Shown: positions 1-64,000 of the stretch, piece after piece | How positions within the stretch are numbered: the stretch's first letter is position 1 | Layout of the letters: each line of letters opens with the position of its first letter | NCBI RefSeq assembly: GCF_004339765.1 | Contig: NZ_SMGO01000002.1 | Location: forward strand, 904,001 to 968,000 | DNA from: Albibacterium bauzanense | Lineage (GTDB): Bacteria; Bacteroidota; Bacteroidia; Sphingobacteriales; Sphingobacteriaceae | Direction of reading: 5' to 3' | Length of the DNA stretch: 64,000 nt | The notes under the pieces: generated by a model | What the model saw: only the letters and a program-made list of their open reading frames with translations | Databases searched by the model: none | What the model was told of the DNA's origin: nothing | Program-made: the position numbers and the translations under genes

Positions 1-805
1 GTTGATGAGTAGCTTAGTGAAAACAGCTAAGGAGGTATATACTCAAACTGATATTTCCCGAAAGCCTGTTTCGGTAGTTTCATTGGCTTATCGTAGTTTA
101 CGTGACTCGGGTCTAGGTACTAGCCCGCGTTTTTTGATTATTGGAGCAGGAGAGACTAATCAAAACATAGCAAAATATATTCAAAAACATAAAGATTCTA
201 ATTTCGTGGTTTTTAACCGGACATTAGAGAAAGCTGAGAGTTTAGCAAAAGAATTGAACGGTAAAGCCTATCCTTTATCAGAACTCGAGAATTATAAGGG
301 AGGTTTTGATGTGCTAATTACTTGTACTGGTTCAACTTCTCCATTAATAGATAACGACTTGTATCAGAAGTTGTTAAATGGAGATAAATCTAAGAAAACG
401 ATTGTTGATTTGGCAATCCCGAATGATACTGCTGAGGAGGTTATAAAAAATAATTCTATTAATTATATTGAAGTGAGTAGCTTGCAGGCAATTGCGAATA
501 GAAATATTCAAGATCGATATGAGGAGCTTGTTCATGCTGAACGTATAATAGAAGAAAATATTGAGGAATTTATTCCTCTTCTAAAACAACGTAAGGTTGA
601 AATTGCAATGCGGGAAGTACCTCAAAAAGTAAAGGAAATAAAATCTTTTGCGCTTAATACAGTGTTTGCACAGGAGGTAAGTTCTATGGACGAAGATTCG
701 CGCGCTGTTTTAGAAAAAGTGATGAACTATATGGAGAAAAAATATATTAGTGTTCCTATGGTTATGGCAAAAGAGATTTTAGTAAAAAACAGCGGGTTAC
801 AGTGA
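1..805 (+). CDS. hemA: Glutamyl-tRNA reductase, C-terminal part (cut by window start)
   Basis: First committed enzyme of C5-pathway tetrapyrrole synthesis: reduces Glu-tRNA to glutamate-1-semialdehyde with NADPH. The reading frame is open at the window edge, so the N-terminal catalytic domain with its active-site cysteine is outside. What remains is the NADPH-binding Rossmann domain (FLIIGAGETNQNIAKYI, about residues 44-60 of the visible part), the DVLITCTGS and VDLAIPND strands, and the helical dimerisation domain (from about residue 165). It is followed 40 bases later by hemCD, then hemB and hemL, which supports the assignment. The ATG at base 5 is an internal Met, not the real start. Confidence 0.93.
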   Translation, partial: LMSSLVKTAKEVYTQTDISRKPVSVVSLAYRSLRDSGLGTSPRFLIIGAGETNQNIAKYIQKHKDSNFVVFNRTLEKAESLAKELNGKAYPLSELENYKGGFDVLITCTGSTSPLIDNDLYQKLLNGDKSKKTIVDLAIPNDTAEEVIKNNSINYIEVSSLQAIANRNIQDRYEELVHAERIIEENIEEFIPLLKQRKVEIAMREVPQKVKEIKSFALNTVFAQEVSSMDEDSRAVLEKVMNYMEKKYISVPMVMAKEILVKNSGLQ

Positions 806-845
806 TTTATCCATTTTGGATCCATTTATATAAGAAAGAATTATT

Positions 846-2432
846 GTGAATAGGAAGCTTATTATTGGAACTCGAGGTAGTGAGTTAGCACTTTGGCAAG
901 CCAATTATATTAAAGGCTGCCTGGAAAAGTCAGGTTTTGAAGCTGAGCTTAAAATCATAAAAACGCAAGGAGATAATATCCAACATTTACGTTTGGATAA
1001 GCTAGAGGGAAAAGGTTTCTTTACAAAAGAATTAGAAGAGGAACTTTTGGCCGGCACCATTGATATTGCTGTTCATTCACATAAAGATTTACCTACAATA
1101 AACCCTCCGGGTTTAATTATCGCTGCAGTTTCTGAGCGCGAAGATCCATCTGAACTACTTCTTATTTTAAAAGACTGTGTTGACTTTAAAAAGAAACTTG
1201 GTGTTAAACATAATGCAATTGTTGGTACTTCATCTAATCGTCGGAAGGCTCAATTATTATCATTAAGACCAGATTTAGAGATTGAAGATTTAAGAGGGAA
1301 TATTAATACACGTATACAGAAGCTTCGTGATGAACAGTACGATGCTATTATGATTGCGAAAGCAGGAGTTGAACGCATTAATATTGATATCAGTGAGTTT
1401 CATGTTGTAGAGATTAACCCTACAGAAATTATACCTGCTCCTGCTCAAGGAGTTTTAGCCGTTCAGATTCGTGATGGTAATGATGAATTGAAACAGATCT
1501 TACAAGGTATAAATAATGAAGAAGTTGCTAAAACAATAGCTGTTGAGCGTATGGTTCTAAATCTTTTTGAAGGCGGCTGCCATATGCCTTTGGGCTGTTA
1601 TTGTCGTTATGAAGAAGAACAGTATGAAGTATGGACATCGAAAGCTGAATCAGGAGATGATTTCCCGGACCGTATTTTTGTTTCTGCAGAAAAGACAGAA
1701 GGATTAGCTGAAAGAATAGTAGCCCTTTATAATAATAAACATTCATTCCCTCAGACTGTTTTTATAAGTCGGGATATTACAGAGAGTAGTTATCTATATC
1801 GTGCTTTAGAAAAGCATTCTATTAAATTAGAAGGAGAATCTTTAATCAAAATTTATCCTACCATTAATAAGCTTGATCCGTTTATATTGAAACATGTAGA
1901 TTGGATATTCTTTAGCAGTAAAAATGGAATTGAGCATTTCTTTAAACTAGAACCACGCTTAAGTAAGAAAACCAAGTTTGCAGTAGTTGGAAGAGGCTCT
2001 GAAGATATGTTAAGACAATATGGCTATGCTGCTTCTTATACAGGGCAAGATGAAGGTATTGATACAGAAGAGATAGGAAAGGTTTTTGCTGAAGAAAATC
2101 CAAAGGCAACGGTATTATTTCCGAGAGCGAAGGGTTCTTTGCAAACTATTCAGAATCAAATGTCTGAAGATATTAATATAATTGATTTACCCGTTTATGA
2201 AACTGTTTTGGTGGATAACGTGTCTAAATCAAATGCAGAAGTTTTAATTTTTACAAGCCCTAGTAATGTAGATGCATATTTCGCAAATAATCTAATTGAC
2301 CCAGAGCAAAAAGTTATTAGTATAGGCTATTCTACTGGTCGCAAATTGGATGAGTACGGAGTTTCCTATACGTTACCTTATTCGCCGGACGAACTTGGAC
2401 TTTCTGAAGCTGTATTTGCGTTAGGTTTGTAG
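846..2432 (+). CDS. hemCD: Porphobilinogen deaminase / uroporphyrinogen-III synthase fusion
   Basis: A 528-residue bifunctional enzyme. Residues 1 to about 300 are HemC, which polymerises four porphobilinogens to hydroxymethylbilane: IAVHSHKDLPT near 75-85, VGTSSNRRKAQLL near 126-138, APAQGVLAVQIR near 198-209, and the dipyrromethane-cofactor cysteine C245 in GGCHMPLG. Residues about 304-528 are a HemD-like uroporphyrinogen-III synthase (VFISRD, WIFFSSKNGIEHF, IFTSPSNV), poorly conserved as usual for HemD. The start is a GTG at 846; the next residues NRKLIIGTRGSELAL match the normal HemC N-terminus, so no upstream start is needed. One continuous frame, no stop between the halves. Confidence 0.93.
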   Translation: MNRKLIIGTRGSELALWQANYIKGCLEKSGFEAELKIIKTQGDNIQHLRLDKLEGKGFFTKELEEELLAGTIDIAVHSHKDLPTINPPGLIIAAVSEREDPSELLLILKDCVDFKKKLGVKHNAIVGTSSNRRKAQLLSLRPDLEIEDLRGNINTRIQKLRDEQYDAIMIAKAGVERINIDISEFHVVEINPTEIIPAPAQGVLAVQIRDGNDELKQILQGINNEEVAKTIAVERMVLNLFEGGCHMPLGCYCRYEEEQYEVWTSKAESGDDFPDRIFVSAEKTEGLAERIVALYNNKHSFPQTVFISRDITESSYLYRALEKHSIKLEGESLIKIYPTINKLDPFILKHVDWIFFSSKNGIEHFFKLEPRLSKKTKFAVVGRGSEDMLRQYGYAASYTGQDEGIDTEEIGKVFAEENPKATVLFPRAKGSLQTIQNQMSEDINIIDLPVYETVLVDNVSKSNAEVLIFTSPSNVDAYFANNLIDPEQKVISIGYSTGRKLDEYGVSYTLPYSPDELGLSEAVFALGL

Positions 2433-2473
2433 ATTTATTCCCTAAACATCAGGATATATAAATAGATAATATA

Positions 2474-3442
2474 ATGATAGTAAGACCACGTCGATTACGA
2501 AAGAATGCCATTGTACGCAGTATGGTGGCAGAAACGCGCTTATCGAAAGATATGCTTGTTTATCCTTATTTTGTAGTACCTGGTAAAGATGTTAAACATG
2601 AAATTGATGCAATGCCAGGAATTCATCATTTCTCTGTTGATGCGCTTATAAAAGATACGGAGCTTTCTTTAAAATCAGGTATTAATAAAGTTTTGTTATT
2701 TGGTGTAGGAGAAGATAAAACAGAGGATGCTTCTTCTTGTTACCATAATAATTCTGTTGTCGTAAAGGCTATAGAAGCACTAAAGAAAGAGTTTTCAGAC
2801 GATTTATATATAATAACGGATGTTTGTGCTTGTGCTTATACAACTCACGGACATTGTGGGATTTTAAAGGATGGATATGTTCAGAATGATGAAACGGTAG
2901 AAGTTTTATCAAAAATGGCATTGTCTCATGCAGAGGCAGGGGCTGATATGGTGGCGCCTTCTGATATGATGGATGGCAGGATAGCTGGAATTCGTCAGAA
3001 GTTAGATGCAAATGGTTTCGTAAATACAGGAATCATGAGCTATAGTGTGAAATTTGCATCTGCTTATTATGGGCCTTTTCGTGAGGCTGCTGATTCGTCC
3101 CCATCAAATGGTGATAGAAAAGCTTATCAGATGGATTTCAGGAATTCTCGTGAATCTATCAAGGAAGCTTTATTAGATGAGCAAGAAGGTGCTGATATAT
3201 TAATGGTTAAACCTGCATTGGCTTATCTGGATCTAATTAAAGAGGTTAAAGCACATTCTAATTTGCCTTTAGCTTGTTATAATGTGTCTGGAGAGTATTC
3301 TATGGTAAAAGCAGGAGCGCGTGCTGGCTGGATTAATGAGCAGCAAATAGTTGTTGAAAATATGTATGCATTTGCAAGAGCCGGTGCAGATATAATTATT
3401 ACCTACCATGCTCGGGATTTAGTAGAAAAGAGTTGGATTTAA
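2474..3442 (+). CDS. hemB: Delta-aminolevulinic acid dehydratase (porphobilinogen synthase)
   Basis: Condenses two 5-aminolevulinates to porphobilinogen. It is 322 residues, normal family length. Active-site Schiff-base lysines are K193 (SYSVKFASAYYG) and K246 (DILMVKPALAYLD). The motif DVCACAYTTHGHCGI carries C118, C120 and C128, the three-cysteine zinc site, so this is a zinc-type rather than magnesium-only enzyme. The ATG at 2474 lies 41 bases after hemCD and 21 bases before hemL, consistent with one hem transcript. Confidence 0.97.
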   Translation: MIVRPRRLRKNAIVRSMVAETRLSKDMLVYPYFVVPGKDVKHEIDAMPGIHHFSVDALIKDTELSLKSGINKVLLFGVGEDKTEDASSCYHNNSVVVKAIEALKKEFSDDLYIITDVCACAYTTHGHCGILKDGYVQNDETVEVLSKMALSHAEAGADMVAPSDMMDGRIAGIRQKLDANGFVNTGIMSYSVKFASAYYGPFREAADSSPSNGDRKAYQMDFRNSRESIKEALLDEQEGADILMVKPALAYLDLIKEVKAHSNLPLACYNVSGEYSMVKAGARAGWINEQQIVVENMYAFARAGADIIITYHARDLVEKSWI

Positions 3443-3463
3443 TTAAATAAAGCAATAGTGATA

Positions 3464-4834
3464 ATGATTGATTCTTTAAAAAAGATATTTTCTTCAACAG
3501 ATCAGGAGTCTTTTTCTGGCCAGTCAAAACCTGATATTTCTAGAGAGAAATCGACTCAGTTATACGAAAAGGCGAAGCAGTATTTTCCAGGAGGAGTAAA
3601 CTCTCCGGTAAGAGCCTTTAAATCTGTTCATGGGGTTCCTTTATTTATTGAAAAGGGTGATGGTTGTTTAATCTGGGATGCAGATGGAAATGAGTTTATT
3701 GATTTCTGTTGCTCTTGGGGGCCGCTTATTTTAGGGCATAATAATGAGAAGGTACGTGAAAGTGTTACCGCAGCATTGCAGAATGGTTTAAGTTTCGGAG
3801 CTCCTACTGCTTTAGAAAATGAGCTGGCAGAGTTAATCTTAAAGAACAACCGTTTTATAGAGAAAATAAGATTCGTTAGTTCGGGTACAGAAGCAGTAAT
3901 GTCTGCTATTCGATTAGCGCGAGGTTATACAAATAAAGACAAGATTATCAAGTTTGAAGGCTGTTATCATGGCCATTCAGACTCTTTGTTGGTAAAAGCT
4001 GGCTCAGGTTTAGTTACATTTGGTGAAACCTCTTCAGCAGGAGTTCCAAAAAGCTTCGCTGAAGAAACGATTGTTATTCCATTGAATGATAGGAAAGCCG
4101 TTGAGGAAGCTTTTTCTCAATTTAAAGATCAGGTAGCGGCTGTAATTATTGAAGGTATTCCAGCTAATAATGGTTTACTGATTCAGGAAAAAGAATATGT
4201 TCATTTCTTACGGGAGATTACACAGCAAAATAATGCCTTGTTAATTTTTGATGAGGTTATTACAGGCTTTAGATTAGGATTTGAGGGGGCTGCTGCTTAC
4301 TACGATGTGCAGCCTGATATTATTACCTATGGTAAAATTATAGGCGGAGGCATGCCAGTAGGTGCTTATGGTGCCTCTAATGAAATTATGAGTCGTATTT
4401 CTCCGGATGGTAATGTTTACCAAGCTGGAACCTTGTCAGGTAATCCGATAGCTATGGCTGCCGGTATTGCTCAATTGAGCGTACTTAAAAGCGGAGTTTA
4501 TAAATCATTAAATAGTAAAGCATTAGCATTTGTAGAAGCATTGCAGCGTTACGTTTCTGCAAAGAACTATAAAGTGAAGATATTTTCGGCAGGCTCGATT
4601 TTCTGGATAGCATTTACTGATAAAGAACATATTCGCGCTGCTTCAGAGATTGATCCTCAAAGTATGGAGAAATACAAGGTAATGCACCGCGAGCTATTGA
4701 ATCGGGGAATATATTTTGGCCCTTCAGGGTATGAAGTAGGTTTTGTATCAAATGCACATACAAAGACTGATTTAGAAAAAGCTAAACGAGCAATTTTTGA
4801 AAGCTTAGAAGTTGTTTTTAGAAATGGTAATTAA
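3464..4834 (+). CDS. hemL: Glutamate-1-semialdehyde 2,1-aminomutase
   Basis: PLP-dependent class III aminotransferase-fold enzyme that converts glutamate-1-semialdehyde to 5-aminolevulinate, the step after HemA. 456 residues. FPGGVNSPVRAFKSV is the family N-terminal signature; the PLP lysine is K291 in ITYGKIIGGGMPVGAYG, with FDEVITGFR upstream of it. I use the ATG at 3464; an in-frame GTG at 3458 would add two residues. There is an unusual roughly 30-residue polar leader before the conserved core. It is the last gene of the hem cluster and is followed by a strong terminator hairpin. Confidence 0.96.
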   Translation: MIDSLKKIFSSTDQESFSGQSKPDISREKSTQLYEKAKQYFPGGVNSPVRAFKSVHGVPLFIEKGDGCLIWDADGNEFIDFCCSWGPLILGHNNEKVRESVTAALQNGLSFGAPTALENELAELILKNNRFIEKIRFVSSGTEAVMSAIRLARGYTNKDKIIKFEGCYHGHSDSLLVKAGSGLVTFGETSSAGVPKSFAEETIVIPLNDRKAVEEAFSQFKDQVAAVIIEGIPANNGLLIQEKEYVHFLREITQQNNALLIFDEVITGFRLGFEGAAAYYDVQPDIITYGKIIGGGMPVGAYGASNEIMSRISPDGNVYQAGTLSGNPIAMAAGIAQLSVLKSGVYKSLNSKALAFVEALQRYVSAKNYKVKIFSAGSIFWIAFTDKEHIRAASEIDPQSMEKYKVMHRELLNRGIYFGPSGYEVGFVSNAHTKTDLEKAKRAIFESLEVVFRNGN

Positions 4835-4847
4835 TAAGCTATTATAA

Positions 4848-4892
4848 AATTGAAAAAGGGCAGTAATTATAAATTACTGCCCTTTTTCAATT
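4848..4892. terminator. Bidirectional intrinsic terminator between hemL and the PBP gene
   Basis: Perfect 21-bp inverted repeat (arms 4848-4868 and 4872-4892, loop of three bases). Arms hold AAAAAGGGCAG / CTGCCCTTTTT, so each strand ends with a T tract inside the stem. It lies between the convergent ends of hemL (+) and the penicillin-binding protein gene (-), and should stop transcription from both sides. Confidence 0.93.
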
Positions 4893-4907
4893 AAAAGATA
4901 TATATTA

Positions 4908-7145
4908 TTAGAATCCTAAACGATCTTCGATTGTTTCCTGTTCTTGTTCTCCTTGATAATACTGGTTATAATATTGGCTGCAGTCTAACGTGACTTGTAA
5001 ACCACCTTTTGGTAGCTCGAAATCTCCTTGTGTATATTTAAGTGTCTTGTCTGCATATACTTTCTGTAAATATAATCCATATACTGGTAAGGCTGCATTT
5101 GCACCTTGGCCAATAGCAGTAGAACTAAAACTAATTGCTCTGTTTTCTGCACCTGTCCATACGCCAGTTACAAGATCAGGCGTTATTCCTATAAACCATG
5201 CATCTGAATTGTTATTGGTTGTTCCTGTTTTTCCGCCCATTGGGTTTTTAAAATTGAACATCCATCGTAAGCGATTACCGCTTCCGGCATCTACAACGCT
5301 TTTTAACATATCCACCATTACATAAGCAGTTTGTTCGTTTAAAACAACTGATATTTTTGGGTTATGCTCATAAATAACAGCTCCATTTCGATCTTCTACT
5401 CTTAAAACATAAGTTGGTTCTGTCCATACACCATGATTTACAAACGCAGAATAGGCACCTACCATATCATATAAGGATGCATCAAAAGATCCTAGACTGA
5501 TAGAAGGTAAGGGTTTTAGGTCCGGACTTGTTATTCCCATGTTTTTTATGAGGTTAGCAACAGGAACGGGTCCAACTTGCTGCATTATATCTACTGTTGC
5601 AAAGTTTTGTGAATTTGCAAGTGCTGCTCGTAAAGTAATAGGGCTGCCTATAGATGTACCTCTAGGCGTCCAGTCTCCGATAGATATCGGCTGATTGGGT
5701 ACCTGGTAGCAAGGGGAATATCCATTGTCAATTGCTACAGCATATGTGAAAGGTTTGGCCGTAGATCCAACCTGACGAGTTCCTACTTTAACCTGATCGT
5801 ATTTAAAGTGTTCGAAATCAATCCCTCCAACCCAGGCTCTGACGAATCCTGTTTTAGGTTCCATAGACATTACTGAATTACGAAGAATTAACTTGTGATA
5901 GCGAATAGAATCTAACGGAGTCATAACAGTATCAATCACTCCTCTCCAACTAAAAACGGATAGTTTGGTAGGCTCTGTAAAGTTCTTTTGGATTTCATCC
6001 TCGGATAGTCCATCTTGTTGAAGCCATCTATAGCGGCTTGATTGTTTGATGCCCTGATCAAGCAGGATTTGATAATTCTTAAATGGATCTCTGTTTTTAT
6101 TTTCTCTATTGAACTGATCTTGTAGCTTCTGAAGCCATTCACGTTGAGCTTCTTCTGCATATCTCTGCATTCTAGAGTCGATGGTTGTATATATTTTAAG
6201 TCCGTCTCTATCTAGGTCATAGGCTGTGCCATCTGCTTTTGTTCGTGAGTTGTCTGCAAATATCTTTTTTAATTCTTCTTTTAGAGTTGCACGGAAATAA
6301 GGGGCTAGACCTTCTCCGTAACTAACAGGGTTAAAGGATAAGACTAGAGGTTTTTGCTTTATCGCTTCTGCTTGTTCTCTGTTTAGGAAACCCGCTCTTC
6401 GCATGTTTTCAAGAACTGTGTTCCTTCTGTTAAATGCGTTTTTCGGATTGCTTATTGGAGAATAAAGCCAGGTACCTTTTAACATACCTACTAAAACGGC
6501 TGCTTGTTCTGCGGTAAGTTCCGCCGGAGTAGTACCGAAATAAGTCTTTGCAGCCGATTTTATGCCATAAGTGTTATAAGCACCAAAATCAACCGTGTTA
6601 AAGTACATGGTAATGATTTCCTCTTTTGTGTAGTTCCTTTCCAGTCGAACAGCTGTAATCCATTCTTGGAATTTCTGGATAATTCTTTTTGCTGTATTTC
6701 GTGATCTTCCTTCTGAGAAAAGATTTAAAGCTAACTGTTGAGTAATTGTACTTGCACCTTGTTTTTTCCCTACCAAATTGTATAGAATAATGGAAAAGGT
6801 TCTTTTGAAGTCAATACCCGAATGAGAATAGAACCGGATATCTTCTGTTGAGATAAGAGCATTAATTAAATCCGGTGATAGTTCTTCATAAGTAACATTG
6901 GATCTGTTTTGCGAAAAATAAGTTCCCAGTACCTTTCCATCTGCTGAAATTACTTCACTAGCTAAGTTGTTCTTCGGGTTTTCAAGGTCTTCGAAAGAAG
7001 GTAAAGGGCCGAATAGCCCTAACCTAACAGAAAGTATAAATAGAAAACCGAATACTAGAAGTCCAACTAGAATTTTCCAGAAATTACGGGTATATCTATT
7101 AATGTCTTCGGTCGTTAATTGATTTTTTTTTGTTTGTCGCTGCAT
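4908..7145 (-). CDS. mrcA: Class A penicillin-binding protein (glycosyltransferase/transpeptidase)
   Basis: Bifunctional peptidoglycan synthase of 745 residues. One N-terminal membrane anchor (about 24-45). The GT51 domain has the catalytic glutamate E101 in EDIRFYSHSGID and GASTITQQLALNLF (130-143). The transpeptidase domain has the nucleophile S461 in STAK (461-464), SQN (512-514) and KTGTT (639-643), so both activities look intact. A short cytosolic tail precedes the anchor. It stands alone, with a good promoter-like TATCTTTG on the minus strand about 80 bases upstream. The exact paralogue name (1A or other) cannot be fixed from one sequence. Confidence 0.93.
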   Translation of the reverse strand: MQRQTKKNQLTTEDINRYTRNFWKILVGLLVFGFLFILSVRLGLFGPLPSFEDLENPKNNLASEVISADGKVLGTYFSQNRSNVTYEELSPDLINALISTEDIRFYSHSGIDFKRTFSIILYNLVGKKQGASTITQQLALNLFSEGRSRNTAKRIIQKFQEWITAVRLERNYTKEEIITMYFNTVDFGAYNTYGIKSAAKTYFGTTPAELTAEQAAVLVGMLKGTWLYSPISNPKNAFNRRNTVLENMRRAGFLNREQAEAIKQKPLVLSFNPVSYGEGLAPYFRATLKEELKKIFADNSRTKADGTAYDLDRDGLKIYTTIDSRMQRYAEEAQREWLQKLQDQFNRENKNRDPFKNYQILLDQGIKQSSRYRWLQQDGLSEDEIQKNFTEPTKLSVFSWRGVIDTVMTPLDSIRYHKLILRNSVMSMEPKTGFVRAWVGGIDFEHFKYDQVKVGTRQVGSTAKPFTYAVAIDNGYSPCYQVPNQPISIGDWTPRGTSIGSPITLRAALANSQNFATVDIMQQVGPVPVANLIKNMGITSPDLKPLPSISLGSFDASLYDMVGAYSAFVNHGVWTEPTYVLRVEDRNGAVIYEHNPKISVVLNEQTAYVMVDMLKSVVDAGSGNRLRWMFNFKNPMGGKTGTTNNNSDAWFIGITPDLVTGVWTGAENRAISFSSTAIGQGANAALPVYGLYLQKVYADKTLKYTQGDFELPKGGLQVTLDCSQYYNQYYQGEQEQETIEDRLGF

Positions 7146-7221
7146 TTAAATATTAGCGTTTTATTTCGTTCTTAATCTTATAGCGATTTTCGTGCCTAAT
7201 TTAATCGCCTGATTCTCGTGA

Positions 7222-7229
7222 CAAAGATA
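7222..7229 (-). promoter_or_regulatory. Bacteroidota-type -7 element for the PBP gene
   Basis: On the minus strand this reads TATCTTTG, an exact TAnnTTTG match, 76 bases before the PBP start codon. The upstream -33 region reads TTTC rather than TTTG, so that part is weak. Confidence 0.55.
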
Positions 7230-7300
7230 CGGTCTTTTATTTTTCTTTGAAACTTATCTGGAAATAGCACTTTCATAAATTATAGTTCCCAATTAACCTC

Positions 7301-7308
7301 TATATTTG
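7301..7308 (+). promoter_or_regulatory. -7 element of the ATP synthase operon promoter
   Basis: TATATTTG, an exact TAnnTTTG match, 46 bases before the first gene of the atp operon. No clear TTG at -33. It lies in the divergent 209-base gap between the PBP gene and atpZ, where I see nothing else beyond the opposite-strand promoter. Confidence 0.6.
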
Positions 7309-7354
7309 CCTTGTTAGTAAAAAAGGGAAGGAATTAGACTAAGGGGGAGTATAT

Positions 7355-7591
7355 ATGGCATTTTTTAAAAGAAGCTCAAACCAGAAAGAAGATGAGAATA
7401 ACTTAAGCAAATATGCTTATTATTCAGGCTTAGGGTTTCAAATGATTGCTATTATTGGAGTTTTCACATTTATTGGATACAAGATAGATCAGAATATGGA
7501 TAATCAAAAGCCTGTCTTTACGGCTATATTGAGTTTGCTGGGAGTTTGTGTAAGCTTATATTCGGTTATAAAGTCTGTTAAAAAGCAATAA
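7355..7591 (+). CDS. AtpZ-like small F-ATPase-associated membrane protein
   Basis: 78 residues with a polar N-terminus (about 1-25) and two predicted membrane helices (about 29-47 and 55-72). The pattern YYSGLGFQM...FTFIGYKIDQ, followed by a short loop and second helix, is typical of the AtpZ/AtpI family (DUF/PF09527) encoded first in many ATP synthase operons. AtpZ is thought to act with AtpI in assembly or ion supply of the rotor; that role here is inferred from family and position. An AGGGGGAG purine stretch sits just upstream of the ATG, stronger than most start regions in this window. Confidence 0.8.
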   Translation: MAFFKRSSNQKEDENNLSKYAYYSGLGFQMIAIIGVFTFIGYKIDQNMDNQKPVFTAILSLLGVCVSLYSVIKSVKKQ

Positions 7592-7605
7592 TTTTAAAAC
7601 CATAG

Positions 7606-7992
7606 ATGAGCATTTTAAAATTCCTTCTTCTATTCTCAGCTTTTGCAGGCTTGATAGTTATTCTTCCTTACGGCGTTGAATATTTCTTTTCTATTTCTTT
7701 CCTAAGTAAACAGTTTCTGTTCATTGCCTTTTTTCTTTTTTTTCTTACTATTATCGTTTATATTATTTCGTATTTAGGTATAAAAAAAGGGGGGCAAAAT
7801 TCTGTTTTAAGTGTGTTAGGAGGGTTAACAGTAAAGATGATATTTAGCTTAGCGATGATATTGCTGTTATTTCTTAAAACTACTGAAAATCAAAAGGTTT
7901 TAGCTGGAAACTTTTTTTATATATATTTCTTATTTACTCTCTTTGAAGTTATCTGTTTGTTGCGTAACTTGCGCGACCAAAATAAAATGTAA
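7606..7992 (+). CDS. AtpI-like four-helix membrane protein
   Basis: 128 residues, almost entirely hydrophobic, with about four membrane helices (roughly 5-27, 33-58, 67-88, 98-118) and a short basic tail. It begins 14 bases after the AtpZ-like gene and ends 14 bases before atpB. I do not recognise a catalytic motif. Position between atpZ and atpB and the four-helix layout suggest the fast-evolving AtpI-type c-ring assembly factor, but sequence evidence alone is weak. Confidence 0.65.
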   Translation: MSILKFLLLFSAFAGLIVILPYGVEYFFSISFLSKQFLFIAFFLFFLTIIVYIISYLGIKKGGQNSVLSVLGGLTVKMIFSLAMILLLFLKTTENQKVLAGNFFYIYFLFTLFEVICLLRNLRDQNKM

Positions 7993-8006
7993 AAAACACG
8001 GAATAG

Positions 8007-9155
8007 ATGGAATTCAGCCATATTTTTAATTCAAGGGGTGCTAATATTATTGCGTTTTTCGCGCTTCTTTTCACTTTTTCTACTTCTAGTGCACAAAATG
8101 ACATAGCATCGACAAGCTCTGTTGAAAGTGAATCTCTTCAAGAATTAGAGAAAGAAAATGGGCTTGATATCAATAATTTTATTCTGCATCATATTGCCGA
8201 TGCTCATGAATTTCATTTCTTTGGCGAGGGTGAAAATTGGAAAGGTATTTATTTCCCAATTATTTTATTGACAGACCAAGGGTTAGTGACATTCTCTGCT
8301 AAGAATTTTCAATTAGATCATGATGGAGTAGTAGTAGTTGAAAAGAATGGTCAACGTTTTGTTAGATACCATAATAAGATCTATTATGCCTCGGAAGAAG
8401 CTGAACATGGTTCTTTCTTAAGCATGACTACTAATGAAAAAGGTGAACATGTGGTTTCAAATGCAAAGCCCTGGGATTTTTCAATCACTAAAAATGTGTT
8501 TACCATTCTACTCTCAATTGCTGCTTTATGTTTTATATTCATAAGTGTTGCAAATTCTTATAAAAAACGTGAAGGCAAAGCTCCTAAGGGTTTGCAATCT
8601 CTTATTGAGCCAATCATTATTTTTGTTCGCGACGATATTGCTAAACCTAATTTAGGTTATAAGTATGAACGTTATATGCCTTATTTATTGACTGTATTTT
8701 TCTTTATCTGGTTTAATAATATGTTTGGTTTGGTGCCATTCTTTCCAGGAGGAGCTAATGTTACAGGAAACATTGCAGTAACAATGGTATTGGCATCAAT
8801 TACTTTATTAATTACTCTATTTAGTGGTAATAAAGCTTATTGGGGACATATTTTTAGACCTAATGTACCTTGGTGGTTATATCCTTTAATGATTCCTGTT
8901 GAGATAATAGGAGTTTTTACAAAGCCTATTGCTTTGATGATTCGTTTATTTGCGAATATTACCGCCGGACATATTTTAGTTCTTGCTCTTATATCGCTAA
9001 TATTTGTCTTTGAGTCAGTAGCTGTTGCTCCTGCTTCAATTTTATTCGTTCTGTTTATAAGCTTAATAGAATTGCTGGTAGCATTTATTCAAGCTTTTAT
9101 CTTTACGATACTTTCTGCTCTGTTCATTGGAATGGCCATTGAAGAGCATCATTAA
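8007..9155 (+). CDS. atpB: ATP synthase F0 subunit a
   Basis: Proton-channel stator subunit, 382 residues, longer than the roughly 270 of E. coli. The extra part is an N-terminal secretion-like segment (about 11-30, ending SSAQ) plus a soluble region of about 125 residues containing HIADAHEFHFFG, seen in Bacteroidota AtpB. The C-terminal half holds the membrane core; the essential arginine is R313 in IALMIRLFANITAGH. The start ATG at 8007 gives a clean signal-like N-terminus. Next gene atpE starts 44 bases later. Confidence 0.95.
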   Translation: MEFSHIFNSRGANIIAFFALLFTFSTSSAQNDIASTSSVESESLQELEKENGLDINNFILHHIADAHEFHFFGEGENWKGIYFPIILLTDQGLVTFSAKNFQLDHDGVVVVEKNGQRFVRYHNKIYYASEEAEHGSFLSMTTNEKGEHVVSNAKPWDFSITKNVFTILLSIAALCFIFISVANSYKKREGKAPKGLQSLIEPIIIFVRDDIAKPNLGYKYERYMPYLLTVFFFIWFNNMFGLVPFFPGGANVTGNIAVTMVLASITLLITLFSGNKAYWGHIFRPNVPWWLYPLMIPVEIIGVFTKPIALMIRLFANITAGHILVLALISLIFVFESVAVAPASILFVLFISLIELLVAFIQAFIFTILSALFIGMAIEEHH

Positions 9156-9193
9156 TTTTTGAACATTATTGTTAAACTAAATATATAAATTAA

Positions 9194-9406
<213 letters not shown>

Positions 9407-9416
9407 GAAATAAAGC

Positions 9417-9452
9417 ACTTGTTGATGGGATTGCCATCAACAGGTCTTTTTT
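9417..9452 (+). terminator. Terminator-like hairpin between atpE and atpF
   Basis: 12-bp stem (9417-9428 with 9434-9445, one G-T pair, 5-base loop; TGTTGATGG / CCATCAACA core) followed by C and six T residues (9447-9452). It has the full form of a rho-independent terminator but lies inside the operon, 11 bases after the atpE stop and 35 bases before atpF. A partial terminator (attenuator) or a 3'-end stabiliser for an atpE-ending transcript is the likeliest role. Confidence 0.75.
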
Positions 9453-9487
9453 ATATTTAGTAATAATAAAGATTTAATTTAAAGATA

Positions 9488-9982
9488 ATGGAATTAGTTA
9501 CCCCAGCGATTGGCTTAATATTTTGGCAGACTATCGGCTTTGTGATTTTGTTGTTTGTTCTAACAAAATTTGCATGGAAACCTGTAATGAAGTCAATCAG
9601 TGAACGCGAGCGTTCAATTGAAGCAGCTTTAGATTCTGCTGAAAAGGCAAAAGAAGAGATGGCTCGTTTGACAAATGAGAATGAGCACTTATTGATTCAG
9701 GCGCGTGCTGAGCGTGACACAATTTTGAAAGAAGCAAAACAGCTAAAAGATCAAATTGTGTCTAGTGCAAAAGCTGCTGCTGAAACAGAAGGCGCGAAAA
9801 TGATTGAAAAGGCGCGCCAGGAAATAGAACACCAAAAAGTGTTGGCACTGGCAGAAGTTAAGAACGAAGTATCTACATTAGCATTGGATATTGCGCGCAA
9901 GGTTCTGCATAAGAACTTTCAAGAGCAGAGCAACCAGGAGCAATTGGTTAATGAGTTATTGAAAGACATTAAGTTAAATTAA
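9488..9982 (+). CDS. atpF: ATP synthase F0 subunit b
   Basis: Peripheral-stalk subunit, 164 residues. One N-terminal membrane helix (about 8-28, LIFWQTIGFVILLFVL) followed by a long charged alpha-helical coiled-coil region (about 35-150) rich in Glu, Lys and Ala, ending in a polar tail that binds the delta subunit. Normal family length. It is 5 bases from atpH. Confidence 0.95.
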   Translation: MELVTPAIGLIFWQTIGFVILLFVLTKFAWKPVMKSISERERSIEAALDSAEKAKEEMARLTNENEHLLIQARAERDTILKEAKQLKDQIVSSAKAAAETEGAKMIEKARQEIEHQKVLALAEVKNEVSTLALDIARKVLHKNFQEQSNQEQLVNELLKDIKLN

Positions 9983-9987
9983 GCCCT

Positions 9988-10524
9988 ATGTCGGAATTTA
10001 GAGTAGCTTCAAGATATGCTAAGTCGCTTATTGATTTAGCTCGTGAGCAAAATGCCTTAGATGCAATATATGCTGATATGCTTCAAGTAATTGAAGTTAT
10101 AAAATCGAATTCACAACTTCAGGCTGTTCTTAAAAATCCAATCATTAAATTGGATAAAAAGGAAAGTATACTTAGTAATATTTTTGGAAAAAGTGCACAT
10201 CCCGTATTGATTTCATTTTTCAAATTATTAATAGAAAAAGGAAGAGCTGGAGTATTGTTTGCTACAGCAAAAGAATTCATCGTTGAGTTTAATCAGGAGA
10301 AAGGCATTGTAGAAGCCTCTGTACTCTCTGCATCACCTTTTTCTTCAGAACAGCAAGAACAGATTATTTCTTTAGTTAAAGAAGAATACGGAAGTCAGGT
10401 TATTCTTTCAAATGAAATAGATCCTGAACTAATCGGTGGTTTTATCTTAACAGTTGGAGACAGACAGATTGATGCTAGTATTGCCGGTAAATTGAATAGG
10501 TTGGAGCAGCATTTTTTAAAATAA
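9988..10524 (+). CDS. atpH: ATP synthase F1 subunit delta
   Basis: Joins the peripheral stalk to the alpha3beta3 head. 178 residues: an N-terminal helical domain (SRYAKSLIDLA at 8-18, the usual family start) and a C-terminal region with LIGGFILTVGDRQIDASIAGKLNRL, the family signature near 147-171. Lies between atpF and atpA as in most F-ATPase operons. Confidence 0.95.
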   Translation: MSEFRVASRYAKSLIDLAREQNALDAIYADMLQVIEVIKSNSQLQAVLKNPIIKLDKKESILSNIFGKSAHPVLISFFKLLIEKGRAGVLFATAKEFIVEFNQEKGIVEASVLSASPFSSEQQEQIISLVKEEYGSQVILSNEIDPELIGGFILTVGDRQIDASIAGKLNRLEQHFLK

Positions 10525-10584
10525 TAGTATAAACAGATAGCATTAAGCTAAAAAGAGTTTAAAAATATACATCAAAATAAAGTT

Positions 10585-12159
10585 ATGGTAAATGTAAGAC
10601 CAGATGAAGTATCTGCAATCCTCAGAGAGCAATTGTCAAACTTCAAATCAGAGGCCGAACTAGAAGAGGTTGGTACCGTATTACAAATAGGTGATGGTAT
10701 CGCCCGTATTTACGGATTAACAAAAGTTCAATCGGGTGAGCTTGTTGAATTTGAGAACGGACTTAAAGGTATCGTGTTAAATTTAGAAGAGGATAATGTT
10801 GGGGTTGTGTTGTTAGGTGCTTCTGATGAAATTAAAGAGGGTGATACTATCAAACGTACAAATAGAATTGCTTCAATTGAAGTTGGTGAAGGTATGTTGG
10901 GTCGGGTCGTAAATACATTAGGCCAACCTGTTGATGGTAAAGGACCTATAACCGGTAAAACATATGAGATGCCTATTGAGCGTAAAGCTCCAGGGGTTAT
11001 ATTCCGCGAACCGGTAACAGAACCTTTGCAAACAGGAGTTAAAGCAATTGATGCTATGATTCCAGTAGGTAGAGGACAACGGGAATTGGTTATTGGTGAT
11101 CGTCAAACTGGAAAAACCGCTGTTTGTATTGATACAATTATTAATCAAAGAGAGTTTTACGAAGCTGGTGAGCCTGTTTTTTGTATTTACGTTGCTATCG
11201 GACAGAAAAACTCTACTGTAGCTAATATCGTTCGTACATTAGAAGAAAATGGTGCTTTACCTTATACTGTTGTTGTTGTTGCTTCTGCTGCTGAACCTGC
11301 ACCTATGCAGTTTTATGCACCAATGGCTGGAGCTGCAATCGGTGAGTTCTTTAGAGATTCAGGACGTCCTGCATTGATCGTTTATGATGATTTATCTAAA
11401 CAAGCTGTTGCTTATCGTGAAGTTTCTTTATTACTTCGTCGTCCACCAGGTCGTGAAGCTTATCCAGGAGATGTGTTCTATCTTCACAGTCGTTTATTAG
11501 AACGTGCAGCGAAAATTACATCAGATGATGCAATTGCAAAAACGATGAATGATCTTCCTGAATCTATGAGAGAGATTGTAAAAGGAGGGGGCTCTTTAAC
11601 AGCACTTCCGATTATCGAAACTCAGGCAGGAGACGTATCAGCTTATATCCCGACAAACGTGATTTCCATTACTGATGGTCAGATATTTTTAGAATCAAAT
11701 TTATTTAACGCAGGTGTTCGTCCAGCTATTAACGTAGGTATTTCAGTATCTCGTGTAGGGGGTAATGCTCAAATTAAATCAATGAAAAAGGTAGCAGGAA
11801 CGCTTAAGCTTGATCAAGCTCAATACCGTGAACTGGAGGCCTTCTCTAAATTTGGTTCTGATTTGGATACTGCAACCAGAGCGGTATTAGATAAAGGGAT
11901 TCGTAACGTTGAAATCCTTAAACAAGCGCAATTCTCTCCTGTTTCTGTTGAGAAACAAGTAGCAATTGTATATGCAGGAGTAAAAGGGTTGTTTAGATCA
12001 GTACCGGTTAATAAAGTTAGAGAATTTGAAAAAGAATATCTTCAACAGCTTGAAATTCGTTACCCTGAAGTATTAAAGGACCTGAAAGCTGGTAAGTTTA
12101 ATGATGAATTGACCAACGTTCTAGATAAGGTTGCTAAGGAATTAGCATCTAAATATTAA
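10585..12159 (+). CDS. atpA: ATP synthase F1 subunit alpha
   Basis: Non-catalytic nucleotide-binding subunit, 524 residues. Walker A GDRQTGKT at 171-178 and the ATP-synthase alpha/beta signature [15 protein letters not shown] near 353-367. Starts 60 bases after atpH. Full length, no unusual changes seen. Confidence 0.98.
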
Positions 12160-12187
12160 AAGATAAAAGCTTTTATTCAATACAAAA

Positions 12188-13075
12188 ATGGCTAATTTAA
12201 AAGAAGTAAGAAATCGAATTACATCGGTATCATCAACTCAGCAGATCACCAATGCTATGAAAATGGTGTCGGCCGCTAAGTTGAAACGTGCTACCAATGC
12301 TATCGTGGACTTACGACCTTATGCTAGTAAGCTAAAAGATATATTATCAAATCTTTCAGCGAGTATGGAAGAAAATGCATCCCCATATTTGGAAGCACGC
12401 AGTCCGGAGAAAGTATTATTGGTAGTTATTACTTCTAATAGAGGATTAGCCGGTGCTTTTAATGCAAATGTAATTAAAGCAACTAACTTGCTTATTTCTC
12501 AAAAGTACGCTACTCAACATTCCAAAGGAAATGTTAGTATTTTAGCAATAGGTAAGCGAGGTCACGATTATTTTTTTAGACAGAATTATAGTTTGATTGG
12601 TAATCATACTGAATTGTTCTCACATCTGAACTTTGAAAATACATCCGTAATTACGGATGTGATTATGAAAGGCTTTGTGGATGGAGATTATGATCGGGTT
12701 GAGATTGTTTACAATCAATTTAAAAATGCAGCTATACAATTTATTGCTACAGAGCAATTGTTGCCAATAGAGCCTGCAGAGAAAGATAATAGTCAGGATT
12801 CTATTACAGAAATCGATTATATATTTGAGCCATCTAAGGAAAAAATAACTGAAGAATTAATTCCAAAGTCTATTAAAATACAGCTTTATAAAGCTGTATT
12901 AGACTCTCATGCCTCTGAACATGGAGCTCGTATGACAGCAATGGATAAAGCTACAGAGAATGCCGGAGATTTATTGAAGGCTCTAAAATTATCATATAAT
13001 CAGGCCCGACAAGCAGCAATTACAACTGAACTTACAGAAATTGTAAGTGGTGCAGCAGCTTTATCCAATGGTTAA
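12188..13075 (+). CDS. atpG: ATP synthase F1 subunit gamma
   Basis: Central rotor shaft, 295 residues. N-terminal helix with RNRITSVSSTQQITNAMKMVSAAKLKRA (8-35) and C-terminal helix with ASEHGARMTAMDKATENA (about 239-256) form the coiled coil; the family signature lies in the latter. It is the last atp gene here: atpD (beta) and atpC (epsilon) do not follow, so they must be encoded elsewhere, as is usual in Bacteroidota. Confidence 0.97.
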   Translation: MANLKEVRNRITSVSSTQQITNAMKMVSAAKLKRATNAIVDLRPYASKLKDILSNLSASMEENASPYLEARSPEKVLLVVITSNRGLAGAFNANVIKATNLLISQKYATQHSKGNVSILAIGKRGHDYFFRQNYSLIGNHTELFSHLNFENTSVITDVIMKGFVDGDYDRVEIVYNQFKNAAIQFIATEQLLPIEPAEKDNSQDSITEIDYIFEPSKEKITEELIPKSIKIQLYKAVLDSHASEHGARMTAMDKATENAGDLLKALKLSYNQARQAAITTELTEIVSGAAALSNG

Positions 13076-13109
13076 TAATAATTAGATTTTCAATCATTCA
13101 AATATTTTG

Positions 13110-13117
13110 TATTTTTG
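13110..13117 (+). promoter_or_regulatory. -7 promoter element before the small membrane protein gene
   Basis: TATTTTTG, an exact TAnnTTTG match, 16 bases before the ATG at 13134. No exact TTG at -33. It indicates that the gene is transcribed apart from the atp operon. Confidence 0.5.
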
Positions 13118-13133
13118 CCTCAAACCAAATACT

Positions 13134-13364
13134 ATGAACTCATCAGAATTAGAAAGAAAGCCTCATGTGCATGTGAAGACTGATAATAATGCTAATCAGA
13201 CTCATTATTATATATCCCTGGTAATCGCTATTGTAGTTGGTTTGACGGGAGTATTTGTAAGATTTATTGACTATAATTCCTTCTGGCTTAATACCATTGC
13301 AGATATTTTATTAGTAATTGCAGTGATTTATGCGGTTAAAACTGTTTTACAGATAATCAAATAG
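13134..13364 (+). CDS. Small two-helix membrane protein, unknown function
   Basis: 76 residues starting at the ATG at 13134; an in-frame TTG at 13107 would add nine residues but overlaps the promoter-like element, so I reject it. A polar, histidine-bearing N-terminus (about 1-24, HVHVK) is followed by two predicted helices (about 25-44 and 52-73). I do not recognise the family. It lies just after the ATP synthase operon and ends in a hairpin; no function can be assigned. Confidence 0.65.
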   Translation: MNSSELERKPHVHVKTDNNANQTHYYISLVIAIVVGLTGVFVRFIDYNSFWLNTIADILLVIAVIYAVKTVLQIIK

Positions 13365-13391
13365 AATTTTAACATAAATTGTTAAGTGTTT

Positions 13392-13420
13392 ATCCCCATT
13401 ATTTACAAAATAATGGGGAT
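13392..13420. terminator. Inverted repeat after the small membrane protein gene
   Basis: Perfect 13-bp stem (13392-13404 with 13408-13420, 3-base loop; ATCCCCATTATTT arm), 27 bases after the stop. The following bases are TTCTGTTTG, only moderately T-rich, so it is a probable but not textbook terminator. Confidence 0.6.
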
Positions 13421-13476
13421 TTCTGTTTGTAGAAATCTCAAACAAAAATTAAACCTTTTTTATTCCCTTTTGTTAA

Positions 13477-14124
13477 ATGTGCATGAGATATTTAATTGTT
13501 TTTTTCCTTTGCGCTTTTATGGCAGGAACTGTAGCTGCCCAAACCGATTCTGTTCAACATATTCCGCATTTGGAAATAAAAAAGAAAAAACGAGTTAGCA
13601 TTTCAGAAGGTGATTCAAGTATAACTGTGATCATCGATACACTGATTATGCATGATCGTTCTTACCTGGAATTCTTCGGTAAGAAGAATGTTAACTTACA
13701 GATTAAAAATGCTTTTATTCCTAAGCGTGCATACATATCCGGAACAGATGGTAAGAATAATGCTTCCAACATAACCATGACTGTACGTTTTAAAGAGCTT
13801 GGAGCTTTGTATGTATACGCAGCCGGACGTGATGCTTTTAATGGTACTAAGACGTATCCAAATGGTAATGGAGGTACAGTTGTGTTTAATTACTTGAGTG
13901 ATGGTATAACCCCACAACAAGTAAACAGTAAGCAAGATCATTATTTAGAGATTGGCACAAAGGGAGGGGGATTGGTTGGAAATGCCAATTCCGATATATA
14001 TAGTATTTTTAGTAGAATAGGTACAGGTACTCGTCCGCTGGGGCAATTGCCAGAAGGTCAGGTATATTCAGGATCCCCAGGAAAAGATGGTAAGAGTGAA
14101 GTAAAAGAAGTTGATGGATTTTAA
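13477..14124 (+). CDS. Exported glycine/asparagine-rich protein, unknown function
   Basis: 215 residues (or 213 from the ATG at 13483). A clear signal peptide occupies about 3-20 (YLIVFFLCAFMAGTVAAQ, ending in an AxA-type site), so it is secreted or periplasmic. The mature part is basic at first (KKKKR near 37-41), then beta-rich with glycine/asparagine-rich turns (NGNGGTVV, GTKGGGLVGNANSD) and a PGKDGKSE stretch near the C-terminus. No cysteines in the mature part and no C-terminal sorting domain that I can see. I do not recognise a family. An outer-membrane barrel gene follows 74 bases later. Confidence 0.65.
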   Translation: MCMRYLIVFFLCAFMAGTVAAQTDSVQHIPHLEIKKKKRVSISEGDSSITVIIDTLIMHDRSYLEFFGKKNVNLQIKNAFIPKRAYISGTDGKNNASNITMTVRFKELGALYVYAAGRDAFNGTKTYPNGNGGTVVFNYLSDGITPQQVNSKQDHYLEIGTKGGGLVGNANSDIYSIFSRIGTGTRPLGQLPEGQVYSGSPGKDGKSEVKEVDGF

Positions 14125-14198
14125 GAAATTAAGTCTAAAAAGGGTAAATTAGACCCGAGTATTTATTTGATTGCTGCATGCTTTAATCCATTTTTGAA

Positions 14199-14852
14199 AT
14201 GATGAACCCTAGCCAAGCCAGAACAAAGTTTTTATTGATTTTTCTACTGTCTTTTTTTTCTATTAGTTTATTGAAAGCACAAGACTATTACGAGTCAAAA
14301 TACTCTCAGAAACCTGTAAGTTTAGGTATAACATTTTCTCCAAATGTAAGTTGGTTGCGTTATGGGAATCGTGCTGATGTTAAAAGAGACCCTAAAATTG
14401 GCTATGGTTATGGTTTATTAGCAGATTTTGCTCTTTCTGAGAACTACTATTTCTCCTCTGGATTTATTATCAATAATTTGAAATCAGAAGCTGTAGTTGG
14501 AGCAGAACAAATTCCTACTACTTACGATTTGCAGTATATGGAGATCCCATTTGGGTTGAAACTAAAAAGTACCCAACGGTATTATCGTAGTTATTACGGG
14601 CAATTCGGCTTTACTGGTGGAATCAAATTAAGTGGTGATAAAACGGTTGGACAGGAAGAAAAAGAAGATTTAGGATCCAGTGCGAATGTTATTAGGTTAG
14701 GTCTTCAGGTAGGAGGAGGAATTGAGTGGCAACTGGATCATAATTTGAAAATGATGACCGGCTTGTCCTTTAATAATGGTTTTATGAAGGTGTTAGATGA
14801 TGGAAAGCCTAAGAGTACTTACGTTGCTTTTAACTTCGCTATCTTCTTTTAA
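14199..14852 (+). CDS. Outer-membrane beta-barrel protein (OmpW/PorT-like fold)
   Basis: 217 residues with an N-terminal signal peptide (about 10-27, ending SLLKAQ) and then alternating amphipathic strands: SLGITFSPNVSWLRYG, YGYGLLADFALSENYYFSSG, LQYMEIPFGLKLK, YYGQFGFTGGIKL, ending in an aromatic FNFAIFF strand, the usual final barrel strand with C-terminal Phe. The Y-x-E-I-P-x-G-L-K-L-K element is typical of the small eight-strand barrel family that includes PorT, but there is no neighbouring type IX secretion gene, so I do not call it porT. Its stop overlaps that of lnt on the other strand at TTAA. Confidence 0.78.
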   Translation: MMNPSQARTKFLLIFLLSFFSISLLKAQDYYESKYSQKPVSLGITFSPNVSWLRYGNRADVKRDPKIGYGYGLLADFALSENYYFSSGFIINNLKSEAVVGAEQIPTTYDLQYMEIPFGLKLKSTQRYYRSYYGQFGFTGGIKLSGDKTVGQEEKEDLGSSANVIRLGLQVGGGIEWQLDHNLKMMTGLSFNNGFMKVLDDGKPKSTYVAFNFAIFF

Positions 14853-16462
14853 TTGCTCTGACGTTTTCTTAATTTAATAAGAATCATACCTAAAAATAAG
14901 ATACTGGCCACTGATCCTAAATAGGCCAGATAATCTCCTTTATTTGTATAAAAAGTAATCTCTTCGTTTAGGTTTATTTCTTGTTTTAAGGCCGTAGGTT
15001 CCCACCATTTTGATTGTTGAACAATATCTCCTCTTTGGTTAATAAATGCAGAAATTCCTGTGTTTGCAGAACGTACAACCCATCTTCGTGTTTCTATAGC
15101 CCTTAGCTTTGCATAATCTAAGTGTTGATCTTTTCCTGATGTATTTCCCCACCAGCCATCATTAGTGATGACTGCAATAAACTGGGCGCCTTCTTTTACG
15201 TATTTGCTTACATAATCTCCCCAGATAGATTCATAGCAGATTACTGGTGCAGCACCAATTCCACTCTGGCTATAGAAAACAGAAGGTTCTTTTTGCCTTC
15301 CATAACCACCGGTAGTGCCACCGAAAGCAGCAAATAAAGGTTTCATAAATGAAAGAGTACCAGCAAAAGGTAATTGTTCTACCCCAGGTACAAGTTTCGA
15401 CTTGTGATAGAATTGCACTTTCCCTGCATTTTCAAACATAGCAGCAGCATTAAAATAGTCTACAAATTGCCCGTTTTCTAATGACCTTGCAGTAGTAGTT
15501 TTGGCTGAATCATATAGTAAATAGCTTTCTATTCCAGATAGTAGATTTCCATTTTTATATTTATTCAAAAAATCTTGTAAACGATAGTAAATATGTGAAC
15601 CGTAAATATCTTCTTCATTAGTCATTTCTGGAATAGCAGTTTCTGGCCAGATAAAGAATTCAGTGTTAGGTGCTGCAATGGAATCAGATAGCCTTATTAG
15701 ATTTTCAATTTGAGCTTCGACGGGCATACTTCCATATTTAGCATATGGATCTACGTTAGGTTGCACAACTACTATTTCGCTGGGATTTAAATGCTCAGTA
15801 TATTGGTTGTAAATTGTTAATGATAATGCAATAGGAACTACTATTAACGCTCCCCAGCCTATAACAGGCACTAAAACTTTTGTCGGTTTGTTAAATCGGT
15901 AATTGTATATGATTTGAAACAAGAAAAGATTACTCAACCATATCCAGATTGTTCCACCATATACACCTGTATACTCATACCATTGAATGATTTGATGCAT
16001 ACTTGCAAAACCATTTCCAAGCGTCATCCAAGGAAACGCTAAATCCCAGCTTTGATGTAAAAACTCGTAGCTTATCCAGAAGGAAAGAAGCCCGGCGGCA
16101 GAAATGATAAAGTTGTTTCTCTTACGAAGTTGATAATATAAACGGAATGCTAAGGTCATTAATAGAGCACCTAATCCGAAAGGGATAAGAGAAATTAGCA
16201 TCGCAATTATAGTCGGCAATATTGCGTTCATAGCATTAAATACCCAATAAATGCTTGCAGTATTCCATACTAAACAGGTCAGTCCGGCAGTTAAAAAAAC
16301 CTTCTGTCCCTTTCTTGAATAGTTATTGCGCATAATATCTTCGAGCGCAAAAAGTAAAGGTATAAATGCAATAAGGAGAAGGGGTGCTGTAAAAGAAAAT
16401 GGAGGCCAGGCCAACCAGAGAAGAAATGCGCTTAATAATGCTAACAAGTAGTTTTTTTTCAC
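14849..16462 (-). CDS. lnt: Apolipoprotein N-acyltransferase
   Basis: Adds the third acyl chain to lipoproteins at the inner membrane. 537 residues: about six N-terminal membrane helices (to about residue 220), a nitrilase-fold periplasmic domain, and a last helix near 508-527. The Glu-Lys-Cys triad is visible: E274 (FIWPETAIPE), K354 (YHKSKLVP) and C409 (PVICYE). The usual VPFGE after the lysine is VPGVE here. It starts 2 bases after the PH/SHOCT gene, so is in one operon with it and rsmI. Confidence 0.95.
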   Translation of the reverse strand: MKKNYLLALLSAFLLWLAWPPFSFTAPLLLIAFIPLLFALEDIMRNNYSRKGQKVFLTAGLTCLVWNTASIYWVFNAMNAILPTIIAMLISLIPFGLGALLMTLAFRLYYQLRKRNNFIISAAGLLSFWISYEFLHQSWDLAFPWMTLGNGFASMHQIIQWYEYTGVYGGTIWIWLSNLFLFQIIYNYRFNKPTKVLVPVIGWGALIVVPIALSLTIYNQYTEHLNPSEIVVVQPNVDPYAKYGSMPVEAQIENLIRLSDSIAAPNTEFFIWPETAIPEMTNEEDIYGSHIYYRLQDFLNKYKNGNLLSGIESYLLYDSAKTTTARSLENGQFVDYFNAAAMFENAGKVQFYHKSKLVPGVEQLPFAGTLSFMKPLFAAFGGTTGGYGRQKEPSVFYSQSGIGAAPVICYESIWGDYVSKYVKEGAQFIAVITNDGWWGNTSGKDQHLDYAKLRAIETRRWVVRSANTGISAFINQRGDIVQQSKWWEPTALKQEINLNEEITFYTNKGDYLAYLGSVASILFLGMILIKLRKRQSN

Positions 16463-16464
16463 GG

Positions 16465-17091
16465 TTAAAGCTGACTTAATAGTTCAAGTTTCTTGCTTTC
16501 ATATTCATCTTTAGTGATTAGCTGTTTATCAAAAAGGGTTTTAAGTTTTTTAAGCTTTAGAGTCAGCTCATCTTCTTCCTCCACCTTTATAAGATCTTCT
16601 TTTATAACAGGTTCTTCTTCGGGTTGCAATTTAAAACTTTGATAATCGTTTAACTCCCGATCCTCAATAACTGCAGATATTTTATCATTTACTTGCGATT
16701 GGCTTTGTTGTTTTTCCATAGCTTCCTTCGCCAATTGATACAGTTTTCTAGCCTGAACTTTTGGAATATAATCAACCGTTAAGTTTTCATTATCAGTAGG
16801 TACAATGGTAAATTTAGCACCAAAGAACTCCTCTTTGAAAGTAATTGTTTTTAGATCAGCCCAATTAAAGATTTCGAAATTCGTACTTAAGCCAAGATTG
16901 GTAGCTTCACATAAAAAAATACGCTTATTAGTAAGAACTATACAATCTGGAAGTAACGTTACAGCAGGTTTCTTTTGAACGGCGATATAGGTAACCAGTT
17001 CACCTGAGTCAAGCATATCTTGCAGTTTCCCCAAAATTCTTTCAACTGTTTTTGGGTCCTGATCTTCATTGATGTATCGATCTATGTTCAT
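16465..17091 (-). CDS. PH-like domain protein with C-terminal SHOCT motif
   Basis: 208 residues, soluble, no signal peptide. The middle part (about 30-120) has the bacterial PH-like (YokE/DUF-type) pattern: LPDCIVLTNKRIFLCE, then the FEIFNWADLKTITF and GAKFTIVPTDNENLTVDYI strands. After an acidic linker (E/D-rich, about 135-175) the last 35 residues LKKLKTLFDKQLITKDEYESKK form a SHOCT motif, a short C-terminal oligomerisation helix pair. No enzyme is expected; a membrane- or protein-binding adaptor is plausible. It overlaps rsmI by 4 bases and is 2 bases from lnt, implying tight co-expression. Confidence 0.8.
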   Translation of the reverse strand: MNIDRYINEDQDPKTVERILGKLQDMLDSGELVTYIAVQKKPAVTLLPDCIVLTNKRIFLCEATNLGLSTNFEIFNWADLKTITFKEEFFGAKFTIVPTDNENLTVDYIPKVQARKLYQLAKEAMEKQQSQSQVNDKISAVIEDRELNDYQSFKLQPEEEPVIKEDLIKVEEEDELTLKLKKLKTLFDKQLITKDEYESKKLELLSQL

Positions 17092-17810
17092 TTCTTTGAT
17101 AATAATTCCCTACTAATATACTTATTTTGATTTGAATCTGCAGATGGAATATAGCCATGTACGCATATTACAAACTCTCCCTTTGTGATGTTATTTTCAA
17201 AATGATGATGTACTTCTTTTAACGTACCTCGAATAGTTTCCTCATAAATCTTCGTTATTTCTCTTGAAACTGAAGCTTGTCGATCCTCTCCAAAGAAGTC
17301 ACTAAATTCCTTTAAGGTTTTAACAATGCGATGGGGTGATTCATAGAATATAAGAGTTCTTTCCTCCTGTAAAAGCGATTTTAAACGCGTCTGTCTGCCT
17401 TTTTTTACAGGCAAGAACCCTTCAAAAGCGAAACGGTCGGTTGGCAATCCTGAATTTACCAAGGCAGGTACAAAAGCAGTTGCACCTGGCAGACAATTTA
17501 CCTCAATATCATTTTTAATTGCTTCTCTTACTAGCAGGTAACCAGGGTCTGATATTGCAGGTGTACCAGCATCTGATATTAATGCAATGGTTTGTCCCTC
17601 TTTTAGAAGGCGAATCAACTCATTCAGAGCCTTATGTTCATTATGTTGATGATGAGCAAATACTCGTTTATCAATTCCAAAATGTTTCAACAAAGGGCCG
17701 CTTGTACGGGTATCTTCAGCTAAGATAATGTCCGCCTCCTTTAAAATTCGAACTGCTCGATAGGTAATATCTTCTAAATTTCCGATAGGAGTAGGCACGA
17801 GGTATAGCAT
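17088..17810 (-). CDS. rsmI: 16S rRNA (cytidine-1402-2'-O)-methyltransferase
   Basis: SAM-dependent methyltransferase of the tetrapyrrole-methylase fold that modifies C1402 in the ribosomal P site. 240 residues, slightly shorter than E. coli RsmI. The N-terminus LYLVPTPIGNLEDIT (2-16), the AEDTRTSGPLLKHF element (35-48) and ALISDAGTPAISDPG (about 76-90) are diagnostic. First gene of the rsmI / PH-SHOCT / lnt set; the 60-base gap to divergent serS must hold promoters for both. Confidence 0.95.
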   Translation of the reverse strand: MLYLVPTPIGNLEDITYRAVRILKEADIILAEDTRTSGPLLKHFGIDKRVFAHHQHNEHKALNELIRLLKEGQTIALISDAGTPAISDPGYLLVREAIKNDIEVNCLPGATAFVPALVNSGLPTDRFAFEGFLPVKKGRQTRLKSLLQEERTLIFYESPHRIVKTLKEFSDFFGEDRQASVSREITKIYEETIRGTLKEVHHHFENNITKGEFVICVHGYIPSADSNQNKYISRELLSKK

Positions 17811-17845
17811 TTTGCAGTTTTTTAATAAGTTTATTTATTAACTAT

Positions 17846-17853
17846 TATATTTG
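17846..17853 (+). promoter_or_regulatory. -7 element of the serS promoter
   Basis: TATATTTG, an exact TAnnTTTG match, 17 bases before the serS ATG. No clear TTG at -33. Confidence 0.58.
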
Positions 17854-17870
17854 CCACTAAACACAAAGAT

Positions 17871-19142
17871 ATGTTGCAGATTAGTTATATCCGAGAAAAC
17901 AAAGAAAAAGTTATTGAAGCACTCCAGAAACGTGGCTTCAGGGAGATTGAAAAAATAGAAGAATTAATACGTTTAGATGAAAGCAAACGTTCCATTCAAT
18001 CTCAGTCGGATATTATTGCATCGCAAGCTAACACTGCCGCAAAACAAGTTGGTGAATTAATGCGTGCAGGTAAACGAGAAGAAGCAGAAGCAATTAAAAC
18101 AAACTCTTCCAATTACAAAGAGCAAATTAAAGCCTTCGCTGAAGATATTGCCGAACTTGATCAAAAAATACATGATATATTGGTGATTATTCCCAATATT
18201 CCTCATGAGTCAGTTCCGGCAGGCTTAACGGCTGAAGAGAATGAAGTTGTGTTTCAATATGGAGAAGATCCTGATCTAAGCCAAGAGGCTTTACCTCATT
18301 GGGAGCTTACTTCTAAGTACGATATCATTGATTTTGAGTTAGGGACAAAAATTGCAGGAGCAGGCTTTCCTGTATATAAAGGTAAGGGCGCAAAACTTCA
18401 GCGTGCACTTATTAACTTTTTTTTAGATGAAGCTGAAAAGGCAGGTTACATAGAAGTACAGCCTCCAATTGTCATTAATGAAGCTTCAGGTTTTGGTACC
18501 GGACAGCTTCCTGATAAGGAAGGGCAGATGTATTTCATCGGGCAAGATAACTTGTTTCTGATACCAACTGCAGAAGTACCTGTAACTAATATTTACAGAG
18601 ATTCCATTGTCAAAGAAGCTGATTTTCCTATTAAACATTGTGCCTATACTCCTTGTTTTAGACGTGAAGCAGGATCATATGGTGCACATGTACGTGGCTT
18701 AAATCGTCTTCATCAGTTCGATAAAGTAGAATTGGTACAGATTACTCATCCAGATCAATCTTATCAAACTTTGGAAGAGATGAGTTCTTATGTACAAACT
18801 CTTCTTAAGAAATTGGGACTTAAATACCGTGTATTGCGTTTGTGTGGTGGAGATATGGGTTTCACTTCTGCTTTAACTTATGATATGGAAGTATGGAGTG
18901 CTGCACAGAAACGATGGTTAGAAGTTTCTTCCGTTTCTAATTTTGAAACTTTCCAGAGCAATCGTTTAAAAGTACGCTTTAAGGATGAAAATGGAAAAAT
19001 GCAATTAGCGCATACTTTAAATGGAAGTGCCTTGGCATTGCCTAGAATTGTGGCTGCTATTCTTGAGAATTTTCAAACAGAGAATGGAGTAAGGGTTCCC
19101 GAGGCTTTACAAGCATATACCCGGTTTGAATTTATCGATTAA
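17871..19142 (+). CDS. serS: Seryl-tRNA synthetase
   Basis: Class II aminoacyl-tRNA synthetase, 423 residues, normal length. N-terminal coiled-coil tRNA-binding arm (about 25-105), then the catalytic core with motif 2 FRREAGSYGAHVRGLNRLHQF (about 263-283) and motif 3 LNGSALALPRIVAAILEN (about 383-400). TYDMEVWSAAQKRWLEVSS is the serine-pocket region. Monocistronic with its own promoter-like element and terminator. Confidence 0.98.
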   Translation: MLQISYIRENKEKVIEALQKRGFREIEKIEELIRLDESKRSIQSQSDIIASQANTAAKQVGELMRAGKREEAEAIKTNSSNYKEQIKAFAEDIAELDQKIHDILVIIPNIPHESVPAGLTAEENEVVFQYGEDPDLSQEALPHWELTSKYDIIDFELGTKIAGAGFPVYKGKGAKLQRALINFFLDEAEKAGYIEVQPPIVINEASGFGTGQLPDKEGQMYFIGQDNLFLIPTAEVPVTNIYRDSIVKEADFPIKHCAYTPCFRREAGSYGAHVRGLNRLHQFDKVELVQITHPDQSYQTLEEMSSYVQTLLKKLGLKYRVLRLCGGDMGFTSALTYDMEVWSAAQKRWLEVSSVSNFETFQSNRLKVRFKDENGKMQLAHTLNGSALALPRIVAAILENFQTENGVRVPEALQAYTRFEFID

Positions 19143-19167
19143 GATTATTCTGAATTATAATAAAAAA

Positions 19168-19207
19168 CAATGCCCCAAGTTTGTTTAAAGCCTTGGGCAT
19201 TGCTTTT
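19168..19207. terminator. Bidirectional terminator between serS and acnA
   Basis: Stem of 19168-19179 with 19192-19202 (CAATGCCC / GGGCATTG plus AAG/CTT after one bulged C), followed by CTTTTT on the plus strand and by TTTTTTA on the minus strand. It lies between convergent serS and aconitase genes. Confidence 0.88.
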
Positions 19208-19224
19208 TATTGTAAGCGTCTATA

Positions 19225-21960
19225 TTAATGACCCTTCTTTAAATGACCTCTCAATACATATTGAAGAATGCCTCCATGTTTAAAGTATTCAACATCAATT
19301 TCAGAGTCAAGTCTGGCTTTTGCATTAAATTCTACCTTTTCGCCATTTTCTTTAAGGGCACTTACCTTGATCTTTTTAAATGGAGTAAGGTTTTCTCTAA
19401 TACCAGTGATAGTAAATTCTTCTTTTCCTGATAAACCAAGTGATTCAGCACTTTCACCTTCCGGAAATTCAAGAGGTAAAATACCCATACCAACAAGATT
19501 ACTTCGGTGTATTCTTTCAAAGCTTTCAGCAATAACTGCTTTTATGCCTAATAAGCTAGGCCCTTTTGCAGCCCAGTCGCGAGATGAACCGCTTCCATAA
19601 TCCTTGCCTGCTAAAACAATAAGAGGAGTATTGCTGCTTTTATATTTCATTGCAGTATCAAATACTGTTAACGTTTCTTCGGTTGGAAAGTAGGTAGAAA
19701 ACCCTCCTTCACGATCGGTAATTTTATTCTTGATTCGAACGTTGGCGAAAGTGCCTCTCATCATTACTTCATGATTTCCCCGGCGCGAACCGTATGAATT
19801 GAAATCTTTCTTCTGTACACCTTTGCTCAATAAATATTCACCAGCAGCACTGTGTTCGTTAAATGAACCAGCCGGAGAGATATGATCAGTTGTAACAGAA
19901 TCACCTAAGAAAAGTAATACACGAGCAGAGTAAATATCTTGAGGGTTTAAGGGGTCTACACTGATGTCTTGAAAGAACGGAACTTCACGTATATAGGTAG
20001 AAGCATCATCCCAGGTATATTCCTTTCCTTGTGGAGCCAGAAGCTTTTTCCATTCCTCCTCTCCATCAAATATTACATCATATACTTCCTTAAAATCTTC
20101 CTTTCGCATAGCTTCACGAATCGTTTGATTTATTTCTTCCTGCGATGGCCAGATATCCTTTAGGTAAACAGGTTCACCATTTGGATCATGAGATAAAGGA
20201 TCCTCTAATAAATTAACATCTACCCGTCCTACAAGAGCGTAGGCCACTACTAACATAGGCGACATCAGGAAATTCATCTTTACCTGCGAGTGTACCCTTG
20301 CTTCAAAATTTCTGTTTCCAGATAATACAGAAGCAACCACCATTTCACTGCTATCTACAGCTTCTGCTATATGCGGTGGTAACGGACCACTATTCCCGAT
20401 ACAAGAAGTACATCCGTAGCCTACAGTATGAAAACGAAGGGCTTCTAAATCGGTTGATAAGCCAGAACGGTCCAGATAACGAGTAACTACCTTTGATCCG
20501 GGAGCCAAACTAGTCTTTACCCATGAGCGCGTTCTTAAGCCTCGCTCAACAGCTTTTTTAGCTACCAGGCCTGCACCAACCATCACAGTGGGGTTGGAGG
20601 TGTTTGTACAGCTTGTAATTGCAGCAATAACAATACTTCCGTCACTTAAGCGGTATTCGCCATTCTTTAGTTTTATTTTGACAGATCTTAAGCCATTCTT
20701 CGGCTCAATCTCAACCGTCGTATTTACATTACTATGCTCTTGTGGTGTGTATTGCGTTCCAGAGCCACCCTCATTCAACCAGGCATGTTCTCTTCTATTA
20801 TCGAAGGGAATGTAACTTCTGGAAAAGTCTTTTTCTAAAATACTTGTAAAAGCCTTATCAAGATTTTTAACTAATATTTTATCTTGTGGTCGTTTAGGCC
20901 CGGATACTGTTGGCTCTAATGTATTTAAATCCAACTCTACAATTCGGGAGTATTCAATTTCTTCCTTACCTGTGCGCCAAAGCATATTTTCCTGACAGTA
21001 GTCCTTAACCAATTCTATTTGTTCTTTAGAACGGTTGGTACGATCCATGTAATCAAGCGTTTGATCATCGATAGGGAAGTAGGTAACTGTACAACCAAAT
21101 TCAGGAGACATATTGGAGATTGTTGCTCTATCAGTAACTGTTAATTTGTTCAATCCATCACCAAATACCTCAACAAACTTGCCCACCACACCAGTATCCC
21201 TTAACAATTTTGTGATTGTTAAAACCATATCGGTTGCTGTACATCCTTGAGGAATTTCTCCTTGTAATTTCAGACCTACAACTTGCGGACAAGTAAAATA
21301 AATAGGTTGTCCCAGCATGGCAGCTTCTGCCTCTATTCCGCCCACGCCCCAGCCTAAAACACCAATTCCATTTACCATGGGAGTATGAGAATCTGTCCCA
21401 ACCAGGGTGTCTGGAAATGCCCAGCCATCTCTCTCAACCACGCCTTTAGCAAGGTATTCCAGATTAACCTGATGGCAAATACCCATTCCTGGAGGTACTA
21501 CTGTTAAATTTGTTAAACCTTGTTGTGCCCATTTCAATAATTGATAACGTTCAGCATTCCGTTCATACTCCAGCTCAACGTTTTTCTGATAAGCATAATC
21601 TGTCCCAAAAAAATCAACTTGAACAGAGTGGTCAATTACCAAATCAACCGGTATCGCTGGATTTATTTTTGAGCCGTCTCCCCCTTTTCTAACAACCTCC
21701 GCTCGTATCGAAGTGATATCTACTACAGCAGGAACGCCGGTAAAATCTTGCATTAGAACACGCGCCGGTTTGAAGGGGATATCCTTATCTGTACCTTCTG
21801 CTTTCCAGTTTATTAATGTATCCAGATGCTCATCCGTGATGGCGAAGCCATCATGATTACGAAGAACATTTTCTAATAGTATACGAATAGAAAATGGAAG
21901 ACGATGAATATTCTTACCCTCTTCCTGAAGCTTTTTAAGGGAGGCAATTTTATAATTCAT
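19225..21960 (-). CDS. acnA: Aconitate hydratase (AcnA/IRP type)
   Basis: Interconverts citrate and isocitrate in the TCA cycle. 911 residues, the usual AcnA length. The three 4Fe-4S ligands are C451 (ITSCTNTSNP), C517 and C520 (GYGCTSCIGNSGP). VGTDSHTPMVNGIGVLGWGVGG is at about 187-208, and the C-terminal swivel domain has LAGKDYGSGSSRDWAAKGP. Monocistronic. A perfect 14-bp palindrome TTGTTGTACAACAA lies 11 bases upstream of the ATG and may be an operator. Confidence 0.97.
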   Translation of the reverse strand: MNYKIASLKKLQEEGKNIHRLPFSIRILLENVLRNHDGFAITDEHLDTLINWKAEGTDKDIPFKPARVLMQDFTGVPAVVDITSIRAEVVRKGGDGSKINPAIPVDLVIDHSVQVDFFGTDYAYQKNVELEYERNAERYQLLKWAQQGLTNLTVVPPGMGICHQVNLEYLAKGVVERDGWAFPDTLVGTDSHTPMVNGIGVLGWGVGGIEAEAAMLGQPIYFTCPQVVGLKLQGEIPQGCTATDMVLTITKLLRDTGVVGKFVEVFGDGLNKLTVTDRATISNMSPEFGCTVTYFPIDDQTLDYMDRTNRSKEQIELVKDYCQENMLWRTGKEEIEYSRIVELDLNTLEPTVSGPKRPQDKILVKNLDKAFTSILEKDFSRSYIPFDNRREHAWLNEGGSGTQYTPQEHSNVNTTVEIEPKNGLRSVKIKLKNGEYRLSDGSIVIAAITSCTNTSNPTVMVGAGLVAKKAVERGLRTRSWVKTSLAPGSKVVTRYLDRSGLSTDLEALRFHTVGYGCTSCIGNSGPLPPHIAEAVDSSEMVVASVLSGNRNFEARVHSQVKMNFLMSPMLVVAYALVGRVDVNLLEDPLSHDPNGEPVYLKDIWPSQEEINQTIREAMRKEDFKEVYDVIFDGEEEWKKLLAPQGKEYTWDDASTYIREVPFFQDISVDPLNPQDIYSARVLLFLGDSVTTDHISPAGSFNEHSAAGEYLLSKGVQKKDFNSYGSRRGNHEVMMRGTFANVRIKNKITDREGGFSTYFPTEETLTVFDTAMKYKSSNTPLIVLAGKDYGSGSSRDWAAKGPSLLGIKAVIAESFERIHRSNLVGMGILPLEFPEGESAESLGLSGKEEFTITGIRENLTPFKKIKVSALKENGEKVEFNAKARLDSEIDVEYFKHGGILQYVLRGHLKKGH

Positions 21961-21971
21961 GATTATGGATT

Positions 21972-21985
21972 TTGTTGTACAACAA
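21972..21985. promoter_or_regulatory. 14-bp perfect palindrome upstream of acnA
   Basis: TTGTTGTACAACAA reads the same on both strands and ends 11 bases before the acnA start codon. Position and symmetry fit a dimeric regulator site, but no regulator is known from this sequence and a chance match somewhere in a 64-kb window is possible. Confidence 0.35.
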
Positions 21986-22053
21986 TAATGCTCAATTTAA
22001 GCAAATTGTTTTTAAATAGCGACACCAAGGGTCTGGTTTTTCCATAAAAGAAA

Positions 22054-22085
22054 ATTGCATCTAGCCTTTAGAAGGTAGATGCAAT
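22054..22085 (-). terminator. Terminator of the ileS-lspA operon
   Basis: Inverted repeat ATTGCATCTA(G)CCTT / AAGGTAGATGCAAT (22054-22068 and 22072-22085, one bulged base). On the minus strand it is followed by TTTCTTTTATGG. It lies 28 bases after the lspA stop. Confidence 0.8.
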
Positions 22086-22113
22086 ACATTAAATTTTTTA
22101 TAAGTTAAAAGAG

Positions 22114-22764
22114 TTATTCTTCTACTATTTCACTGTCTATATGAGAGGTCTCTGCAACTTCTTCTTTGAAATATCGTTTTTGACCTATTAAGATTAAAAT
22201 TACCCCAACCGAAATAGCAGTGTCTGCCAGGTTAAAAACAGGGCGGAAGAATGTAAAATCCTGACCTCCCCAAATAGGCAACCAGGTAGGAAGATTTCCA
22301 CTAATAATCGGGAAATAAAACATATCAACTACTTTTCCGTGTAAGAAGCTTGAATAGCCTCCTCCAGGAGGGAAAAGATGAGCTCTTTCATACCAAGTAC
22401 TTTCACTAAATATTACACCATAAAAGGCTGAATCAATAATATTGCCCATTGCGCCGGCAAATATCAGTGCCACGTTTAGAATTAAACCACGATGAAACTT
22501 ATTACGGATCATGTAAAATAATCCGTAAGCAATTCCCAGGATTGCTATAATCCTGAATAATGAAAGAATAAGTTTACCTGTTTCCCCACCTAGTTCCAAA
22601 CCAAAGGCCATTCCATTGTTCTCCGTGAAATGGATTATTGCACGATCTTTAATCAGATGGAACTCCTGTCCCAGCGTCATGTTTAACTTAATCCAGAATT
22701 TAAGGACTTGGTCCAGAAATAAAGTAACGAAAATAAGTATTAGAGGTTTGGTAAAGCCTTTCAT
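22114..22764 (-). CDS. lspA: Lipoprotein signal peptidase (signal peptidase II)
   Basis: Aspartic membrane protease that cleaves prolipoprotein signal peptides. 216 residues, longer than the roughly 165 of E. coli because of a loop between GNIIDS (108-112) and the first catalytic Asp and a charged C-terminal tail. Catalytic Asp pair: D147 (VVDMFYF) and D181 (FNLADTAIS). About four membrane helices. Third gene of the ileS / DksA-like / lspA operon. Confidence 0.96.
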   Translation of the reverse strand: MKGFTKPLILIFVTLFLDQVLKFWIKLNMTLGQEFHLIKDRAIIHFTENNGMAFGLELGGETGKLILSLFRIIAILGIAYGLFYMIRNKFHRGLILNVALIFAGAMGNIIDSAFYGVIFSESTWYERAHLFPPGGGYSSFLHGKVVDMFYFPIISGNLPTWLPIWGGQDFTFFRPVFNLADTAISVGVILILIGQKRYFKEEVAETSHIDSEIVEE

Positions 22765-22785
22765 TGTGTATTTAGGAACGTTCTC

Positions 22786-23172
22786 TTAATTACGTTGATT
22801 TAACTTCGCTTCCATACTTAACGTTGCATGCGGAACCGCACGTAAACGTTCTTTTTGAATTAGCTTTCCAGTAACTCTGCATATTCCGTATGTTTTATTT
22901 TCAATACGAACCAAAGCAGCTTCCAGCCCTTCAATAAATTTCTTCTGACGTGCAGCCAGTTGGTTAATCTGTTCTTTTTCCAGCGTTGCTGATCCGTCTT
23001 CCAAAGTCTTAAATGTTCCTGCTGTATCGTCAGTTCCGTTACTATTTGGACTGCTAAGTGATTGAGTTAATGACGATAATTCCTCTTTTGCAACACGAAT
23101 CTTCTCCATAATAAGATCTTTAAATTCTTGCAATTCGCTGTCACTATACCGTGTCTTTTCTTTGTTTGCCAT
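22786..23172 (-). CDS. DksA/TraR-family protein with a degenerate zinc finger
   Basis: 128 residues. An N-terminal coiled-coil hairpin (about 12-90; LEKEQINQLAARQKKFIEGLEAALVRIEN) is followed by YGICRVTGKLIQKERLRAVPHATLSMEAK, which aligns with the DksA C4 zinc-finger pattern YGxCxxCGxxIxxxRLxAxPxA. Only C98 remains: the second Cys is Thr101 and the two C-terminal cysteines are absent, so zinc binding is unlikely. DksA proteins bind the RNA polymerase secondary channel; whether this one does is unknown. It lies 3 bases from ileS and 21 bases from lspA. Confidence 0.82.
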   Translation of the reverse strand: MANKEKTRYSDSELQEFKDLIMEKIRVAKEELSSLTQSLSSPNSNGTDDTAGTFKTLEDGSATLEKEQINQLAARQKKFIEGLEAALVRIENKTYGICRVTGKLIQKERLRAVPHATLSMEAKLNQRN

Positions 23173-23175
23173 AAT

Positions 23176-26100
23176 TTATTTCTTTTGAATATTGATTTTT
23201 ATCTTCCAGTCCTCTATGCTTACTTCCTCGCCGATATTGAGGTCATTTTGATAAGATAACTCTTCTGCCAAAATCTCGTTGCGAATATAACTTAAATTGT
23301 TTTCAACTGCTTCACAAATTTCAGTTTGGTAACTAATATTAACAATTATTTTATCAGTTACTTCTAGTCCCAAAGTCTTTCGTAAATTTTGAATGCGATT
23401 TACAAGTTCCCTTGCAATTCCTTCTTGTTTTAGCTCAGGAGAAATATGAACATCCAGAGCAACAGTCAATTTACCCAGATTAGCAACCTGCCATCCCTCA
23501 ACATCTTCCGCAACTATTTCAACATCCTCCAACCCAATTGTGTAATCCAATGCAGCCAGTTTGAATGTTTGATTTTCTTCAAGCTCTTGGATTTGAAGCG
23601 CATTTAGTTCTAAAATAGCAGAACCTACGGCTTTCATATCCTTTCCAACTTTCGGGCCAAGAACCTTAAAATTCGGTTTTATCTTTTTCCGGATAATGCC
23701 GGCTGCGTCTTTAATATACTCAATATTCTTGATATTGGTTTCCGAAAGGATCAAATCCTTAACTTTTTCAGTTTTCTCTATAAAAGATGAGTCTAAAACA
23801 GGAAGCAAGATCTTATTAAGAGGCTGACGTACATTAATTCCTGTCTTCTTACGAAGAGAAAGAACAAGAGAAGAAATATCCTGTGCTAAACCCATTCTTT
23901 CTTCCAGGTCTTTATCTATCAGAAGAGTATTTCCTTCCGGATAATTTGTAAGATGTACAGATTCCGCTTTGTCTTTTCCAGTCACTTTATTCAAATCCAG
24001 GAACAAACGATCGCTAAAGAAAGGCGCAATTGGCGACATTAATTTTGCAATTGTAGTCAAACAAGTATAAAGCGTTTGATAAGCAGAAATTTTATCCGCA
24101 GTATAATCGCCCTTCCAAAAACGACGACGTGATAGTCGAACATACCAGTTACTTAGATTTTCGTCCACGAAACTTTGTATAGCACGAGCTGCCTTTGTAG
24201 GCTCAAATTCAGTGTAATATTGATCAACCTCTAAGCATAAGCTGTTTAAGAGAGAAATAATCCATTGATCAATCTCTGGTCGCTCTTGAATAGGAATCTC
24301 TTTTTCTGAATAAGTGAACTTATCAATGTTTGCGTATAGAACAAAAAACGCATATGTATTATAAAGTGTCCCGAAAAATTTACGACGAACCTCATCTAAA
24401 CCTTCTTCGTTAAACTTTAAATTATCCCATGGTGATGCATTGCTAATCATATACCAGCGAGTTGCATCAGCACCGTATTTTTCAATTGTAAGAAAAGGGT
24501 CAGCAGCATTTCCTAAACGCTTAGACATCTTATTACCATTCTTATCGAGAACCAAGCCGTTAGAAACCACGTTTTTAAAAGCCACAGATCCATTCAGCAT
24601 GGTTGATATAGCATGAAGCGTAAAGAACCATCCGCGAGTCTGATCAACACCTTCTGCAATAAAATCTGCAGGATAGGCAGATTCAAAGCCTTCCTTAAAA
24701 GGATTTTTATCTCCGGCAGCAAGCTTTTCCTGATCCAAACCCCATTGAGCATAAGGCATAGCGCCCGAGTCAAACCAAACGTCGATTAAATCCAGCTCAC
24801 GAACAAGTTTTTGTCCATTTTCTGATACCAACACTAAATTATCAACATAAGGCCTATGAAGATCAAAGTTCTTTTGATCAATATTTTGAAGATATGCCTT
24901 CAGGTAATCTTTCTCTTCATCTGATAAAACAGGAGAGCTTATACTTCGCTGAATATGTTCTTTTAGTTCAGCAATAGAACCAATGCAAATTTCTTCGTTT
25001 TCATCTTCACTTCTCCATATCGGTAGTGGTGTACCCCAAAAACGAGAACGAGATAAATTCCAGTCTACTAAATTTTCAAGCCAGTTTCCAAAACGACCCG
25101 ATCCGGTAGCTTCAGGTTTCCAGTTAATAGTGTTATTAAGCGCAACCAGTTTTTCTTTAACAGCGGTAGTTTTGACAAACCAACTATCCAATGGATAATA
25201 AAGGATCGGTTTATCAGTTCGCCAGCAATGTGGATAGCTGTGTTCGTACTTTTTAACATCAAAAGCTTTGTTTTCTTCTTTCAGCTGAATGGCAATACGT
25301 ACATCCGTTGCTCTAAAATCTGGTTGATTGCGTTCTTCCTGTGTGTAATATTCCTCTTTTACAAAGTCACCCGCATAATCCGTAATTTCTTTTACAAACC
25401 GGCCTTGGCGATCCACAATTGGAACCTCCTTGCCATTCTCATCGTTTACTAAGATGCCCGGAATGTTATTTTCTTTACAAACACGAAAGTCATCTGCACC
25501 AAAAGTTGGTGAAGCATGCACAATACCTGTTCCGTCTTCCGTACTTACAAAATCACCGTGAATAACACGGAAAGCATTTTCCTCAAGTTCCTCTGAACTT
25601 ACATAAGGCATCAGCTGGTGGTAGCGAAGATTTAACAGATCTTCACCCTTAAATTCAGCAGCAATTTCCCATGGAATCAGCTTGTCGCCTGCTTTATAAG
25701 CTTTGAAATCAGCTTCAAATGCTTCTTGCTTAAAGAAGTTTCCAACTAATACCTTAGCTAAAACAACACTTACAGGAAAATGGGTATAGGCATTAAAGGT
25801 ACGAACCTTTACATAGTCAATGTTTTTTCCAACAATTAAAGCTGAATTTCCAGGTAATGTCCATGGAGTTGTGGTCCAGGCAATAATCGCTGTATCTTCT
25901 TCCTCATATTCGAATAGAGTATTCAATAGGGGATGAACCTGATCTTTACGAATGCGAAATTCTGCAACAATCGTCGTGTCCTTAAGCATTTGATAGGTAC
26001 CGGGCTGATTAAGCTCATGCGAACTAAGACCTGTACCTGCAGCAGGAGAATAAGGCTGAATTGTATATCCTTTATAGAGTAAACCTTTTTTGTAGAAGTC

Positions 26101-26589
26101 TTTTAGTATCCACCATAAGGTTTCAATGTATTCATTTTCATAGGTAATATAAGGATTCTTCAGGTCCACCCAGTATCCCATTTTCTCAGTCAGATCGTTC
26201 CATACATCCGTATATTTCATTACCTCTTTGCGGCAATAATCATTATACTCTTCAACGGTTATCGTTTTCCCGATATCTTCTTTTGTAATTCCTAATGTTT
26301 TCTCAACTGCTAATTCAATGGGTAAACCGTGTGTGTCCCAGCCACCTTTGCGTTTAACTTGAAAGCCTTTGAGTGTCTTGTACCTGCAAAAAATATCTTT
26401 AATAGAGCGAGCCATAACATGATGGATACCCGGCATGCCATTAGCTGAGGGTGGGCCTTCATAGAAAGTATATGGTTTAGAAGAAGGCCTGTTTTGGATA
26501 CTCTTTTCAAAGATTCCATTTTGCTTCCAGTTAGCCAGAACTTCTTTTCCTATTTCAGATAAGTTTAAATGTTTATATTCTTTGTACAT
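23176..26589 (-). CDS. ileS: Isoleucyl-tRNA synthetase (long, eukaryote-like type)
   Basis: Class I synthetase, 1137 residues, longer than the roughly 940 of E. coli. The HIGH-equivalent is GIHH (54-57, in PPSANGMPGIHH) and the KMSKR loop is at 687-691. The CP1 editing domain has WTTTPWTLPGN (about 238-248), and a long C-terminal anticodon/tail region lacks the four-cysteine zinc knuckle of E. coli-type IleS. Length and motif form point to the IleS2 class, which in other bacteria is often insensitive to mupirocin (inference). First gene of the operon. Confidence 0.95.
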   Translation of the reverse strand: MYKEYKHLNLSEIGKEVLANWKQNGIFEKSIQNRPSSKPYTFYEGPPSANGMPGIHHVMARSIKDIFCRYKTLKGFQVKRKGGWDTHGLPIELAVEKTLGITKEDIGKTITVEEYNDYCRKEVMKYTDVWNDLTEKMGYWVDLKNPYITYENEYIETLWWILKDFYKKGLLYKGYTIQPYSPAAGTGLSSHELNQPGTYQMLKDTTIVAEFRIRKDQVHPLLNTLFEYEEEDTAIIAWTTTPWTLPGNSALIVGKNIDYVKVRTFNAYTHFPVSVVLAKVLVGNFFKQEAFEADFKAYKAGDKLIPWEIAAEFKGEDLLNLRYHQLMPYVSSEELEENAFRVIHGDFVSTEDGTGIVHASPTFGADDFRVCKENNIPGILVNDENGKEVPIVDRQGRFVKEITDYAGDFVKEEYYTQEERNQPDFRATDVRIAIQLKEENKAFDVKKYEHSYPHCWRTDKPILYYPLDSWFVKTTAVKEKLVALNNTINWKPEATGSGRFGNWLENLVDWNLSRSRFWGTPLPIWRSEDENEEICIGSIAELKEHIQRSISSPVLSDEEKDYLKAYLQNIDQKNFDLHRPYVDNLVLVSENGQKLVRELDLIDVWFDSGAMPYAQWGLDQEKLAAGDKNPFKEGFESAYPADFIAEGVDQTRGWFFTLHAISTMLNGSVAFKNVVSNGLVLDKNGNKMSKRLGNAADPFLTIEKYGADATRWYMISNASPWDNLKFNEEGLDEVRRKFFGTLYNTYAFFVLYANIDKFTYSEKEIPIQERPEIDQWIISLLNSLCLEVDQYYTEFEPTKAARAIQSFVDENLSNWYVRLSRRRFWKGDYTADKISAYQTLYTCLTTIAKLMSPIAPFFSDRLFLDLNKVTGKDKAESVHLTNYPEGNTLLIDKDLEERMGLAQDISSLVLSLRKKTGINVRQPLNKILLPVLDSSFIEKTEKVKDLILSETNIKNIEYIKDAAGIIRKKIKPNFKVLGPKVGKDMKAVGSAILELNALQIQELEENQTFKLAALDYTIGLEDVEIVAEDVEGWQVANLGKLTVALDVHISPELKQEGIARELVNRIQNLRKTLGLEVTDKIIVNISYQTEICEAVENNLSYIRNEILAEELSYQNDLNIGEEVSIEDWKIKINIQKK

Positions 26590-26617
26590 CAGGTATTTGC
26601 AGCTAAAATTGAGGATG

Positions 26618-26625
26618 CAAAGTTA
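26618..26625 (-). promoter_or_regulatory. -7 element of the ileS promoter
   Basis: On the minus strand it reads TAACTTTG, an exact TAnnTTTG match, 28 bases before the ileS start. No good -33 TTG found. Confidence 0.5.
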
Positions 26626-26736
26626 AGAATAAATGCTTAAATTAGAAATGGATAAGAAAAGAACAAATTGGCATTGTTGCTTAATAAAGATATTTAAATG
26701 CTATGCCTACTTTTACACCATAAAAATTAGGATACG

Positions 26737-26982
26737 ATGAGAATGAATAAGTTTTTGAGTAGAGGTCTCATAATAACAGCTTTAGGAATATTAATAGGGA
26801 TTCTCGGCAGTTTTTTACAAAGAGAAGAGTATGGTATATACAAATGGGTGCTCACTTTATCTGTTGTTGTGTTTGGCATAGGGTTCCTTACCATTCTTTA
26901 CAGTCTGATTCGTAAAATTGAACGTAAGAGCATTCTTGAAGAACGTAATGAGCAGCACAACGATACTGATGAAACAACCTAA
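26737..26982 (+). CDS. Small two-helix membrane protein, unknown function
   Basis: 81 residues. Two predicted membrane helices (about 9-27 and 37-60) and a charged C-terminal tail (KIERKSILEERNEQHNDTDETT). No family recognised. It overlaps the DgkA-family kinase gene by 14 bases and so is probably translated with it; an envelope role alongside the kinase is only a guess. Confidence 0.7.
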   Translation: MRMNKFLSRGLIITALGILIGILGSFLQREEYGIYKWVLTLSVVVFGIGFLTILYSLIRKIERKSILEERNEQHNDTDETT

Positions 26983-27337
26983 ACCATCACCATATCAGGG
27001 CTTCTCTTTTGCTATTGCAGGTATCATTAACACGATAAAAAGCGAGGCGAATTTCAAATTTCATATAGTGGCCGCTCTGGTGGCAATTGGTATGGGTTTA
27101 TTTTTTAAACTTACTACGTATGAGTGGTTATGGATTGCTTTATCCATTGCCATCGTTATGCTTACCGAATTGATAAACACCAGTGTTGAATCATTAGCTA
27201 ATGTGGTATCTCCAGAATATCATCCTTTAATTAAGAAAACGAAAGATGCCGCTGCAGGGGCTGTGCTCATTGCTGCATTATTTGCCTTCATATGTGGAAT
27301 GGTTATCTTTATCCCCTATTTGATCGAAGCTTTTTAG
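26969..27337 (+). CDS. dgkA: DgkA-family lipid kinase (diacylglycerol or undecaprenol kinase)
   Basis: 122 residues, three membrane helices, normal for the family. The catalytic signature TELINTSVESLAN (66-78) carries E67, N70 and E74, and KDAAAGAVLIAA (92-103) is the third-helix motif. Family members phosphorylate diacylglycerol (E. coli) or undecaprenol (many others); which lipid is used here cannot be told. I use the ATG at 26969; an ATG at 26948 would add seven residues. It is 1 base from recO. Confidence 0.9.
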   Translation: MKQPKPSPYQGFSFAIAGIINTIKSEANFKFHIVAALVAIGMGLFFKLTTYEWLWIALSIAIVMLTELINTSVESLANVVSPEYHPLIKKTKDAAAGAVLIAALFAFICGMVIFIPYLIEAF

Positions 27338-27338
27338 C

Positions 27339-28064
27339 ATGCTACACAAAACCAGAGGAATTGTATTAAGAACAATTAATCACCGTGAAACCAGTGTGAT
27401 CTGCCAAATATTTACTGAAAGTTTTGGTTTGCAATCCTATATAATCAATGGTGTTAAAAGGAATAGAGCAAAAATACATATCAATATTTTGCAGCCCTTA
27501 CACTTGTTAGATTTAGTAGTTTATCATAAGAATTCAGGCGGAATACAACGTGTTTCTGAAGCCCGGCAACTACCGATCTTTCAAAGCATACCTTACGATG
27601 ATAAGAAACGATCGCTTGCCATCTTTATCACCGAAGTTCTTCAGAAATGTTTAAAGCAACAAAGTGCTGATGAACCACTTTTTGAATATATCTATTATGC
27701 TGTTTCCTGGTTAGACAGTACACCTGAGGTGTCTCCTAATTTTCATCTTTACTTCTTAATCAGGCTAAGTAAGTTTATGGGTTTCTACCCGGTATTGCCT
27801 ACTAAAGGCAATCAAACTTATTTCGATTTAAAAGATGGAGTGTTTTGCAATTTCCCTCCCTATCACCAATTTTTTTTAGCAGATAAAGAAACTCAACAAT
27901 GGATAAATCTGATGTTGAGCTCCTTCAATGATATTTATTCCTTGCAGATCTCTTTACAAGACAGACGGGTTTTATTAAATCATATTCTGGATTATTATGC
28001 CCTGCATATCGAGAATTTTGGAAATATAAAATCACATTATATATTAGAAGAAGTGTTTAGTTAA
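27339..28064 (+). CDS. recO: DNA repair protein RecO
   Basis: Recombination mediator that helps load RecA on SSB-coated DNA. 241 residues: an N-terminal OB fold (KTRGIVLRTINHRETSVICQIFTESFGLQSYIINGVK) and a helical C-terminal part. No zinc cysteine cluster is present. The ATG at 27339 follows the kinase stop directly. It converges on the ATP-grasp gene with 4 bases between stops and no clear terminator. Confidence 0.92.
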   Translation: MLHKTRGIVLRTINHRETSVICQIFTESFGLQSYIINGVKRNRAKIHINILQPLHLLDLVVYHKNSGGIQRVSEARQLPIFQSIPYDDKKRSLAIFITEVLQKCLKQQSADEPLFEYIYYAVSWLDSTPEVSPNFHLYFLIRLSKFMGFYPVLPTKGNQTYFDLKDGVFCNFPPYHQFFLADKETQQWINLMLSSFNDIYSLQISLQDRRVLLNHILDYYALHIENFGNIKSHYILEEVFS

Positions 28065-28068
28065 GCTC

Positions 28069-29055
28069 TTAAACAATTTTTCTTTCCATTGCTTTAATAA
28101 CGGGTTCAAAAAAATCTACACCATTTAATCTTCCCGCATTCCCCAAGCCACCCGGGCTAAATACATTAACTTCCATTAGTTTATCCCCTACAATATCTAA
28201 TCCTGTTAAAAACATGCCATCCTTAATAAGTTTGGGTGCAACCTCTTCTACAATCTCATAACAGCGTTTTGTTAGTTTGGCAATTTTAGCAACTCCACCC
28301 TGATGAATGTTACTTCGGATGTCATTTTCTGCTTGAGTGCGATGCAATGCAGCAGTTTTACCATTAACAACAATGGGCTGCCCATCTAAAAGAAACAATC
28401 GTATGTCTCCTTTTTTTGCTTCTGGTAAATATTCTTGTGCCACCACAAATCCATCACGAGCAATCGCTTCTACTATCTGATTCAAATTTTTAATATCATT
28501 CTTTATCATAAACACATTCTTTCCCCCCGAACCCTGTAAGGGTTTTAAAATAATGTGTTTATTCCGATCTTTATAAAAAGCTTTGATATCCTCAATATTT
28601 CGTGTAATAATTGTTTCCGGCCTTACAGTTTTCGGGAAATATTGGAAATACATTTTATTTAAAGCATTAGCCAATGTATTCGGATCATTTAAAACGACAA
28701 CACCATGTCTTTGAGCTAATTGTCCAAATACAATACCCGCATTTTGAGCCCAAGGCCGGCGATCAAAGTCAACAGAAGGATCGTTTCTAAGCATAAGAAT
28801 ATCCAATTCTTTTGCGGTAACAAGTTCTTTTTGAGTTTTCTTTATTGCTTCAAGAAAGTTTTCATTGGTGCGATATTGTTTGTCAGGGCCCTTACGAGCA
28901 TGTGCTCCCATCTGTTCATCTTTCATATAAGCGAGGTCGCCTGCACCGATATAATAAATTTCATGGCCCATTTTCATGGCTTGCATGGCTAAGCCTGTTG
29001 TTGTATACGCAGGTATTTCCTTAGGGGTTTGATTTACTACAAATCCTATTTTCAT
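28069..29055 (-). CDS. GshB-like ATP-grasp ligase
   Basis: 328 residues with the prokaryotic glutathione-synthetase layout. N-terminal domain MKIGFVVNQTP with LMLRNDPSVDFD and VLNDPNTLANALNKMYF, then the ATP-grasp core: ILKPLQGSGGKNVFMI (about 168-183), VAQEYLPEAKKGDIRLFLLDGQPI, the GKTAALHR and EVNVFSPGG elements. A ligase joining an amine to a carboxylate is expected. True glutathione synthesis would also need GshA, which is not nearby. The two upstream genes (QEGLA metallopeptidase, amidohydrolase) suggest a different, peptide-like substrate. It is the last gene of that cassette, 28 bases after its neighbour. Confidence 0.85.
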   Translation of the reverse strand: MKIGFVVNQTPKEIPAYTTTGLAMQAMKMGHEIYYIGAGDLAYMKDEQMGAHARKGPDKQYRTNENFLEAIKKTQKELVTAKELDILMLRNDPSVDFDRRPWAQNAGIVFGQLAQRHGVVVLNDPNTLANALNKMYFQYFPKTVRPETIITRNIEDIKAFYKDRNKHIILKPLQGSGGKNVFMIKNDIKNLNQIVEAIARDGFVVAQEYLPEAKKGDIRLFLLDGQPIVVNGKTAALHRTQAENDIRSNIHQGGVAKIAKLTKRCYEIVEEVAPKLIKDGMFLTGLDIVGDKLMEVNVFSPGGLGNAGRLNGVDFFEPVIKAMERKIV

Positions 29056-29083
29056 TGTTGTTTCTTTAAGTTAAGGTGTTTAA

Positions 29084-30928
29084 TTAATGCTTGATCAAAT
29101 TGAAAACATTTCCTCCTGATCGAATGTTTTCGATTCTAGATTCATATTTTTTGTCTAAATAGCGAGGCTTTATAGGAATTTTAGCCAATATCTGCCGATG
29201 GATTAACTCTTGTACCACCGGGATATAATCTTGCCTGATTTTACCGATTAACAGAGGTTCAATACTTTTACCTTTCTTGATGTATTCAATAATGTTGAGT
29301 AATCCTTTTAAATAAACGGCATCTTTTGTTAAACCACCACCTCTATAAACACGCATGGTGATAGTGAAAGCAGCTTTATTGCTAAATTGGTATTTATCTA
29401 CCAAAACATAAAAGGTGTCTATAAAAGAACTGCCTGATATCATTTGTTGCACAGCAATAACCCGGGCAGCAATGGTTCGTAAACGATTAGGCGTTAAACC
29501 ATCGGTCAGGTACTCTGAAAAAACAGCCAGTCCTTCCTGTAATTCTTCATAACCGGGAACACCTATATAAAACAGCTTTAATGGTTGGGCCTTACCATTA
29601 TAATAAGTTACTACATGGGTACCTATCTCATGCTGTAAAAGAGAAAAGGCCCTGCCTTCAGATACCTGAAAGCTTTTATTGATATTTAATGTTCCCCGAT
29701 TAACCAAAATGCCGTCAATATCATCCCTGATCCGAACGGCAGTTGAAATATTCGGGTCCTGTAACTTCAGCCATTCTAATTCCTTTTCGGCCATTTTTGC
29801 GAATTCAGGAGCTTTTATCATTTTTTTTTCAGGAGGTTCTTCCGGCACATCAATAGCTACTAAAAGAGCTTTCGCAGTTTCCAATAATTTCTCATCAATC
29901 GGCCCAAATAGCTGCATGCTGGTAAGCAAAAAATCAGGTTTCTCACGCTCCATCATCATATCCAGCATTCTATCAACCTCTTTTCTTTTATCCCGAAAAA
30001 GAAAAGCCAGCGTCGGATCAGAGATATCTTCGATCGGTAAATTATAAAGTTTTCTTTTGACTAATTCAGGGTCGATAGGCATCGGCCTATAATGAAAGAT
30101 CGGAGGTTTTAAGTAATTCGATTTTTGAAAAGCCAGCCAGGCATCGTCTACATTAATAGGCGTAATCAATAACAGGAAATCAAAAAGATTGCTGCAATTA
30201 CCTAGCTCTTCATCAATATCAAATACATTTTTCTCCAGACTGGTGGTTCCCAGCATTTGAAAATTACTAGCATTATATGAGGTATGTATTCTAACAAACT
30301 CAAAGAAACCTTTGCGAATAGCCTTGCTGAATTTTGAACGCAGATCTCTTAAGAATAGCGGGTAAGCCCTGCCGGTAGAAACATTCATATAAATAGGTGC
30401 AATTTCAAGCCCTATAAGTGTTATTGCTGATTTATTAGCGTCTTTGTCATTGATTAAAGGTTTATAATAGGGGGGAGCAACTACATTTTTACCCTTGTTT
30501 ATTTCCGTTCGCATAGAACTGCCAAGGATGTTGATCTTACCAAGTTCATCTTTCAGTTTCTGAGCTACTTCCAATCCGCTTTTTTGACTTACATGAACTG
30601 TAAATGGAATGGTTTCTTCTTTTTCAGAGAGCCAAACTTCGAATAATAGAAATCCTTTAAACTGATCAGATAAATAGGTCGCAATACTCTTAACTACTTC
30701 ACTACATTCTGGACAGTCTTCTGCATAGAGATAGGAAGATTCCGTTTTGCCCAATCTCGATGTAAAGCCATCTTTTCCATTCGGAGGAATTCTGTAAACC
30801 ACCATAAAAGGCACAGGTTTCTCCATATTAACTAAACCATTACCGGGAATATTAATTCGTAGAGGTTCCTTCTTTTTAATTTTATCCAGAATCCGATTAA
30901 TTACTTTCTTCTCAGGAGTAGTTATCAT
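29084..30928 (-). CDS. QEGLA-motif zinc metallopeptidase-like protein (DUF1704/MATCAP family)
   Basis: 614 residues, soluble, no signal peptide. The C-terminal half has the putative zinc site HEIGTH (433-438) and QEGLA (464-468), the hallmark of the flavohemoglobin-expression-modulating QEGLA family (PF08014), related to the eukaryotic tubulin-carboxypeptidase MATCAP. H433, E434, H438 and E465 are the likely ligands and base. The N-terminal part (to about 370) is family-specific, with a CPEC pair near 72-75. Bacterial substrates are unknown. It overlaps the upstream amidohydrolase by 4 bases (ATGA), so the two are translationally coupled. Confidence 0.9.
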   Translation of the reverse strand: MITTPEKKVINRILDKIKKKEPLRINIPGNGLVNMEKPVPFMVVYRIPPNGKDGFTSRLGKTESSYLYAEDCPECSEVVKSIATYLSDQFKGFLLFEVWLSEKEETIPFTVHVSQKSGLEVAQKLKDELGKINILGSSMRTEINKGKNVVAPPYYKPLINDKDANKSAITLIGLEIAPIYMNVSTGRAYPLFLRDLRSKFSKAIRKGFFEFVRIHTSYNASNFQMLGTTSLEKNVFDIDEELGNCSNLFDFLLLITPINVDDAWLAFQKSNYLKPPIFHYRPMPIDPELVKRKLYNLPIEDISDPTLAFLFRDKRKEVDRMLDMMMEREKPDFLLTSMQLFGPIDEKLLETAKALLVAIDVPEEPPEKKMIKAPEFAKMAEKELEWLKLQDPNISTAVRIRDDIDGILVNRGTLNINKSFQVSEGRAFSLLQHEIGTHVVTYYNGKAQPLKLFYIGVPGYEELQEGLAVFSEYLTDGLTPNRLRTIAARVIAVQQMISGSSFIDTFYVLVDKYQFSNKAAFTITMRVYRGGGLTKDAVYLKGLLNIIEYIKKGKSIEPLLIGKIRQDYIPVVQELIHRQILAKIPIKPRYLDKKYESRIENIRSGGNVFNLIKH

Positions 30929-31716
30929 AACCGATTGTTTCTTAGTGCATTCAGTTGATGTTTTAGGATAGGTATTGAGCCAGATAAAGCTCCTCTGATG
31001 TCTTGCAAGTGATTAATAAAGACTCTGCCTGTCCATTCATCCATAAAAGTTTTCTTAAACTCAACAGATATAACGCAGCCTTCTTCGCCGAAATTATGAT
31101 TAACCCATTGAGAGAAGCCACCACCTTTAAACACAATATTCTCTCGTACATCTGGATGCCTTCCATTGATAGTACAGGCAGAAAGATATTGCATAAAATG
31201 ATGAATAATGGGTTGCCACTTTGGATGGTTGTTTGCAGAACCTATGTTGATTTCAGGATTATAAATATCCGGACTTGCTATACCCGGACCTTCTCTGCGG
31301 TAATTATAAGAATGGATATCCAAGATCAGGAAATACCCAAACTTGCGGATGGCTGTTTCAATCAGTTCGCTTATTCTTACATAGAACTCCTGATAATATT
31401 CCATTAAAGCACTGCCTAGAATTTCAGGAAATCCGTCTTTCCAAACCTTTAAACCCCAGGCATCTTCAGGAACCATATAAATAGCCTTATCTGGGGGACG
31501 GTTTAAATCGACTTGAAAACGTGAAGTATGAACTGTAACCCTGCTTACAGGCAGGTCTATTATATAGGCCGTATACGGATCCTCTTCGCGAAAACGTTCA
31601 TGTTCCTGAAGGTGAATATGTGGTAAAACCTCAGGCGCTATAAAATGTCCGTCATGCAAGGCAACGGCTATTATAGGTGAGTCTATTTCTGCAATTTCGT
31701 ATGTTGTGCTATTCAT
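30925..31716 (-). CDS. N-formylglutamate amidohydrolase-family protein
   Basis: 263 residues. It has the FGase family (PF05013) metal-site layout: ALHDGHFIAPE with H21 and H24, RFQVDLNRP (66-74), and DIHSYNYRREGP with H135. In histidine breakdown the family hydrolyses N-formylglutamate, but no hut genes are here. It heads a three-gene cassette with the QEGLA metallopeptidase and the ATP-grasp ligase, so an amide-cleaving step on a peptide or amino-acid adduct is more likely (inference). A perfect 18-bp palindrome lies 6 bases before its ATG. Confidence 0.87.
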   Translation of the reverse strand: MNSTTYEIAEIDSPIIAVALHDGHFIAPEVLPHIHLQEHERFREEDPYTAYIIDLPVSRVTVHTSRFQVDLNRPPDKAIYMVPEDAWGLKVWKDGFPEILGSALMEYYQEFYVRISELIETAIRKFGYFLILDIHSYNYRREGPGIASPDIYNPEINIGSANNHPKWQPIIHHFMQYLSACTINGRHPDVRENIVFKGGGFSQWVNHNFGEEGCVISVEFKKTFMDEWTGRVFINHLQDIRGALSGSIPILKHQLNALRNNRL

Positions 31717-31722
31717 TCTTAG

Positions 31723-31740
31723 GTTCTATTGCAATAGAAC
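31723..31740. promoter_or_regulatory. 18-bp perfect palindrome, candidate operator of the amidohydrolase/QEGLA/ligase cassette
   Basis: GTTCTATTGCAATAGAAC is identical on both strands. It ends 6 bases before the start codon of the first cassette gene. A dimeric repressor bound here would block transcription start or early elongation. In RNA it could instead fold as a 7-bp stem with a 4-base loop over the ribosome-binding region. Confidence 0.6.
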
Positions 31741-31796
31741 ATAGTTTTAACACGAATGTTTGAAATAGCGTTGTTTAAAAAGAAGATAAATTTTCT

Positions 31797-33158
31797 TTAA
31801 AAGGATAAAACCTTCTCCGGAAACCTCTCTGCATAGTTATAGATTAACTGCATAATATAATGGGTAGCAGGGTATCGCTTGATGGATTCTTTAGCATCTG
31901 CAATACTTTTTATATCTGAGTATTGTTCAATATATCCAAAACCATATGAACATCCTTTTTCTATCCAAATACAGCTTTGCTCTTCTTCATTTCTCCCTTT
32001 ATCTAAAATTATAAAAGAGTGCATAGTAAGATGCAAATGTTCAATAGCACTTTGTACCCGATCATTATATGCTGCCGGAGGTAATTTATTAATTCCTATC
32101 TCAGGCTCTTTAACTTCTGATCCAATCCCAATAGCTGATTTAAATCCGCATAAATCAGGACGTAATTCAAAGTCGCGAATCATTTTGAAAAGTAAATTAA
32201 GAGCTTCAGTCTTTAAATTGAACGTATGAATATTCTCCAGCCCCTTTTTATGATTACCAACTTCGAGGTGTAGATAGCCGCTTTGATCCTCATAGGAATA
32301 AAGAGCAAATTTAGGCTCTTGTCGTTTAATGGCTTTATTAAATGCAGGCCATAAACGTTTAATTTCTACTGCTTCAAGCAAGAGGGCCATTAGTTCAGTA
32401 CCACAAGCTTCATAATGAATGGAGTGGATACTCCGTAGAAAATGTTGGCGTTGCGGTTTAGGATTATGGCCTGTAAAATGAGAAGAAACCCTTTTGCGGA
32501 TGTCTTTTGCTTTACCTACATATACAACCTTTCCTGTTTGATCTTTGAAATAATATACTCCCGGACAATGGGGCAGCTTTTCAAAATCTTTATGTGGCAA
32601 ATTGGGCGGTAGTTGTTGCTCCTTTGATTTTTTGCCCAGCATAGTAACAATATGCCCTTCTGTATCCCATTCAAGCAAACGAGAAAAAAGAATCGCTGTG
32701 GCCTGGGCATCTCCTTCAGCGCGATGACGGTCTGTCAATGGTATTTTTAATGCATCGCAGAGTTTACCCAGACTATAGGATTGCAGTCCCGGTTTTATTT
32801 TACGGGTTAAGCGTACCGTACAAAGTTTTTGAGCATTAAAAGTATATCCTGCACGTTCAAGGTGATGCTTGATGAAGGAGTAGTCAAAATTTACGTTATG
32901 TGCCACAAACACACGACCTTCTAAAACTTTATAGATTTGTTCTGCAACTTGTCCAAAATCAGGACTATCGTAAACCATATCATCTGTAATTCCGGTCAAT
33001 GCCTGAATATAAATTGGTATCGGAACTTTCGGATTAATTAAAGTCTGATAACGATCTATAATCGCTTTTCCATTATGTATCAAGATGGCAATTTCAGTTA
33101 TACCACTTCCTGATGCATAACCGCCTGTTGTTTCTATATCTACAATTGCATATTCCAT
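31797..33158 (-). CDS. DEDDh exonuclease fused to GIY-YIG nuclease (DnaQ-UvrC/Cho-like)
   Basis: 453 residues from the ATG at 33158; an ATG at 33182 would add eight but overlap dnaE by 20. Residues 1-165 are a DnaQ-type 3'-5' exonuclease with VDIETTGG (D7, E9), HNVNFD (D92) and HRAEGDAQAT (H145, D150). Residues about 195-270 are a GIY-YIG nuclease domain: LPHCPGVYYF then VVYVGKAKDIRKRVSSHF. The remaining C-terminal part is of unknown fold. Such fusions resemble the E. coli repair nuclease Cho with a proofreading-type exonuclease. It is 4 bases from a DnaE-type polymerase gene and is last in that cassette. Confidence 0.88.
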   Translation of the reverse strand: MEYAIVDIETTGGYASGSGITEIAILIHNGKAIIDRYQTLINPKVPIPIYIQALTGITDDMVYDSPDFGQVAEQIYKVLEGRVFVAHNVNFDYSFIKHHLERAGYTFNAQKLCTVRLTRKIKPGLQSYSLGKLCDALKIPLTDRHRAEGDAQATAILFSRLLEWDTEGHIVTMLGKKSKEQQLPPNLPHKDFEKLPHCPGVYYFKDQTGKVVYVGKAKDIRKRVSSHFTGHNPKPQRQHFLRSIHSIHYEACGTELMALLLEAVEIKRLWPAFNKAIKRQEPKFALYSYEDQSGYLHLEVGNHKKGLENIHTFNLKTEALNLLFKMIRDFELRPDLCGFKSAIGIGSEVKEPEIGINKLPPAAYNDRVQSAIEHLHLTMHSFIILDKGRNEEEQSCIWIEKGCSYGFGYIEQYSDIKSIADAKESIKRYPATHYIMQLIYNYAERFPEKVLSF

Positions 33159-33162
33159 TGTC

Positions 33163-36105
33163 TTATTCACTTCTTGGGTCACTTAGCATGGGCATCCGGG
33201 CACATTTCTGTACTTCAAGAGACGGGCATCCAAAATCAATAGTTACTTTTCCAAGAATCAAATATAAACCATTACCATTTAAAGGATAAGATTTTAAAGA
33301 TTGTGGGAAATGCACTGTGTCAAAAAAACGACCTTCAGCATCCAGGAAAGTACCAAACTTCATATTACTTACATTTCTTGACCGAACTTTCTTTTCAGCA
33401 ATGAAATCGCCGACCATGCGCACAGTTTTACCTTCATATTTGCAAAGATCTTTTGCCATTACTTCTCCTCTAAAGCTGGATCTCGCTAAATCGAACATGG
33501 TAGCTGAAATAGGAAAACCAATCAGTTCCATCTCATCATACATATCTTCCAGAAGCGAGCTCTCTAATTTAGGTAATACAGGTTGTTTTGTGTTAAGAGT
33601 TTCAAATAAGGTTGCCGTGCCTGCTTTTTGCTGTTTCCCGCTTATTAGCAAGTGTGCTTCCCATAATAGCTCTTTCTTTCCTGTTCCTGTAAATCGAAAA
33701 GCGCCGCAACGAATCAGCACGACCAGTTGTTCTAATCCTGCCCCGGTTCGCAATATAAAGTTCTCTAAACTCCGGTAATTTCCATTCTGTTTTCGCTCAT
33801 CAATGATTCTAAGTGCCAGCTTTTCTTCTAAGTTCAGCAGACAATCAAATCCCAGATAAATGTCCTTGCCGTCAATACTGGTATTGTATTTACTTTTATT
33901 TACGCAGGGTAAACAAATCGTGCCGCCTGAATTCCTTGCTTCATTTACATATACTTTTCGTTGGTAAAATCCACCATAGTTATTCAGTACAGAAACCATA
34001 AACTCCAGTGGAAAATAGGTTTTTAAATATAAACTTTGGTAACTTTCTACTGCAAAAGAAGCTGAATGTGCTTTATTAAAAGAGAAACCTGCAAAACTTT
34101 CCATCTGCCGCCATATCTCTTGAGAGATATCTTCCGGATAACCCATTTCCTTACAATGATGAAAAAACTTACGATGAATATCCTTCAGGTCGTCTTCATA
34201 GTGCTTTTTTCCACTCATCATTCTCCGCAATGTATCAGCATCTGCTAAATCCAAGCCACCAAAATAATGACCGATTTTCATCACATCTTCCTGATACACC
34301 ATTACTCCATAGGTTTCTTCAAGTTGCTCTTTAAAAACAGGATGCATATATTCTACCTTCTCAGGATCATGATGCCTTTCGATATAAGTTTTCATCATGC
34401 CGCTGGATGCCACGCCTGGCCGAATAATGGATGAGGCTGCAACCAGTACCCGATATTCATCACATTTTAATTTGGTCAGTAACTGGCGCATAGCCGGGCT
34501 TTCAATATAAAAACACCCAATGGTATTAGCAGTTTTTAATTGATGCGCAATCTTCTCATCCTTAAAGAAACGTTGAGGGTCATTTGTTTGAATGCGTAAC
34601 CCTTGATTTTGAAAAACAATCTCCCTGCAATCCTTGATATGGCCAATGCCTCGCTGAGAAAGAATATCAAACTTTTCAAATTTAATTTCCTCAGCAACAT
34701 ACATGTCGAATTGTATAGTAGGCAGGCCTTTAGGAGGAAAGTCCAGAGCCGAATAATAACTAAGAGGCTTCTCTGAAATCAATACACCCGAGGCATGAAT
34801 GGTTCGCTGGTTTGGAAAATCGGCCATCTGATCATAGACACTCAAGATCATATTCGTGATCTCGTTTTTATTGAGCATATGCTGTGGCTCATGCACCAAT
34901 CTGTCAATATCACTTCTGGGCAATCCGTATACCTTTCCCAATTCCCGAATGATAGACCGTGAACGAAATGTACTAATGGCACCCATTAATGCTACCGTAC
35001 CCTTTTCATATTTATCAAAGATGTAATTATAGATCTCATCCCGCTCGTTCCAGCTAAAATCTATATCAAAATCGGGTGAAGTTTTCCGCTTGGGATTTAA
35101 AAAGCGCTCAAAATAAAGATCCAGTTCAATAGGACAAACATCAGTAATACCCAAACAATAGGCTACTACAGAATTGGCGCCGCTTCCTCTTCCCACATAA
35201 TGAAAATTACGAGAACGTGCATGCCGGCAAATATCATCTGTAATCAGGAAATAGGACGCAAAGTTTAAATTTTCAATGATCTCCAATTCTTTCAAGACCC
35301 GAGCCATAGCTACTTTATTGTTTTTTCCATAGCGCCGTAGAAAACCTTCCATTGCATATTGATGTAGCAATTGATTATCTTCATAGCGGCTACTTCTAAA
35401 GTTCTCTTTATTTTTAACCTCTTCGAAGTTGAAACTGAAAGAGCATTCCTGCAGTAAATTTTCCGTATTACGGATCAACTGCGGAAAATCTTTATAAAGT
35501 TGCAGTAAAGCTGCTTTGGATATTAGTACTTCATCTGCTGCAGCAATTTGGTTGGGTTTCAATTGAGAAATAAGAAGATTATGATCTATGGCCCGTAATT
35601 GCCGATGCAGCAAGTGTGCCTGTTCATCCTGAAAGCTAAGCGGTTTTAATATCACATAACGCTGATATGCAGATGAGGGCCCCAGCGCTATCCGGTTTAA
35701 TTGATCCGGGCGAACACCAATATACTCATAATCACGAAGAGGGCTGATAAGTTGCTTTCCATAGGGGTAAACTACAAAAACATGATTAAACTCAGGAGCT
35801 ACAAAGGGTAGGAGTGAGTTTTTCTTATTAGCTGCTGTCATGAGCTCATTAAGCTCTTTAAAACCTTCTTCATTTTTTGCAATGCCAATAAATAGCAGCT
35901 CATCAGCATTGCGGAATTCCATTCCCACCAATCCGTTTAAGCCTCGTTTTCTGCACTCTTTGATAAACGCCAAGGATGCTGAACTATTATTGATATCTGT
36001 CAGGACAGCTGTACCATAGCCATTTAAAAGCAAACCTTCTACCAGTTGCTCAATACTTAGCGTGCCATAGCGCAAGCTATAATAGCTATGTACATTTAAT
36101 AGCAT
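33163..36105 (-). CDS. dnaE2: Short DnaE-type DNA polymerase III alpha subunit (error-prone type)
   Basis: 980 residues, shorter than replicative DnaE (about 1160). N-terminal PHP domain (NVHSYYSLRYG, then LTDINN at 36-41 where most PHP domains have TDH, so that metal site is altered). Palm residues PDFDIDF (344-350) and FDIL (D480) are intact, so polymerase activity is expected. Helix-hairpin-helix and OB-fold regions follow (OB about 865-965). Neighbouring dinB-like and exonuclease genes, and the short length, suggest the translesion DnaE2/ImuC-type rather than the main replicase; that symbol is by context. It overlaps the dinB-like gene by 10 bases. Confidence 0.85.
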   Translation of the reverse strand: MLLNVHSYYSLRYGTLSIEQLVEGLLLNGYGTAVLTDINNSSASLAFIKECRKRGLNGLVGMEFRNADELLFIGIAKNEEGFKELNELMTAANKKNSLLPFVAPEFNHVFVVYPYGKQLISPLRDYEYIGVRPDQLNRIALGPSSAYQRYVILKPLSFQDEQAHLLHRQLRAIDHNLLISQLKPNQIAAADEVLISKAALLQLYKDFPQLIRNTENLLQECSFSFNFEEVKNKENFRSSRYEDNQLLHQYAMEGFLRRYGKNNKVAMARVLKELEIIENLNFASYFLITDDICRHARSRNFHYVGRGSGANSVVAYCLGITDVCPIELDLYFERFLNPKRKTSPDFDIDFSWNERDEIYNYIFDKYEKGTVALMGAISTFRSRSIIRELGKVYGLPRSDIDRLVHEPQHMLNKNEITNMILSVYDQMADFPNQRTIHASGVLISEKPLSYYSALDFPPKGLPTIQFDMYVAEEIKFEKFDILSQRGIGHIKDCREIVFQNQGLRIQTNDPQRFFKDEKIAHQLKTANTIGCFYIESPAMRQLLTKLKCDEYRVLVAASSIIRPGVASSGMMKTYIERHHDPEKVEYMHPVFKEQLEETYGVMVYQEDVMKIGHYFGGLDLADADTLRRMMSGKKHYEDDLKDIHRKFFHHCKEMGYPEDISQEIWRQMESFAGFSFNKAHSASFAVESYQSLYLKTYFPLEFMVSVLNNYGGFYQRKVYVNEARNSGGTICLPCVNKSKYNTSIDGKDIYLGFDCLLNLEEKLALRIIDERKQNGNYRSLENFILRTGAGLEQLVVLIRCGAFRFTGTGKKELLWEAHLLISGKQQKAGTATLFETLNTKQPVLPKLESSLLEDMYDEMELIGFPISATMFDLARSSFRGEVMAKDLCKYEGKTVRMVGDFIAEKKVRSRNVSNMKFGTFLDAEGRFFDTVHFPQSLKSYPLNGNGLYLILGKVTIDFGCPSLEVQKCARMPMLSDPRSE

Positions 36106-37271
36106 CTTTTCTCTTTCCTTTGAACTTCTTCCTTCAAACTTACTGCCCGCATAATTTTATCGGTACCAAAGTGCATTCTGATATAATCCATGGCTACACC
36201 CAGATTCAGTTCCTTAATTCCATCATCAAATAAATCTACCTGATGACTTCCTGCTATCAGATTACTTAGTTTAACTCCAACAAGTCGTATCAGCATCCGA
36301 CGGCTATATAGTTTATCAAACAGTTCCAGTACCCGTTCTGTCAATATTTTCTCCGAATTCGTATACGTGATTTTCATTTGTCTGGTATGCGTATCGAAAT
36401 TACTATAACGTATTTTTAAGGTGATACAAGCAGTTAATTTTCCCTCTTTACGAAGATTGAAAGCCAGCTCGTCGATCATGGTGATAAGAATTTTTCGCAA
36501 TAGAGTCATCTCAATGGTATCTATTTCGAAAGTATGTTCGCTGCTCATCGACTTCTGCTCTGAAAAGGGAATTACAGGTGCATTGTCTAAGGCATTGGCT
36601 TTCTTCCAAATACTTACTCCATTTTGTCCCATTACCCGATGCATCGTCTGCACTTCCATTTCCTGTAAAGTTCTGATCTTTGAGATCCCCATATTCCGTA
36701 ACAGTGTATAAGTTTTTGCACCTACCATCGGGATCTTTTTAATAGAAAGAGGTGCCAGAAAGCTTTTCTCAGTACCCGTTTCTACTTGTCGCTCACCACT
36801 TGGTTTAGCGGTTCCGGTAGCGATTTTACTTACCGTTTTATTAATAGAAAGTCCGAAAGATATGGGTAAGCCGGTTTCTTTAATAATCCGCTGCCTGAGT
36901 TCCTGAGTCCATTTCCAACAGCCAAAAAACTTATCCATCCCTGAAACATCCAGGTAATGTTCATCAATGCTGGCCTTTTCAACAATGGGTGCTCTCTCAG
37001 AAATAATTTCAGTTACCATGGCCGAGTATTTGCTGTACTGATCCATATCGCCTTTTACCAGAATAGCTTCCGGACAAAGTTGTCTGGCTAAGCGCATAGG
37101 CATGGCACTATGCACTCCGTATTTTCTTGCCTCATAGCTGCAAGATGCCACTACACCGCGATCTGAACTTCCGCCAATCAATACAGGCTTATTTATCAAT
37201 TCAGCATTCTGCAGTCTTTCAACCGATACAAAGAATGTATCCAGATCACAGTGTACAATATGCTTTTCCAT
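36096..37271 (-). CDS. dinB: Y-family DNA polymerase (DinB / Pol IV-like)
   Basis: 391 residues from the ATG at 37271, which puts the conserved HIVHCDLDTFFVSVE right at the N-terminus; the ATG at 37298 would add nine. Catalytic acidic residues: D9 and D11 region in HCDLDTFF and the SIDEHYLD motif (about 102-109; H where most DinB have A). Little-finger domain about 240-345. QVDLF near the C-terminus is a canonical beta-clamp-binding motif. First gene of a cassette with the short DnaE and the exonuclease/GIY-YIG protein, suggesting coordinated translesion synthesis. Upstream is a small inverted repeat. Confidence 0.93.
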   Translation of the reverse strand: MEKHIVHCDLDTFFVSVERLQNAELINKPVLIGGSSDRGVVASCSYEARKYGVHSAMPMRLARQLCPEAILVKGDMDQYSKYSAMVTEIISERAPIVEKASIDEHYLDVSGMDKFFGCWKWTQELRQRIIKETGLPISFGLSINKTVSKIATGTAKPSGERQVETGTEKSFLAPLSIKKIPMVGAKTYTLLRNMGISKIRTLQEMEVQTMHRVMGQNGVSIWKKANALDNAPVIPFSEQKSMSSEHTFEIDTIEMTLLRKILITMIDELAFNLRKEGKLTACITLKIRYSNFDTHTRQMKITYTNSEKILTERVLELFDKLYSRRMLIRLVGVKLSNLIAGSHQVDLFDDGIKELNLGVAMDYIRMHFGTDKIMRAVSLKEEVQRKEKRCY

Positions 37272-37318
37272 AATTTCTTTAGCAAAGCTACGAATCATTA
37301 GTTCATTTAGCTAACAAT

Positions 37319-37333
37319 AATAGTAAAACTATT
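37319..37333. promoter_or_regulatory. Inverted repeat upstream of the dinB-dnaE cassette
   Basis: AATAGT-AAA-ACTATT, perfect 6-bp arms with a 3-base spacer, 20 bases before the upstream in-frame dinB ATG and 47 before the preferred one. Its position would suit a damage-response operator, but it is AT-rich and short, so chance is a real possibility. Confidence 0.3.
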
Positions 37334-37373
37334 TTAATTAGTAGCTAGAGTGAAAGAAATAATGGCTAAAAAT

Positions 37374-37411
37374 AAAAGAGCCCTGTAGAAATCAATCTAC
37401 AGAGCTCTTTT
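37374..37411 (-). terminator. Terminator of glyS
   Basis: 16-bp stem with one mismatch (37374-37389 with 37396-37411; AAAAGAGC...GCTCTTTT). On the minus strand the right arm ends in GCTCTTTTATTTTTAG. It lies 17 bases after the glyS stop and before the dinB cassette. Confidence 0.88.
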
Positions 37412-37428
37412 ATTAAAAAGGGATATCT

Positions 37429-38895
37429 TTAGATAAACTTCTTCAATAGGCTATGCCAGCCTGTTGTTTTTTGAAGGATACCGTTTATGTCATCTAATTT
37501 TACACGTTCTTGCTCCATGCTATCGCGATGGCGAAGTGTAACTGTATTATCTTCCAGTGTTTGATGATCTATCGTAATACAAATCGGGGTACCAATCGCA
37601 TCTTGTCTGCGGTAACGTTTCCCGATAGAATCTTTTTCATCGTATTGGATATTAAAGTCGAGCTTCAATTCATCCATAAGCTCTCTTGCTTTTTCTGGCA
37701 AGCCGTCTTTCTTTGTTAAAGGTAGAATTGCTGCTTTAACAGGAGCCAAAGCTGGGTGAATATGTAATACGGTACGACTGTCTTTTTTATCTTCTGTACT
37801 TAAATCTTGCTCTTCAAAAGCATTGCATAATACCGTAAGGAACATCCTATCCAAACCAATTGAGGTTTCGATTACATAAGGAATGTAGCTTTGATTAATT
37901 TCCGGATCGAAGAACTGCATTTTCTTACCCGAGAATTCCTGATGTTGTTTTAAGTCGAAATCCGTTCTTGAGTGAATTCCTTCAACTTCTTTAAAGCCAA
38001 AAGGAAAATCGAATTCAATATCAACCGCCGCATTTGCATAATGAGCTGGCTTAACATGATCGTGGAAACGATATCTTTCTGAATTAGAACCCAATGCCAA
38101 GTGCCATTTTAAACGGGCAGCTTTCCATTTTTCGTACCATTCCATTTCCGTACCAGGGCGCACAAAGAATTGCATTTCCATTTGCTCAAACTCTCTCATT
38201 CGCATAATGAATTGACGCGCGATAACTTCATTTCTGAAAGCTTTCCCGATCTGTGCAATTCCAAAAGGAATTCTCATTCTTCCGCTTTTCTGAACATTCA
38301 AGAAGTTAACAAAAATACCTTGAGCCGTTTCCGGACGCAGGTACACATCTTCAGCACCTTCTGCTGTAGCACCCATTTTGGTAGAGAACATTAAATTAAA
38401 CTGACGAACATCGGTCCAGTTCTTTGTTCCTGAAATAGGGCATACAATACCATGGTCTTCAATGATAGCCTTTAAACGGCCTAAATCATCATCTTTAATT
38501 GCTTGATCGAGGTCATTTTGCAATTGCGCTGCTTTATCCGTTTTGCCGTCTCTCTCATAGCGCGTTATTTTATCTTCGATCAATTGATCTGCACGGTAGC
38601 GTTTCTTAGAATCTTTATTATCGATCATCGGATCGTTAAACCCATCCACGTGACCCGAAGCCTTCCATATTTTTGGATGCATAAAAATAGCTGAGTCTAT
38701 CCCGACAATATTTTCATTAAGTTGCACCATTGATTTCCACCAATAGGTTTTAATATTATTCTTTAATTCAGAACCCAATTGTCCGTAGTCGTAAACTGCA
38801 CTTAAGCCGTCATAAATTTCGCTCGACGGAAATACAAAGCCGTATTCTTTGGCATGCGATACAACATTTTTTAAAATATCATCAGTTTTGCTCAT
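37429..38895 (-). CDS. glyS: Glycyl-tRNA synthetase (single-chain, dimeric type)
   Basis: 488 residues, class II, of the alpha2 type found in eukaryotes, archaea and some bacteria, not the alpha2beta2 GlyQS. Motif 2 region: FAQIGKAFRNEV-like FGIAQIGKAFRNEVIARQFIMRMREFEQMEMQ, and VIETSIGLDRMFL as motif 3. I start at the ATG at 38895 (MSKTDDILKNVVSHAKEYGFVFPSSEIY), just after a TATATTTG promoter element; the in-frame extension to 39009 contains non-family sequence and would overlap the promoter. Confidence 0.95.
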   Translation of the reverse strand: MSKTDDILKNVVSHAKEYGFVFPSSEIYDGLSAVYDYGQLGSELKNNIKTYWWKSMVQLNENIVGIDSAIFMHPKIWKASGHVDGFNDPMIDNKDSKKRYRADQLIEDKITRYERDGKTDKAAQLQNDLDQAIKDDDLGRLKAIIEDHGIVCPISGTKNWTDVRQFNLMFSTKMGATAEGAEDVYLRPETAQGIFVNFLNVQKSGRMRIPFGIAQIGKAFRNEVIARQFIMRMREFEQMEMQFFVRPGTEMEWYEKWKAARLKWHLALGSNSERYRFHDHVKPAHYANAAVDIEFDFPFGFKEVEGIHSRTDFDLKQHQEFSGKKMQFFDPEINQSYIPYVIETSIGLDRMFLTVLCNAFEEQDLSTEDKKDSRTVLHIHPALAPVKAAILPLTKKDGLPEKARELMDELKLDFNIQYDEKDSIGKRYRRQDAIGTPICITIDHQTLEDNTVTLRHRDSMEQERVKLDDINGILQKTTGWHSLLKKFI

Positions 38896-38902
38896 AGTGC
38901 GA

Positions 38903-38910
38903 CAAATATA
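38903..38910 (-). promoter_or_regulatory. -7 element of the glyS promoter
   Basis: On the minus strand it reads TATATTTG, 7 bases before the glyS ATG, implying a very short or nearly leaderless 5' end. Confidence 0.58.
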
Positions 38911-39162
38911 ATCTGATTTATGCATATTCATAATAAATCGCCCTACAAAATTATATATCCATGCAGTATTGGATGTATATTGTAAATACCTTGGTTTGCA
39001 CATCTGCATTGTTCTTGCGTTATTCCTACGTTAAGTCTGCGTTTTTTCGGCTAAAATAGCGCAGATTCAATGGAGGAAGTACGAAAGGAGCTTTAAAGGA
39101 TCTTTAACAAGGGTTAAAGATGATTTATTGAATAATATAGGGGCTATAACGCATGGTTTATT
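38911..39162. other. Intergenic region between glyS and the mrp operon
   Basis: Together with the flanking promoters this is a 324-base gap with no supportable gene. It holds two hairpins: TCTGCG (39036-39041) with CGCAGA (39060-39065), whose stem can extend inward through a T6 / A-rich pairing, and ATCTTTAA (39100-39107) with TTAAAGAT (39114-39121). Neither is placed like a simple terminator. They could be leader structure for mrp or remnants; no tRNA or known riboswitch seen. Confidence 0.4.
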
Positions 39163-39170
39163 TATATTTG
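39163..39170 (+). promoter_or_regulatory. -7 element of the mrp operon promoter
   Basis: TATATTTG, an exact TAnnTTTG match, 49 bases before the mrpA start codon. No clear -33 TTG. Confidence 0.55.
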
Positions 39171-39219
39171 TTAAGTTACTCAATTTATCGTTTAAATTCC
39201 TTAATAATTATCTTAATTA

Positions 39220-41520
39220 ATGCTATTAGCTATACTGTCAGGTTTCCTAATTGCTATTTGTTTGTTATTTCTTGGAAAGCAGCTTAAAGGAAATCTACCA
39301 TTAGCTGTTTCTATCTTACCCATCACACTTTTTGTATATTTCTGTACATTTTTGCCAGGGATAGGTGAGGGACAAACTTTCTTTCAGCATATTCCATGGA
39401 TACCTTCTATGGGAATTCATCTTGATTTTAAGCTAGATGGATTATCACTCTTGTTTTCTTTGTTAATTACAGGGATAGGATCCTTGGTATTTCTATATTC
39501 TTCGTCTTATTTAAAAGGGCATATTTATATAGGCCGATTTTATGGCTATCTCTGTGTTTTTATGGCATCGATGCTTGGCGTGGTGCTTTCTGATAACTTA
39601 TTGGTGCTGTTTGTGTTTTGGGAGCTTACTGCAATAAGTTCATTTTTTCTTATTGGTTTTAATAATGACAATGAAGCTTCAAGAAAGAGTTCTCTTTTAG
39701 CTTGGGCAATCACCGGAGGAGGAGGCTTTTTCCTGATGGCCGGATTTATTTTAATAGGAAACGTCTCAGGGACTTATTCGCTGCAGGAGATGTTATCTTC
39801 GAGTGAGTTGTTAAAGAGCCATTTTTTATATGCAATTATGCTTTTCTTGATTTTTGCAGGGGCTTTTACAAAATCAGCACAATTTCCTTTTCATTTCTGG
39901 CTTCCGGGTGCCATGAAAGCACCTACGCCTGTATCGGCATATTTGCATTCTGCAACAATGGTGAAGGCCGGTATATATCTTATTGCTCGCTTTACACCTA
40001 TTCTCGGCAATCATCCTTATTGGAATAATACCTTATTAATAGTTGGGGGCATTACCATGGTGTATGGAGCTTTTCATTCCATATTTCGAATTGATTTGAA
40101 AGGTATTTTAGCCTACTCTACCATTTCTGCTCTTGGTATACTCGTATTTTTGCTTGGAATAGGAACTCATGATGCACTATTAGCCGCATCTGTTTTTATA
40201 CTTGTGCATGCTTTTTATAAGGCCGGGTTATTTTTAATTGCCGGGGTAATTGATCATGAAACAGGTACGCGAGATGTCAGCCAATTAGCCGGTTTACGGA
40301 AAGTAATGGCTCCTTTAGCAATTGCCGGAGGTTTGGCAGCTCTTTCAAGTGCTGGTATTCCGCTTACATTGAGCTTTGTTAGTAAAGATCTGATTTATGA
40401 GGCTACATTGAACAGTGGAAACAGCGCCTTGCTGTTTACTTTGATCGCTATTTTAACCAATATATTTTTATCTTATTCGGGATACCTGGCAGGAATAAAA
40501 CCTTTTGTTGGAAGTTTGCCTGCTAAGTTTAGCGAAGTTCATTTACCATCGGGTTTTATGTGGCTTCCTCCTCTTTTCCTTGGGTTGGGGGGATTGCTGT
40601 TCGGGCTATTTCCTTCTTTATTAGATAGCTCTCTGATTCAGCCGGTAATTCATGCAATGGGTGCAAATGATACTGTTGTATCGTTAAAGCTATGGCATGG
40701 ATTCAATACTGTTTTGATGTTAAGTGCCCTTACAATTGTATGCGGTATTATTCTGTATTTGATCTTAAAGCCATCTTTAAAGAGACTAAATGCAATCGGG
40801 AAATTAGATTCTTTTTCTCCTCAAACTATTTTTATGTCTTTGGCAAAAGGAACTAAGTTTATCGCTTTGAGATATACAAAGTTTATGCATAATGGCTTCT
40901 TAAGGTCCTATCTCACCAAAATCATTTTCTTCCTGGTTTGTTTGATAGGTTATTATCTTATAAGAAATGTAGATATTCAATTATATACAGATAAACATAC
41001 TGCGATAAGTATGTACGAAGCCATTGTGTTTTCGATCATGATCGTGGCAATTTTTACCATTGTATTTTCCCCTTCACGCTTTGTCGCTATCATTTCACTG
41101 AGTGTGATGGGTTATTGTATGTGCTTGTTTTTTGTTTATTATGGCGCTCCTGATTTAGCTATGACTCAATTCACAATTGATACCTTAACGACCGTATTAT
41201 TTGTTCTGGTGTTGCTTAAACTGCCACCATATCTTAGAATAAAGGATAAAGCAGCGCAAGTAAGAGATGGGTTCCTGGCCGGGGCATTCGGTATATTGAT
41301 ATCTGTTATTGCTTTACAGGTATTGAATGAACCTACTAATAAGAATATCAGCAGATTTTATGCAGACAATGCATATCTATTAGGTAAAGGGAAAAATGTA
41401 GTGAACGTTATTTTGGTTGATTTTAGAGGTTATGATACGCTTGTTGAGATTACCGTTCTTACTATTGCCGCTATTGGTGTTTACAGCATGCTTAAAATTC
41501 AATCATCAGAAATAGAATAG
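39220..41520 (+). CDS. mrpA: Mrp cation/proton antiporter subunit A
   Basis: Largest subunit of the multi-subunit Na+(K+)/H+ antiporter, 766 residues, about 20 membrane helices. The NuoL-like part has the key E135 (FVFWELTA), K218 ([10 protein letters not shown]), H243 and K249 ([16 protein letters not shown]). The C-terminal part (from about 580) carries the MrpA-specific region including [21 protein letters not shown] near 645-665. First of seven genes in standard A-G order, with only 2 bases before mrpB. Confidence 0.95.
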
Positions 41521-41522
41521 TT

Positions 41523-41933
41523 ATGAAGATAATATTATTGAAGACAGCTGCAAATTATCTGTTGCCACTATTGCTGCTTTTTTCTGTATTCATTTTATTG
41601 AGAGGGCACTATGAACCAGGTGGAGGTTTTGTAGGAGGACTGATAGCTTCGATTGCTTTTATACTGCATTCGTTAGCGAATGGTTTAGATAGTACAAAAG
41701 CTCTTTTAAAGTATTCTCCATTTTATTTTATTCCATTTGGACTAAGCATTGCAATTTTAAGCGGACTTGCTCCTTTGTTTGTTGGAGAGCCATTTATGAC
41801 GGTATTGTGGTTTGAGAATCCTCTGCCGGTTATTGGTTTGATAGGATCGGCCTTGTTTTTTGATATAGGTGTTTACCTGGTAGTAATTGGAGTTACGCTA
41901 ACCATTTTATTTACAATTTCTGAAAGCGTTTAG
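41523..41933 (+). CDS. mrpB: Mrp antiporter subunit B
   Basis: 136 residues, four membrane helices. [31 protein letters not shown] (about 15-45) is the MnhB family signature (RGHxxPGGGFxGGL). 2 bases after mrpA and 7 bases before mrpC. Confidence 0.94.
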
Positions 41934-41940
41934 ATAGATT

Positions 41941-42294
41941 ATGGAATTATTATTTGTTGTATTAATCGGAGTGCTATACGGTACAGGCATTTATCTAATG
42001 CTTCGGCGAAGTATGGTGAAGCTTTTAGTTGGTTTGCTTTTATTGGGTAATGGGGCAAATTTGCTTATTTTCTTATTGGGTGATCTGGTAAAAGGAAATC
42101 CTCCGGTAATTTCTCCAGATTCAAGTGTATTTACTGCAGTTTATGCAGATCCAATTCCTCAATCCTTAATTCTAACTGCCATTGTTATCAGTTTTGGCTT
42201 GCAGTCTTTTGCTATTATTCTATTAAAGAAGGTTTATCTGGCTACGGGCTCAGATAATTTAGATGATCTTAATACACACGATTTAGATATATGA
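41941..42294 (+). CDS. mrpC: Mrp antiporter subunit C (NuoK-like)
   Basis: 117 residues, three membrane helices. LYGTGIYLMLRRSMVKLLVGLLLLGNGANLLI matches the MnhC/NuoK family, and DPIPQSLILTAIVISFGLQSF (about 67-87) is the conserved third-helix motif. Overlaps mrpD by 4 bases (ATGA). Confidence 0.94.
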   Translation: MELLFVVLIGVLYGTGIYLMLRRSMVKLLVGLLLLGNGANLLIFLLGDLVKGNPPVISPDSSVFTAVYADPIPQSLILTAIVISFGLQSFAIILLKKVYLATGSDNLDDLNTHDLDI

Positions 42295-43823
42295 CGAGTA
42301 ATTTTATTATTCTACCCTTATTGCTACACATGGCGACAGCCATTGTGCTCATGTTTTTGTGGAAGAGAATAACTGCCCAACGAATTATTAGTGTTATATC
42401 AAATATAGTGATCCTGATCGTTGGCATCCTGCTATTTATGCAAACCTGGAAAACGGGGATTATTACCATGCAAGCAGGAAACTGGCCTGCCCCCTTTGGA
42501 ATTACATTTGTTGCCGATGTTTTTAGCAGTACCATGGTTTTGTTTACTTCTATCTCTGCATTGGCGGTAAGCATTTATTCTACCGTAGGAATAAATCGGG
42601 CAAGGATGAAATACGGTTATTTCCCGATCTTTCATTTTCTGTTCATGGGCTTGAACGGTGCTTTTCTGACAGGCGATGTTTTTAATCTGTATGTATGGTT
42701 TGAAATAGTAATTATTTCATCGTTTGTATTAATGACTCTGGGTGGTAAGAAACCGCAGATGGAGAGTGCGATAAAATACGTTGCGATGAATATGCTGGCA
42801 TCGGTTATTTTTTTAACAGCTATTGCAATTCTATACGGACTTACAGGAAGTTTGAATATGGCTGATTTGTCTATAAAGATTGCACAAATAGAAAATAGAG
42901 GTCTGGTTAATATTACCGGTTTATTGTTTTTTATAGGATTTGGTATCAAGTCAGCAGTCTTTCCTTTATATTATTGGTTGCCTTCTTCTTATCATACACC
43001 ACCTTCTGCAATTGCGGCTATTTTTGGAGGCTTACTCACCAAGGTTGGTATTTATGCATTATTTCGATTTTTCACATTGATTTTTATTCCGAATGAGTTT
43101 ATTACAACAGCATTTTCTCTAATTGCTGTGGCTACGTTAATAACAGGTGCTTTGGGATCAATAATAAAACGCGATATGCGAAGGATGTTTTCTTATCTGA
43201 TTGTATGCCATATCGGGTTTATGATTGCCGGGCTGGGGTTGTTTACAGAAGTAGCATTGGCAGGGGCTTTATTTTATCTGTTTCATGATATCATCGTTAA
43301 AACGAATTTGTTTTTAGTAAGTGGTATTATTTATCGGATTAAGGGAACCATGAATATGCCTAAGCTGGGAGGCTTGTATGCTGAGTATCCAAAGCTCAGT
43401 CTTATCATGGCTATTGTCTTCTTTTCATTGGTGGGTATTCCTCCTCTATCGGGTTTCTGGCCTAAAATAAACTTGTTTCAGGCCGGGTTTTTCGGTGGCA
43501 ATTACCTGTTAATTGTTGCTATGATCATAGCAAGCTTTGTGACTTTATATGTGATTGCGAAAATGTGGACAGAAGCTTTCTGGAAGACCGCTCCTCCTTT
43601 AGATCCGGATGAGAAAGCTTATATTGATGGCTTTACGGTTTTAAGGCCATTTAGTAAATTATTATTGGTGTTTCCGGTAGTAATGCTGATGATGGTATCT
43701 TTATATATCGGTTTTGGCGCAGAAAATATTATGGTAATCTCTAAGCATATTGCTGCGCAGATGATGGATACTTCTCCTTATATTAAGGCAGTTTTAGGAA
43801 ATGAAGCATTAAATATACAGTGA
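42291..43823 (+). CDS. mrpD: Mrp antiporter subunit D
   Basis: Second proton-translocating NuoL/M/N-like subunit, 510 residues, about 14 membrane helices. Key residues E138 (YVWFEIVIISSF), K220 (GFGIKSAVFPLYYWLP) and K251 (LLTKVGIYALFR) are all present, so the proton path looks intact. Starts within the mrpC stop overlap and ends 4 bases before mrpE. Confidence 0.95.
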   Translation: MTSNFIILPLLLHMATAIVLMFLWKRITAQRIISVISNIVILIVGILLFMQTWKTGIITMQAGNWPAPFGITFVADVFSSTMVLFTSISALAVSIYSTVGINRARMKYGYFPIFHFLFMGLNGAFLTGDVFNLYVWFEIVIISSFVLMTLGGKKPQMESAIKYVAMNMLASVIFLTAIAILYGLTGSLNMADLSIKIAQIENRGLVNITGLLFFIGFGIKSAVFPLYYWLPSSYHTPPSAIAAIFGGLLTKVGIYALFRFFTLIFIPNEFITTAFSLIAVATLITGALGSIIKRDMRRMFSYLIVCHIGFMIAGLGLFTEVALAGALFYLFHDIIVKTNLFLVSGIIYRIKGTMNMPKLGGLYAEYPKLSLIMAIVFFSLVGIPPLSGFWPKINLFQAGFFGGNYLLIVAMIIASFVTLYVIAKMWTEAFWKTAPPLDPDEKAYIDGFTVLRPFSKLLLVFPVVMLMMVSLYIGFGAENIMVISKHIAAQMMDTSPYIKAVLGNEALNIQ

Positions 43824-43827
43824 GACT

Positions 43828-44304
43828 ATGCTAAAACAATTTTTGATTAACATCTTACTTACTTTTGTTTGGGTTGCACTTACCGGCGATTTCGAATTAG
43901 GTAATTATGCTTTTGGATTTTTACTGAGTTATTTTATTCTGCGTAGTGCTGCAGTTAAGAATGGTGGAGTAAGCTATTTTAATCGTATACCCAAAATAAT
44001 AGGCTTCCTGTTTTTCTTTTTGTATGAAATGTTGAAAGCTAATTTACAGGTTGCTTACGATGTTATTACTCCCAGGTTTTTTATGAAACCCGGAATTGTT
44101 AAGTTTCCGCTTTCGGCTAAAACGGATCTGGAAATTACATTGTTAGCGAATTGTATTTCATTAACCCCTGGAACATTGATTATAGCGGTGAGTGATGATC
44201 GTAAAGCAATTTTTGTTCATGTAATGTATTTAGAAGATAGAGATAAGTTTGTAGAGGAAGTGAAAAACGGGTTGGAAAGAAGGTTATTAGAAATATTACG
44301 ATGA
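43828..44304 (+). CDS. mrpE: Mrp antiporter subunit E
   Basis: 158 residues. N-terminal hydrophobic helices followed by a cytosolic domain; NCISLTPGTLIIAVSDDRKAIFVHVMYLED (about 110-140) is the MnhE signature. Overlaps mrpF by 4 bases. Confidence 0.93.
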   Translation: MLKQFLINILLTFVWVALTGDFELGNYAFGFLLSYFILRSAAVKNGGVSYFNRIPKIIGFLFFFLYEMLKANLQVAYDVITPRFFMKPGIVKFPLSAKTDLEITLLANCISLTPGTLIIAVSDDRKAIFVHVMYLEDRDKFVEEVKNGLERRLLEILR

Positions 44305-44576
44305 GTTTATATGATTTTTTATCTTACGTTATTATGCCTGCTTTAAGTATTTCTACTTTGTTGGTGTTCTATCGGTTTATTATTGGCCCAAATGTGATGG
44401 ATAGGGTTGTAGCGCTTGAATTGCTTATTTCGATTGGGATTGCAACTATTACCGTTTTTAGCATTGTGAGCGATAATGCTACGTTTCTTGATGTGGCAAT
44501 GATTTTGGCTCTGATAGCTTTTTTAGGAACGGTAGCCTATTCTTATTATATTGAAAAAAAGGAGAAGAATGAATGA
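44301..44576 (+). CDS. mrpF: Mrp antiporter subunit F
   Basis: 91 residues, three membrane helices. RFIIGPNVMDRVVALELL (25-42) is the MnhF family motif (GPxxxDRVVAxD), with ELL where many have DLL. Charged C-terminus KKEKNE. Overlaps mrpG by 8 bases. Confidence 0.93.
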   Translation: MSLYDFLSYVIMPALSISTLLVFYRFIIGPNVMDRVVALELLISIGIATITVFSIVSDNATFLDVAMILALIAFLGTVAYSYYIEKKEKNE

Positions 44577-44937
44577 TGTATTGATAATGATATTTAGCGG
44601 CTTGGGTGTTTTGTTTATTTTAATCGCCTCTATTGGTATTGTTAGAATGCCGGATTTTTTCCTTCGGCTTTCTGTTACTGTAAAGGCTACAACGCTGGGG
44701 GTAGGCTTTATTCTATTAAGTACAGTTATATATTTTGGAGACCTGTCTGTTACAACCAAGTCTTTAGCAATTATTCTTTTTCTTTTACTGACTTCACCGG
44801 TTGGTGCTCAATTGATAGGCCGGGTTTCGTATTTTACAGGTACGAAGCTTTGGAAGAACTCGGTATTGGATGAGTTGAAAGGAAAATACAATGAGGAAAC
44901 TCATGTTTTAGGCAGTGAAGATAAAGAAGGTGATTAA
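44569..44937 (+). CDS. mrpG: Mrp antiporter subunit G
   Basis: 122 residues from the ATG at 44569, which has a GGAG purine site 5 bases upstream; an earlier in-frame start at 44551 would add six basic residues. Three membrane helices. IGIVRMPDFFLRLSVTVKATTLGVGF (about 22-47) is the MnhG signature, and LLTSPVGAQLIGR follows. Last gene of the complete mrpABCDEFG set. Confidence 0.94.
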   Translation: MNDVLIMIFSGLGVLFILIASIGIVRMPDFFLRLSVTVKATTLGVGFILLSTVIYFGDLSVTTKSLAIILFLLLTSPVGAQLIGRVSYFTGTKLWKNSVLDELKGKYNEETHVLGSEDKEGD

Positions 44938-44952
44938 TTAGAACGTATTTTT

Positions 44953-45882
44953 ATGAGGCTTTTATTAAAATTAACCATGCTTTTATTGGTTATGGGCTCT
45001 TGTACCATGACCGGGTCGTTTACAACCTTATCAGCTGATAAAACTAATATTGAAATAAAGACTCTTGATGACCTGTATCAATTTCTGACACATACAGCTG
45101 ATAGGGTTCCGTTAATTAGCGCTCATCGGGGAGGGCCAGAGCCGGGCTATCCGGAGAATGCAATTGAAACCTTTGAAAAGTCGGCTAAAAGACAACCTTT
45201 AATTATTGAGTGCGATATTGCTCTCACTAAAGATTCTGTTTTGGTGTTAATGCATGATGATAAGCTGGATCGGACAAGTAATGGGAAAGGATATGTGAAG
45301 GATTATACCTTTAAAGAGCTGCAGGAATTTCGATTGAAGGATACTGATGGTGAACTGACTTCTTATCGGATCCCAAGTTTGGAAAAAGCGTTGGAGTGGG
45401 GAGCAGGTAAAGTGATTTATACCTTGGATATCAAGAGAAATGTTCCTTATGAATTGGTGATCGATTTAGTTCGTAGAAAGAAAGCAGCTCCTTATTCAAT
45501 ACTTATTACTTATTCGGCTACGCAGGCTGCCAAGGTTCATAAGCTGGCGCCAGAGTTGATGATATCGGCATCTATTTCTAAACCAGAAGATCTGTTGCGA
45601 CTGAATGATTATGGTGTGCCTGACAATCGCCTGGTAGCTTTTGTGGGAACAAGTGAAGCCCAGCCAGAGACCTATCAATTTTTACATGAGCACGGTATTT
45701 TATGTATCGTGGGAACGATGGGTAACTTAGACGAACAGGCAAAGGCAAGGGGAGATGCATTGTATTTTGATATGATAGACAGGGGTGCTGATATATTATC
45801 GACAGACCGCCCGGTTGAAGCTGGAATTCAGCTTCAGAAATATCGCACCGACTATCGTTTGAGTTCTGATTTTATTAAGTGA
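44953..45882 (+). CDS. Glycerophosphodiester phosphodiesterase lipoprotein
   Basis: 309 residues. N-terminal lipoprotein signal with lipobox VMGSC (C17). GDPD TIM-barrel domain with the HRGG motif (H58, R59), E86 and D88 (IECDIALTKDS) and H101 (LMHDDKLDRTSNG), the usual two-histidine plus acidic metal site. Cleaves glycerophosphodiesters to glycerol-3-phosphate and an alcohol. The mature protein should be anchored in the envelope. It begins 15 bases after mrpG and may be read with that operon. Confidence 0.92.
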   Translation: MRLLLKLTMLLLVMGSCTMTGSFTTLSADKTNIEIKTLDDLYQFLTHTADRVPLISAHRGGPEPGYPENAIETFEKSAKRQPLIIECDIALTKDSVLVLMHDDKLDRTSNGKGYVKDYTFKELQEFRLKDTDGELTSYRIPSLEKALEWGAGKVIYTLDIKRNVPYELVIDLVRRKKAAPYSILITYSATQAAKVHKLAPELMISASISKPEDLLRLNDYGVPDNRLVAFVGTSEAQPETYQFLHEHGILCIVGTMGNLDEQAKARGDALYFDMIDRGADILSTDRPVEAGIQLQKYRTDYRLSSDFIK

Positions 45883-45965
45883 TACTTGTTTTAGAAGAGA
45901 GCTTTTTTAAATTCCTTTATTAAATAATCGCAATTTTGCTTATCATTGTGCTATAAATATTTTTT

Positions 45966-47090
45966 ATGAGATTCATCGTATCTACCTCAGTTTTATTAAA
46001 GCAGTTACAGGCCGTTAATGGTGCATCAAGCAGTAGTACAGTGTTGCCTATTCTTGAAAACTTCCTATTTGAAATTAAAGACAGTATTCTAACGATTTCA
46101 GCAACGGATTTGCAAACTAGTATGGTTACTTTTTTGCAAGTAGAGTCTAAGGAGGAAGGTAGAATTGCGGTTCCATCTAAAATACTTCTGGATACATTAA
46201 AGACTTTGCCTGATCAGCCAATCGCTTTTACAGTAGATCCGACAACTTCGGCTATTGAAATTAGCGCAGGCGATGGTAAGTATAAACTGACTGGAGAAAG
46301 CGCAGATGATTTTCCGAAGATACCAGTGGTTGAGAATGCTTCTTCTGTATCGATAGCTGCATCTGTTTTAGCTGAATCAATTAATAAAACAATATTTGCT
46401 GTAAGTAATGACGAGTTAAGGCCAGCAATGACGGGTGTTTACTGTCACCTAACACCAAAGAGTACAACCTTTGTAGGTACGGATGCTCATAAGTTGGTTC
46501 GGTACCGCAGAACGGATGTACGCTCTGAGGTGGAAGCTTCTTTGATTTTGCCTAAAAAGGCATTGTCTTTATTAAAGGCATCGCTTCCTTCAGAAGATGT
46601 TACGGTTTCTATTGAATACAATGCTACCAGTGCTTTCTTTAAGTTTGGTAATATTAATTTGATCTGCCGTTTAATTGATGAGCGCTATCCAGATTATGAA
46701 GCGGTTATTCCTACTTTAAATCCAAATAGATTATCCATTGACCGTGTATTGTTTTTAAATTCATTGCGTAGAGTAGTTATTTATGCTAATAAAACAACGC
46801 ATCAGGTGCGATTAAAGATAGCAGGTAGCGAATTGAATATCTCATCAGAAGATCTGGACTTTTCGAACGAAGCTCATGAACGCTTAAGCTGCCAGTTTGA
46901 AGGCGAGGATATGGAGATTGGATTTAACGCTAAGTTTCTGATTGAAATGCTTAACAATTTAGATTGTGAGGAAGTGCAGCTGGAAATGAGTACATCAAAT
47001 CGTGCGGGTTTATTAACGCCTTCTGTTTCTGAGGAAAATGAAGATGTGCTGATGTTAGTTATGCCAGTTATGCTTAATAATCAGGCTTAA
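45966..47090 (+). CDS. dnaN: DNA polymerase III beta subunit (sliding clamp)
   Basis: 374 residues, three clamp domains, normal length. LRPAMTGVYC (about 141-150), FVGTDAHKLVRY and the C-terminal LMLVMPVML (MPM-type tail that forms the ligand pocket) are family marks. It probably binds QVDLF in the DinB polymerase encoded about 9 kb upstream. dnaA is not adjacent. A CAATTTTG element 27 bases before the start is a one-mismatch -7 box. Confidence 0.97.
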   Translation: MRFIVSTSVLLKQLQAVNGASSSSTVLPILENFLFEIKDSILTISATDLQTSMVTFLQVESKEEGRIAVPSKILLDTLKTLPDQPIAFTVDPTTSAIEISAGDGKYKLTGESADDFPKIPVVENASSVSIAASVLAESINKTIFAVSNDELRPAMTGVYCHLTPKSTTFVGTDAHKLVRYRRTDVRSEVEASLILPKKALSLLKASLPSEDVTVSIEYNATSAFFKFGNINLICRLIDERYPDYEAVIPTLNPNRLSIDRVLFLNSLRRVVIYANKTTHQVRLKIAGSELNISSEDLDFSNEAHERLSCQFEGEDMEIGFNAKFLIEMLNNLDCEEVQLEMSTSNRAGLLTPSVSEENEDVLMLVMPVMLNNQA

Positions 47091-47132
47091 TAAAGGCCTT
47101 CTTTTGCATCCTTTTCTTATACATCATATAAA

Positions 47133-47777
47133 GTGGAAATAATCCAAACGCTTATAGATTTTGTTCTTCATATTGATGAACATCTTGTTGAAATTGTTAA
47201 CTCCTATCAGACCTGGACTTACCTTATTCTTTTTTTGATTGTTTTTGCTGAAACAGGATTTGTAGTGACTCCTTTTTTGCCGGGTGATTCTTTGTTGTTT
47301 GCTGCCGGTGCAATTATTGCAAAACCGGAGACTGATTTGAACATTTTCTTGATGTGGGCCATATTTGTCAGTGCCGGTTTTTTAGGCGACTGGTTGAATT
47401 ATCATATCGGAGAATATGTTGGTCCGAAAGCTTTTAATGGTAAGGTTAAATTTCTAAAAAAGGAGTATTTAGATAAGACTCAGGCTTTTTATGATAAGCA
47501 TGGAGGTAAAACGATCATCTATGCTCGGTTTATTCCTATAGTGCGCACTTTTGCGCCTTTCGTTGCTGGTGTCGGGACGATGAGCTATTCTAAATTTGCT
47601 TCTTATAATATAATAGGAGCTTTGTTATGGGTTACCAGTTTCTTGTTTTTAGGATACTTCTTTGGAGGCTTGCCTATTATAAAAGATAACTTCACGGTTG
47701 TTATTTTCGCTATTATTATTCTTTCTATTATTCCCCCCATTATTGAGGTTTTTCGTAACAGGAAGAAAGCCCAATAA
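47133..47777 (+). CDS. DedA-family membrane protein
   Basis: 214 residues with a GTG start at 47133, no better start nearby. The DedA/SNARE-associated domain has FAETGFVVTPFLPGDSLLFAAGAI (about 39-62) and YARFIPIVRTFAPFVAGVGTMSY (about 130-152), including the conserved RF.P..R arginines. Family members move undecaprenyl phosphate or phospholipids across the inner membrane; which lipid here is unknown. Confidence 0.92.
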   Translation: MEIIQTLIDFVLHIDEHLVEIVNSYQTWTYLILFLIVFAETGFVVTPFLPGDSLLFAAGAIIAKPETDLNIFLMWAIFVSAGFLGDWLNYHIGEYVGPKAFNGKVKFLKKEYLDKTQAFYDKHGGKTIIYARFIPIVRTFAPFVAGVGTMSYSKFASYNIIGALLWVTSFLFLGYFFGGLPIIKDNFTVVIFAIIILSIIPPIIEVFRNRKKAQ

Positions 47778-47814
47778 TAATCTCTCTAAATAGCTGAAAT
47801 TTTTTCTCTAAGTA

Positions 47815-47845
47815 TTTGATACTTATTGTAATTTTTCTATCTTTG
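47815..47845 (+). promoter_or_regulatory. Promoter of the ribosomal protein operon
   Basis: TTTG (47815-47818), a 19-base spacer and TATCTTTG (47838-47845): both elements match the Bacteroidota consensus (TTTG and TAnnTTTG). It lies 76 bases before rplC, making rplC the first gene of this transcript. The leader has a hairpin CGAAGC-6-GCTTCG at 47876-47893. Confidence 0.75.
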
Positions 47846-47921
47846 CCGTCCCTTAGGGAATTACTATGTCTTGAGCGAAGCCCTACTGCTTCGATGGACA
47901 CAAACAGAAATTAAAAGAAAA

Positions 47922-48536
47922 ATGTCAGGAATTATTGGAAAAAAAGTAGGAATGACCAGCATTTTCGACGAACAGGGACGGAATATTCCTTGTACGGTTA
48001 TCGAAGCTGGCCCGTGCGTGGTAACGCAGATACGCACGGAAGAAAAAGATGGCTACTCTGCTGTTCAATTAGCTTTCGATGATAAGAAAGAAAAGAACAC
48101 AACGGCTTCTTTAAAAGGGCACTTTGCTAAAGCAAATACAACGCCTAAGCGTAAATTAGTTGAAATTGGAACGTTCCCCGATGAGAAGAATTTGGGTGAT
48201 GTTGTAACTGTATCAATTTTCTCTGAAGGAGATTTTATTGATGTGGTTGGTACATCAAAAGGAAAAGGTTTCCAAGGTGTTGTAAAACGCCATGGATTTG
48301 CCGGTTCTGCTCAAACTCACGGTCAGAAAAGCCGGTTACGTGCTCCAGGGTCAGTAGGTGCTGCATCTTGGCCTTCGCGCGTATTTAAAGGTATGAGAAT
48401 GGCTGGTCGTATGGGTGGTGATCGTGTAAAGATTCAGAACTTACAAGTACTTAAGGTTTATGAAGATAAAAACCTTATTGTAGTTAGTGGTTCTATTCCA
48501 GGTGCGAAAGGTTCTTACGTAATCGTAGATAAATAA
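47922..48536 (+). CDS. rplC: 50S ribosomal protein L3
   Basis: 204 residues from the ATG at 47922 ([15 protein letters not shown]); an upstream in-frame start would add non-family residues. [26 protein letters not shown] is the L3 signature. First gene of the operon: rpsJ (S10), normally just before it, is absent, and dedA lies upstream. Confidence 0.97.
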
Positions 48537-48540
48537 GAAG

Positions 48541-49170
48541 ATGGAAGTTAAAGTTTTAAACATATCAGGTAAAGAAACAGGTGCCAAGGTGCAACTTCCT
48601 GAAGCAATATTTGGTGTTGAGCCTAACGATCATGCTATTTATTTAGATGTTAAGCAATATCTTGCAAATCAAAGACAAGGTACTCATAAGTCTAAACAAC
48701 GTAATGAAATAGCTGGTTCAACCCGTAAATTACACAAACAAAAAGGTACTGGTGGTGCTCGTGCTGGTAGCATTAAATCACCTTTATTTAATGGTGGAGG
48801 ACGTATTTTTGGTCCGCAACCACGCGATTACAGCTTCAAACTTAACAAGAAATTGAAAGTTGTTGCTCGTAAATCTGCATTAAGCTATAAGGCTAAGGAT
48901 AGTAATATTTTAATTTTGGACGAAGTAACCTTCGATTCAGTTAAAACTAAGAACTATGCTAAAATGATTGCTGACTTAAACGTTTCTAACGAAAAAACCT
49001 TAATGGTTTTGCCGGCAATTAATAACAACGTTTATTTATCCAGCAGAAACCTTAAGAAAGTAAAAGTTATTACTGCAGCTGAACTGAACACATATGATGT
49101 TCTTAATGCAGGTAAATTATTACTTACGTTGGATTCTGTTAAAATTTTGGAGGAGGCATTGGCCAAGTAA
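48541..49170 (+). CDS. rplD: 50S ribosomal protein L4
   Basis: 209 residues. [16 protein letters not shown] with [15 protein letters not shown] is the L4 extended-loop region that lines the exit tunnel. In E. coli L4 represses its own operon; no matching leader structure can be named here. Confidence 0.97.
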
Positions 49171-49171
49171 G

Positions 49172-49465
49172 ATGGAAATATTAAGGAAACCAATACTAAC
49201 AGAAAAAGCATCTGCTTTAACCGAAAAGTTAAATCGTTATGCTTTTCAAGTAGATCATAGAGCAAACAAGTTGCAAATTAAAGCCGCTGTTGAAAAAATG
49301 TTTGGAGTTCAGGTTAAAGCAGTAAACACAGCAGTGGTTACTGGTAAAATGAAATCTCGTCAAACAAAAACAGGGATTGCATCTGGCCGCGTTGCAAAAT
49401 ATAAAAAGGCTATCATCACTTTAAATGATGGCGATATTATTGACTTTTACAGTACTATACAATAA
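49172..49465 (+). CDS. rplW: 50S ribosomal protein L23
   Basis: 97 residues from the ATG at 49172, 1 base after rplD stops. LRKPILTEKASAL at the N-terminus and ANKLQIKAAVEKMFGVQVKAVNT are the L23 motifs. It sits at the tunnel exit where trigger factor and SRP dock. Confidence 0.96.
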   Translation: MEILRKPILTEKASALTEKLNRYAFQVDHRANKLQIKAAVEKMFGVQVKAVNTAVVTGKMKSRQTKTGIASGRVAKYKKAIITLNDGDIIDFYSTIQ

Positions 49466-49468
49466 AAC

Positions 49469-50293
49469 ATGGCAGTTAAAAGATTCAAACCGGTAACACC
49501 TGGTACTCGCTTTAGAGTGGGCGCTGACTATTCTGGAGTTACAACAAATGTTCCTGAAAAATCATTAGTTGTAAAGATCAAGAAGTCAGGTGGAAGAAAT
49601 AATTCCGGTAAAATGACTATGCGTAATCTCGGTGGGGGACATAAAAGATCATACCGATTGATAGATTTTAAACGCGATAAAAAGAATATCCCCGCTACAG
49701 TTGCTACAATAGAATATGATCCAAATCGTTCTGCTCGTATTGCATTATTGCATTACGCAGATGGTGAGAAGCGTTACATTATCGCTCCTGAAGGATTAGC
49801 TGTAGGACAAGTTATTATCTCTGGAGATGATGTTGCTCCTGAAATTGGAAATACATTACCTTTAAAAAGCATCCCTTTGGGTTCTATTATTCATAATATT
49901 GAATTGAACCCTGGACAAGGTGGTACGATTGCACGTAGTGCTGGTACTTATGCACAATTATCTGCTCGTGATGGCAAGTATGCAATTATCAAATTGCCTT
50001 CAGGAGAAACGAGAATGATTTTAGCTACTTGCTTAGCTACTTTAGGTTCGGTTTCGAATCATGAGAGAGCCAATCAGGTTATGGGTAAGGCTGGTGCTAA
50101 GCGTTGGTTAGGCCGTCGTCCTCGCGTTCGTGGTGTTGCTATGAACCCTGTGGATCACCCTATGGGAGGTGGTGAAGGAAGAACATCTGGAGGTCACCCA
50201 CGTTCAAGAAACGGTATATTAGCTAAAGGCTTTAAAACACGTGATAAGAAAAAAGTATCGAATCGTTACATCATTGAGAGAAGGAAGAAATAA
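49469..50293 (+). CDS. rplB: 50S ribosomal protein L2
   Basis: 274 residues. [21 protein letters not shown] and [22 protein letters not shown] (about 225-246; conserved H near the peptidyl-transferase centre) are diagnostic. Overlaps rpsS by one base. Confidence 0.98.
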
Positions 50294-50559
50294 TGGCACG
50301 TTCAATTAAAAAAGGTCCTTATATAGACCATAACTTAGAGAGAAAAGTTCTTTCTATGAATGAAACCAGCAAAAAATCAGTAGTTAAAACTTGGTCACGC
50401 AGATCAATGATTTCACCAGATTTTGTTGGCCATACCTTCGCGGTACATAACGGTAACAAATTTATTCCGGTTTACGTTACGGAAAACATGGTTGGCCATA
50501 AATTAGGAGAATTTGCCCCAACCAGAACATTTAGGGGTCACTCTGAAAAGAAAAGATAA
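50293..50559 (+). CDS. rpsS: 30S ribosomal protein S19
   Basis: 88 residues. [18 protein letters not shown] and the family signature near the C-terminus, [16 protein letters not shown]. It overlaps the rplB stop by one base and is 3 bases from rplV. Confidence 0.97.
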
Positions 50560-50562
50560 GCA

Positions 50563-50931
50563 ATGGAAGCAGTAGCAAAATTAAATAATTGCCCTACGTC
50601 GCCACGCAAAATGCGTTTAGTAGTAGATTTAATCCGTGGTCAGCGCGTGGAGAAGGCACTATACATTTTAAAGTATACGAATAAAGAAGCCGCAATTCGA
50701 GTTGAGAAACTTTTATTATCGGCTATTAAGAACTGGGAATCAAAAAACGAAGGTCAGCGTCCTGAAGAAAGTGAATTGTATGTAAAGACAATTTCTGTTG
50801 ATGGAGGCCGTCAGTTGAAAAGATTAAGACCAGCACCGCAAGGTCGTGGTTACCGTATTCGTAAACGTTCTAACCACGTTACAGTAGTTGTAGATAGTAG
50901 TAAGAACTTGGTAGAAGCACAAACTAATTAA
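50563..50931 (+). CDS. rplV: 50S ribosomal protein L22
   Basis: 122 residues. [21 protein letters not shown] (13-33) and [24 protein letters not shown], the tunnel-lining beta hairpin and tail of L22. Normal length. Confidence 0.97.
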
Positions 50932-50935
50932 GGAA

Positions 50936-51742
50936 ATGGGACAAAAAGCACATCCAATAGGTAACAGATTAGGAATCATCAAAGGTTGGGATTCTAACTG
51001 GTTCGGTGGCAACAACTACTCCGATAAATTAGTTGAAGATGAAAAAATAAGAAAGTATCTTTCTGTTCGTATTGCTAAAGGTGGCGTTTCGAAGATTGTT
51101 ATCGAACGTACATTGAAACGCATCACAGTTACGATTCATACTGCTCGTCCGGGTATTGTGATTGGTAAAGGTGGACAAGAAGTTGATAAGATCAAAGAAG
51201 AATTAAAGAAGATCACTAAGAAAGACGTTCAAATCAATATTTTTGAGATTAAACGTCCTGAATTAGATGCTCAATTGGTTGCAGAAGGAGTAGCGAAACA
51301 GCTTGAAGCTCGTATTTCTTTCCGTAGAGCCATGAAAACTTCAATCGCTTCTACCATGAGAATGGGTGCAGAAGGTATTAAGATTATGTGTTCTGGTCGT
51401 TTAGGCGGTGCTGAAATGGCGCGTACAGAGCAATATAAAGAAGGTAGAGTTCCATTGCATACATTCCGTGCTGATATTGACTATGCTTTAGCAGAAGCTC
51501 ATACTACTTATGGTAAAATAGGTGTTAAGGTATGGATCTGTAAAGGTGAAGTATACGGTAAACGTGATTTGTCTCCTAACATCGGTCAAACAAGCGGTCC
51601 TAAAGGACGTGCTCCTGAGGCAGGTGCTGGTGCTGGTAATGCTGATCGTCGTCGTGGCGGTGGAAATGATCGTAATGATCGCAGAGGTGGTGGACATGGT
51701 GGTCAAAACCGCGGTGGTGGTGCAGGTAGAGGAAGAAATTAA
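50936..51742 (+). CDS. rpsC: 30S ribosomal protein S3 with Arg/Gly-rich tail
   Basis: 268 residues, about 35 longer than E. coli S3. The core has [13 protein letters not shown] and the KH domain with [14 protein letters not shown] (about 66-79). From about residue 222 the tail is low-complexity, with [15 protein letters not shown] and several RGGG/NRGGG units, ending GRGRN. Such a tail is likely disordered and RNA-binding; similar glycine-rich S3 tails occur in some Bacteroidota relatives (recollection, not checked). Confidence 0.96.
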
Positions 51743-51788
51743 TTTTTAACAATATTCTCCGTTTAATACGGAATTAAATAATACGAAC

Positions 51789-52211
51789 ATGTTACAGCCA
51801 AAAAGAACAAAGTTCAGAAAAATGCAGAAGGGACGTATGAAAGGTAATGCAGGCCGTGGGGCTGAGCTAGCTTTTGGTTCATTCGGTATTAAGTCTTTAG
51901 AACCTGCTTGGATTACCAGCCGTCAAATAGAGGCTGCGCGTATTGCCGTTACACGTTTTATGAAACGTGAAGGACAAGTATGGATTCGTGTATTTCCTGA
52001 TAAGCCCGTTACAAAGAAACCTGCAGAGGTTCGTATGGGTAAAGGTAAGGGTGCACCAGAATACTGGGTAGCCGTTGTGCGCCCAGGCCGTATGTTATTT
52101 GAAGCTGAAGGTGTTTCTTTAGAAGTTGCTAAAGAAGCTTTACGCCTTGCTGCTCAGAAATTACCGGTTCAAACTAAGTTTGTTATACGTAGAGATTACG
52201 TAGAAGCATAA
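51789..52211 (+). CDS. rplP: 50S ribosomal protein L16
   Basis: 140 residues. [17 protein letters not shown] at the N-terminus and [25 protein letters not shown] (about 76-100) are the L16 motifs. 46 bases after rpsC, unusually loose spacing for this operon. Confidence 0.97.
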
Positions 52212-52216
52212 ACATT

Positions 52217-52261
52217 GGCAAGGTTTTTTTGTTTAAATTGCCTAGCCGTTACCGGGCAATT
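52217..52261 (+). promoter_or_regulatory. Candidate switch hairpin between rplP and rpmC
   Basis: TTGCC at 52238-52242 can pair with GGCAA at 52217-52221 or with GGCAA at 52255-52259, the latter in an 8-bp stem (52236-52243 with 52254-52261). A T7 run (52224-52230) lies between. Two mutually exclusive foldings in a 94-base gap inside the operon suggest an attenuator or processing site, untested. Confidence 0.35.
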
Positions 52262-52305
52262 GTATCTAAAACAAAAAATTGAGCTGAGATTAACTGAAAT
52301 ATAAA

Positions 52306-52536
52306 ATGAAAAATTCAGAAATTTTAAATCTGACAACTGAAGAGATTGTAGATCAAATCGCAGAAGAGAGAACTACACTCAGCAAATTAAAATTTGCTCA
52401 TGCTGTTTCGGCTATTGAAAATCCTAACCGGATTAAATATGCACGTAAAGCAATTGCACGTTTACAAACAGAATTATCAAATCGTAAATCGGCAGATGCT
52501 TCTACAGAAGGTGAAACAGCCACTGAAGCTCAATAA
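52306..52536 (+). CDS. rpmC: 50S ribosomal protein L29
   Basis: 76 residues; the helical-hairpin core (residues 1-65, KLKFAHAVSAIENPNRIKYARKAIARLQTEL) is normal and the acidic Ala/Glu/Thr tail (ADASTEGETATEAQ) is an extension. Binds near the tunnel exit. Confidence 0.95.
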   Translation: MKNSEILNLTTEEIVDQIAEERTTLSKLKFAHAVSAIENPNRIKYARKAIARLQTELSNRKSADASTEGETATEAQ

Positions 52537-52548
52537 TTTAAAATCCAA

Positions 52549-52803
52549 ATGGAAAGAAAGTTAAGAAAAACAAGAATTGGGTTGGTGGTAAGTGATAAGA
52601 TGAACAAGTCTATTGTTGTGGCTGTTGAACGTAAAGTGAAGCACCCAATGTATGGTAAGTTCGTTAAAACTACTACGAAATTCAAGGCTCATGATGAGTC
52701 TAATACCTGCGGTATCGGCGACAAGGTATTAATTATGGAAACACGTCCTTTGAGTAAAACAAAGAACTGGAGATTGGTAGAAATTTTAGAAAAGGCTAAG
52801 TAA
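52549..52803 (+). CDS. rpsQ: 30S ribosomal protein S17
   Basis: 84 residues. [33 protein letters not shown] and the C-terminal [23 protein letters not shown] (family signature). Its TAA overlaps the rplN ATG by one base. Confidence 0.97.
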
Positions 52804-53171
52804 TGGTACAACAGGAATCAAGATTAAATGTTGCCGACAATAGCGGAGCTAAAGAAGTTTTAGTGATCCGTGTATTAGGAGGTACCGGTAAGCGTTATGC
52901 GTCTATTGGCGATAAAATTGTTGTGAGCGTTAAAAGTGCAATCCCTTCTGGTAATATAAAGAAAGGTACAGTTTCTAAAGCTGTCGTAGTTAGAACGAAA
53001 AAAGAGATTCGTCGTAAAGATGGTTCTTATATCCGTTTTGATGATAATGCTGCAGTATTGTTAAACAATCAAAATGAACCACGTGGAACACGTATTTTTG
53101 GCCCTGTTGCCAGAGAATTGCGTGAAAAACAGTTCATGAAAATTATTTCATTAGCACCGGAGGTATTATAA
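52803..53171 (+). CDS. rplN: 50S ribosomal protein L14
   Basis: 122 residues. [19 protein letters not shown] and [28 protein letters not shown] are the L14 termini. One base shared with rpsQ; one base before rplX. Confidence 0.98.
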
Positions 53172-53172
53172 A

Positions 53173-53514
53173 ATGGGAAAGATACAAATAACACAACCAA
53201 AATTGAAGATCCGCAAAGGTGATTTGGTACAAGTTATCGCTGGTAATTCAAAAGGGATACAAGGGAAAGTTTTAGAAGTAAATGTGAAAACCAGCCGCGT
53301 AACAGTGGAAGGTGCAAGCATTGTTTCTAAACATACAAAACCTAATGCCACAAACCCAAACGGTGGAATTGTTAAACAAGAAGCTCCAATACACATCTCT
53401 AACGTTGCTTTTGTAGATCCTAAGTCAGGAAAACCTACACGCATCGGACGTCAGAGAAACAGCGAAGATAAACTCGTTCGTGTTGCTAAAAAATCAGGGG
53501 AGGAAATTAAGTAA
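53173..53514 (+). CDS. rplX: 50S ribosomal protein L24
   Basis: 113 residues. [25 protein letters not shown] is the KOW motif of L24, followed by [29 protein letters not shown]. Shares one base with rplE. Confidence 0.97.
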
Positions 53515-54089
53515 TGAGTAACGTTAACGTACCTCGGTTAAAAACCAAATATAACGAAGAGATTCGTACAGCACTGAAAGAGAAATTTCAGTATAAGAGT
53601 GTAATGCAAGTTCCTAAATTGGAGAAAATTTCAATTAATCAAGGTGTTGGTGGTGCTACTACTGATAAGAAATTAATTGAAAGCGCTATCAATGAAATGA
53701 CAACCATTACAGGTCAGCAAGCAGTTTCAACTAAATCTAAGAAAGACGTTTCTAACTTTAAGTTACGTAAAGGAATGCCAGTAGGTGTTCGTGTTACGCT
53801 TCGTGATGTTAAAATGTATGAGTTTTTAGATCGTTTAATTGCAGTTGCACTACCTCGTATTCGTGATTTTAGAGGAATTAATGATAAAGGATTTGATGGC
53901 CATGGTAATTATACTTTGGGTGTTACTGAACAAATCATTTTTCCTGAAATAAACATTGATAAAATCAATAAAATTACGGGTATGGATATTACTTTTGTAA
54001 CCACAGCTAAAAACGATGTTGAAGCTTTGGAATTATTAAAGCAATTTGGATTACCTTTCAAAAATCAAAATCAAAATACTAATGGCTAA
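53514..54089 (+). CDS. rplE: 50S ribosomal protein L5
   Basis: 191 residues. [19 protein letters not shown] and [22 protein letters not shown], then [33 protein letters not shown]; binds 5S rRNA. A short Asn/Gln-rich tail (KNQNQNTNG) is an addition. Overlaps rpsN by 8 bases. Confidence 0.97.
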
Positions 54090-54351
54090 AGAAGGAATTA
54101 AAGCTCGTGGTGTAAAACGTGAGAAATTAGTCGCCAAATTCGCTGAGAAGCGTGCTGCATTAAAAGCAGCAGGTGATTATGAGGCTTTAGATAAATTACC
54201 AAGAAATGCTTCACCTGTTCGTTTGCACAATCGTTGCAAATTAACTGGACGTCCTAAAGGGTATATGCGCCAATTTGGTATTTCACGGGTTACTTTCCGT
54301 GAGATGGCCTTAGCTGGTAAGATCCCGGGGGTAAGAAAAGCTAGCTGGTAA
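54082..54351 (+). CDS. rpsN: 30S ribosomal protein S14, zinc-free type
   Basis: 89 residues from the ATG at 54082 ([17 protein letters not shown]), inside the end of rplE. The zinc motif CxxC...CxxC is replaced: only one cysteine ([19 protein letters not shown]) remains, so this is the longer zinc-independent form. The C-terminus is GVRKASW, typical of S14. Confidence 0.97.
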
Positions 54352-54436
54352 TTTAATACCAATAAGCAAATAAATTTTAACCGATAAAAGGTCTGAGACT
54401 ATGCTGGTCCGGAAACCATTATCATAACTATATAAA

Positions 54437-54835
54437 ATGAATACAGATCCAATAGCAGATTACCTTACACGAGTAAGGAATGCCATGAAGGCCAACCACA
54501 GGGTTGTAGAAATTCCTGCATCAAACCTTAAAAAAGAAATAACAAAGGTTCTTTTTGATAAGGGTTACATTACGAACTATAAGTTTGAAGACGAAACAGT
54601 TCAAGGAACAATTAAAATTGCCTTGAAATATCATCCGATTACTAAAGTTCCTGCTATTCGCACGCTTAGCCGTGTGAGTAAACCTGGTTTAAGAAAATAT
54701 GCAGGTGTAGATAATATTCCACGTGTTTTGAATGGCCTGGGCATCGCAATTTTGTCTACTTCTAAAGGAGTAATGACAGATAAAGAAGCTCGTATGCAAA
54801 ATATCGGTGGAGAAGTTTTATGTTACGTATATTAA
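54437..54835 (+). CDS. rpsH: 30S ribosomal protein S8
   Basis: 132 residues. DPIADYLTRVRNAMKANH and the C-terminal STSKGVMTDKEARMQNIGGEVLCYVY are S8 signatures. In E. coli S8 represses the spc operon by binding mRNA; the 85-base gap before it here holds small inverted repeats (GTCT-G-AGAC at 54391-54399) of unknown role. Confidence 0.97.
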   Translation: MNTDPIADYLTRVRNAMKANHRVVEIPASNLKKEITKVLFDKGYITNYKFEDETVQGTIKIALKYHPITKVPAIRTLSRVSKPGLRKYAGVDNIPRVLNGLGIAILSTSKGVMTDKEARMQNIGGEVLCYVY

Positions 54836-54850
54836 TCAGGAGAAAACACG

Positions 54851-55408
54851 ATGTCAAGAATTGGAAAAGCGCCAATCGCTATCCCGGCCGGAGTAACTAT
54901 AACTGTTTCTGATAAGAATCTAGTTACAGTTAAGGGGCCTAAGGGAGAATTAAGTCAACAAGTTGATTCTGCTATAACTTTTTCTCAAGAAAATGGTGAG
55001 TTAATAGTTAGGCGTGCAACTGAACAAAAAACACATAAATCTCTTCACGGTTTATACCGTTCTTTAGTTGCCAATATGGTAACAGGAGTTACAGAAGGAT
55101 TTAAAACAACACAAGAACTAGTGGGTGTTGGTTACCGTGCTTCACACCAAGGAAATACCTTGGATTTAGTATTGGGTTTCTCACATCATATTGTGTTTGT
55201 CTTACCGAAAGAAGTTAAGGTTACTACCGCTTCTGAAAAAGGTAAAAACCCAACAATTACATTAGAGTCTATTGACAAACAACTTATTGGACAAGTAGCA
55301 GCGAAGATTCGTCAACTACGTGCTCCTGAGCCTTACAAAGGAAAAGGTATTAAGTTTGTGGGTGAAGAGTTAAGAAGAAAAGCAGGTAAATCAGCAGCTA
55401 AAAAATAA
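54851..55408 (+). CDS. rplF: 50S ribosomal protein L6
   Basis: 185 residues. [16 protein letters not shown] at the N-terminus and [27 protein letters not shown] at the C-terminus, the L6 signature. Normal length. Confidence 0.98.
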
Positions 55409-55413
55409 TCATC

Positions 55414-55767
55414 ATGGCAGGAAAAAAATTATCTCGCAGAGAGCGAATCAAAAGAGGGATTAGAAAACGCCTATCAGGTTCAACCGAACGTCCTCGTCTG
55501 TCTGTTTATAGAAGCAATAAAGGCATCTATGCACAGGTCATCGATGATATTAATGGTAAAACACTGGTTGCGGCATCCTCTTTATCTAAAGATTTCAGTG
55601 GATCAGGCAATAAAATTGAGCAATCGAAAACGGTTGGTAAAATTATCGCAGAGAAGGCTATCGCCGCTGGAATTAATAATGTAGTTTTTGATCGTAACGG
55701 ATACTTATATCACGGCAGAGTTAAGTCTTTGGCTGAAGGTGCTCGTGAAGGCGGTCTTAATTTTTAA
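55414..55767 (+). CDS. rplR: 50S ribosomal protein L18
   Basis: 117 residues. [35 protein letters not shown] and [26 protein letters not shown] match L18, a 5S rRNA binder. 5 bases after rplF. Confidence 0.97.
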
Positions 55768-55778
55768 TAAGAAGAGAG

Positions 55779-56297
55779 ATGTCAACAAGTAGTATAAAGA
55801 GAGTAAAATCAAGCGATATTGAATTAAAAGATCGCTTAGTAAGTATTCAGCGCGTTGCCAAGGTAACCAAAGGTGGACGTACATTTAGCTTTTCAGCAAT
55901 TGTTGTTGTAGGTGATGAAAATGGCGTTGTAGGTTTTGGTTTAGGTAAAGCTAAAGAGGTTACTGAAGCTATCGCTAAAGGTATCGACGATGCTAAAAAG
56001 AATTTAATTAAGGTTCCTGTAATTAAAGGAACTGTTCCACATACCCAAAATGGTAAATATTCTGGTGGTAGAGTTTTAATTAAACCTGCTGTTAGTGGTA
56101 CGGGAGTTCTTGCAGGTGGTGCTATGCGTGCTGTTTTAGAGAGCGCTGGTATTACTGATGTATTAGCAAAATCAACAGGATCTTCTAACCCTCATAACGT
56201 GGTTAAAGCAACAATTGATGCTTTAGTTAAAATGCGCGATGCTTATACAGTAGCACAACAACGTGGTGTGGAATTAAGTAAGGTTTTTAACGGATAA
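55779..56297 (+). CDS. rpsE: 30S ribosomal protein S5
   Basis: 172 residues. [27 protein letters not shown] and [17 protein letters not shown] are the S5 dsRNA-binding-type N-terminal motif; [22 protein letters not shown] follows. Ends 5 bases before rpmD. Confidence 0.98.
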
Positions 56298-56302
56298 TCA
56301 TC

Positions 56303-56482
56303 ATGGCAAAAATTAAAATTACACAAATTAAGAGCATCATTGATAGAAGTGAGCGTCAAAAAAGAACAATGCAGGCATTGGGTTTGAGAAGAATCAACCA
56401 CTCTGTTGAAGTTGAAGCTACGCCTTCTATTATTGGGATGGTTAGAAAAGTAAACCACTTAGTAGCTCTAGAGAGTTTATAA
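56303..56482 (+). CDS. rpmD: 50S ribosomal protein L30
   Basis: 59 residues, read directly from the sequence because it is very short. MAKIKITQIKSIIDR, then QKRTMQALGLRRINHSV and the tail GMVRKVNHLVALESL give a clear L30 (KxTQxKSxIxxxxxxxxTLxALGLRRxxxxV). Its place between rpsE and rplO is standard. Confidence 0.96.
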   Translation: MAKIKITQIKSIIDRSERQKRTMQALGLRRINHSVEVEATPSIIGMVRKVNHLVALESL

Positions 56483-56486
56483 TATT

Positions 56487-56561
56487 GTAGGGTTGTCTGA
56501 ATAAGGCTACCCTGCATTTTACGTTAATCTTTATGCCTGTACAGTGAAAGCGAAGGCATAA
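56487..56561 (+). promoter_or_regulatory. Tandem hairpins between rpmD and rplO
   Basis: First stem GTAGGGT / ACCCTGC (56487-56493 with 56509-56515, one G-T pair). Second stem TTATGCCT / AGGCATAA (56531-56538 with 56554-56561, 15-base loop). They fill most of the 97-base gap in the operon. Possible protein-binding leader or RNA-processing site; not matched to a known family. Confidence 0.4.
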
Positions 56562-56579
56562 ACAACAAAAGTTATTACA

Positions 56580-57026
56580 ATGGATTTAAGTAACTTAAGA
56601 CCTGCAGCAGGTTCTATTAAAGCTAAAAAACGTATTGGTCGTGGTACAGGTTCTGGTCGTGGTGGTACATCTACCCGCGGTCATAAAGGAGCTCAATCTC
56701 GTTCTGGTCACAGTACAAAGGTTGGTTTCGAAGGTGGACAAATGCCACTTCAGCGCCGTGTGCCTAAGTTCGGTTTCAAGAATATCAATCGTGTTGAATA
56801 CGCAAGTGTTAACTTAGATGTTATTCAAGCTTTAGCAGATAAATTTAGTCTGACTGCAGTTGATTTTGATATCTTGAAAGAACATGGTCTTGTTTCAAAG
56901 AATGACCTTGTTAAGATATTGGGTCGTGGAGAGGTAACCTCAAAATTAGAAATTAAAGCTCATGCTTTTTCTGCTTCGGCTCAGAAAGCTATTGAATCCG
57001 CTGGTGGATCGATCGTTAAACTTTAG
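56580..57026 (+). CDS. rplO: 50S ribosomal protein L15
   Basis: 148 residues. LSNLRPAAGSIKAKKRIGRGTGSGRGGTSTRGHKGAQSRSG is the glycine/arginine-rich L15 N-terminus, and GGQMPLQRRVPKFGF follows. Ends 3 bases before secY. Confidence 0.97.
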   Translation: MDLSNLRPAAGSIKAKKRIGRGTGSGRGGTSTRGHKGAQSRSGHSTKVGFEGGQMPLQRRVPKFGFKNINRVEYASVNLDVIQALADKFSLTAVDFDILKEHGLVSKNDLVKILGRGEVTSKLEIKAHAFSASAQKAIESAGGSIVKL

Positions 57027-57029
57027 TAA

Positions 57030-58364
57030 ATGAAGAAGCTGATCTCAACATTAACGAATATCTGGAAGATTGAAGATTTAAGGACGCGTATTTTAAATAC
57101 GCTTCTTTTTCTTTTAATTTATCGTATTGGTTCGCATATTGTATTGCCTGGTGTTAACCCTGCCGCTTTAGATCAAGAAGCGAAAGAAGGTTTACTAGGT
57201 TTGTTAAACATGTTTGCTGGAGGTTCTTTTTCACGTTCTGCAATTTTTGCATTGGGGGTTATGCCCTATATTTCAGCCTCAATTGTTATTCAATTATTAG
57301 GTATAGCTGTTCCATATTTCCAGAAATTACAGAAAGAAGGAGAGAGCGGAACTAAAAAAATGACGCAGATTACGCGTTATTTAACGTTGGTTATTACCCT
57401 GCTCCAATCAGTAGCTTATATTCGCTCGCAGATTAGCCCGGAAGCTATCATGATGGCTGAGCCATTATTTACAGTTCTTTCAACTATTATCCTTACATCA
57501 GGAACTATGTTCGTGATGTGGTTAGGTGAGAAAATTACAGATAAAGGTATTGGTAACGGTATCTCACTAATCATTATGGTTGGTATTATTGCTCAGTTGC
57601 CAGGTGGTTTGATCCAAGAGTGGGCTTCCAGAATGGGAGGCAATGGTGGTCCGATTCCATTTATTTTGGAAATGGTAGCTTTGTTTGCTGTTGTGGTATT
57701 TACCATTTTGATTGTACAAGGTGTTCGTAAAATACCTGTTCAATATGCGAAGAGAATAGTTGGTAATAAACAATATGGTGGTGTTCGTCAGTACATTCCT
57801 TTAAAAGTGAATACATCTGGTGTAATGCCTATCATCTTTGCTCAGGCAATTATGTTTGTTCCAATGACGATTCCTCAATTTTTCCCTAATCTTCAATCAA
57901 GCTTCATCACTTCATTGAGCGATTATACATCGGTTGCTTATAATGTTACGTTTGCATTCCTGATTATAGGATTTACGTTCTTTTATACAGCTATCATGGT
58001 TAATCCTCAGCAAATGGCTGATGATATGAAGAAGAATGGTGGTTTTATACCAGGCATTAAACCAGGTATTGCTACCAGTGGATACATTGACGGAGTGTTG
58101 TCGAAGATCACATTGCCCGGATCTGTATTTCTAGCGATCATCGCTATTTTTCCAGCGATTGCTACTTTGTTAGGTGTAAATAGTCAGTTCGCTCATTTCT
58201 ATGGCGGAACGTCATTACTTATCCTGGTAGGGGTTGTTTTGGATACACTTCAACAAATTGAAAGTCACTTATTGATGCGCCATTACGATGGTTTGATGAA
58301 AACGGGCCGTATGAAAGGACGTACTGCTGTGAGTAGCAGTAGTACTGCAAGTTCGCCTATATAG
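57030..58364 (+). CDS. secY: Preprotein translocase subunit SecY
   Basis: Channel protein of the Sec translocon, 444 residues, ten membrane helices. LPGVNPAAL and SIFALGVMPYISASIVIQLL (second-helix plug region) are diagnostic; GNKQYGGVRQYIPLKVNTSGVMPIIFAQ is the C5 cytosolic loop with the ribosome/SecA contacts. A Ser/Thr-rich tail (AVSSSSTASSPI) is an addition. 4 bases from map. Confidence 0.97.
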   Translation: MKKLISTLTNIWKIEDLRTRILNTLLFLLIYRIGSHIVLPGVNPAALDQEAKEGLLGLLNMFAGGSFSRSAIFALGVMPYISASIVIQLLGIAVPYFQKLQKEGESGTKKMTQITRYLTLVITLLQSVAYIRSQISPEAIMMAEPLFTVLSTIILTSGTMFVMWLGEKITDKGIGNGISLIIMVGIIAQLPGGLIQEWASRMGGNGGPIPFILEMVALFAVVVFTILIVQGVRKIPVQYAKRIVGNKQYGGVRQYIPLKVNTSGVMPIIFAQAIMFVPMTIPQFFPNLQSSFITSLSDYTSVAYNVTFAFLIIGFTFFYTAIMVNPQQMADDMKKNGGFIPGIKPGIATSGYIDGVLSKITLPGSVFLAIIAIFPAIATLLGVNSQFAHFYGGTSLLILVGVVLDTLQQIESHLLMRHYDGLMKTGRMKGRTAVSSSSTASSPI

Positions 58365-58368
58365 AATC

Positions 58369-59154
58369 ATGTCAAAGGTAATTTTTAAGACCAAAGAACA
58401 GATTGAACTAATTCGACAAAGTGGTGATTTATTATCAAGAACACTAGGCGAGTTAGCAAAAGAAATAAAGCCGGGTGTACGTACCATTGACTTGGATAAA
58501 TTGGCATTTGAATTTATTCAGGATCATGGAGGTACACCGGCATTTTTAAATTACAGCGGGTTTCCTTATTCATTATGTATTTCTATGAACGATCAGATTG
58601 TTCATGGTTTTCCAAGTGATTATGTTCTTAAGGAGGGTGACCTGATATCAGTAGACGGTGGAGTTACTTTGAATGGCTATATTAGCGATTCGGCCTATAC
58701 TTTTGCAGTAGGAGAAGTAAGTGAAGAGATTAAGACTTTACTGAATGTAACGAAAGAATCTTTGAGATTAGGAATTGAACAAGCTGTATCAGGAAGACGT
58801 GTTGGCGATATCTCTTTTGCAATACAAGATCATATTGATCAATATGGTTATGGTATTGTAAAAGAATTAGTAGGACATGGTGTTGGGGTAGAATTGCATG
58901 AAAAACCAGAGGTTCCTAATTATGGTCGCCGTGGTATGGGGCCAAAATTAGTGGAAGGTATGGTCATTGCAATTGAACCTATGATCAACTTAGGAAAATC
59001 AGGGGTGAAATTCTGGGATGACGGTTGGACAGTTAGTACCATTGATGGGAAAGTTTCTGCTCATTATGAGCATACAGTGGCTATTTCAAAAGGAAAACCT
59101 GATATTTTAACAAGTTTTTCTTATATCGAAGATATTTTAAATGAAAAGCATTGA
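58369..59154 (+). CDS. map: Methionine aminopeptidase, type I
   Basis: Removes N-terminal Met from new proteins. 261 residues. Metal ligands: D in SVDGGVTLNGYISDSAYTF (first D and second D), H in VGHGVGVELHEKPEVPNYG, E in AIEPMINLG and E in YEHTVAIS. Its stop codon overlaps the -33 TTG of the next promoter. In many bacteria adk lies between secY and map; here it is absent. Confidence 0.96.
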   Translation: MSKVIFKTKEQIELIRQSGDLLSRTLGELAKEIKPGVRTIDLDKLAFEFIQDHGGTPAFLNYSGFPYSLCISMNDQIVHGFPSDYVLKEGDLISVDGGVTLNGYISDSAYTFAVGEVSEEIKTLLNVTKESLRLGIEQAVSGRRVGDISFAIQDHIDQYGYGIVKELVGHGVGVELHEKPEVPNYGRRGMGPKLVEGMVIAIEPMINLGKSGVKFWDDGWTVSTIDGKVSAHYEHTVAISKGKPDILTSFSYIEDILNEKH

Positions 59155-59181
59155 TATTAAATTTATTTATTAGTATTTTTG
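59151..59181 (+). promoter_or_regulatory. Internal promoter before infA
   Basis: TTG (59151-59153), 20-base spacer, TATTTTTG (59174-59181), a full Bacteroidota-type match, 45 bases before the infA ATG. The TTG overlaps the map stop codon. It would give infA-rpmJ-rpsM-K-D-rpoA-rplQ separate expression. Confidence 0.65.
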
Positions 59182-59226
59182 CAACCCTGTTTGTATTACG
59201 TATTAACAGATAATAATCAGTATAAT

Positions 59227-59445
59227 ATGGCTAAACAAGCCTCGATTGAACAAGATGGAATTATTAGAGAAGCATTATCAAATGCTATGTTCCGTGTTGA
59301 GTTAGAAAATGGACATGAAATTGTTGCCCATATTTCTGGTAAGATGCGGATGCATTACATTAAGATTTTGCCGGGCGACCGTGTAAAGTTGGAAATGTCT
59401 CCTTATGATTTGACAAAAGGTAGGATAACCTATAGGTATAAATAA
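59227..59445 (+). CDS. infA: Translation initiation factor IF-1
   Basis: 72 residues from the ATG at 59227 ([24 protein letters not shown]); in-frame upstream codons lie over the promoter and are not family sequence. OB-fold S1-like domain with [19 protein letters not shown], ending [13 protein letters not shown]. Blocks the A site during initiation. Confidence 0.97.
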
Positions 59446-59459
59446 AAAATCAAGTTAAG

Positions 59460-59576
59460 ATGAAAGTTAGAGCATCCATAAAAAAACGTAGCGCCGATTG
59501 CAAAATCATTCGTCGTAATGGTAAATTGTATGTAATCAATAAAAAGAACCCTAGATTCAAACAAAGACAGGGATAA
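59460..59576 (+). CDS. rpmJ: 50S ribosomal protein L36, zinc-free type
   Basis: 38 residues, read directly from the sequence. [10 protein letters not shown], then [18 protein letters not shown] and PRFKQRQG. The zinc site (three Cys and one His) is lost: only C14 remains, with S11, N27 and F33 at the other ligand positions, so this is the zinc-independent form. Between infA and rpsM as usual. Confidence 0.96.
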
Positions 59577-59593
59577 CAATATTAAATTAATAT

Positions 59594-59971
59594 ATGGCAA
59601 GGATAGCAGGTATAGATTTACCGAAAAACAAAAGAGGAGAAATCGGACTAACTTACATTTATGGTATTGGTCGTTCAACAGCACAACGTATTTTGAACGA
59701 AGCTGGTATTAGCTATGATGTGAAAGTTGAAGAATGGACCGATGATCAGTTAGCGACTATACGTACGCTTATTAATGATGAGATCAAAGTTGAAGGAGCT
59801 CTACGTTCTGAAGTTCAATTGAACATAAAACGTTTAATGGATATCGGATGTTACCGCGGTCTTCGTCATCGTAAAGGTTTGCCAGTTCGTGGACAACGTA
59901 CTAAGAATAACTCACGTACACGTAAAGGAAAACGTAAGACTGTTGCAAACAAGAAAAAAGCTACTAAATAA
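59594..59971 (+). CDS. rpsM: 30S ribosomal protein S13
   Basis: 125 residues. [26 protein letters not shown] and [26 protein letters not shown] are S13 signatures; lysine-rich C-terminus. Confidence 0.97.
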
Positions 59972-59987
59972 TAATTGACAAGATATA

Positions 59988-60377
59988 ATGGCTAAGAGTA
60001 AAAAAGTAACCAAAAAGCGTCTTGTAACAATTGAGCCTGTTGGTCAGGCACATATAAGCGCTACATTTAATAATATCATTGTTACTTTAACTAACAATCA
60101 AGGTCAACCTATTTCCTGGTCATCATCAGGTAAAATGGGTTTTAGAGGTTCTAAAAAGAACACACCTTATGCAGCTGGACAAGCAGCAGCAGATTGTGGT
60201 AAAGTTGCGTATGATTTAGGTTTACGTAAAGTTGAAGTATTTGTAAAAGGTCCAGGTTCAGGTCGTGAATCTGCAATCCGTACTTTACAAATTGCAGGGA
60301 TTGAAGTAACGTCTATTCGTGACATTACACCGCTTCCGCACAACGGATGTCGTCCTCCTAAAAGAAGAAGAGTTTAA
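59988..60377 (+). CDS. rpsK: 30S ribosomal protein S11
   Basis: 129 residues. [46 protein letters not shown] and [18 protein letters not shown] are diagnostic. Normal length. Confidence 0.98.
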
Positions 60378-60402
60378 TTAAATTATTTTAAAGCTAAGAT
60401 TC

Positions 60403-60419
60403 TCTCGCTTAAGGCGGGA
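60403..60419 (+). promoter_or_regulatory. Small hairpin in the rpsK-rpsD gap
   Basis: TCTCGC / GCGGGA stem (60403-60408 with 60414-60419, one G-T pair, 5-base loop), 21 bases before rpsD. S4 is an autoregulator in other bacteria; whether it binds here is unknown. Confidence 0.3.
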
Positions 60420-60440
60420 AGATACTTTAAAAACAACAAC

Positions 60441-61049
60441 ATGGCTAGATACATCGGACCAAAGTCCAAAATTGCACGTCGTTTCAGAGAACCTATTTTC
60501 GGTCCTGATAAGGTTTTAGATCGTAAGAATTACCCACCAGGGCAACACGGTAACGCCAGACGTCGCGGTAAACAATCTGAGTACGCAACTCAGTTGTTAG
60601 AAAAACAAAAAGCAAAATATACTTACGGTGTATTGGAGCGTCAGTTTGCAAACTTATTTACTAAAGCTGCTTCGAAAGAAGGAATTACAGGTGAAGAGTT
60701 GCTTAAATTATTGGAAGCTCGTTTAGATAATACAGTTTACCGTTTAGGGATTGCTCCTACACGCTCGGCTGCTCGCCAATTAGTTGGTCATAAGCACGTA
60801 ACAGTGAATGGTGAAGTGGTGAATATTCCATCTTATAGCCTTCGTCCTGGAGATGTTGTTGCTGTTAGAGAGCGTTCAAAATCACTTGAGGCTATCACGA
60901 ACTCTGTTGCTGGTAAGCAGATTAATAAGTTTTCATGGTTAGAGTGGGAGTCAAAAGAACTTAGTGGTAAGTTTTTAAATCTCCCTAGCCGTGATGAGAT
61001 TCCTGAGAATATCAAGGAAAACTTAATCGTCGAGTTATACTCTAAATAA
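60441..61049 (+). CDS. rpsD: 30S ribosomal protein S4
   Basis: 202 residues. [20 protein letters not shown] at the N-terminus lacks the CxxC zinc pair found in some S4 forms. The S4 RNA-binding domain has [31 protein letters not shown]. Primary 16S rRNA binder. Confidence 0.97.
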
Positions 61050-61062
61050 TCTTTTTAGCGAG

Positions 61063-61093
61063 AAAAGCATATACTTAATGTATCATGCTTTTT
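61063..61093 (+). terminator. Attenuator-like hairpin between rpsD and rpoA
   Basis: AAAAGCATATAC (61063-61074, loop about 5 bases) pairs with GTAT(C)ATGCTTTT and a T5 run (61080-61093; one bulged C), then CGTTTGAT. It resembles an intrinsic terminator but precedes rpoA in the same operon, so it may tune the ratio of S4 to RNA polymerase alpha. Confidence 0.5.
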
Positions 61094-61133
61094 CGTTTGA
61101 TATAATCATTTCAACAACATTAAATAGAAATAA

Positions 61134-62126
61134 ATGGCAATCTTAGCATTTCAAAAACCGGATAAAGTTATCATGCAGAAATCGACTGATTTTGATGGTC
61201 AATTTGAATTTCGTCCGTTAGAACCAGGATTTGGTATAACCATAGGCAATGCTTTACGTCGTATTTTGCTTTCTTCACTAGAAGGATATGCAATTACTGC
61301 AACACGGTTTTCCGGAGTTTCCCACGAGTTTTCTACCATTAAAGGTGTTGTAGAGGATGTAACGGAAATTATTCTTAATTTGAAACAAGTACGTTTCAAA
61401 AAGACTGGTGAACTAGGTGACACAGAGAAGATTTTCATTGTGATTAATGGACAAGAACAATTTAAAGCAGGTGATATTACTAAATTCTCATCTAACTTTA
61501 CAGTTCTTAATCCGGATCTAGTGATCTGTAATCTTGATAATAATATTCCTTTAGAAGTTGAAATAACAGTGAGTAAAGGAAGAGGATATGTTAATGCTGA
61601 AGAGAACAAAGTTGCAGATTCTGCACTTGGAGTAATCGCCATTGATTCAATCTTTACACCAATAATTAATGTAAAATATACTATTGAGAATTTCCGGGTT
61701 GAGCAAAAAACTGACTACGAGAAATTGCTTTTGGATATTTCTACTGATGGGTCTATTCATCCTGAAGATGCATTAAAAGAGGCAGCTAAGATTTTGATTC
61801 ATCACTTTATGCTTTTCTCTGATGAAAACATCTTATTGGAATCTCAAGCTAAGGAAGAAACTAAAGAAGTAGACGAAGAGATTTTACATATGCGTAAAGT
61901 TTTAAAAACAGAATTGGTAGATCTAGATCTTTCAGTTCGCGCATTGAACTGTCTTAAAGCTGCTGATATACGTACATTAGCTGAATTGATTTCTTACGAC
62001 GTTGCTGATATGTTAAAGTTCAGAAACTTCGGTAAAAAGTCATTAACTGAAATTCAAGAATTAGTAAAATCAAAAGGATTGTCTTTCGGGATGAATCTGA
62101 ATAAATTTAAATTAGACGAAGACTAG
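61134..62126 (+). CDS. rpoA: RNA polymerase alpha subunit
   Basis: 330 residues, normal length. N-terminal assembly domain ([32 protein letters not shown]) and C-terminal helix-hairpin-helix domain ([39 protein letters not shown]) for DNA and activator contact. Confidence 0.98.
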
Positions 62127-62204
62127 ATCTTCAATTAATAAGCGACCTGCTGCATAATTCCCTCCTAAAATTAGTCGAGACGGTATGCACAAATTATAAT
62201 AAAA

Positions 62205-62756
62205 ATGAGACACGGAAAAAAATTTAATCACTTAGGCCGCACCAACAGCCACCGCCAGGCAATGTTGTCAAACATGGCTACTTCGCTTTTAAAACATAAG
62301 CGTATTACCACAACTTTAGCAAAAGCAAAAGCTTTGCGTCAATATGTTGAGCCTCTTATTACTAAATCAAAGACAGACTCAACTCATTCTCGTCGTACTG
62401 TTTTTTCTTACTTGAAAGATAAAGACGCTATTACTATCTTGTTCCGCGAGATATCTGAAAAAGTTGCTAACAGACCAGGAGGTTATACTCGTATTATAAA
62501 ATTAGCTAATCGTTTGGGAGATAACTCTGAAATGGCAATTATTGAGCTTGTTGATTACAACGAGGTTTACAATAAAGGAGAGGCTAAAGTTGAGAAGAAA
62601 ACTACACGTCGCCGTGCTTCTTCTAAGAAAAAAGCAGATGCACCTGAAAAGGCAGAAGCTATTGAAGAAGCTACAATTGTAGAAGCTGCTTCGACAGAAA
62701 ATGTAGAAGAAGTTGAAAAAGCAGATGATGCAGAACCAACTGAAGATAAAAAATAA
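62205..62756 (+). CDS. rplQ: 50S ribosomal protein L17 with acidic tail
   Basis: 183 residues; the L17 core is residues 1 to about 118 ([21 protein letters not shown]). The rest is a charged Lys/Ala/Glu-rich tail ([27 protein letters not shown]...), low-complexity and probably disordered, as seen in several Bacteroidota L17. Last gene of the operon. Confidence 0.96.
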
Positions 62757-62781
62757 GATTAAACAATACGTTTAATTCAAC

Positions 62782-62824
62782 AAAGAAAACACCCAAATCT
62801 TATAGGTTTGGGTGTTTTCTTTTT
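62782..62824 (+). terminator. Terminator of the ribosomal protein operon
   Basis: Strong 16-bp stem (62782-62797 with 62807-62822; AAAGAAAACACCCAAA arm) plus two inner pairs, ending in TTTTCTTTTT. It lies 25 bases after the rplQ stop. Confidence 0.93.
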
Positions 62825-62837
62825 GGTCAATTTTTCT

Positions 62838-62888
62838 TGACAACTTTCAATTATTATGGCAAAATTGTGACATCGTGCCATTTTGACA
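62838..62888. promoter_or_regulatory. Cluster of TGNCA repeats upstream of dnaK
   Basis: Five TGNCA pentamers: 62838 (TGACA), 62857 (TGGCA), 62868 (TGACA), 62876 (TGCCA), 62884 (TGACA). The last three are at exact 8-base steps (TGACAtcgTGCCAtttTGACA). TGNCA is its own reverse complement pattern, so this is a symmetric site array about 118-168 bases before dnaK. No CIRCE element is present. A heat-shock operator is inferred. Confidence 0.55.
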
Positions 62889-63006
62889 CCAGTAGAGATT
62901 AAAACATGTGTTTTTATAAGTAATATGGATCAAAGTTGTTGCTTGGTATAAGGTTTGATAAGCTATTAATGTTATTCTTATTAAATAAATTGAAAAAATA
63001 AAACAT

Positions 63007-64000
63007 ATGTCAAAAATTATTGGAATCGACTTAGGGACTACAAATTCCTGTGTTGCAGTAATGGAAGGGAACGAGCCTGTTGTAATTTCTAACAATGAAG
63101 GTAAAAGAACAACACCATCTATTGTTGCATTTGTAGAAAATGGTGAACGAAAAGTTGGAGATCCTGCTAAGCGTCAAGCTATTACAAATCCAACTAAAAC
63201 TATTTCATCTATTAAGCGTTTTATCGGACAAACTTTTAATGAGGTTACATCTGAAATAAAACGTGTTCCTTATACAGTTGTTAAAGGTGATAACAATACA
63301 CCTCGTATTGTTATTGATGACAGGAAATATACTCCTCAGGAGATATCTGCAATGACTTTGCAGAAAATGAAAAAGACTGCCGAAGATTTCTTAGGTCAGG
63401 AAGTAACTGAAGCCGTTATTACGGTTCCGGCTTATTTTAATGATGCACAACGTCAGGCAACAAAAGAGGCTGGAGAAATTGCAGGATTGGTTGTTAAGCG
63501 TATTATTAATGAACCTACTGCTGCTGCTCTGGCTTATGGCTTAGATAAAGCTCATAAGGATATGAAGATTGCAGTATTTGACTGCGGTGGCGGTACGCAT
63601 GACGTTTCAATCCTTGATTTGGGTGATGGTGTATTTGAAGTAAAATCTACGGATGGTGATGTACACTTAGGTGGAGATGACTTTGACCAGGTAATCATTG
63701 ATTGGTTGGTAGAAGAATTTAAAACCGAGAACAACGGCTTTGATTTAACAAAGGACGCTATGGCTTTACAGCGTTTGAAAGAAGCTTCTGAAAAAGCAAA
63801 AGTTGAATTGTCAAGTGCTACTGCAACTGAGATTAATTTGCCTTATATCACTGCAGATCAAACCGGACCTAAGCACTTGGTTCGTAATCTTTCTCGTGCT
63901 AAATTCGAGCAATTAGCAGATAGTTTAATTAAACGTACTATTGATCCTTGTCGTTCTGCATTGAAGAATGCCGGATATGATAAGTCTGATATTGACGAAA
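63007..64000 (+). CDS. dnaK: Molecular chaperone DnaK (Hsp70), N-terminal part (runs off window)
   Basis: 331 codons visible, no stop before the window ends. [21 protein letters not shown] at the start and the actin-fold ATPase motifs: [52 protein letters not shown], and [18 protein letters not shown] (usual DLGGGTFD, here C and H replace L and F, seen in Sphingobacteriia as I recall). The substrate-binding domain lies beyond the window. Confidence 0.97.

Follow-up and report, generated by a model that had tools for sequence, protein, structure and literature searches.

Three adjacent genes on the minus strand of the window, a 64,000-nucleotide stretch of the Albibacterium bauzanense genome (contig NZ_SMGO01000002.1), encode an amidohydrolase (FGA), a two-domain peptidase (QEG) and an ATP-grasp ligase (LIG), whose coordinates are collected in Table 1. 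All were found where the initial annotation had placed them, including the 4-base overlap between FGA and QEG and the start of LIG 28 bases beyond QEG.

Table 1. Genes, domains and motifs of the FGA-QEG-LIG cassette (positions within the window).
Feature	Position	Strand	Length or residues	Description or basis
FGA	30925..31716	-	263 aa	stand-alone FGase-family amidohydrolase, apparently active
QEG	29084..30928	-	614 aa	decayed FGase-like domain + MATCAP/QEGLA zinc peptidase
LIG	28069..29055	-	328 aa	GshB-like ATP-grasp carboxylate-amine ligase, NF009110/PRK12458 subfamily
QEG N-terminal catalytically dead FGase-like domain	30164..30928	-	residues 1-255 (whole N-terminal stretch 1-260)	hhalign, Foldseek, alignment
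QEG MATCAP/QEGLA metallopeptidase domain	29144..30133	-	residues 266-595	PF08014
QEG HEIGTH zinc motif	29615..29632	-	residues 433-438	conservation in 24 homologues
QEG QEGLA motif	29525..29539	-	residues 464-468	conservation in 24 homologues

The Two Hydrolases

FGA is a member of the FGase family, as it matches PF05013 with 73.1 bits (4.9e-20; gathering score 28.9), its AlphaFold model (pLDDT 90.8) matches the FGases 2q7s (6.8e-14) and 2odf, and in an alignment of 24 homologues H21 and H135 are invariant and H24 is kept in at least 90%. The structural neighbours ranked after the FGases are metallocarboxypeptidases, the FGase/AspA folds lying near the M14 carboxypeptidases. Assignment as HutG of histidine degradation was rejected, with a TIGR02017 score of 23 bits against a cut-off of 278.75.

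The C-terminal part of QEG belongs to the MATCAP family PF08014 (300.6 bits, 2e-89; gathering score 27), with a profile match to human MATCAP1 (7z5g, 4.1e-7) and a Foldseek match to 7z6s_C (4.9e-8). H433, E434, G436, T437 and H438 of HEIGTH and the whole of QEGLA are invariant in 24/24 homologues, and the catalytic motifs of both hydrolases are as intact as had been described. Against the QEGLA family model TIGR02421, QEG falls narrowly under the cut-off (325.7 vs 338.65 bits), and a Photobacterium FGase-peptidase fusion reaches 459.9 bits. The MATCAP relatives called TMCPs cleave off C-terminal Tyr and Glu (PMC10499314). The N-terminal part, a stretch previously left without assignment, is shown by computation to be a degenerate, catalytically dead FGase domain, an origin that is reported here for the first time: its alignment matches that of FGA in hhalign (E 3.8e-6, probability 87%), Foldseek links the whole QEG model to the FGase 2q7s (prob 1.00, E 0.02), and the catalytic motifs are lost in the alignment (HDGH to RIPP, DIHSYN to EVWLSE).

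The Ligase and the Question of Glutathione

LIG matches the Pfam families GSH-S_ATP (6.5e-52) and GSH-S_N (2.6e-11) and the RimK domain (2.8e-16), as well as the GshB structure 1gsa (3.2e-40). It passes the cut-off of NF009110/PRK12458 (419.8 vs 408 bits) and fails both GshB equivalogs, TIGR01380 (215.7 vs 299.05) and NF003573 (224.9 vs 272), and the RimK model TIGR00768 (80.3 vs 143.4). It might be supposed that LIG is a second glutathione synthetase whose peptide, glutathione or gamma-glutamyl-cysteine, is degraded or recycled by QEG and FGA, since NF009110 bears the database name 'glutathione synthetase', some hosts such as the rhizobia produce GSH, and the ATP, metal and most other GshB residues are conserved in these ligases, including R86, N283 and S286 (S/T). 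However, T288 of GshB is replaced by G and E292 by a non-E residue in 16/16 aligned ligases, and these two positions presumably belong to the gamma-Glu-Cys site, given the mutagenesis literature. The absence of gshA had been claimed for the neighbourhood, which turned out to be an understatement, as the gamma-Glu-Cys ligase families PF04107 and PF04262 have zero matches in the host's entire 99%-complete genome. PF04262 is missing from 41/41 genomes examined, of which 20 bear the cassette or its peptidase, and GCS2 is present in just 7/29 genomes with the peptidase, the window's own not among them. Moreover, a gshB mutant of Sinorhizobium meliloti 2011, which carries the cassette, is devoid of GSH (PMC7063052). 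Given the lack of gshA in the host, the failed GshB cut-offs and this mutant, LIG differs from an ordinary GshB, and the concern voiced in the initial annotation that it might simply make glutathione is not borne out. Ordinary GshB activity was rejected as the main reading, and glutathione turnover by the cassette appears highly improbable.

Conservation of the Cassette

In a scan of a genome collection, 25/26 homologous loci have the identical gene set, order and strand. The order FGA-QEG-LIG recurs in Bacteroidota, Planctomycetota, Chloroflexota and Rhizobiales, on rhizobial plasmids together with 4-base overlaps, and in other Bacteroidota and Vibrionaceae the cassette is rearranged or fused, with all three activities retained; eight cassettes encode the peptidase and an intact FGase as a single fusion protein. 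At one Vibrio locus, no ligase adjoins the fused FGase-peptidase. Among 396 genomes of Bacteroidia (Bacteroidota being the evenly sampled group of the survey), QEG and the NF009110 ligase occur together in 20, the peptidase alone in one and the ligase alone in none (Fisher 9e-33). In a set of 48 loci, the distances of FGA, QEG and LIG are correlated with one another (Mantel r 0.78-0.91); in part, this reflects shared species history, and loci inside one genus are not independent. The distribution is patchy, and the search for phage carriage returned no cassette; the peptidase turned up once, short and on its own, in Pseudomonas phage Y1. The genes that flank the cassette in the window (a polymerase cluster, recO-like and ileS-like genes) are all unrelated to it, as they would be if FGA, QEG and LIG were themselves chance or housekeeping neighbours with no functional link, but conservation across phyla, the fusions and the co-occurrence with its single exception refute this view, whose probability is practically nil, and contradict the possibility weighed in the initial annotation that the three are rarely neighbours. 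FGA, QEG and LIG form a real, co-inherited unit and, as a fixed set across several phyla, almost certainly one unrecognised pathway.

Clustering of 678 neighbour ORFs revealed no fourth conserved partner, each family being confined to five lineage groups at most, and those with the broadest spread resemble generic transporters and response regulators. Flavobacterial cassettes adjoin an SDF-family symporter with GltP as its top NCBIfam match. Two further neighbours are lineage-specific, i.e., an MnmC-family methyltransferase after the cassette in Pararhizobium and, in three flavobacteria, a rhodanese that resembles mercaptopyruvate sulfurtransferase and is encoded between the ligase and the FGase. 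As to regulation, an exact match to the EcfG-type general-stress promoter (GGAAC-N16-CGTT) lies at -333 in S. meliloti and overlaps the start in Shinella, but is missing from the remaining rhizobia checked and is at most suggestive. In Photobacterium damselae at low salinity, an apparently equivalent pair (A0J47_RS17020/17025) was up 38- and 27-fold, the induced ligase being treated as GshB in that transcriptome (PMC10308900).

Four cassettes with QEG and LIG have no FGA homologue anywhere in the genome, and all four lie near a PF24827 enzyme of the AstE/AspA type, adjoining in three and 3 kb off in one; within the stretches read, such an enzyme accompanies 0/53 FGA-bearing cassettes. In some lineages, the FGase has thus been swapped for an enzyme of the aspartoacylase/succinylglutamate-desuccinylase family. 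Because this holds for every FGase-less cassette, the third activity is probably the hydrolysis of N-acyl (acidic) amino acids, which narrows the earlier idea of an adduct to N-acyl amino-acid chemistry.

A Possible Make-and-Break Cycle

We tentatively favor the reading that the cassette both builds and takes apart a small N-acylated peptide, probably an acidic one that contains Glu or Asp. LIG would spend ATP on coupling a carboxylate with an amino acid, as GshB and RimK do, QEG would take the C-terminal residue back off as a MATCAP-type zinc peptidase, and the acyl-amino acid set free in this step would lose its N-acyl group, be it formyl, acetyl or succinyl, to FGA or its AstE/AspA-type stand-in. 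The inactive N-terminal domain of QEG probably has the role of a scaffold, either as a docking site for the active FGA or by presenting the substrate. The proposal of a small amino-acid or peptide-adduct pathway made in the initial annotation gains support from the conserved grouping and the non-GshB ligase; we infer the adduct chemistry, including which substrates are used, that these are small molecules rather than protein tails, in which direction the pathway runs and that the dead domain acts as a scaffold. In favor of the cycle we count the conserved order and strand, the retention of all three activities in rearranged and fused cassettes, the co-occurrence, the AstE/AspA exchange, the GltP-like symporter, the C-terminal trimming by TMCPs, the precedent of NAAG synthesis and cleavage, and the Mantel correlation. 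Against it, the closeness of FGase/AspA folds to M14 enzymes means that FGA could be a second carboxypeptidase rather than a deacylase, the Vibrio fusion indicates that a ligase nearby is not always required, and the zincin fold of QEG is unlike that of glutamate carboxypeptidase II.

Alternatively, LIG might extend a cellular protein by one amino acid (Glu, Tyr or Gly), either C-terminally or on a side chain, and QEG would remove this residue and FGA trim further, in parallel to TTL/MATCAP/CCP on tubulin or RimK/RimB on ribosomal protein S6 (PMC11957791 for the latter). QEG is a true MATCAP homologue, LIG is related to RimK through its match to the RimK domain, and metallocarboxypeptidases come next after FGases among the structural neighbours of FGA, all of which suit a protein tail; however, the neighbours vary by lineage with no substrate-protein gene conserved among them, the families that replace the FGase are known for small N-acyl amino acids, and LIG is nearer to GshB than to RimK, which makes this alternative unlikely. 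Less probable still is a role in salvage or catabolism of an N-acyl peptide that is imported or comes from the environment, in which LIG would work on a breakdown product and the same peptide would not be rebuilt. Two of the three enzymes are hydrolases, and the flavobacterial symporter, the patchy distribution and the ligase-free Vibrio fusion would all agree with salvage, but the near-perfect co-occurrence of ligase and peptidase suggests that the ligase is central.

Comparison with Known Systems

The activities proposed for the cassette resemble those of the mammalian NAAG cycle (RIMKLA/B, glutamate carboxypeptidase II and aspartoacylase), in which NAAG is synthesized and cleaved (PMC8836185). 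The cassette differs in that its enzymes share one operon, its ligase is GshB-like and not RimK-like, and its usual hydrolase, including that of the window, is of the FGase family, with the AstE/AspA family present in the four exceptions. Glutamate carboxypeptidase II is an M28 enzyme, whereas the cassette peptidase is a MATCAP zincin. The pairing of a PF08014 peptidase with an ATP-grasp ligase is shared with MATCAP1/TMCP1 and TMCP2 and the TTL/TTLL enzymes, but the cassette is bacterial, its peptidase is fused to a decayed FGase domain and partnered by an FGase, and tubulin is presumably not its substrate. The fold and ATP-grasp core of LIG are those of GshB, yet LIG lies in a separate subfamily, with SPGG replacing SPTC, in a host that lacks gshA. 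The NAGGN osmolyte genes, which comprise a ligase, an amidotransferase and an M42 peptidase, likewise form a self-contained peptide ligase and peptidase cluster for an N-acylated dipeptide; the cassette has neither their GNAT-ligase nor the asparagine-synthetase-like amidotransferase, and its peptidase differs. RimABK, which acts in S6 glutamylation, also combines an ATP-grasp ligase with a protease able to undo or regulate the product, but LIG is under the RimK cut-off and the Rim protease is of another class, described as retropepsin-like (PMC11957791).

Significance

The openly accessible journal literature that was searched contained no account of the cassette, no paper joining an FGase with an ATP-grasp enzyme and no biochemical data on bacterial members. 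It is conceivable, if rather doubtful at present, that a widespread, osmotically responsive N-acyl peptide of low molecular weight serves as a storage, osmotic or redox solute, assembled by a mis-annotated 'glutathione synthetase' and broken down by a carboxypeptidase of the MATCAP type together with a deacylase of the FGase/aspartoacylase type, perhaps as a stand-in for glutathione in hosts without gshA. If the cassette does run the proposed cycle, the families named 'glutathione synthetase' (NF009110) and 'flavohemoglobin expression-modulating QEGLA' would have been misread, e.g., in the salinity study of P. damselae, the bacterial proteins related to the MATCAP enzymes that trim tubulin would gain a genetic context, partners and a testable chemistry, and the cassette would point to a new peptide metabolite in organisms that lack glutathione.

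Organization and conservation of the cassette

The three minus-strand genes lie, with their short overlap and gap, exactly where the initial annotation had placed them, and their families were borne out by Pfam and NCBIfam searches. FGA, the FGase-like amidohydrolase, is distant from the HutG model (23 of 278.75 bits). Profile and fold searches show that it is homologous to the FGases 2q7s and 2odf, the zinc peptidase QEG to human MATCAP1 (7z5g, 4.1e-7 in the profile search; 7z6s_C, 4.9e-8 in the fold search), and the ATP-grasp ligase LIG to E. coli GshB (1gsa). A same-strand polymerase/nuclease cluster that looks like an SOS translesion cassette lies upstream of FGA and ends 80 bases short of it.

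Coordinates of the cassette genes and of other features
Feature	Sequence	Position	Strand	Characteristics
FGA	window	30925-31716	minus	PF05013
QEG	window	29084-30928	minus	C-terminal part PF08014 (MATCAP); 4-base overlap with FGA
LIG	window	28069-29055	minus	both GshB domains; 28-base gap after QEG
recO-like gene	window	end at 28064		convergent to LIG
Polymerase/nuclease cluster	window	31797-37298	minus	IMS-family (Y-family) polymerase, 980-aa DnaE-type polymerase, RNase_T-GIY-YIG nuclease fusion
Rhodanese	L060	11316-12137		mercaptopyruvate-sulfurtransferase-like; between ligase and FGase
Rhodanese	L071	10638-11480		as in L060
Rhodanese	L073	5802-6641		as in L060
Methyltransferase	L029 (Pararhizobium)	10976-11656		MnmC family; directly 3' of ligase
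Solitary peptidase	L082 (Pseudomonas phage Y1, OQ572403, unverified record)	5001-6122		short QEGLA/MATCAP type, 26% identity
Solitary peptidase region	L077 (Legionella adelaidensis plasmid 9)	4591-7865		QEGLA type; flanked by dapA and murI (glutamate racemase)

The proposal that these genes regularly adjoin held in the wider survey. A genome-collection scan with QEG yielded 26 loci, spread over Bacteroidota, Planctomycetota, Chloroflexota and one unclassified MAG; 25 of these loci keep the FGA-QEG-LIG order and strand, and Rhizobiales plasmids and chromids carry the identical gene order, often with the 4-base overlap. Of 396 Bacteroidia genomes, the peptidase is present in 21 and an NF009110 ligase, scoring at least 394 bits, in 20 (the best match in the next genome being 215 bits); all 20 fall within the 21, a co-occurrence with a Fisher p of 9e-33, for which kinship makes the genomes not fully independent, and the remaining genome (G186) has a short and distant peptidase. 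Pairwise protein distances of the three families correlate across 48 loci (Mantel r 0.78-0.91). No further widely shared neighbour emerged when 678 flanking ORFs were clustered. A chance neighbourhood is excluded.

Versions of the cassette
Version	Arrangement	Occurrence
a	FGA - long QEG - LIG (as in the window)	37 loci
b	LIG' - FGA' - short QEG	6 loci, Flavobacteria
c	LIG' - single FGase-MATCAP fusion protein	8 loci, two of them Photobacterium
d	two-ligase hybrids	2 loci
e	QEG - LIG with AstE/AspA-family enzyme (PF24827)	G053, G273, G352, G452

These versions rearrange, fuse or swap parts yet keep one FGase/AspA-fold hydrolase, one MATCAP peptidase and one GshB-like ligase, which is therefore the invariant set. 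In version c, Pfam finds both the FGase and MATCAP domains in one ORF. The four version e genomes have no FGA homologue genome-wide; the PF24827 enzyme adjoins the ligase in three, on the same strand in two of these, and lies 3 kb downstream in G452. Most version b loci have an SDF-family symporter upstream, with GltP as best NCBIfam match. Three flavobacterial cassettes contain a rhodanese, and in L030 an MnmC-family methyltransferase is apparently an in-frame continuation of the ligase, in a locus with frameshifts. Peptidases also occur alone (L023; L069; L072; L076, from Pseudoalteromonas; L077, from Legionella; and phage Y1), and a Vibrio FGase-peptidase fusion is found with no ligase adjacent. 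The flanks of the Legionella gene suggest a possible link of the short-type peptidase to D-Glu/DAP peptides.

A degenerate FGase domain in the peptidase

Residues 1-260 of QEG receive no family assignment in domain searches. The AlphaFold model of QEG (pLDDT 86.9) matches the FGase 2q7s (probability 1.00, E 0.02), and profile comparison relates this region to FGA (E 3.8e-6, probability 87%). Alignment reveals a scaffold common to it and to type-B and fused FGases, the former having a similar N-terminal extension, with the catalytic His motifs gone in QEG (HDGH to RIPP, DIHSYN to EVWLSE). Long QEG is most simply explained as the descendant of an FGase-MATCAP fusion in which the FGase half lost its activity once a separate FGase took over; the dead half may have a structural or docking role.

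Function of the ligase

The alternative raised in the initial annotation, that the ligase makes ordinary glutathione, appears very improbable. In its favour, the ATP and catalytic residues of E. coli GshB are conserved in cassette ligases. On the other side, LIG belongs to the NF009110/PRK12458 subfamily and falls below both NCBIfam glutathione-synthase equivalog cut-offs, and GshB T288 and E292, which we take to act in gamma-Glu-Cys binding, are replaced in all 16 aligned ligases, SPTC becoming SPGG. The lack of gshA, noted earlier for the neighbourhood, extends to the whole host genome, where neither gamma-glutamylcysteine ligase family (PF04107, PF04262) has a match; PF04262 is also missing from all 41 genomes in which it was sought, roughly half of which have the peptidase, and GCS2 is present in 7 of 29 genomes with the peptidase. 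S. meliloti 2011 carries a complete cassette on pSymB (L083), and a mutant in its chromosomal gshB (SMc00419) has no GSH by HPLC (PMC7063052); the cassette ligase therefore supplies no GSH there, provided that it was expressed.

At low salinity, Photobacterium damselae induces A0J47_RS17020, called GshB, 38-fold and the QEGLA gene A0J47_RS17025 27-fold (PMC10308900). Since their locus-tag order agrees with the LIG'-fusion cassettes of Photobacterium (L074, L075), we infer that they are the cassette, and the strongly induced "glutathione synthetase" is probably the cassette ligase rather than a true glutathione synthetase. In S. meliloti and Shinella the cassette is preceded by a candidate EcfG-type promoter, which may bear on its regulation.

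Proposed chemistry and relation to known systems

GshB-like ATP-grasp ligases form amide bonds, and FGases and AstE/AspA enzymes take N-acyl groups off Glu/Asp-type amino acids. The replacement of one by the other in a single cassette slot points to N-acyl Glu/Asp-type chemistry. MATCAP-type enzymes remove C-terminal residues, Glu among them (PMC10499314). LIG would thus build the amide bond of a peptide, QEG would cut off its C-terminal residue, and FGA or its AstE/AspA replacement would take the N-acyl group off a Glu/Asp-type amino acid. The combined activities match those of the mammalian NAAG cycle, with its synthesis and cleavage steps (PMC8836185), and we therefore lean, tentatively, towards a cycle that makes and breaks an N-acylated acidic small peptide. 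A cycle acting on protein tails is less likely, and a salvage pathway somewhat less likely again.

The cassette resembles the NAAG cycle but is no member of it, because the ligase and peptidase families differ. Modules pairing a ligase with a peptidase are already known from RimABK. No description of the present module or its chemistry was found in the searchable literature; the component families are known singly.
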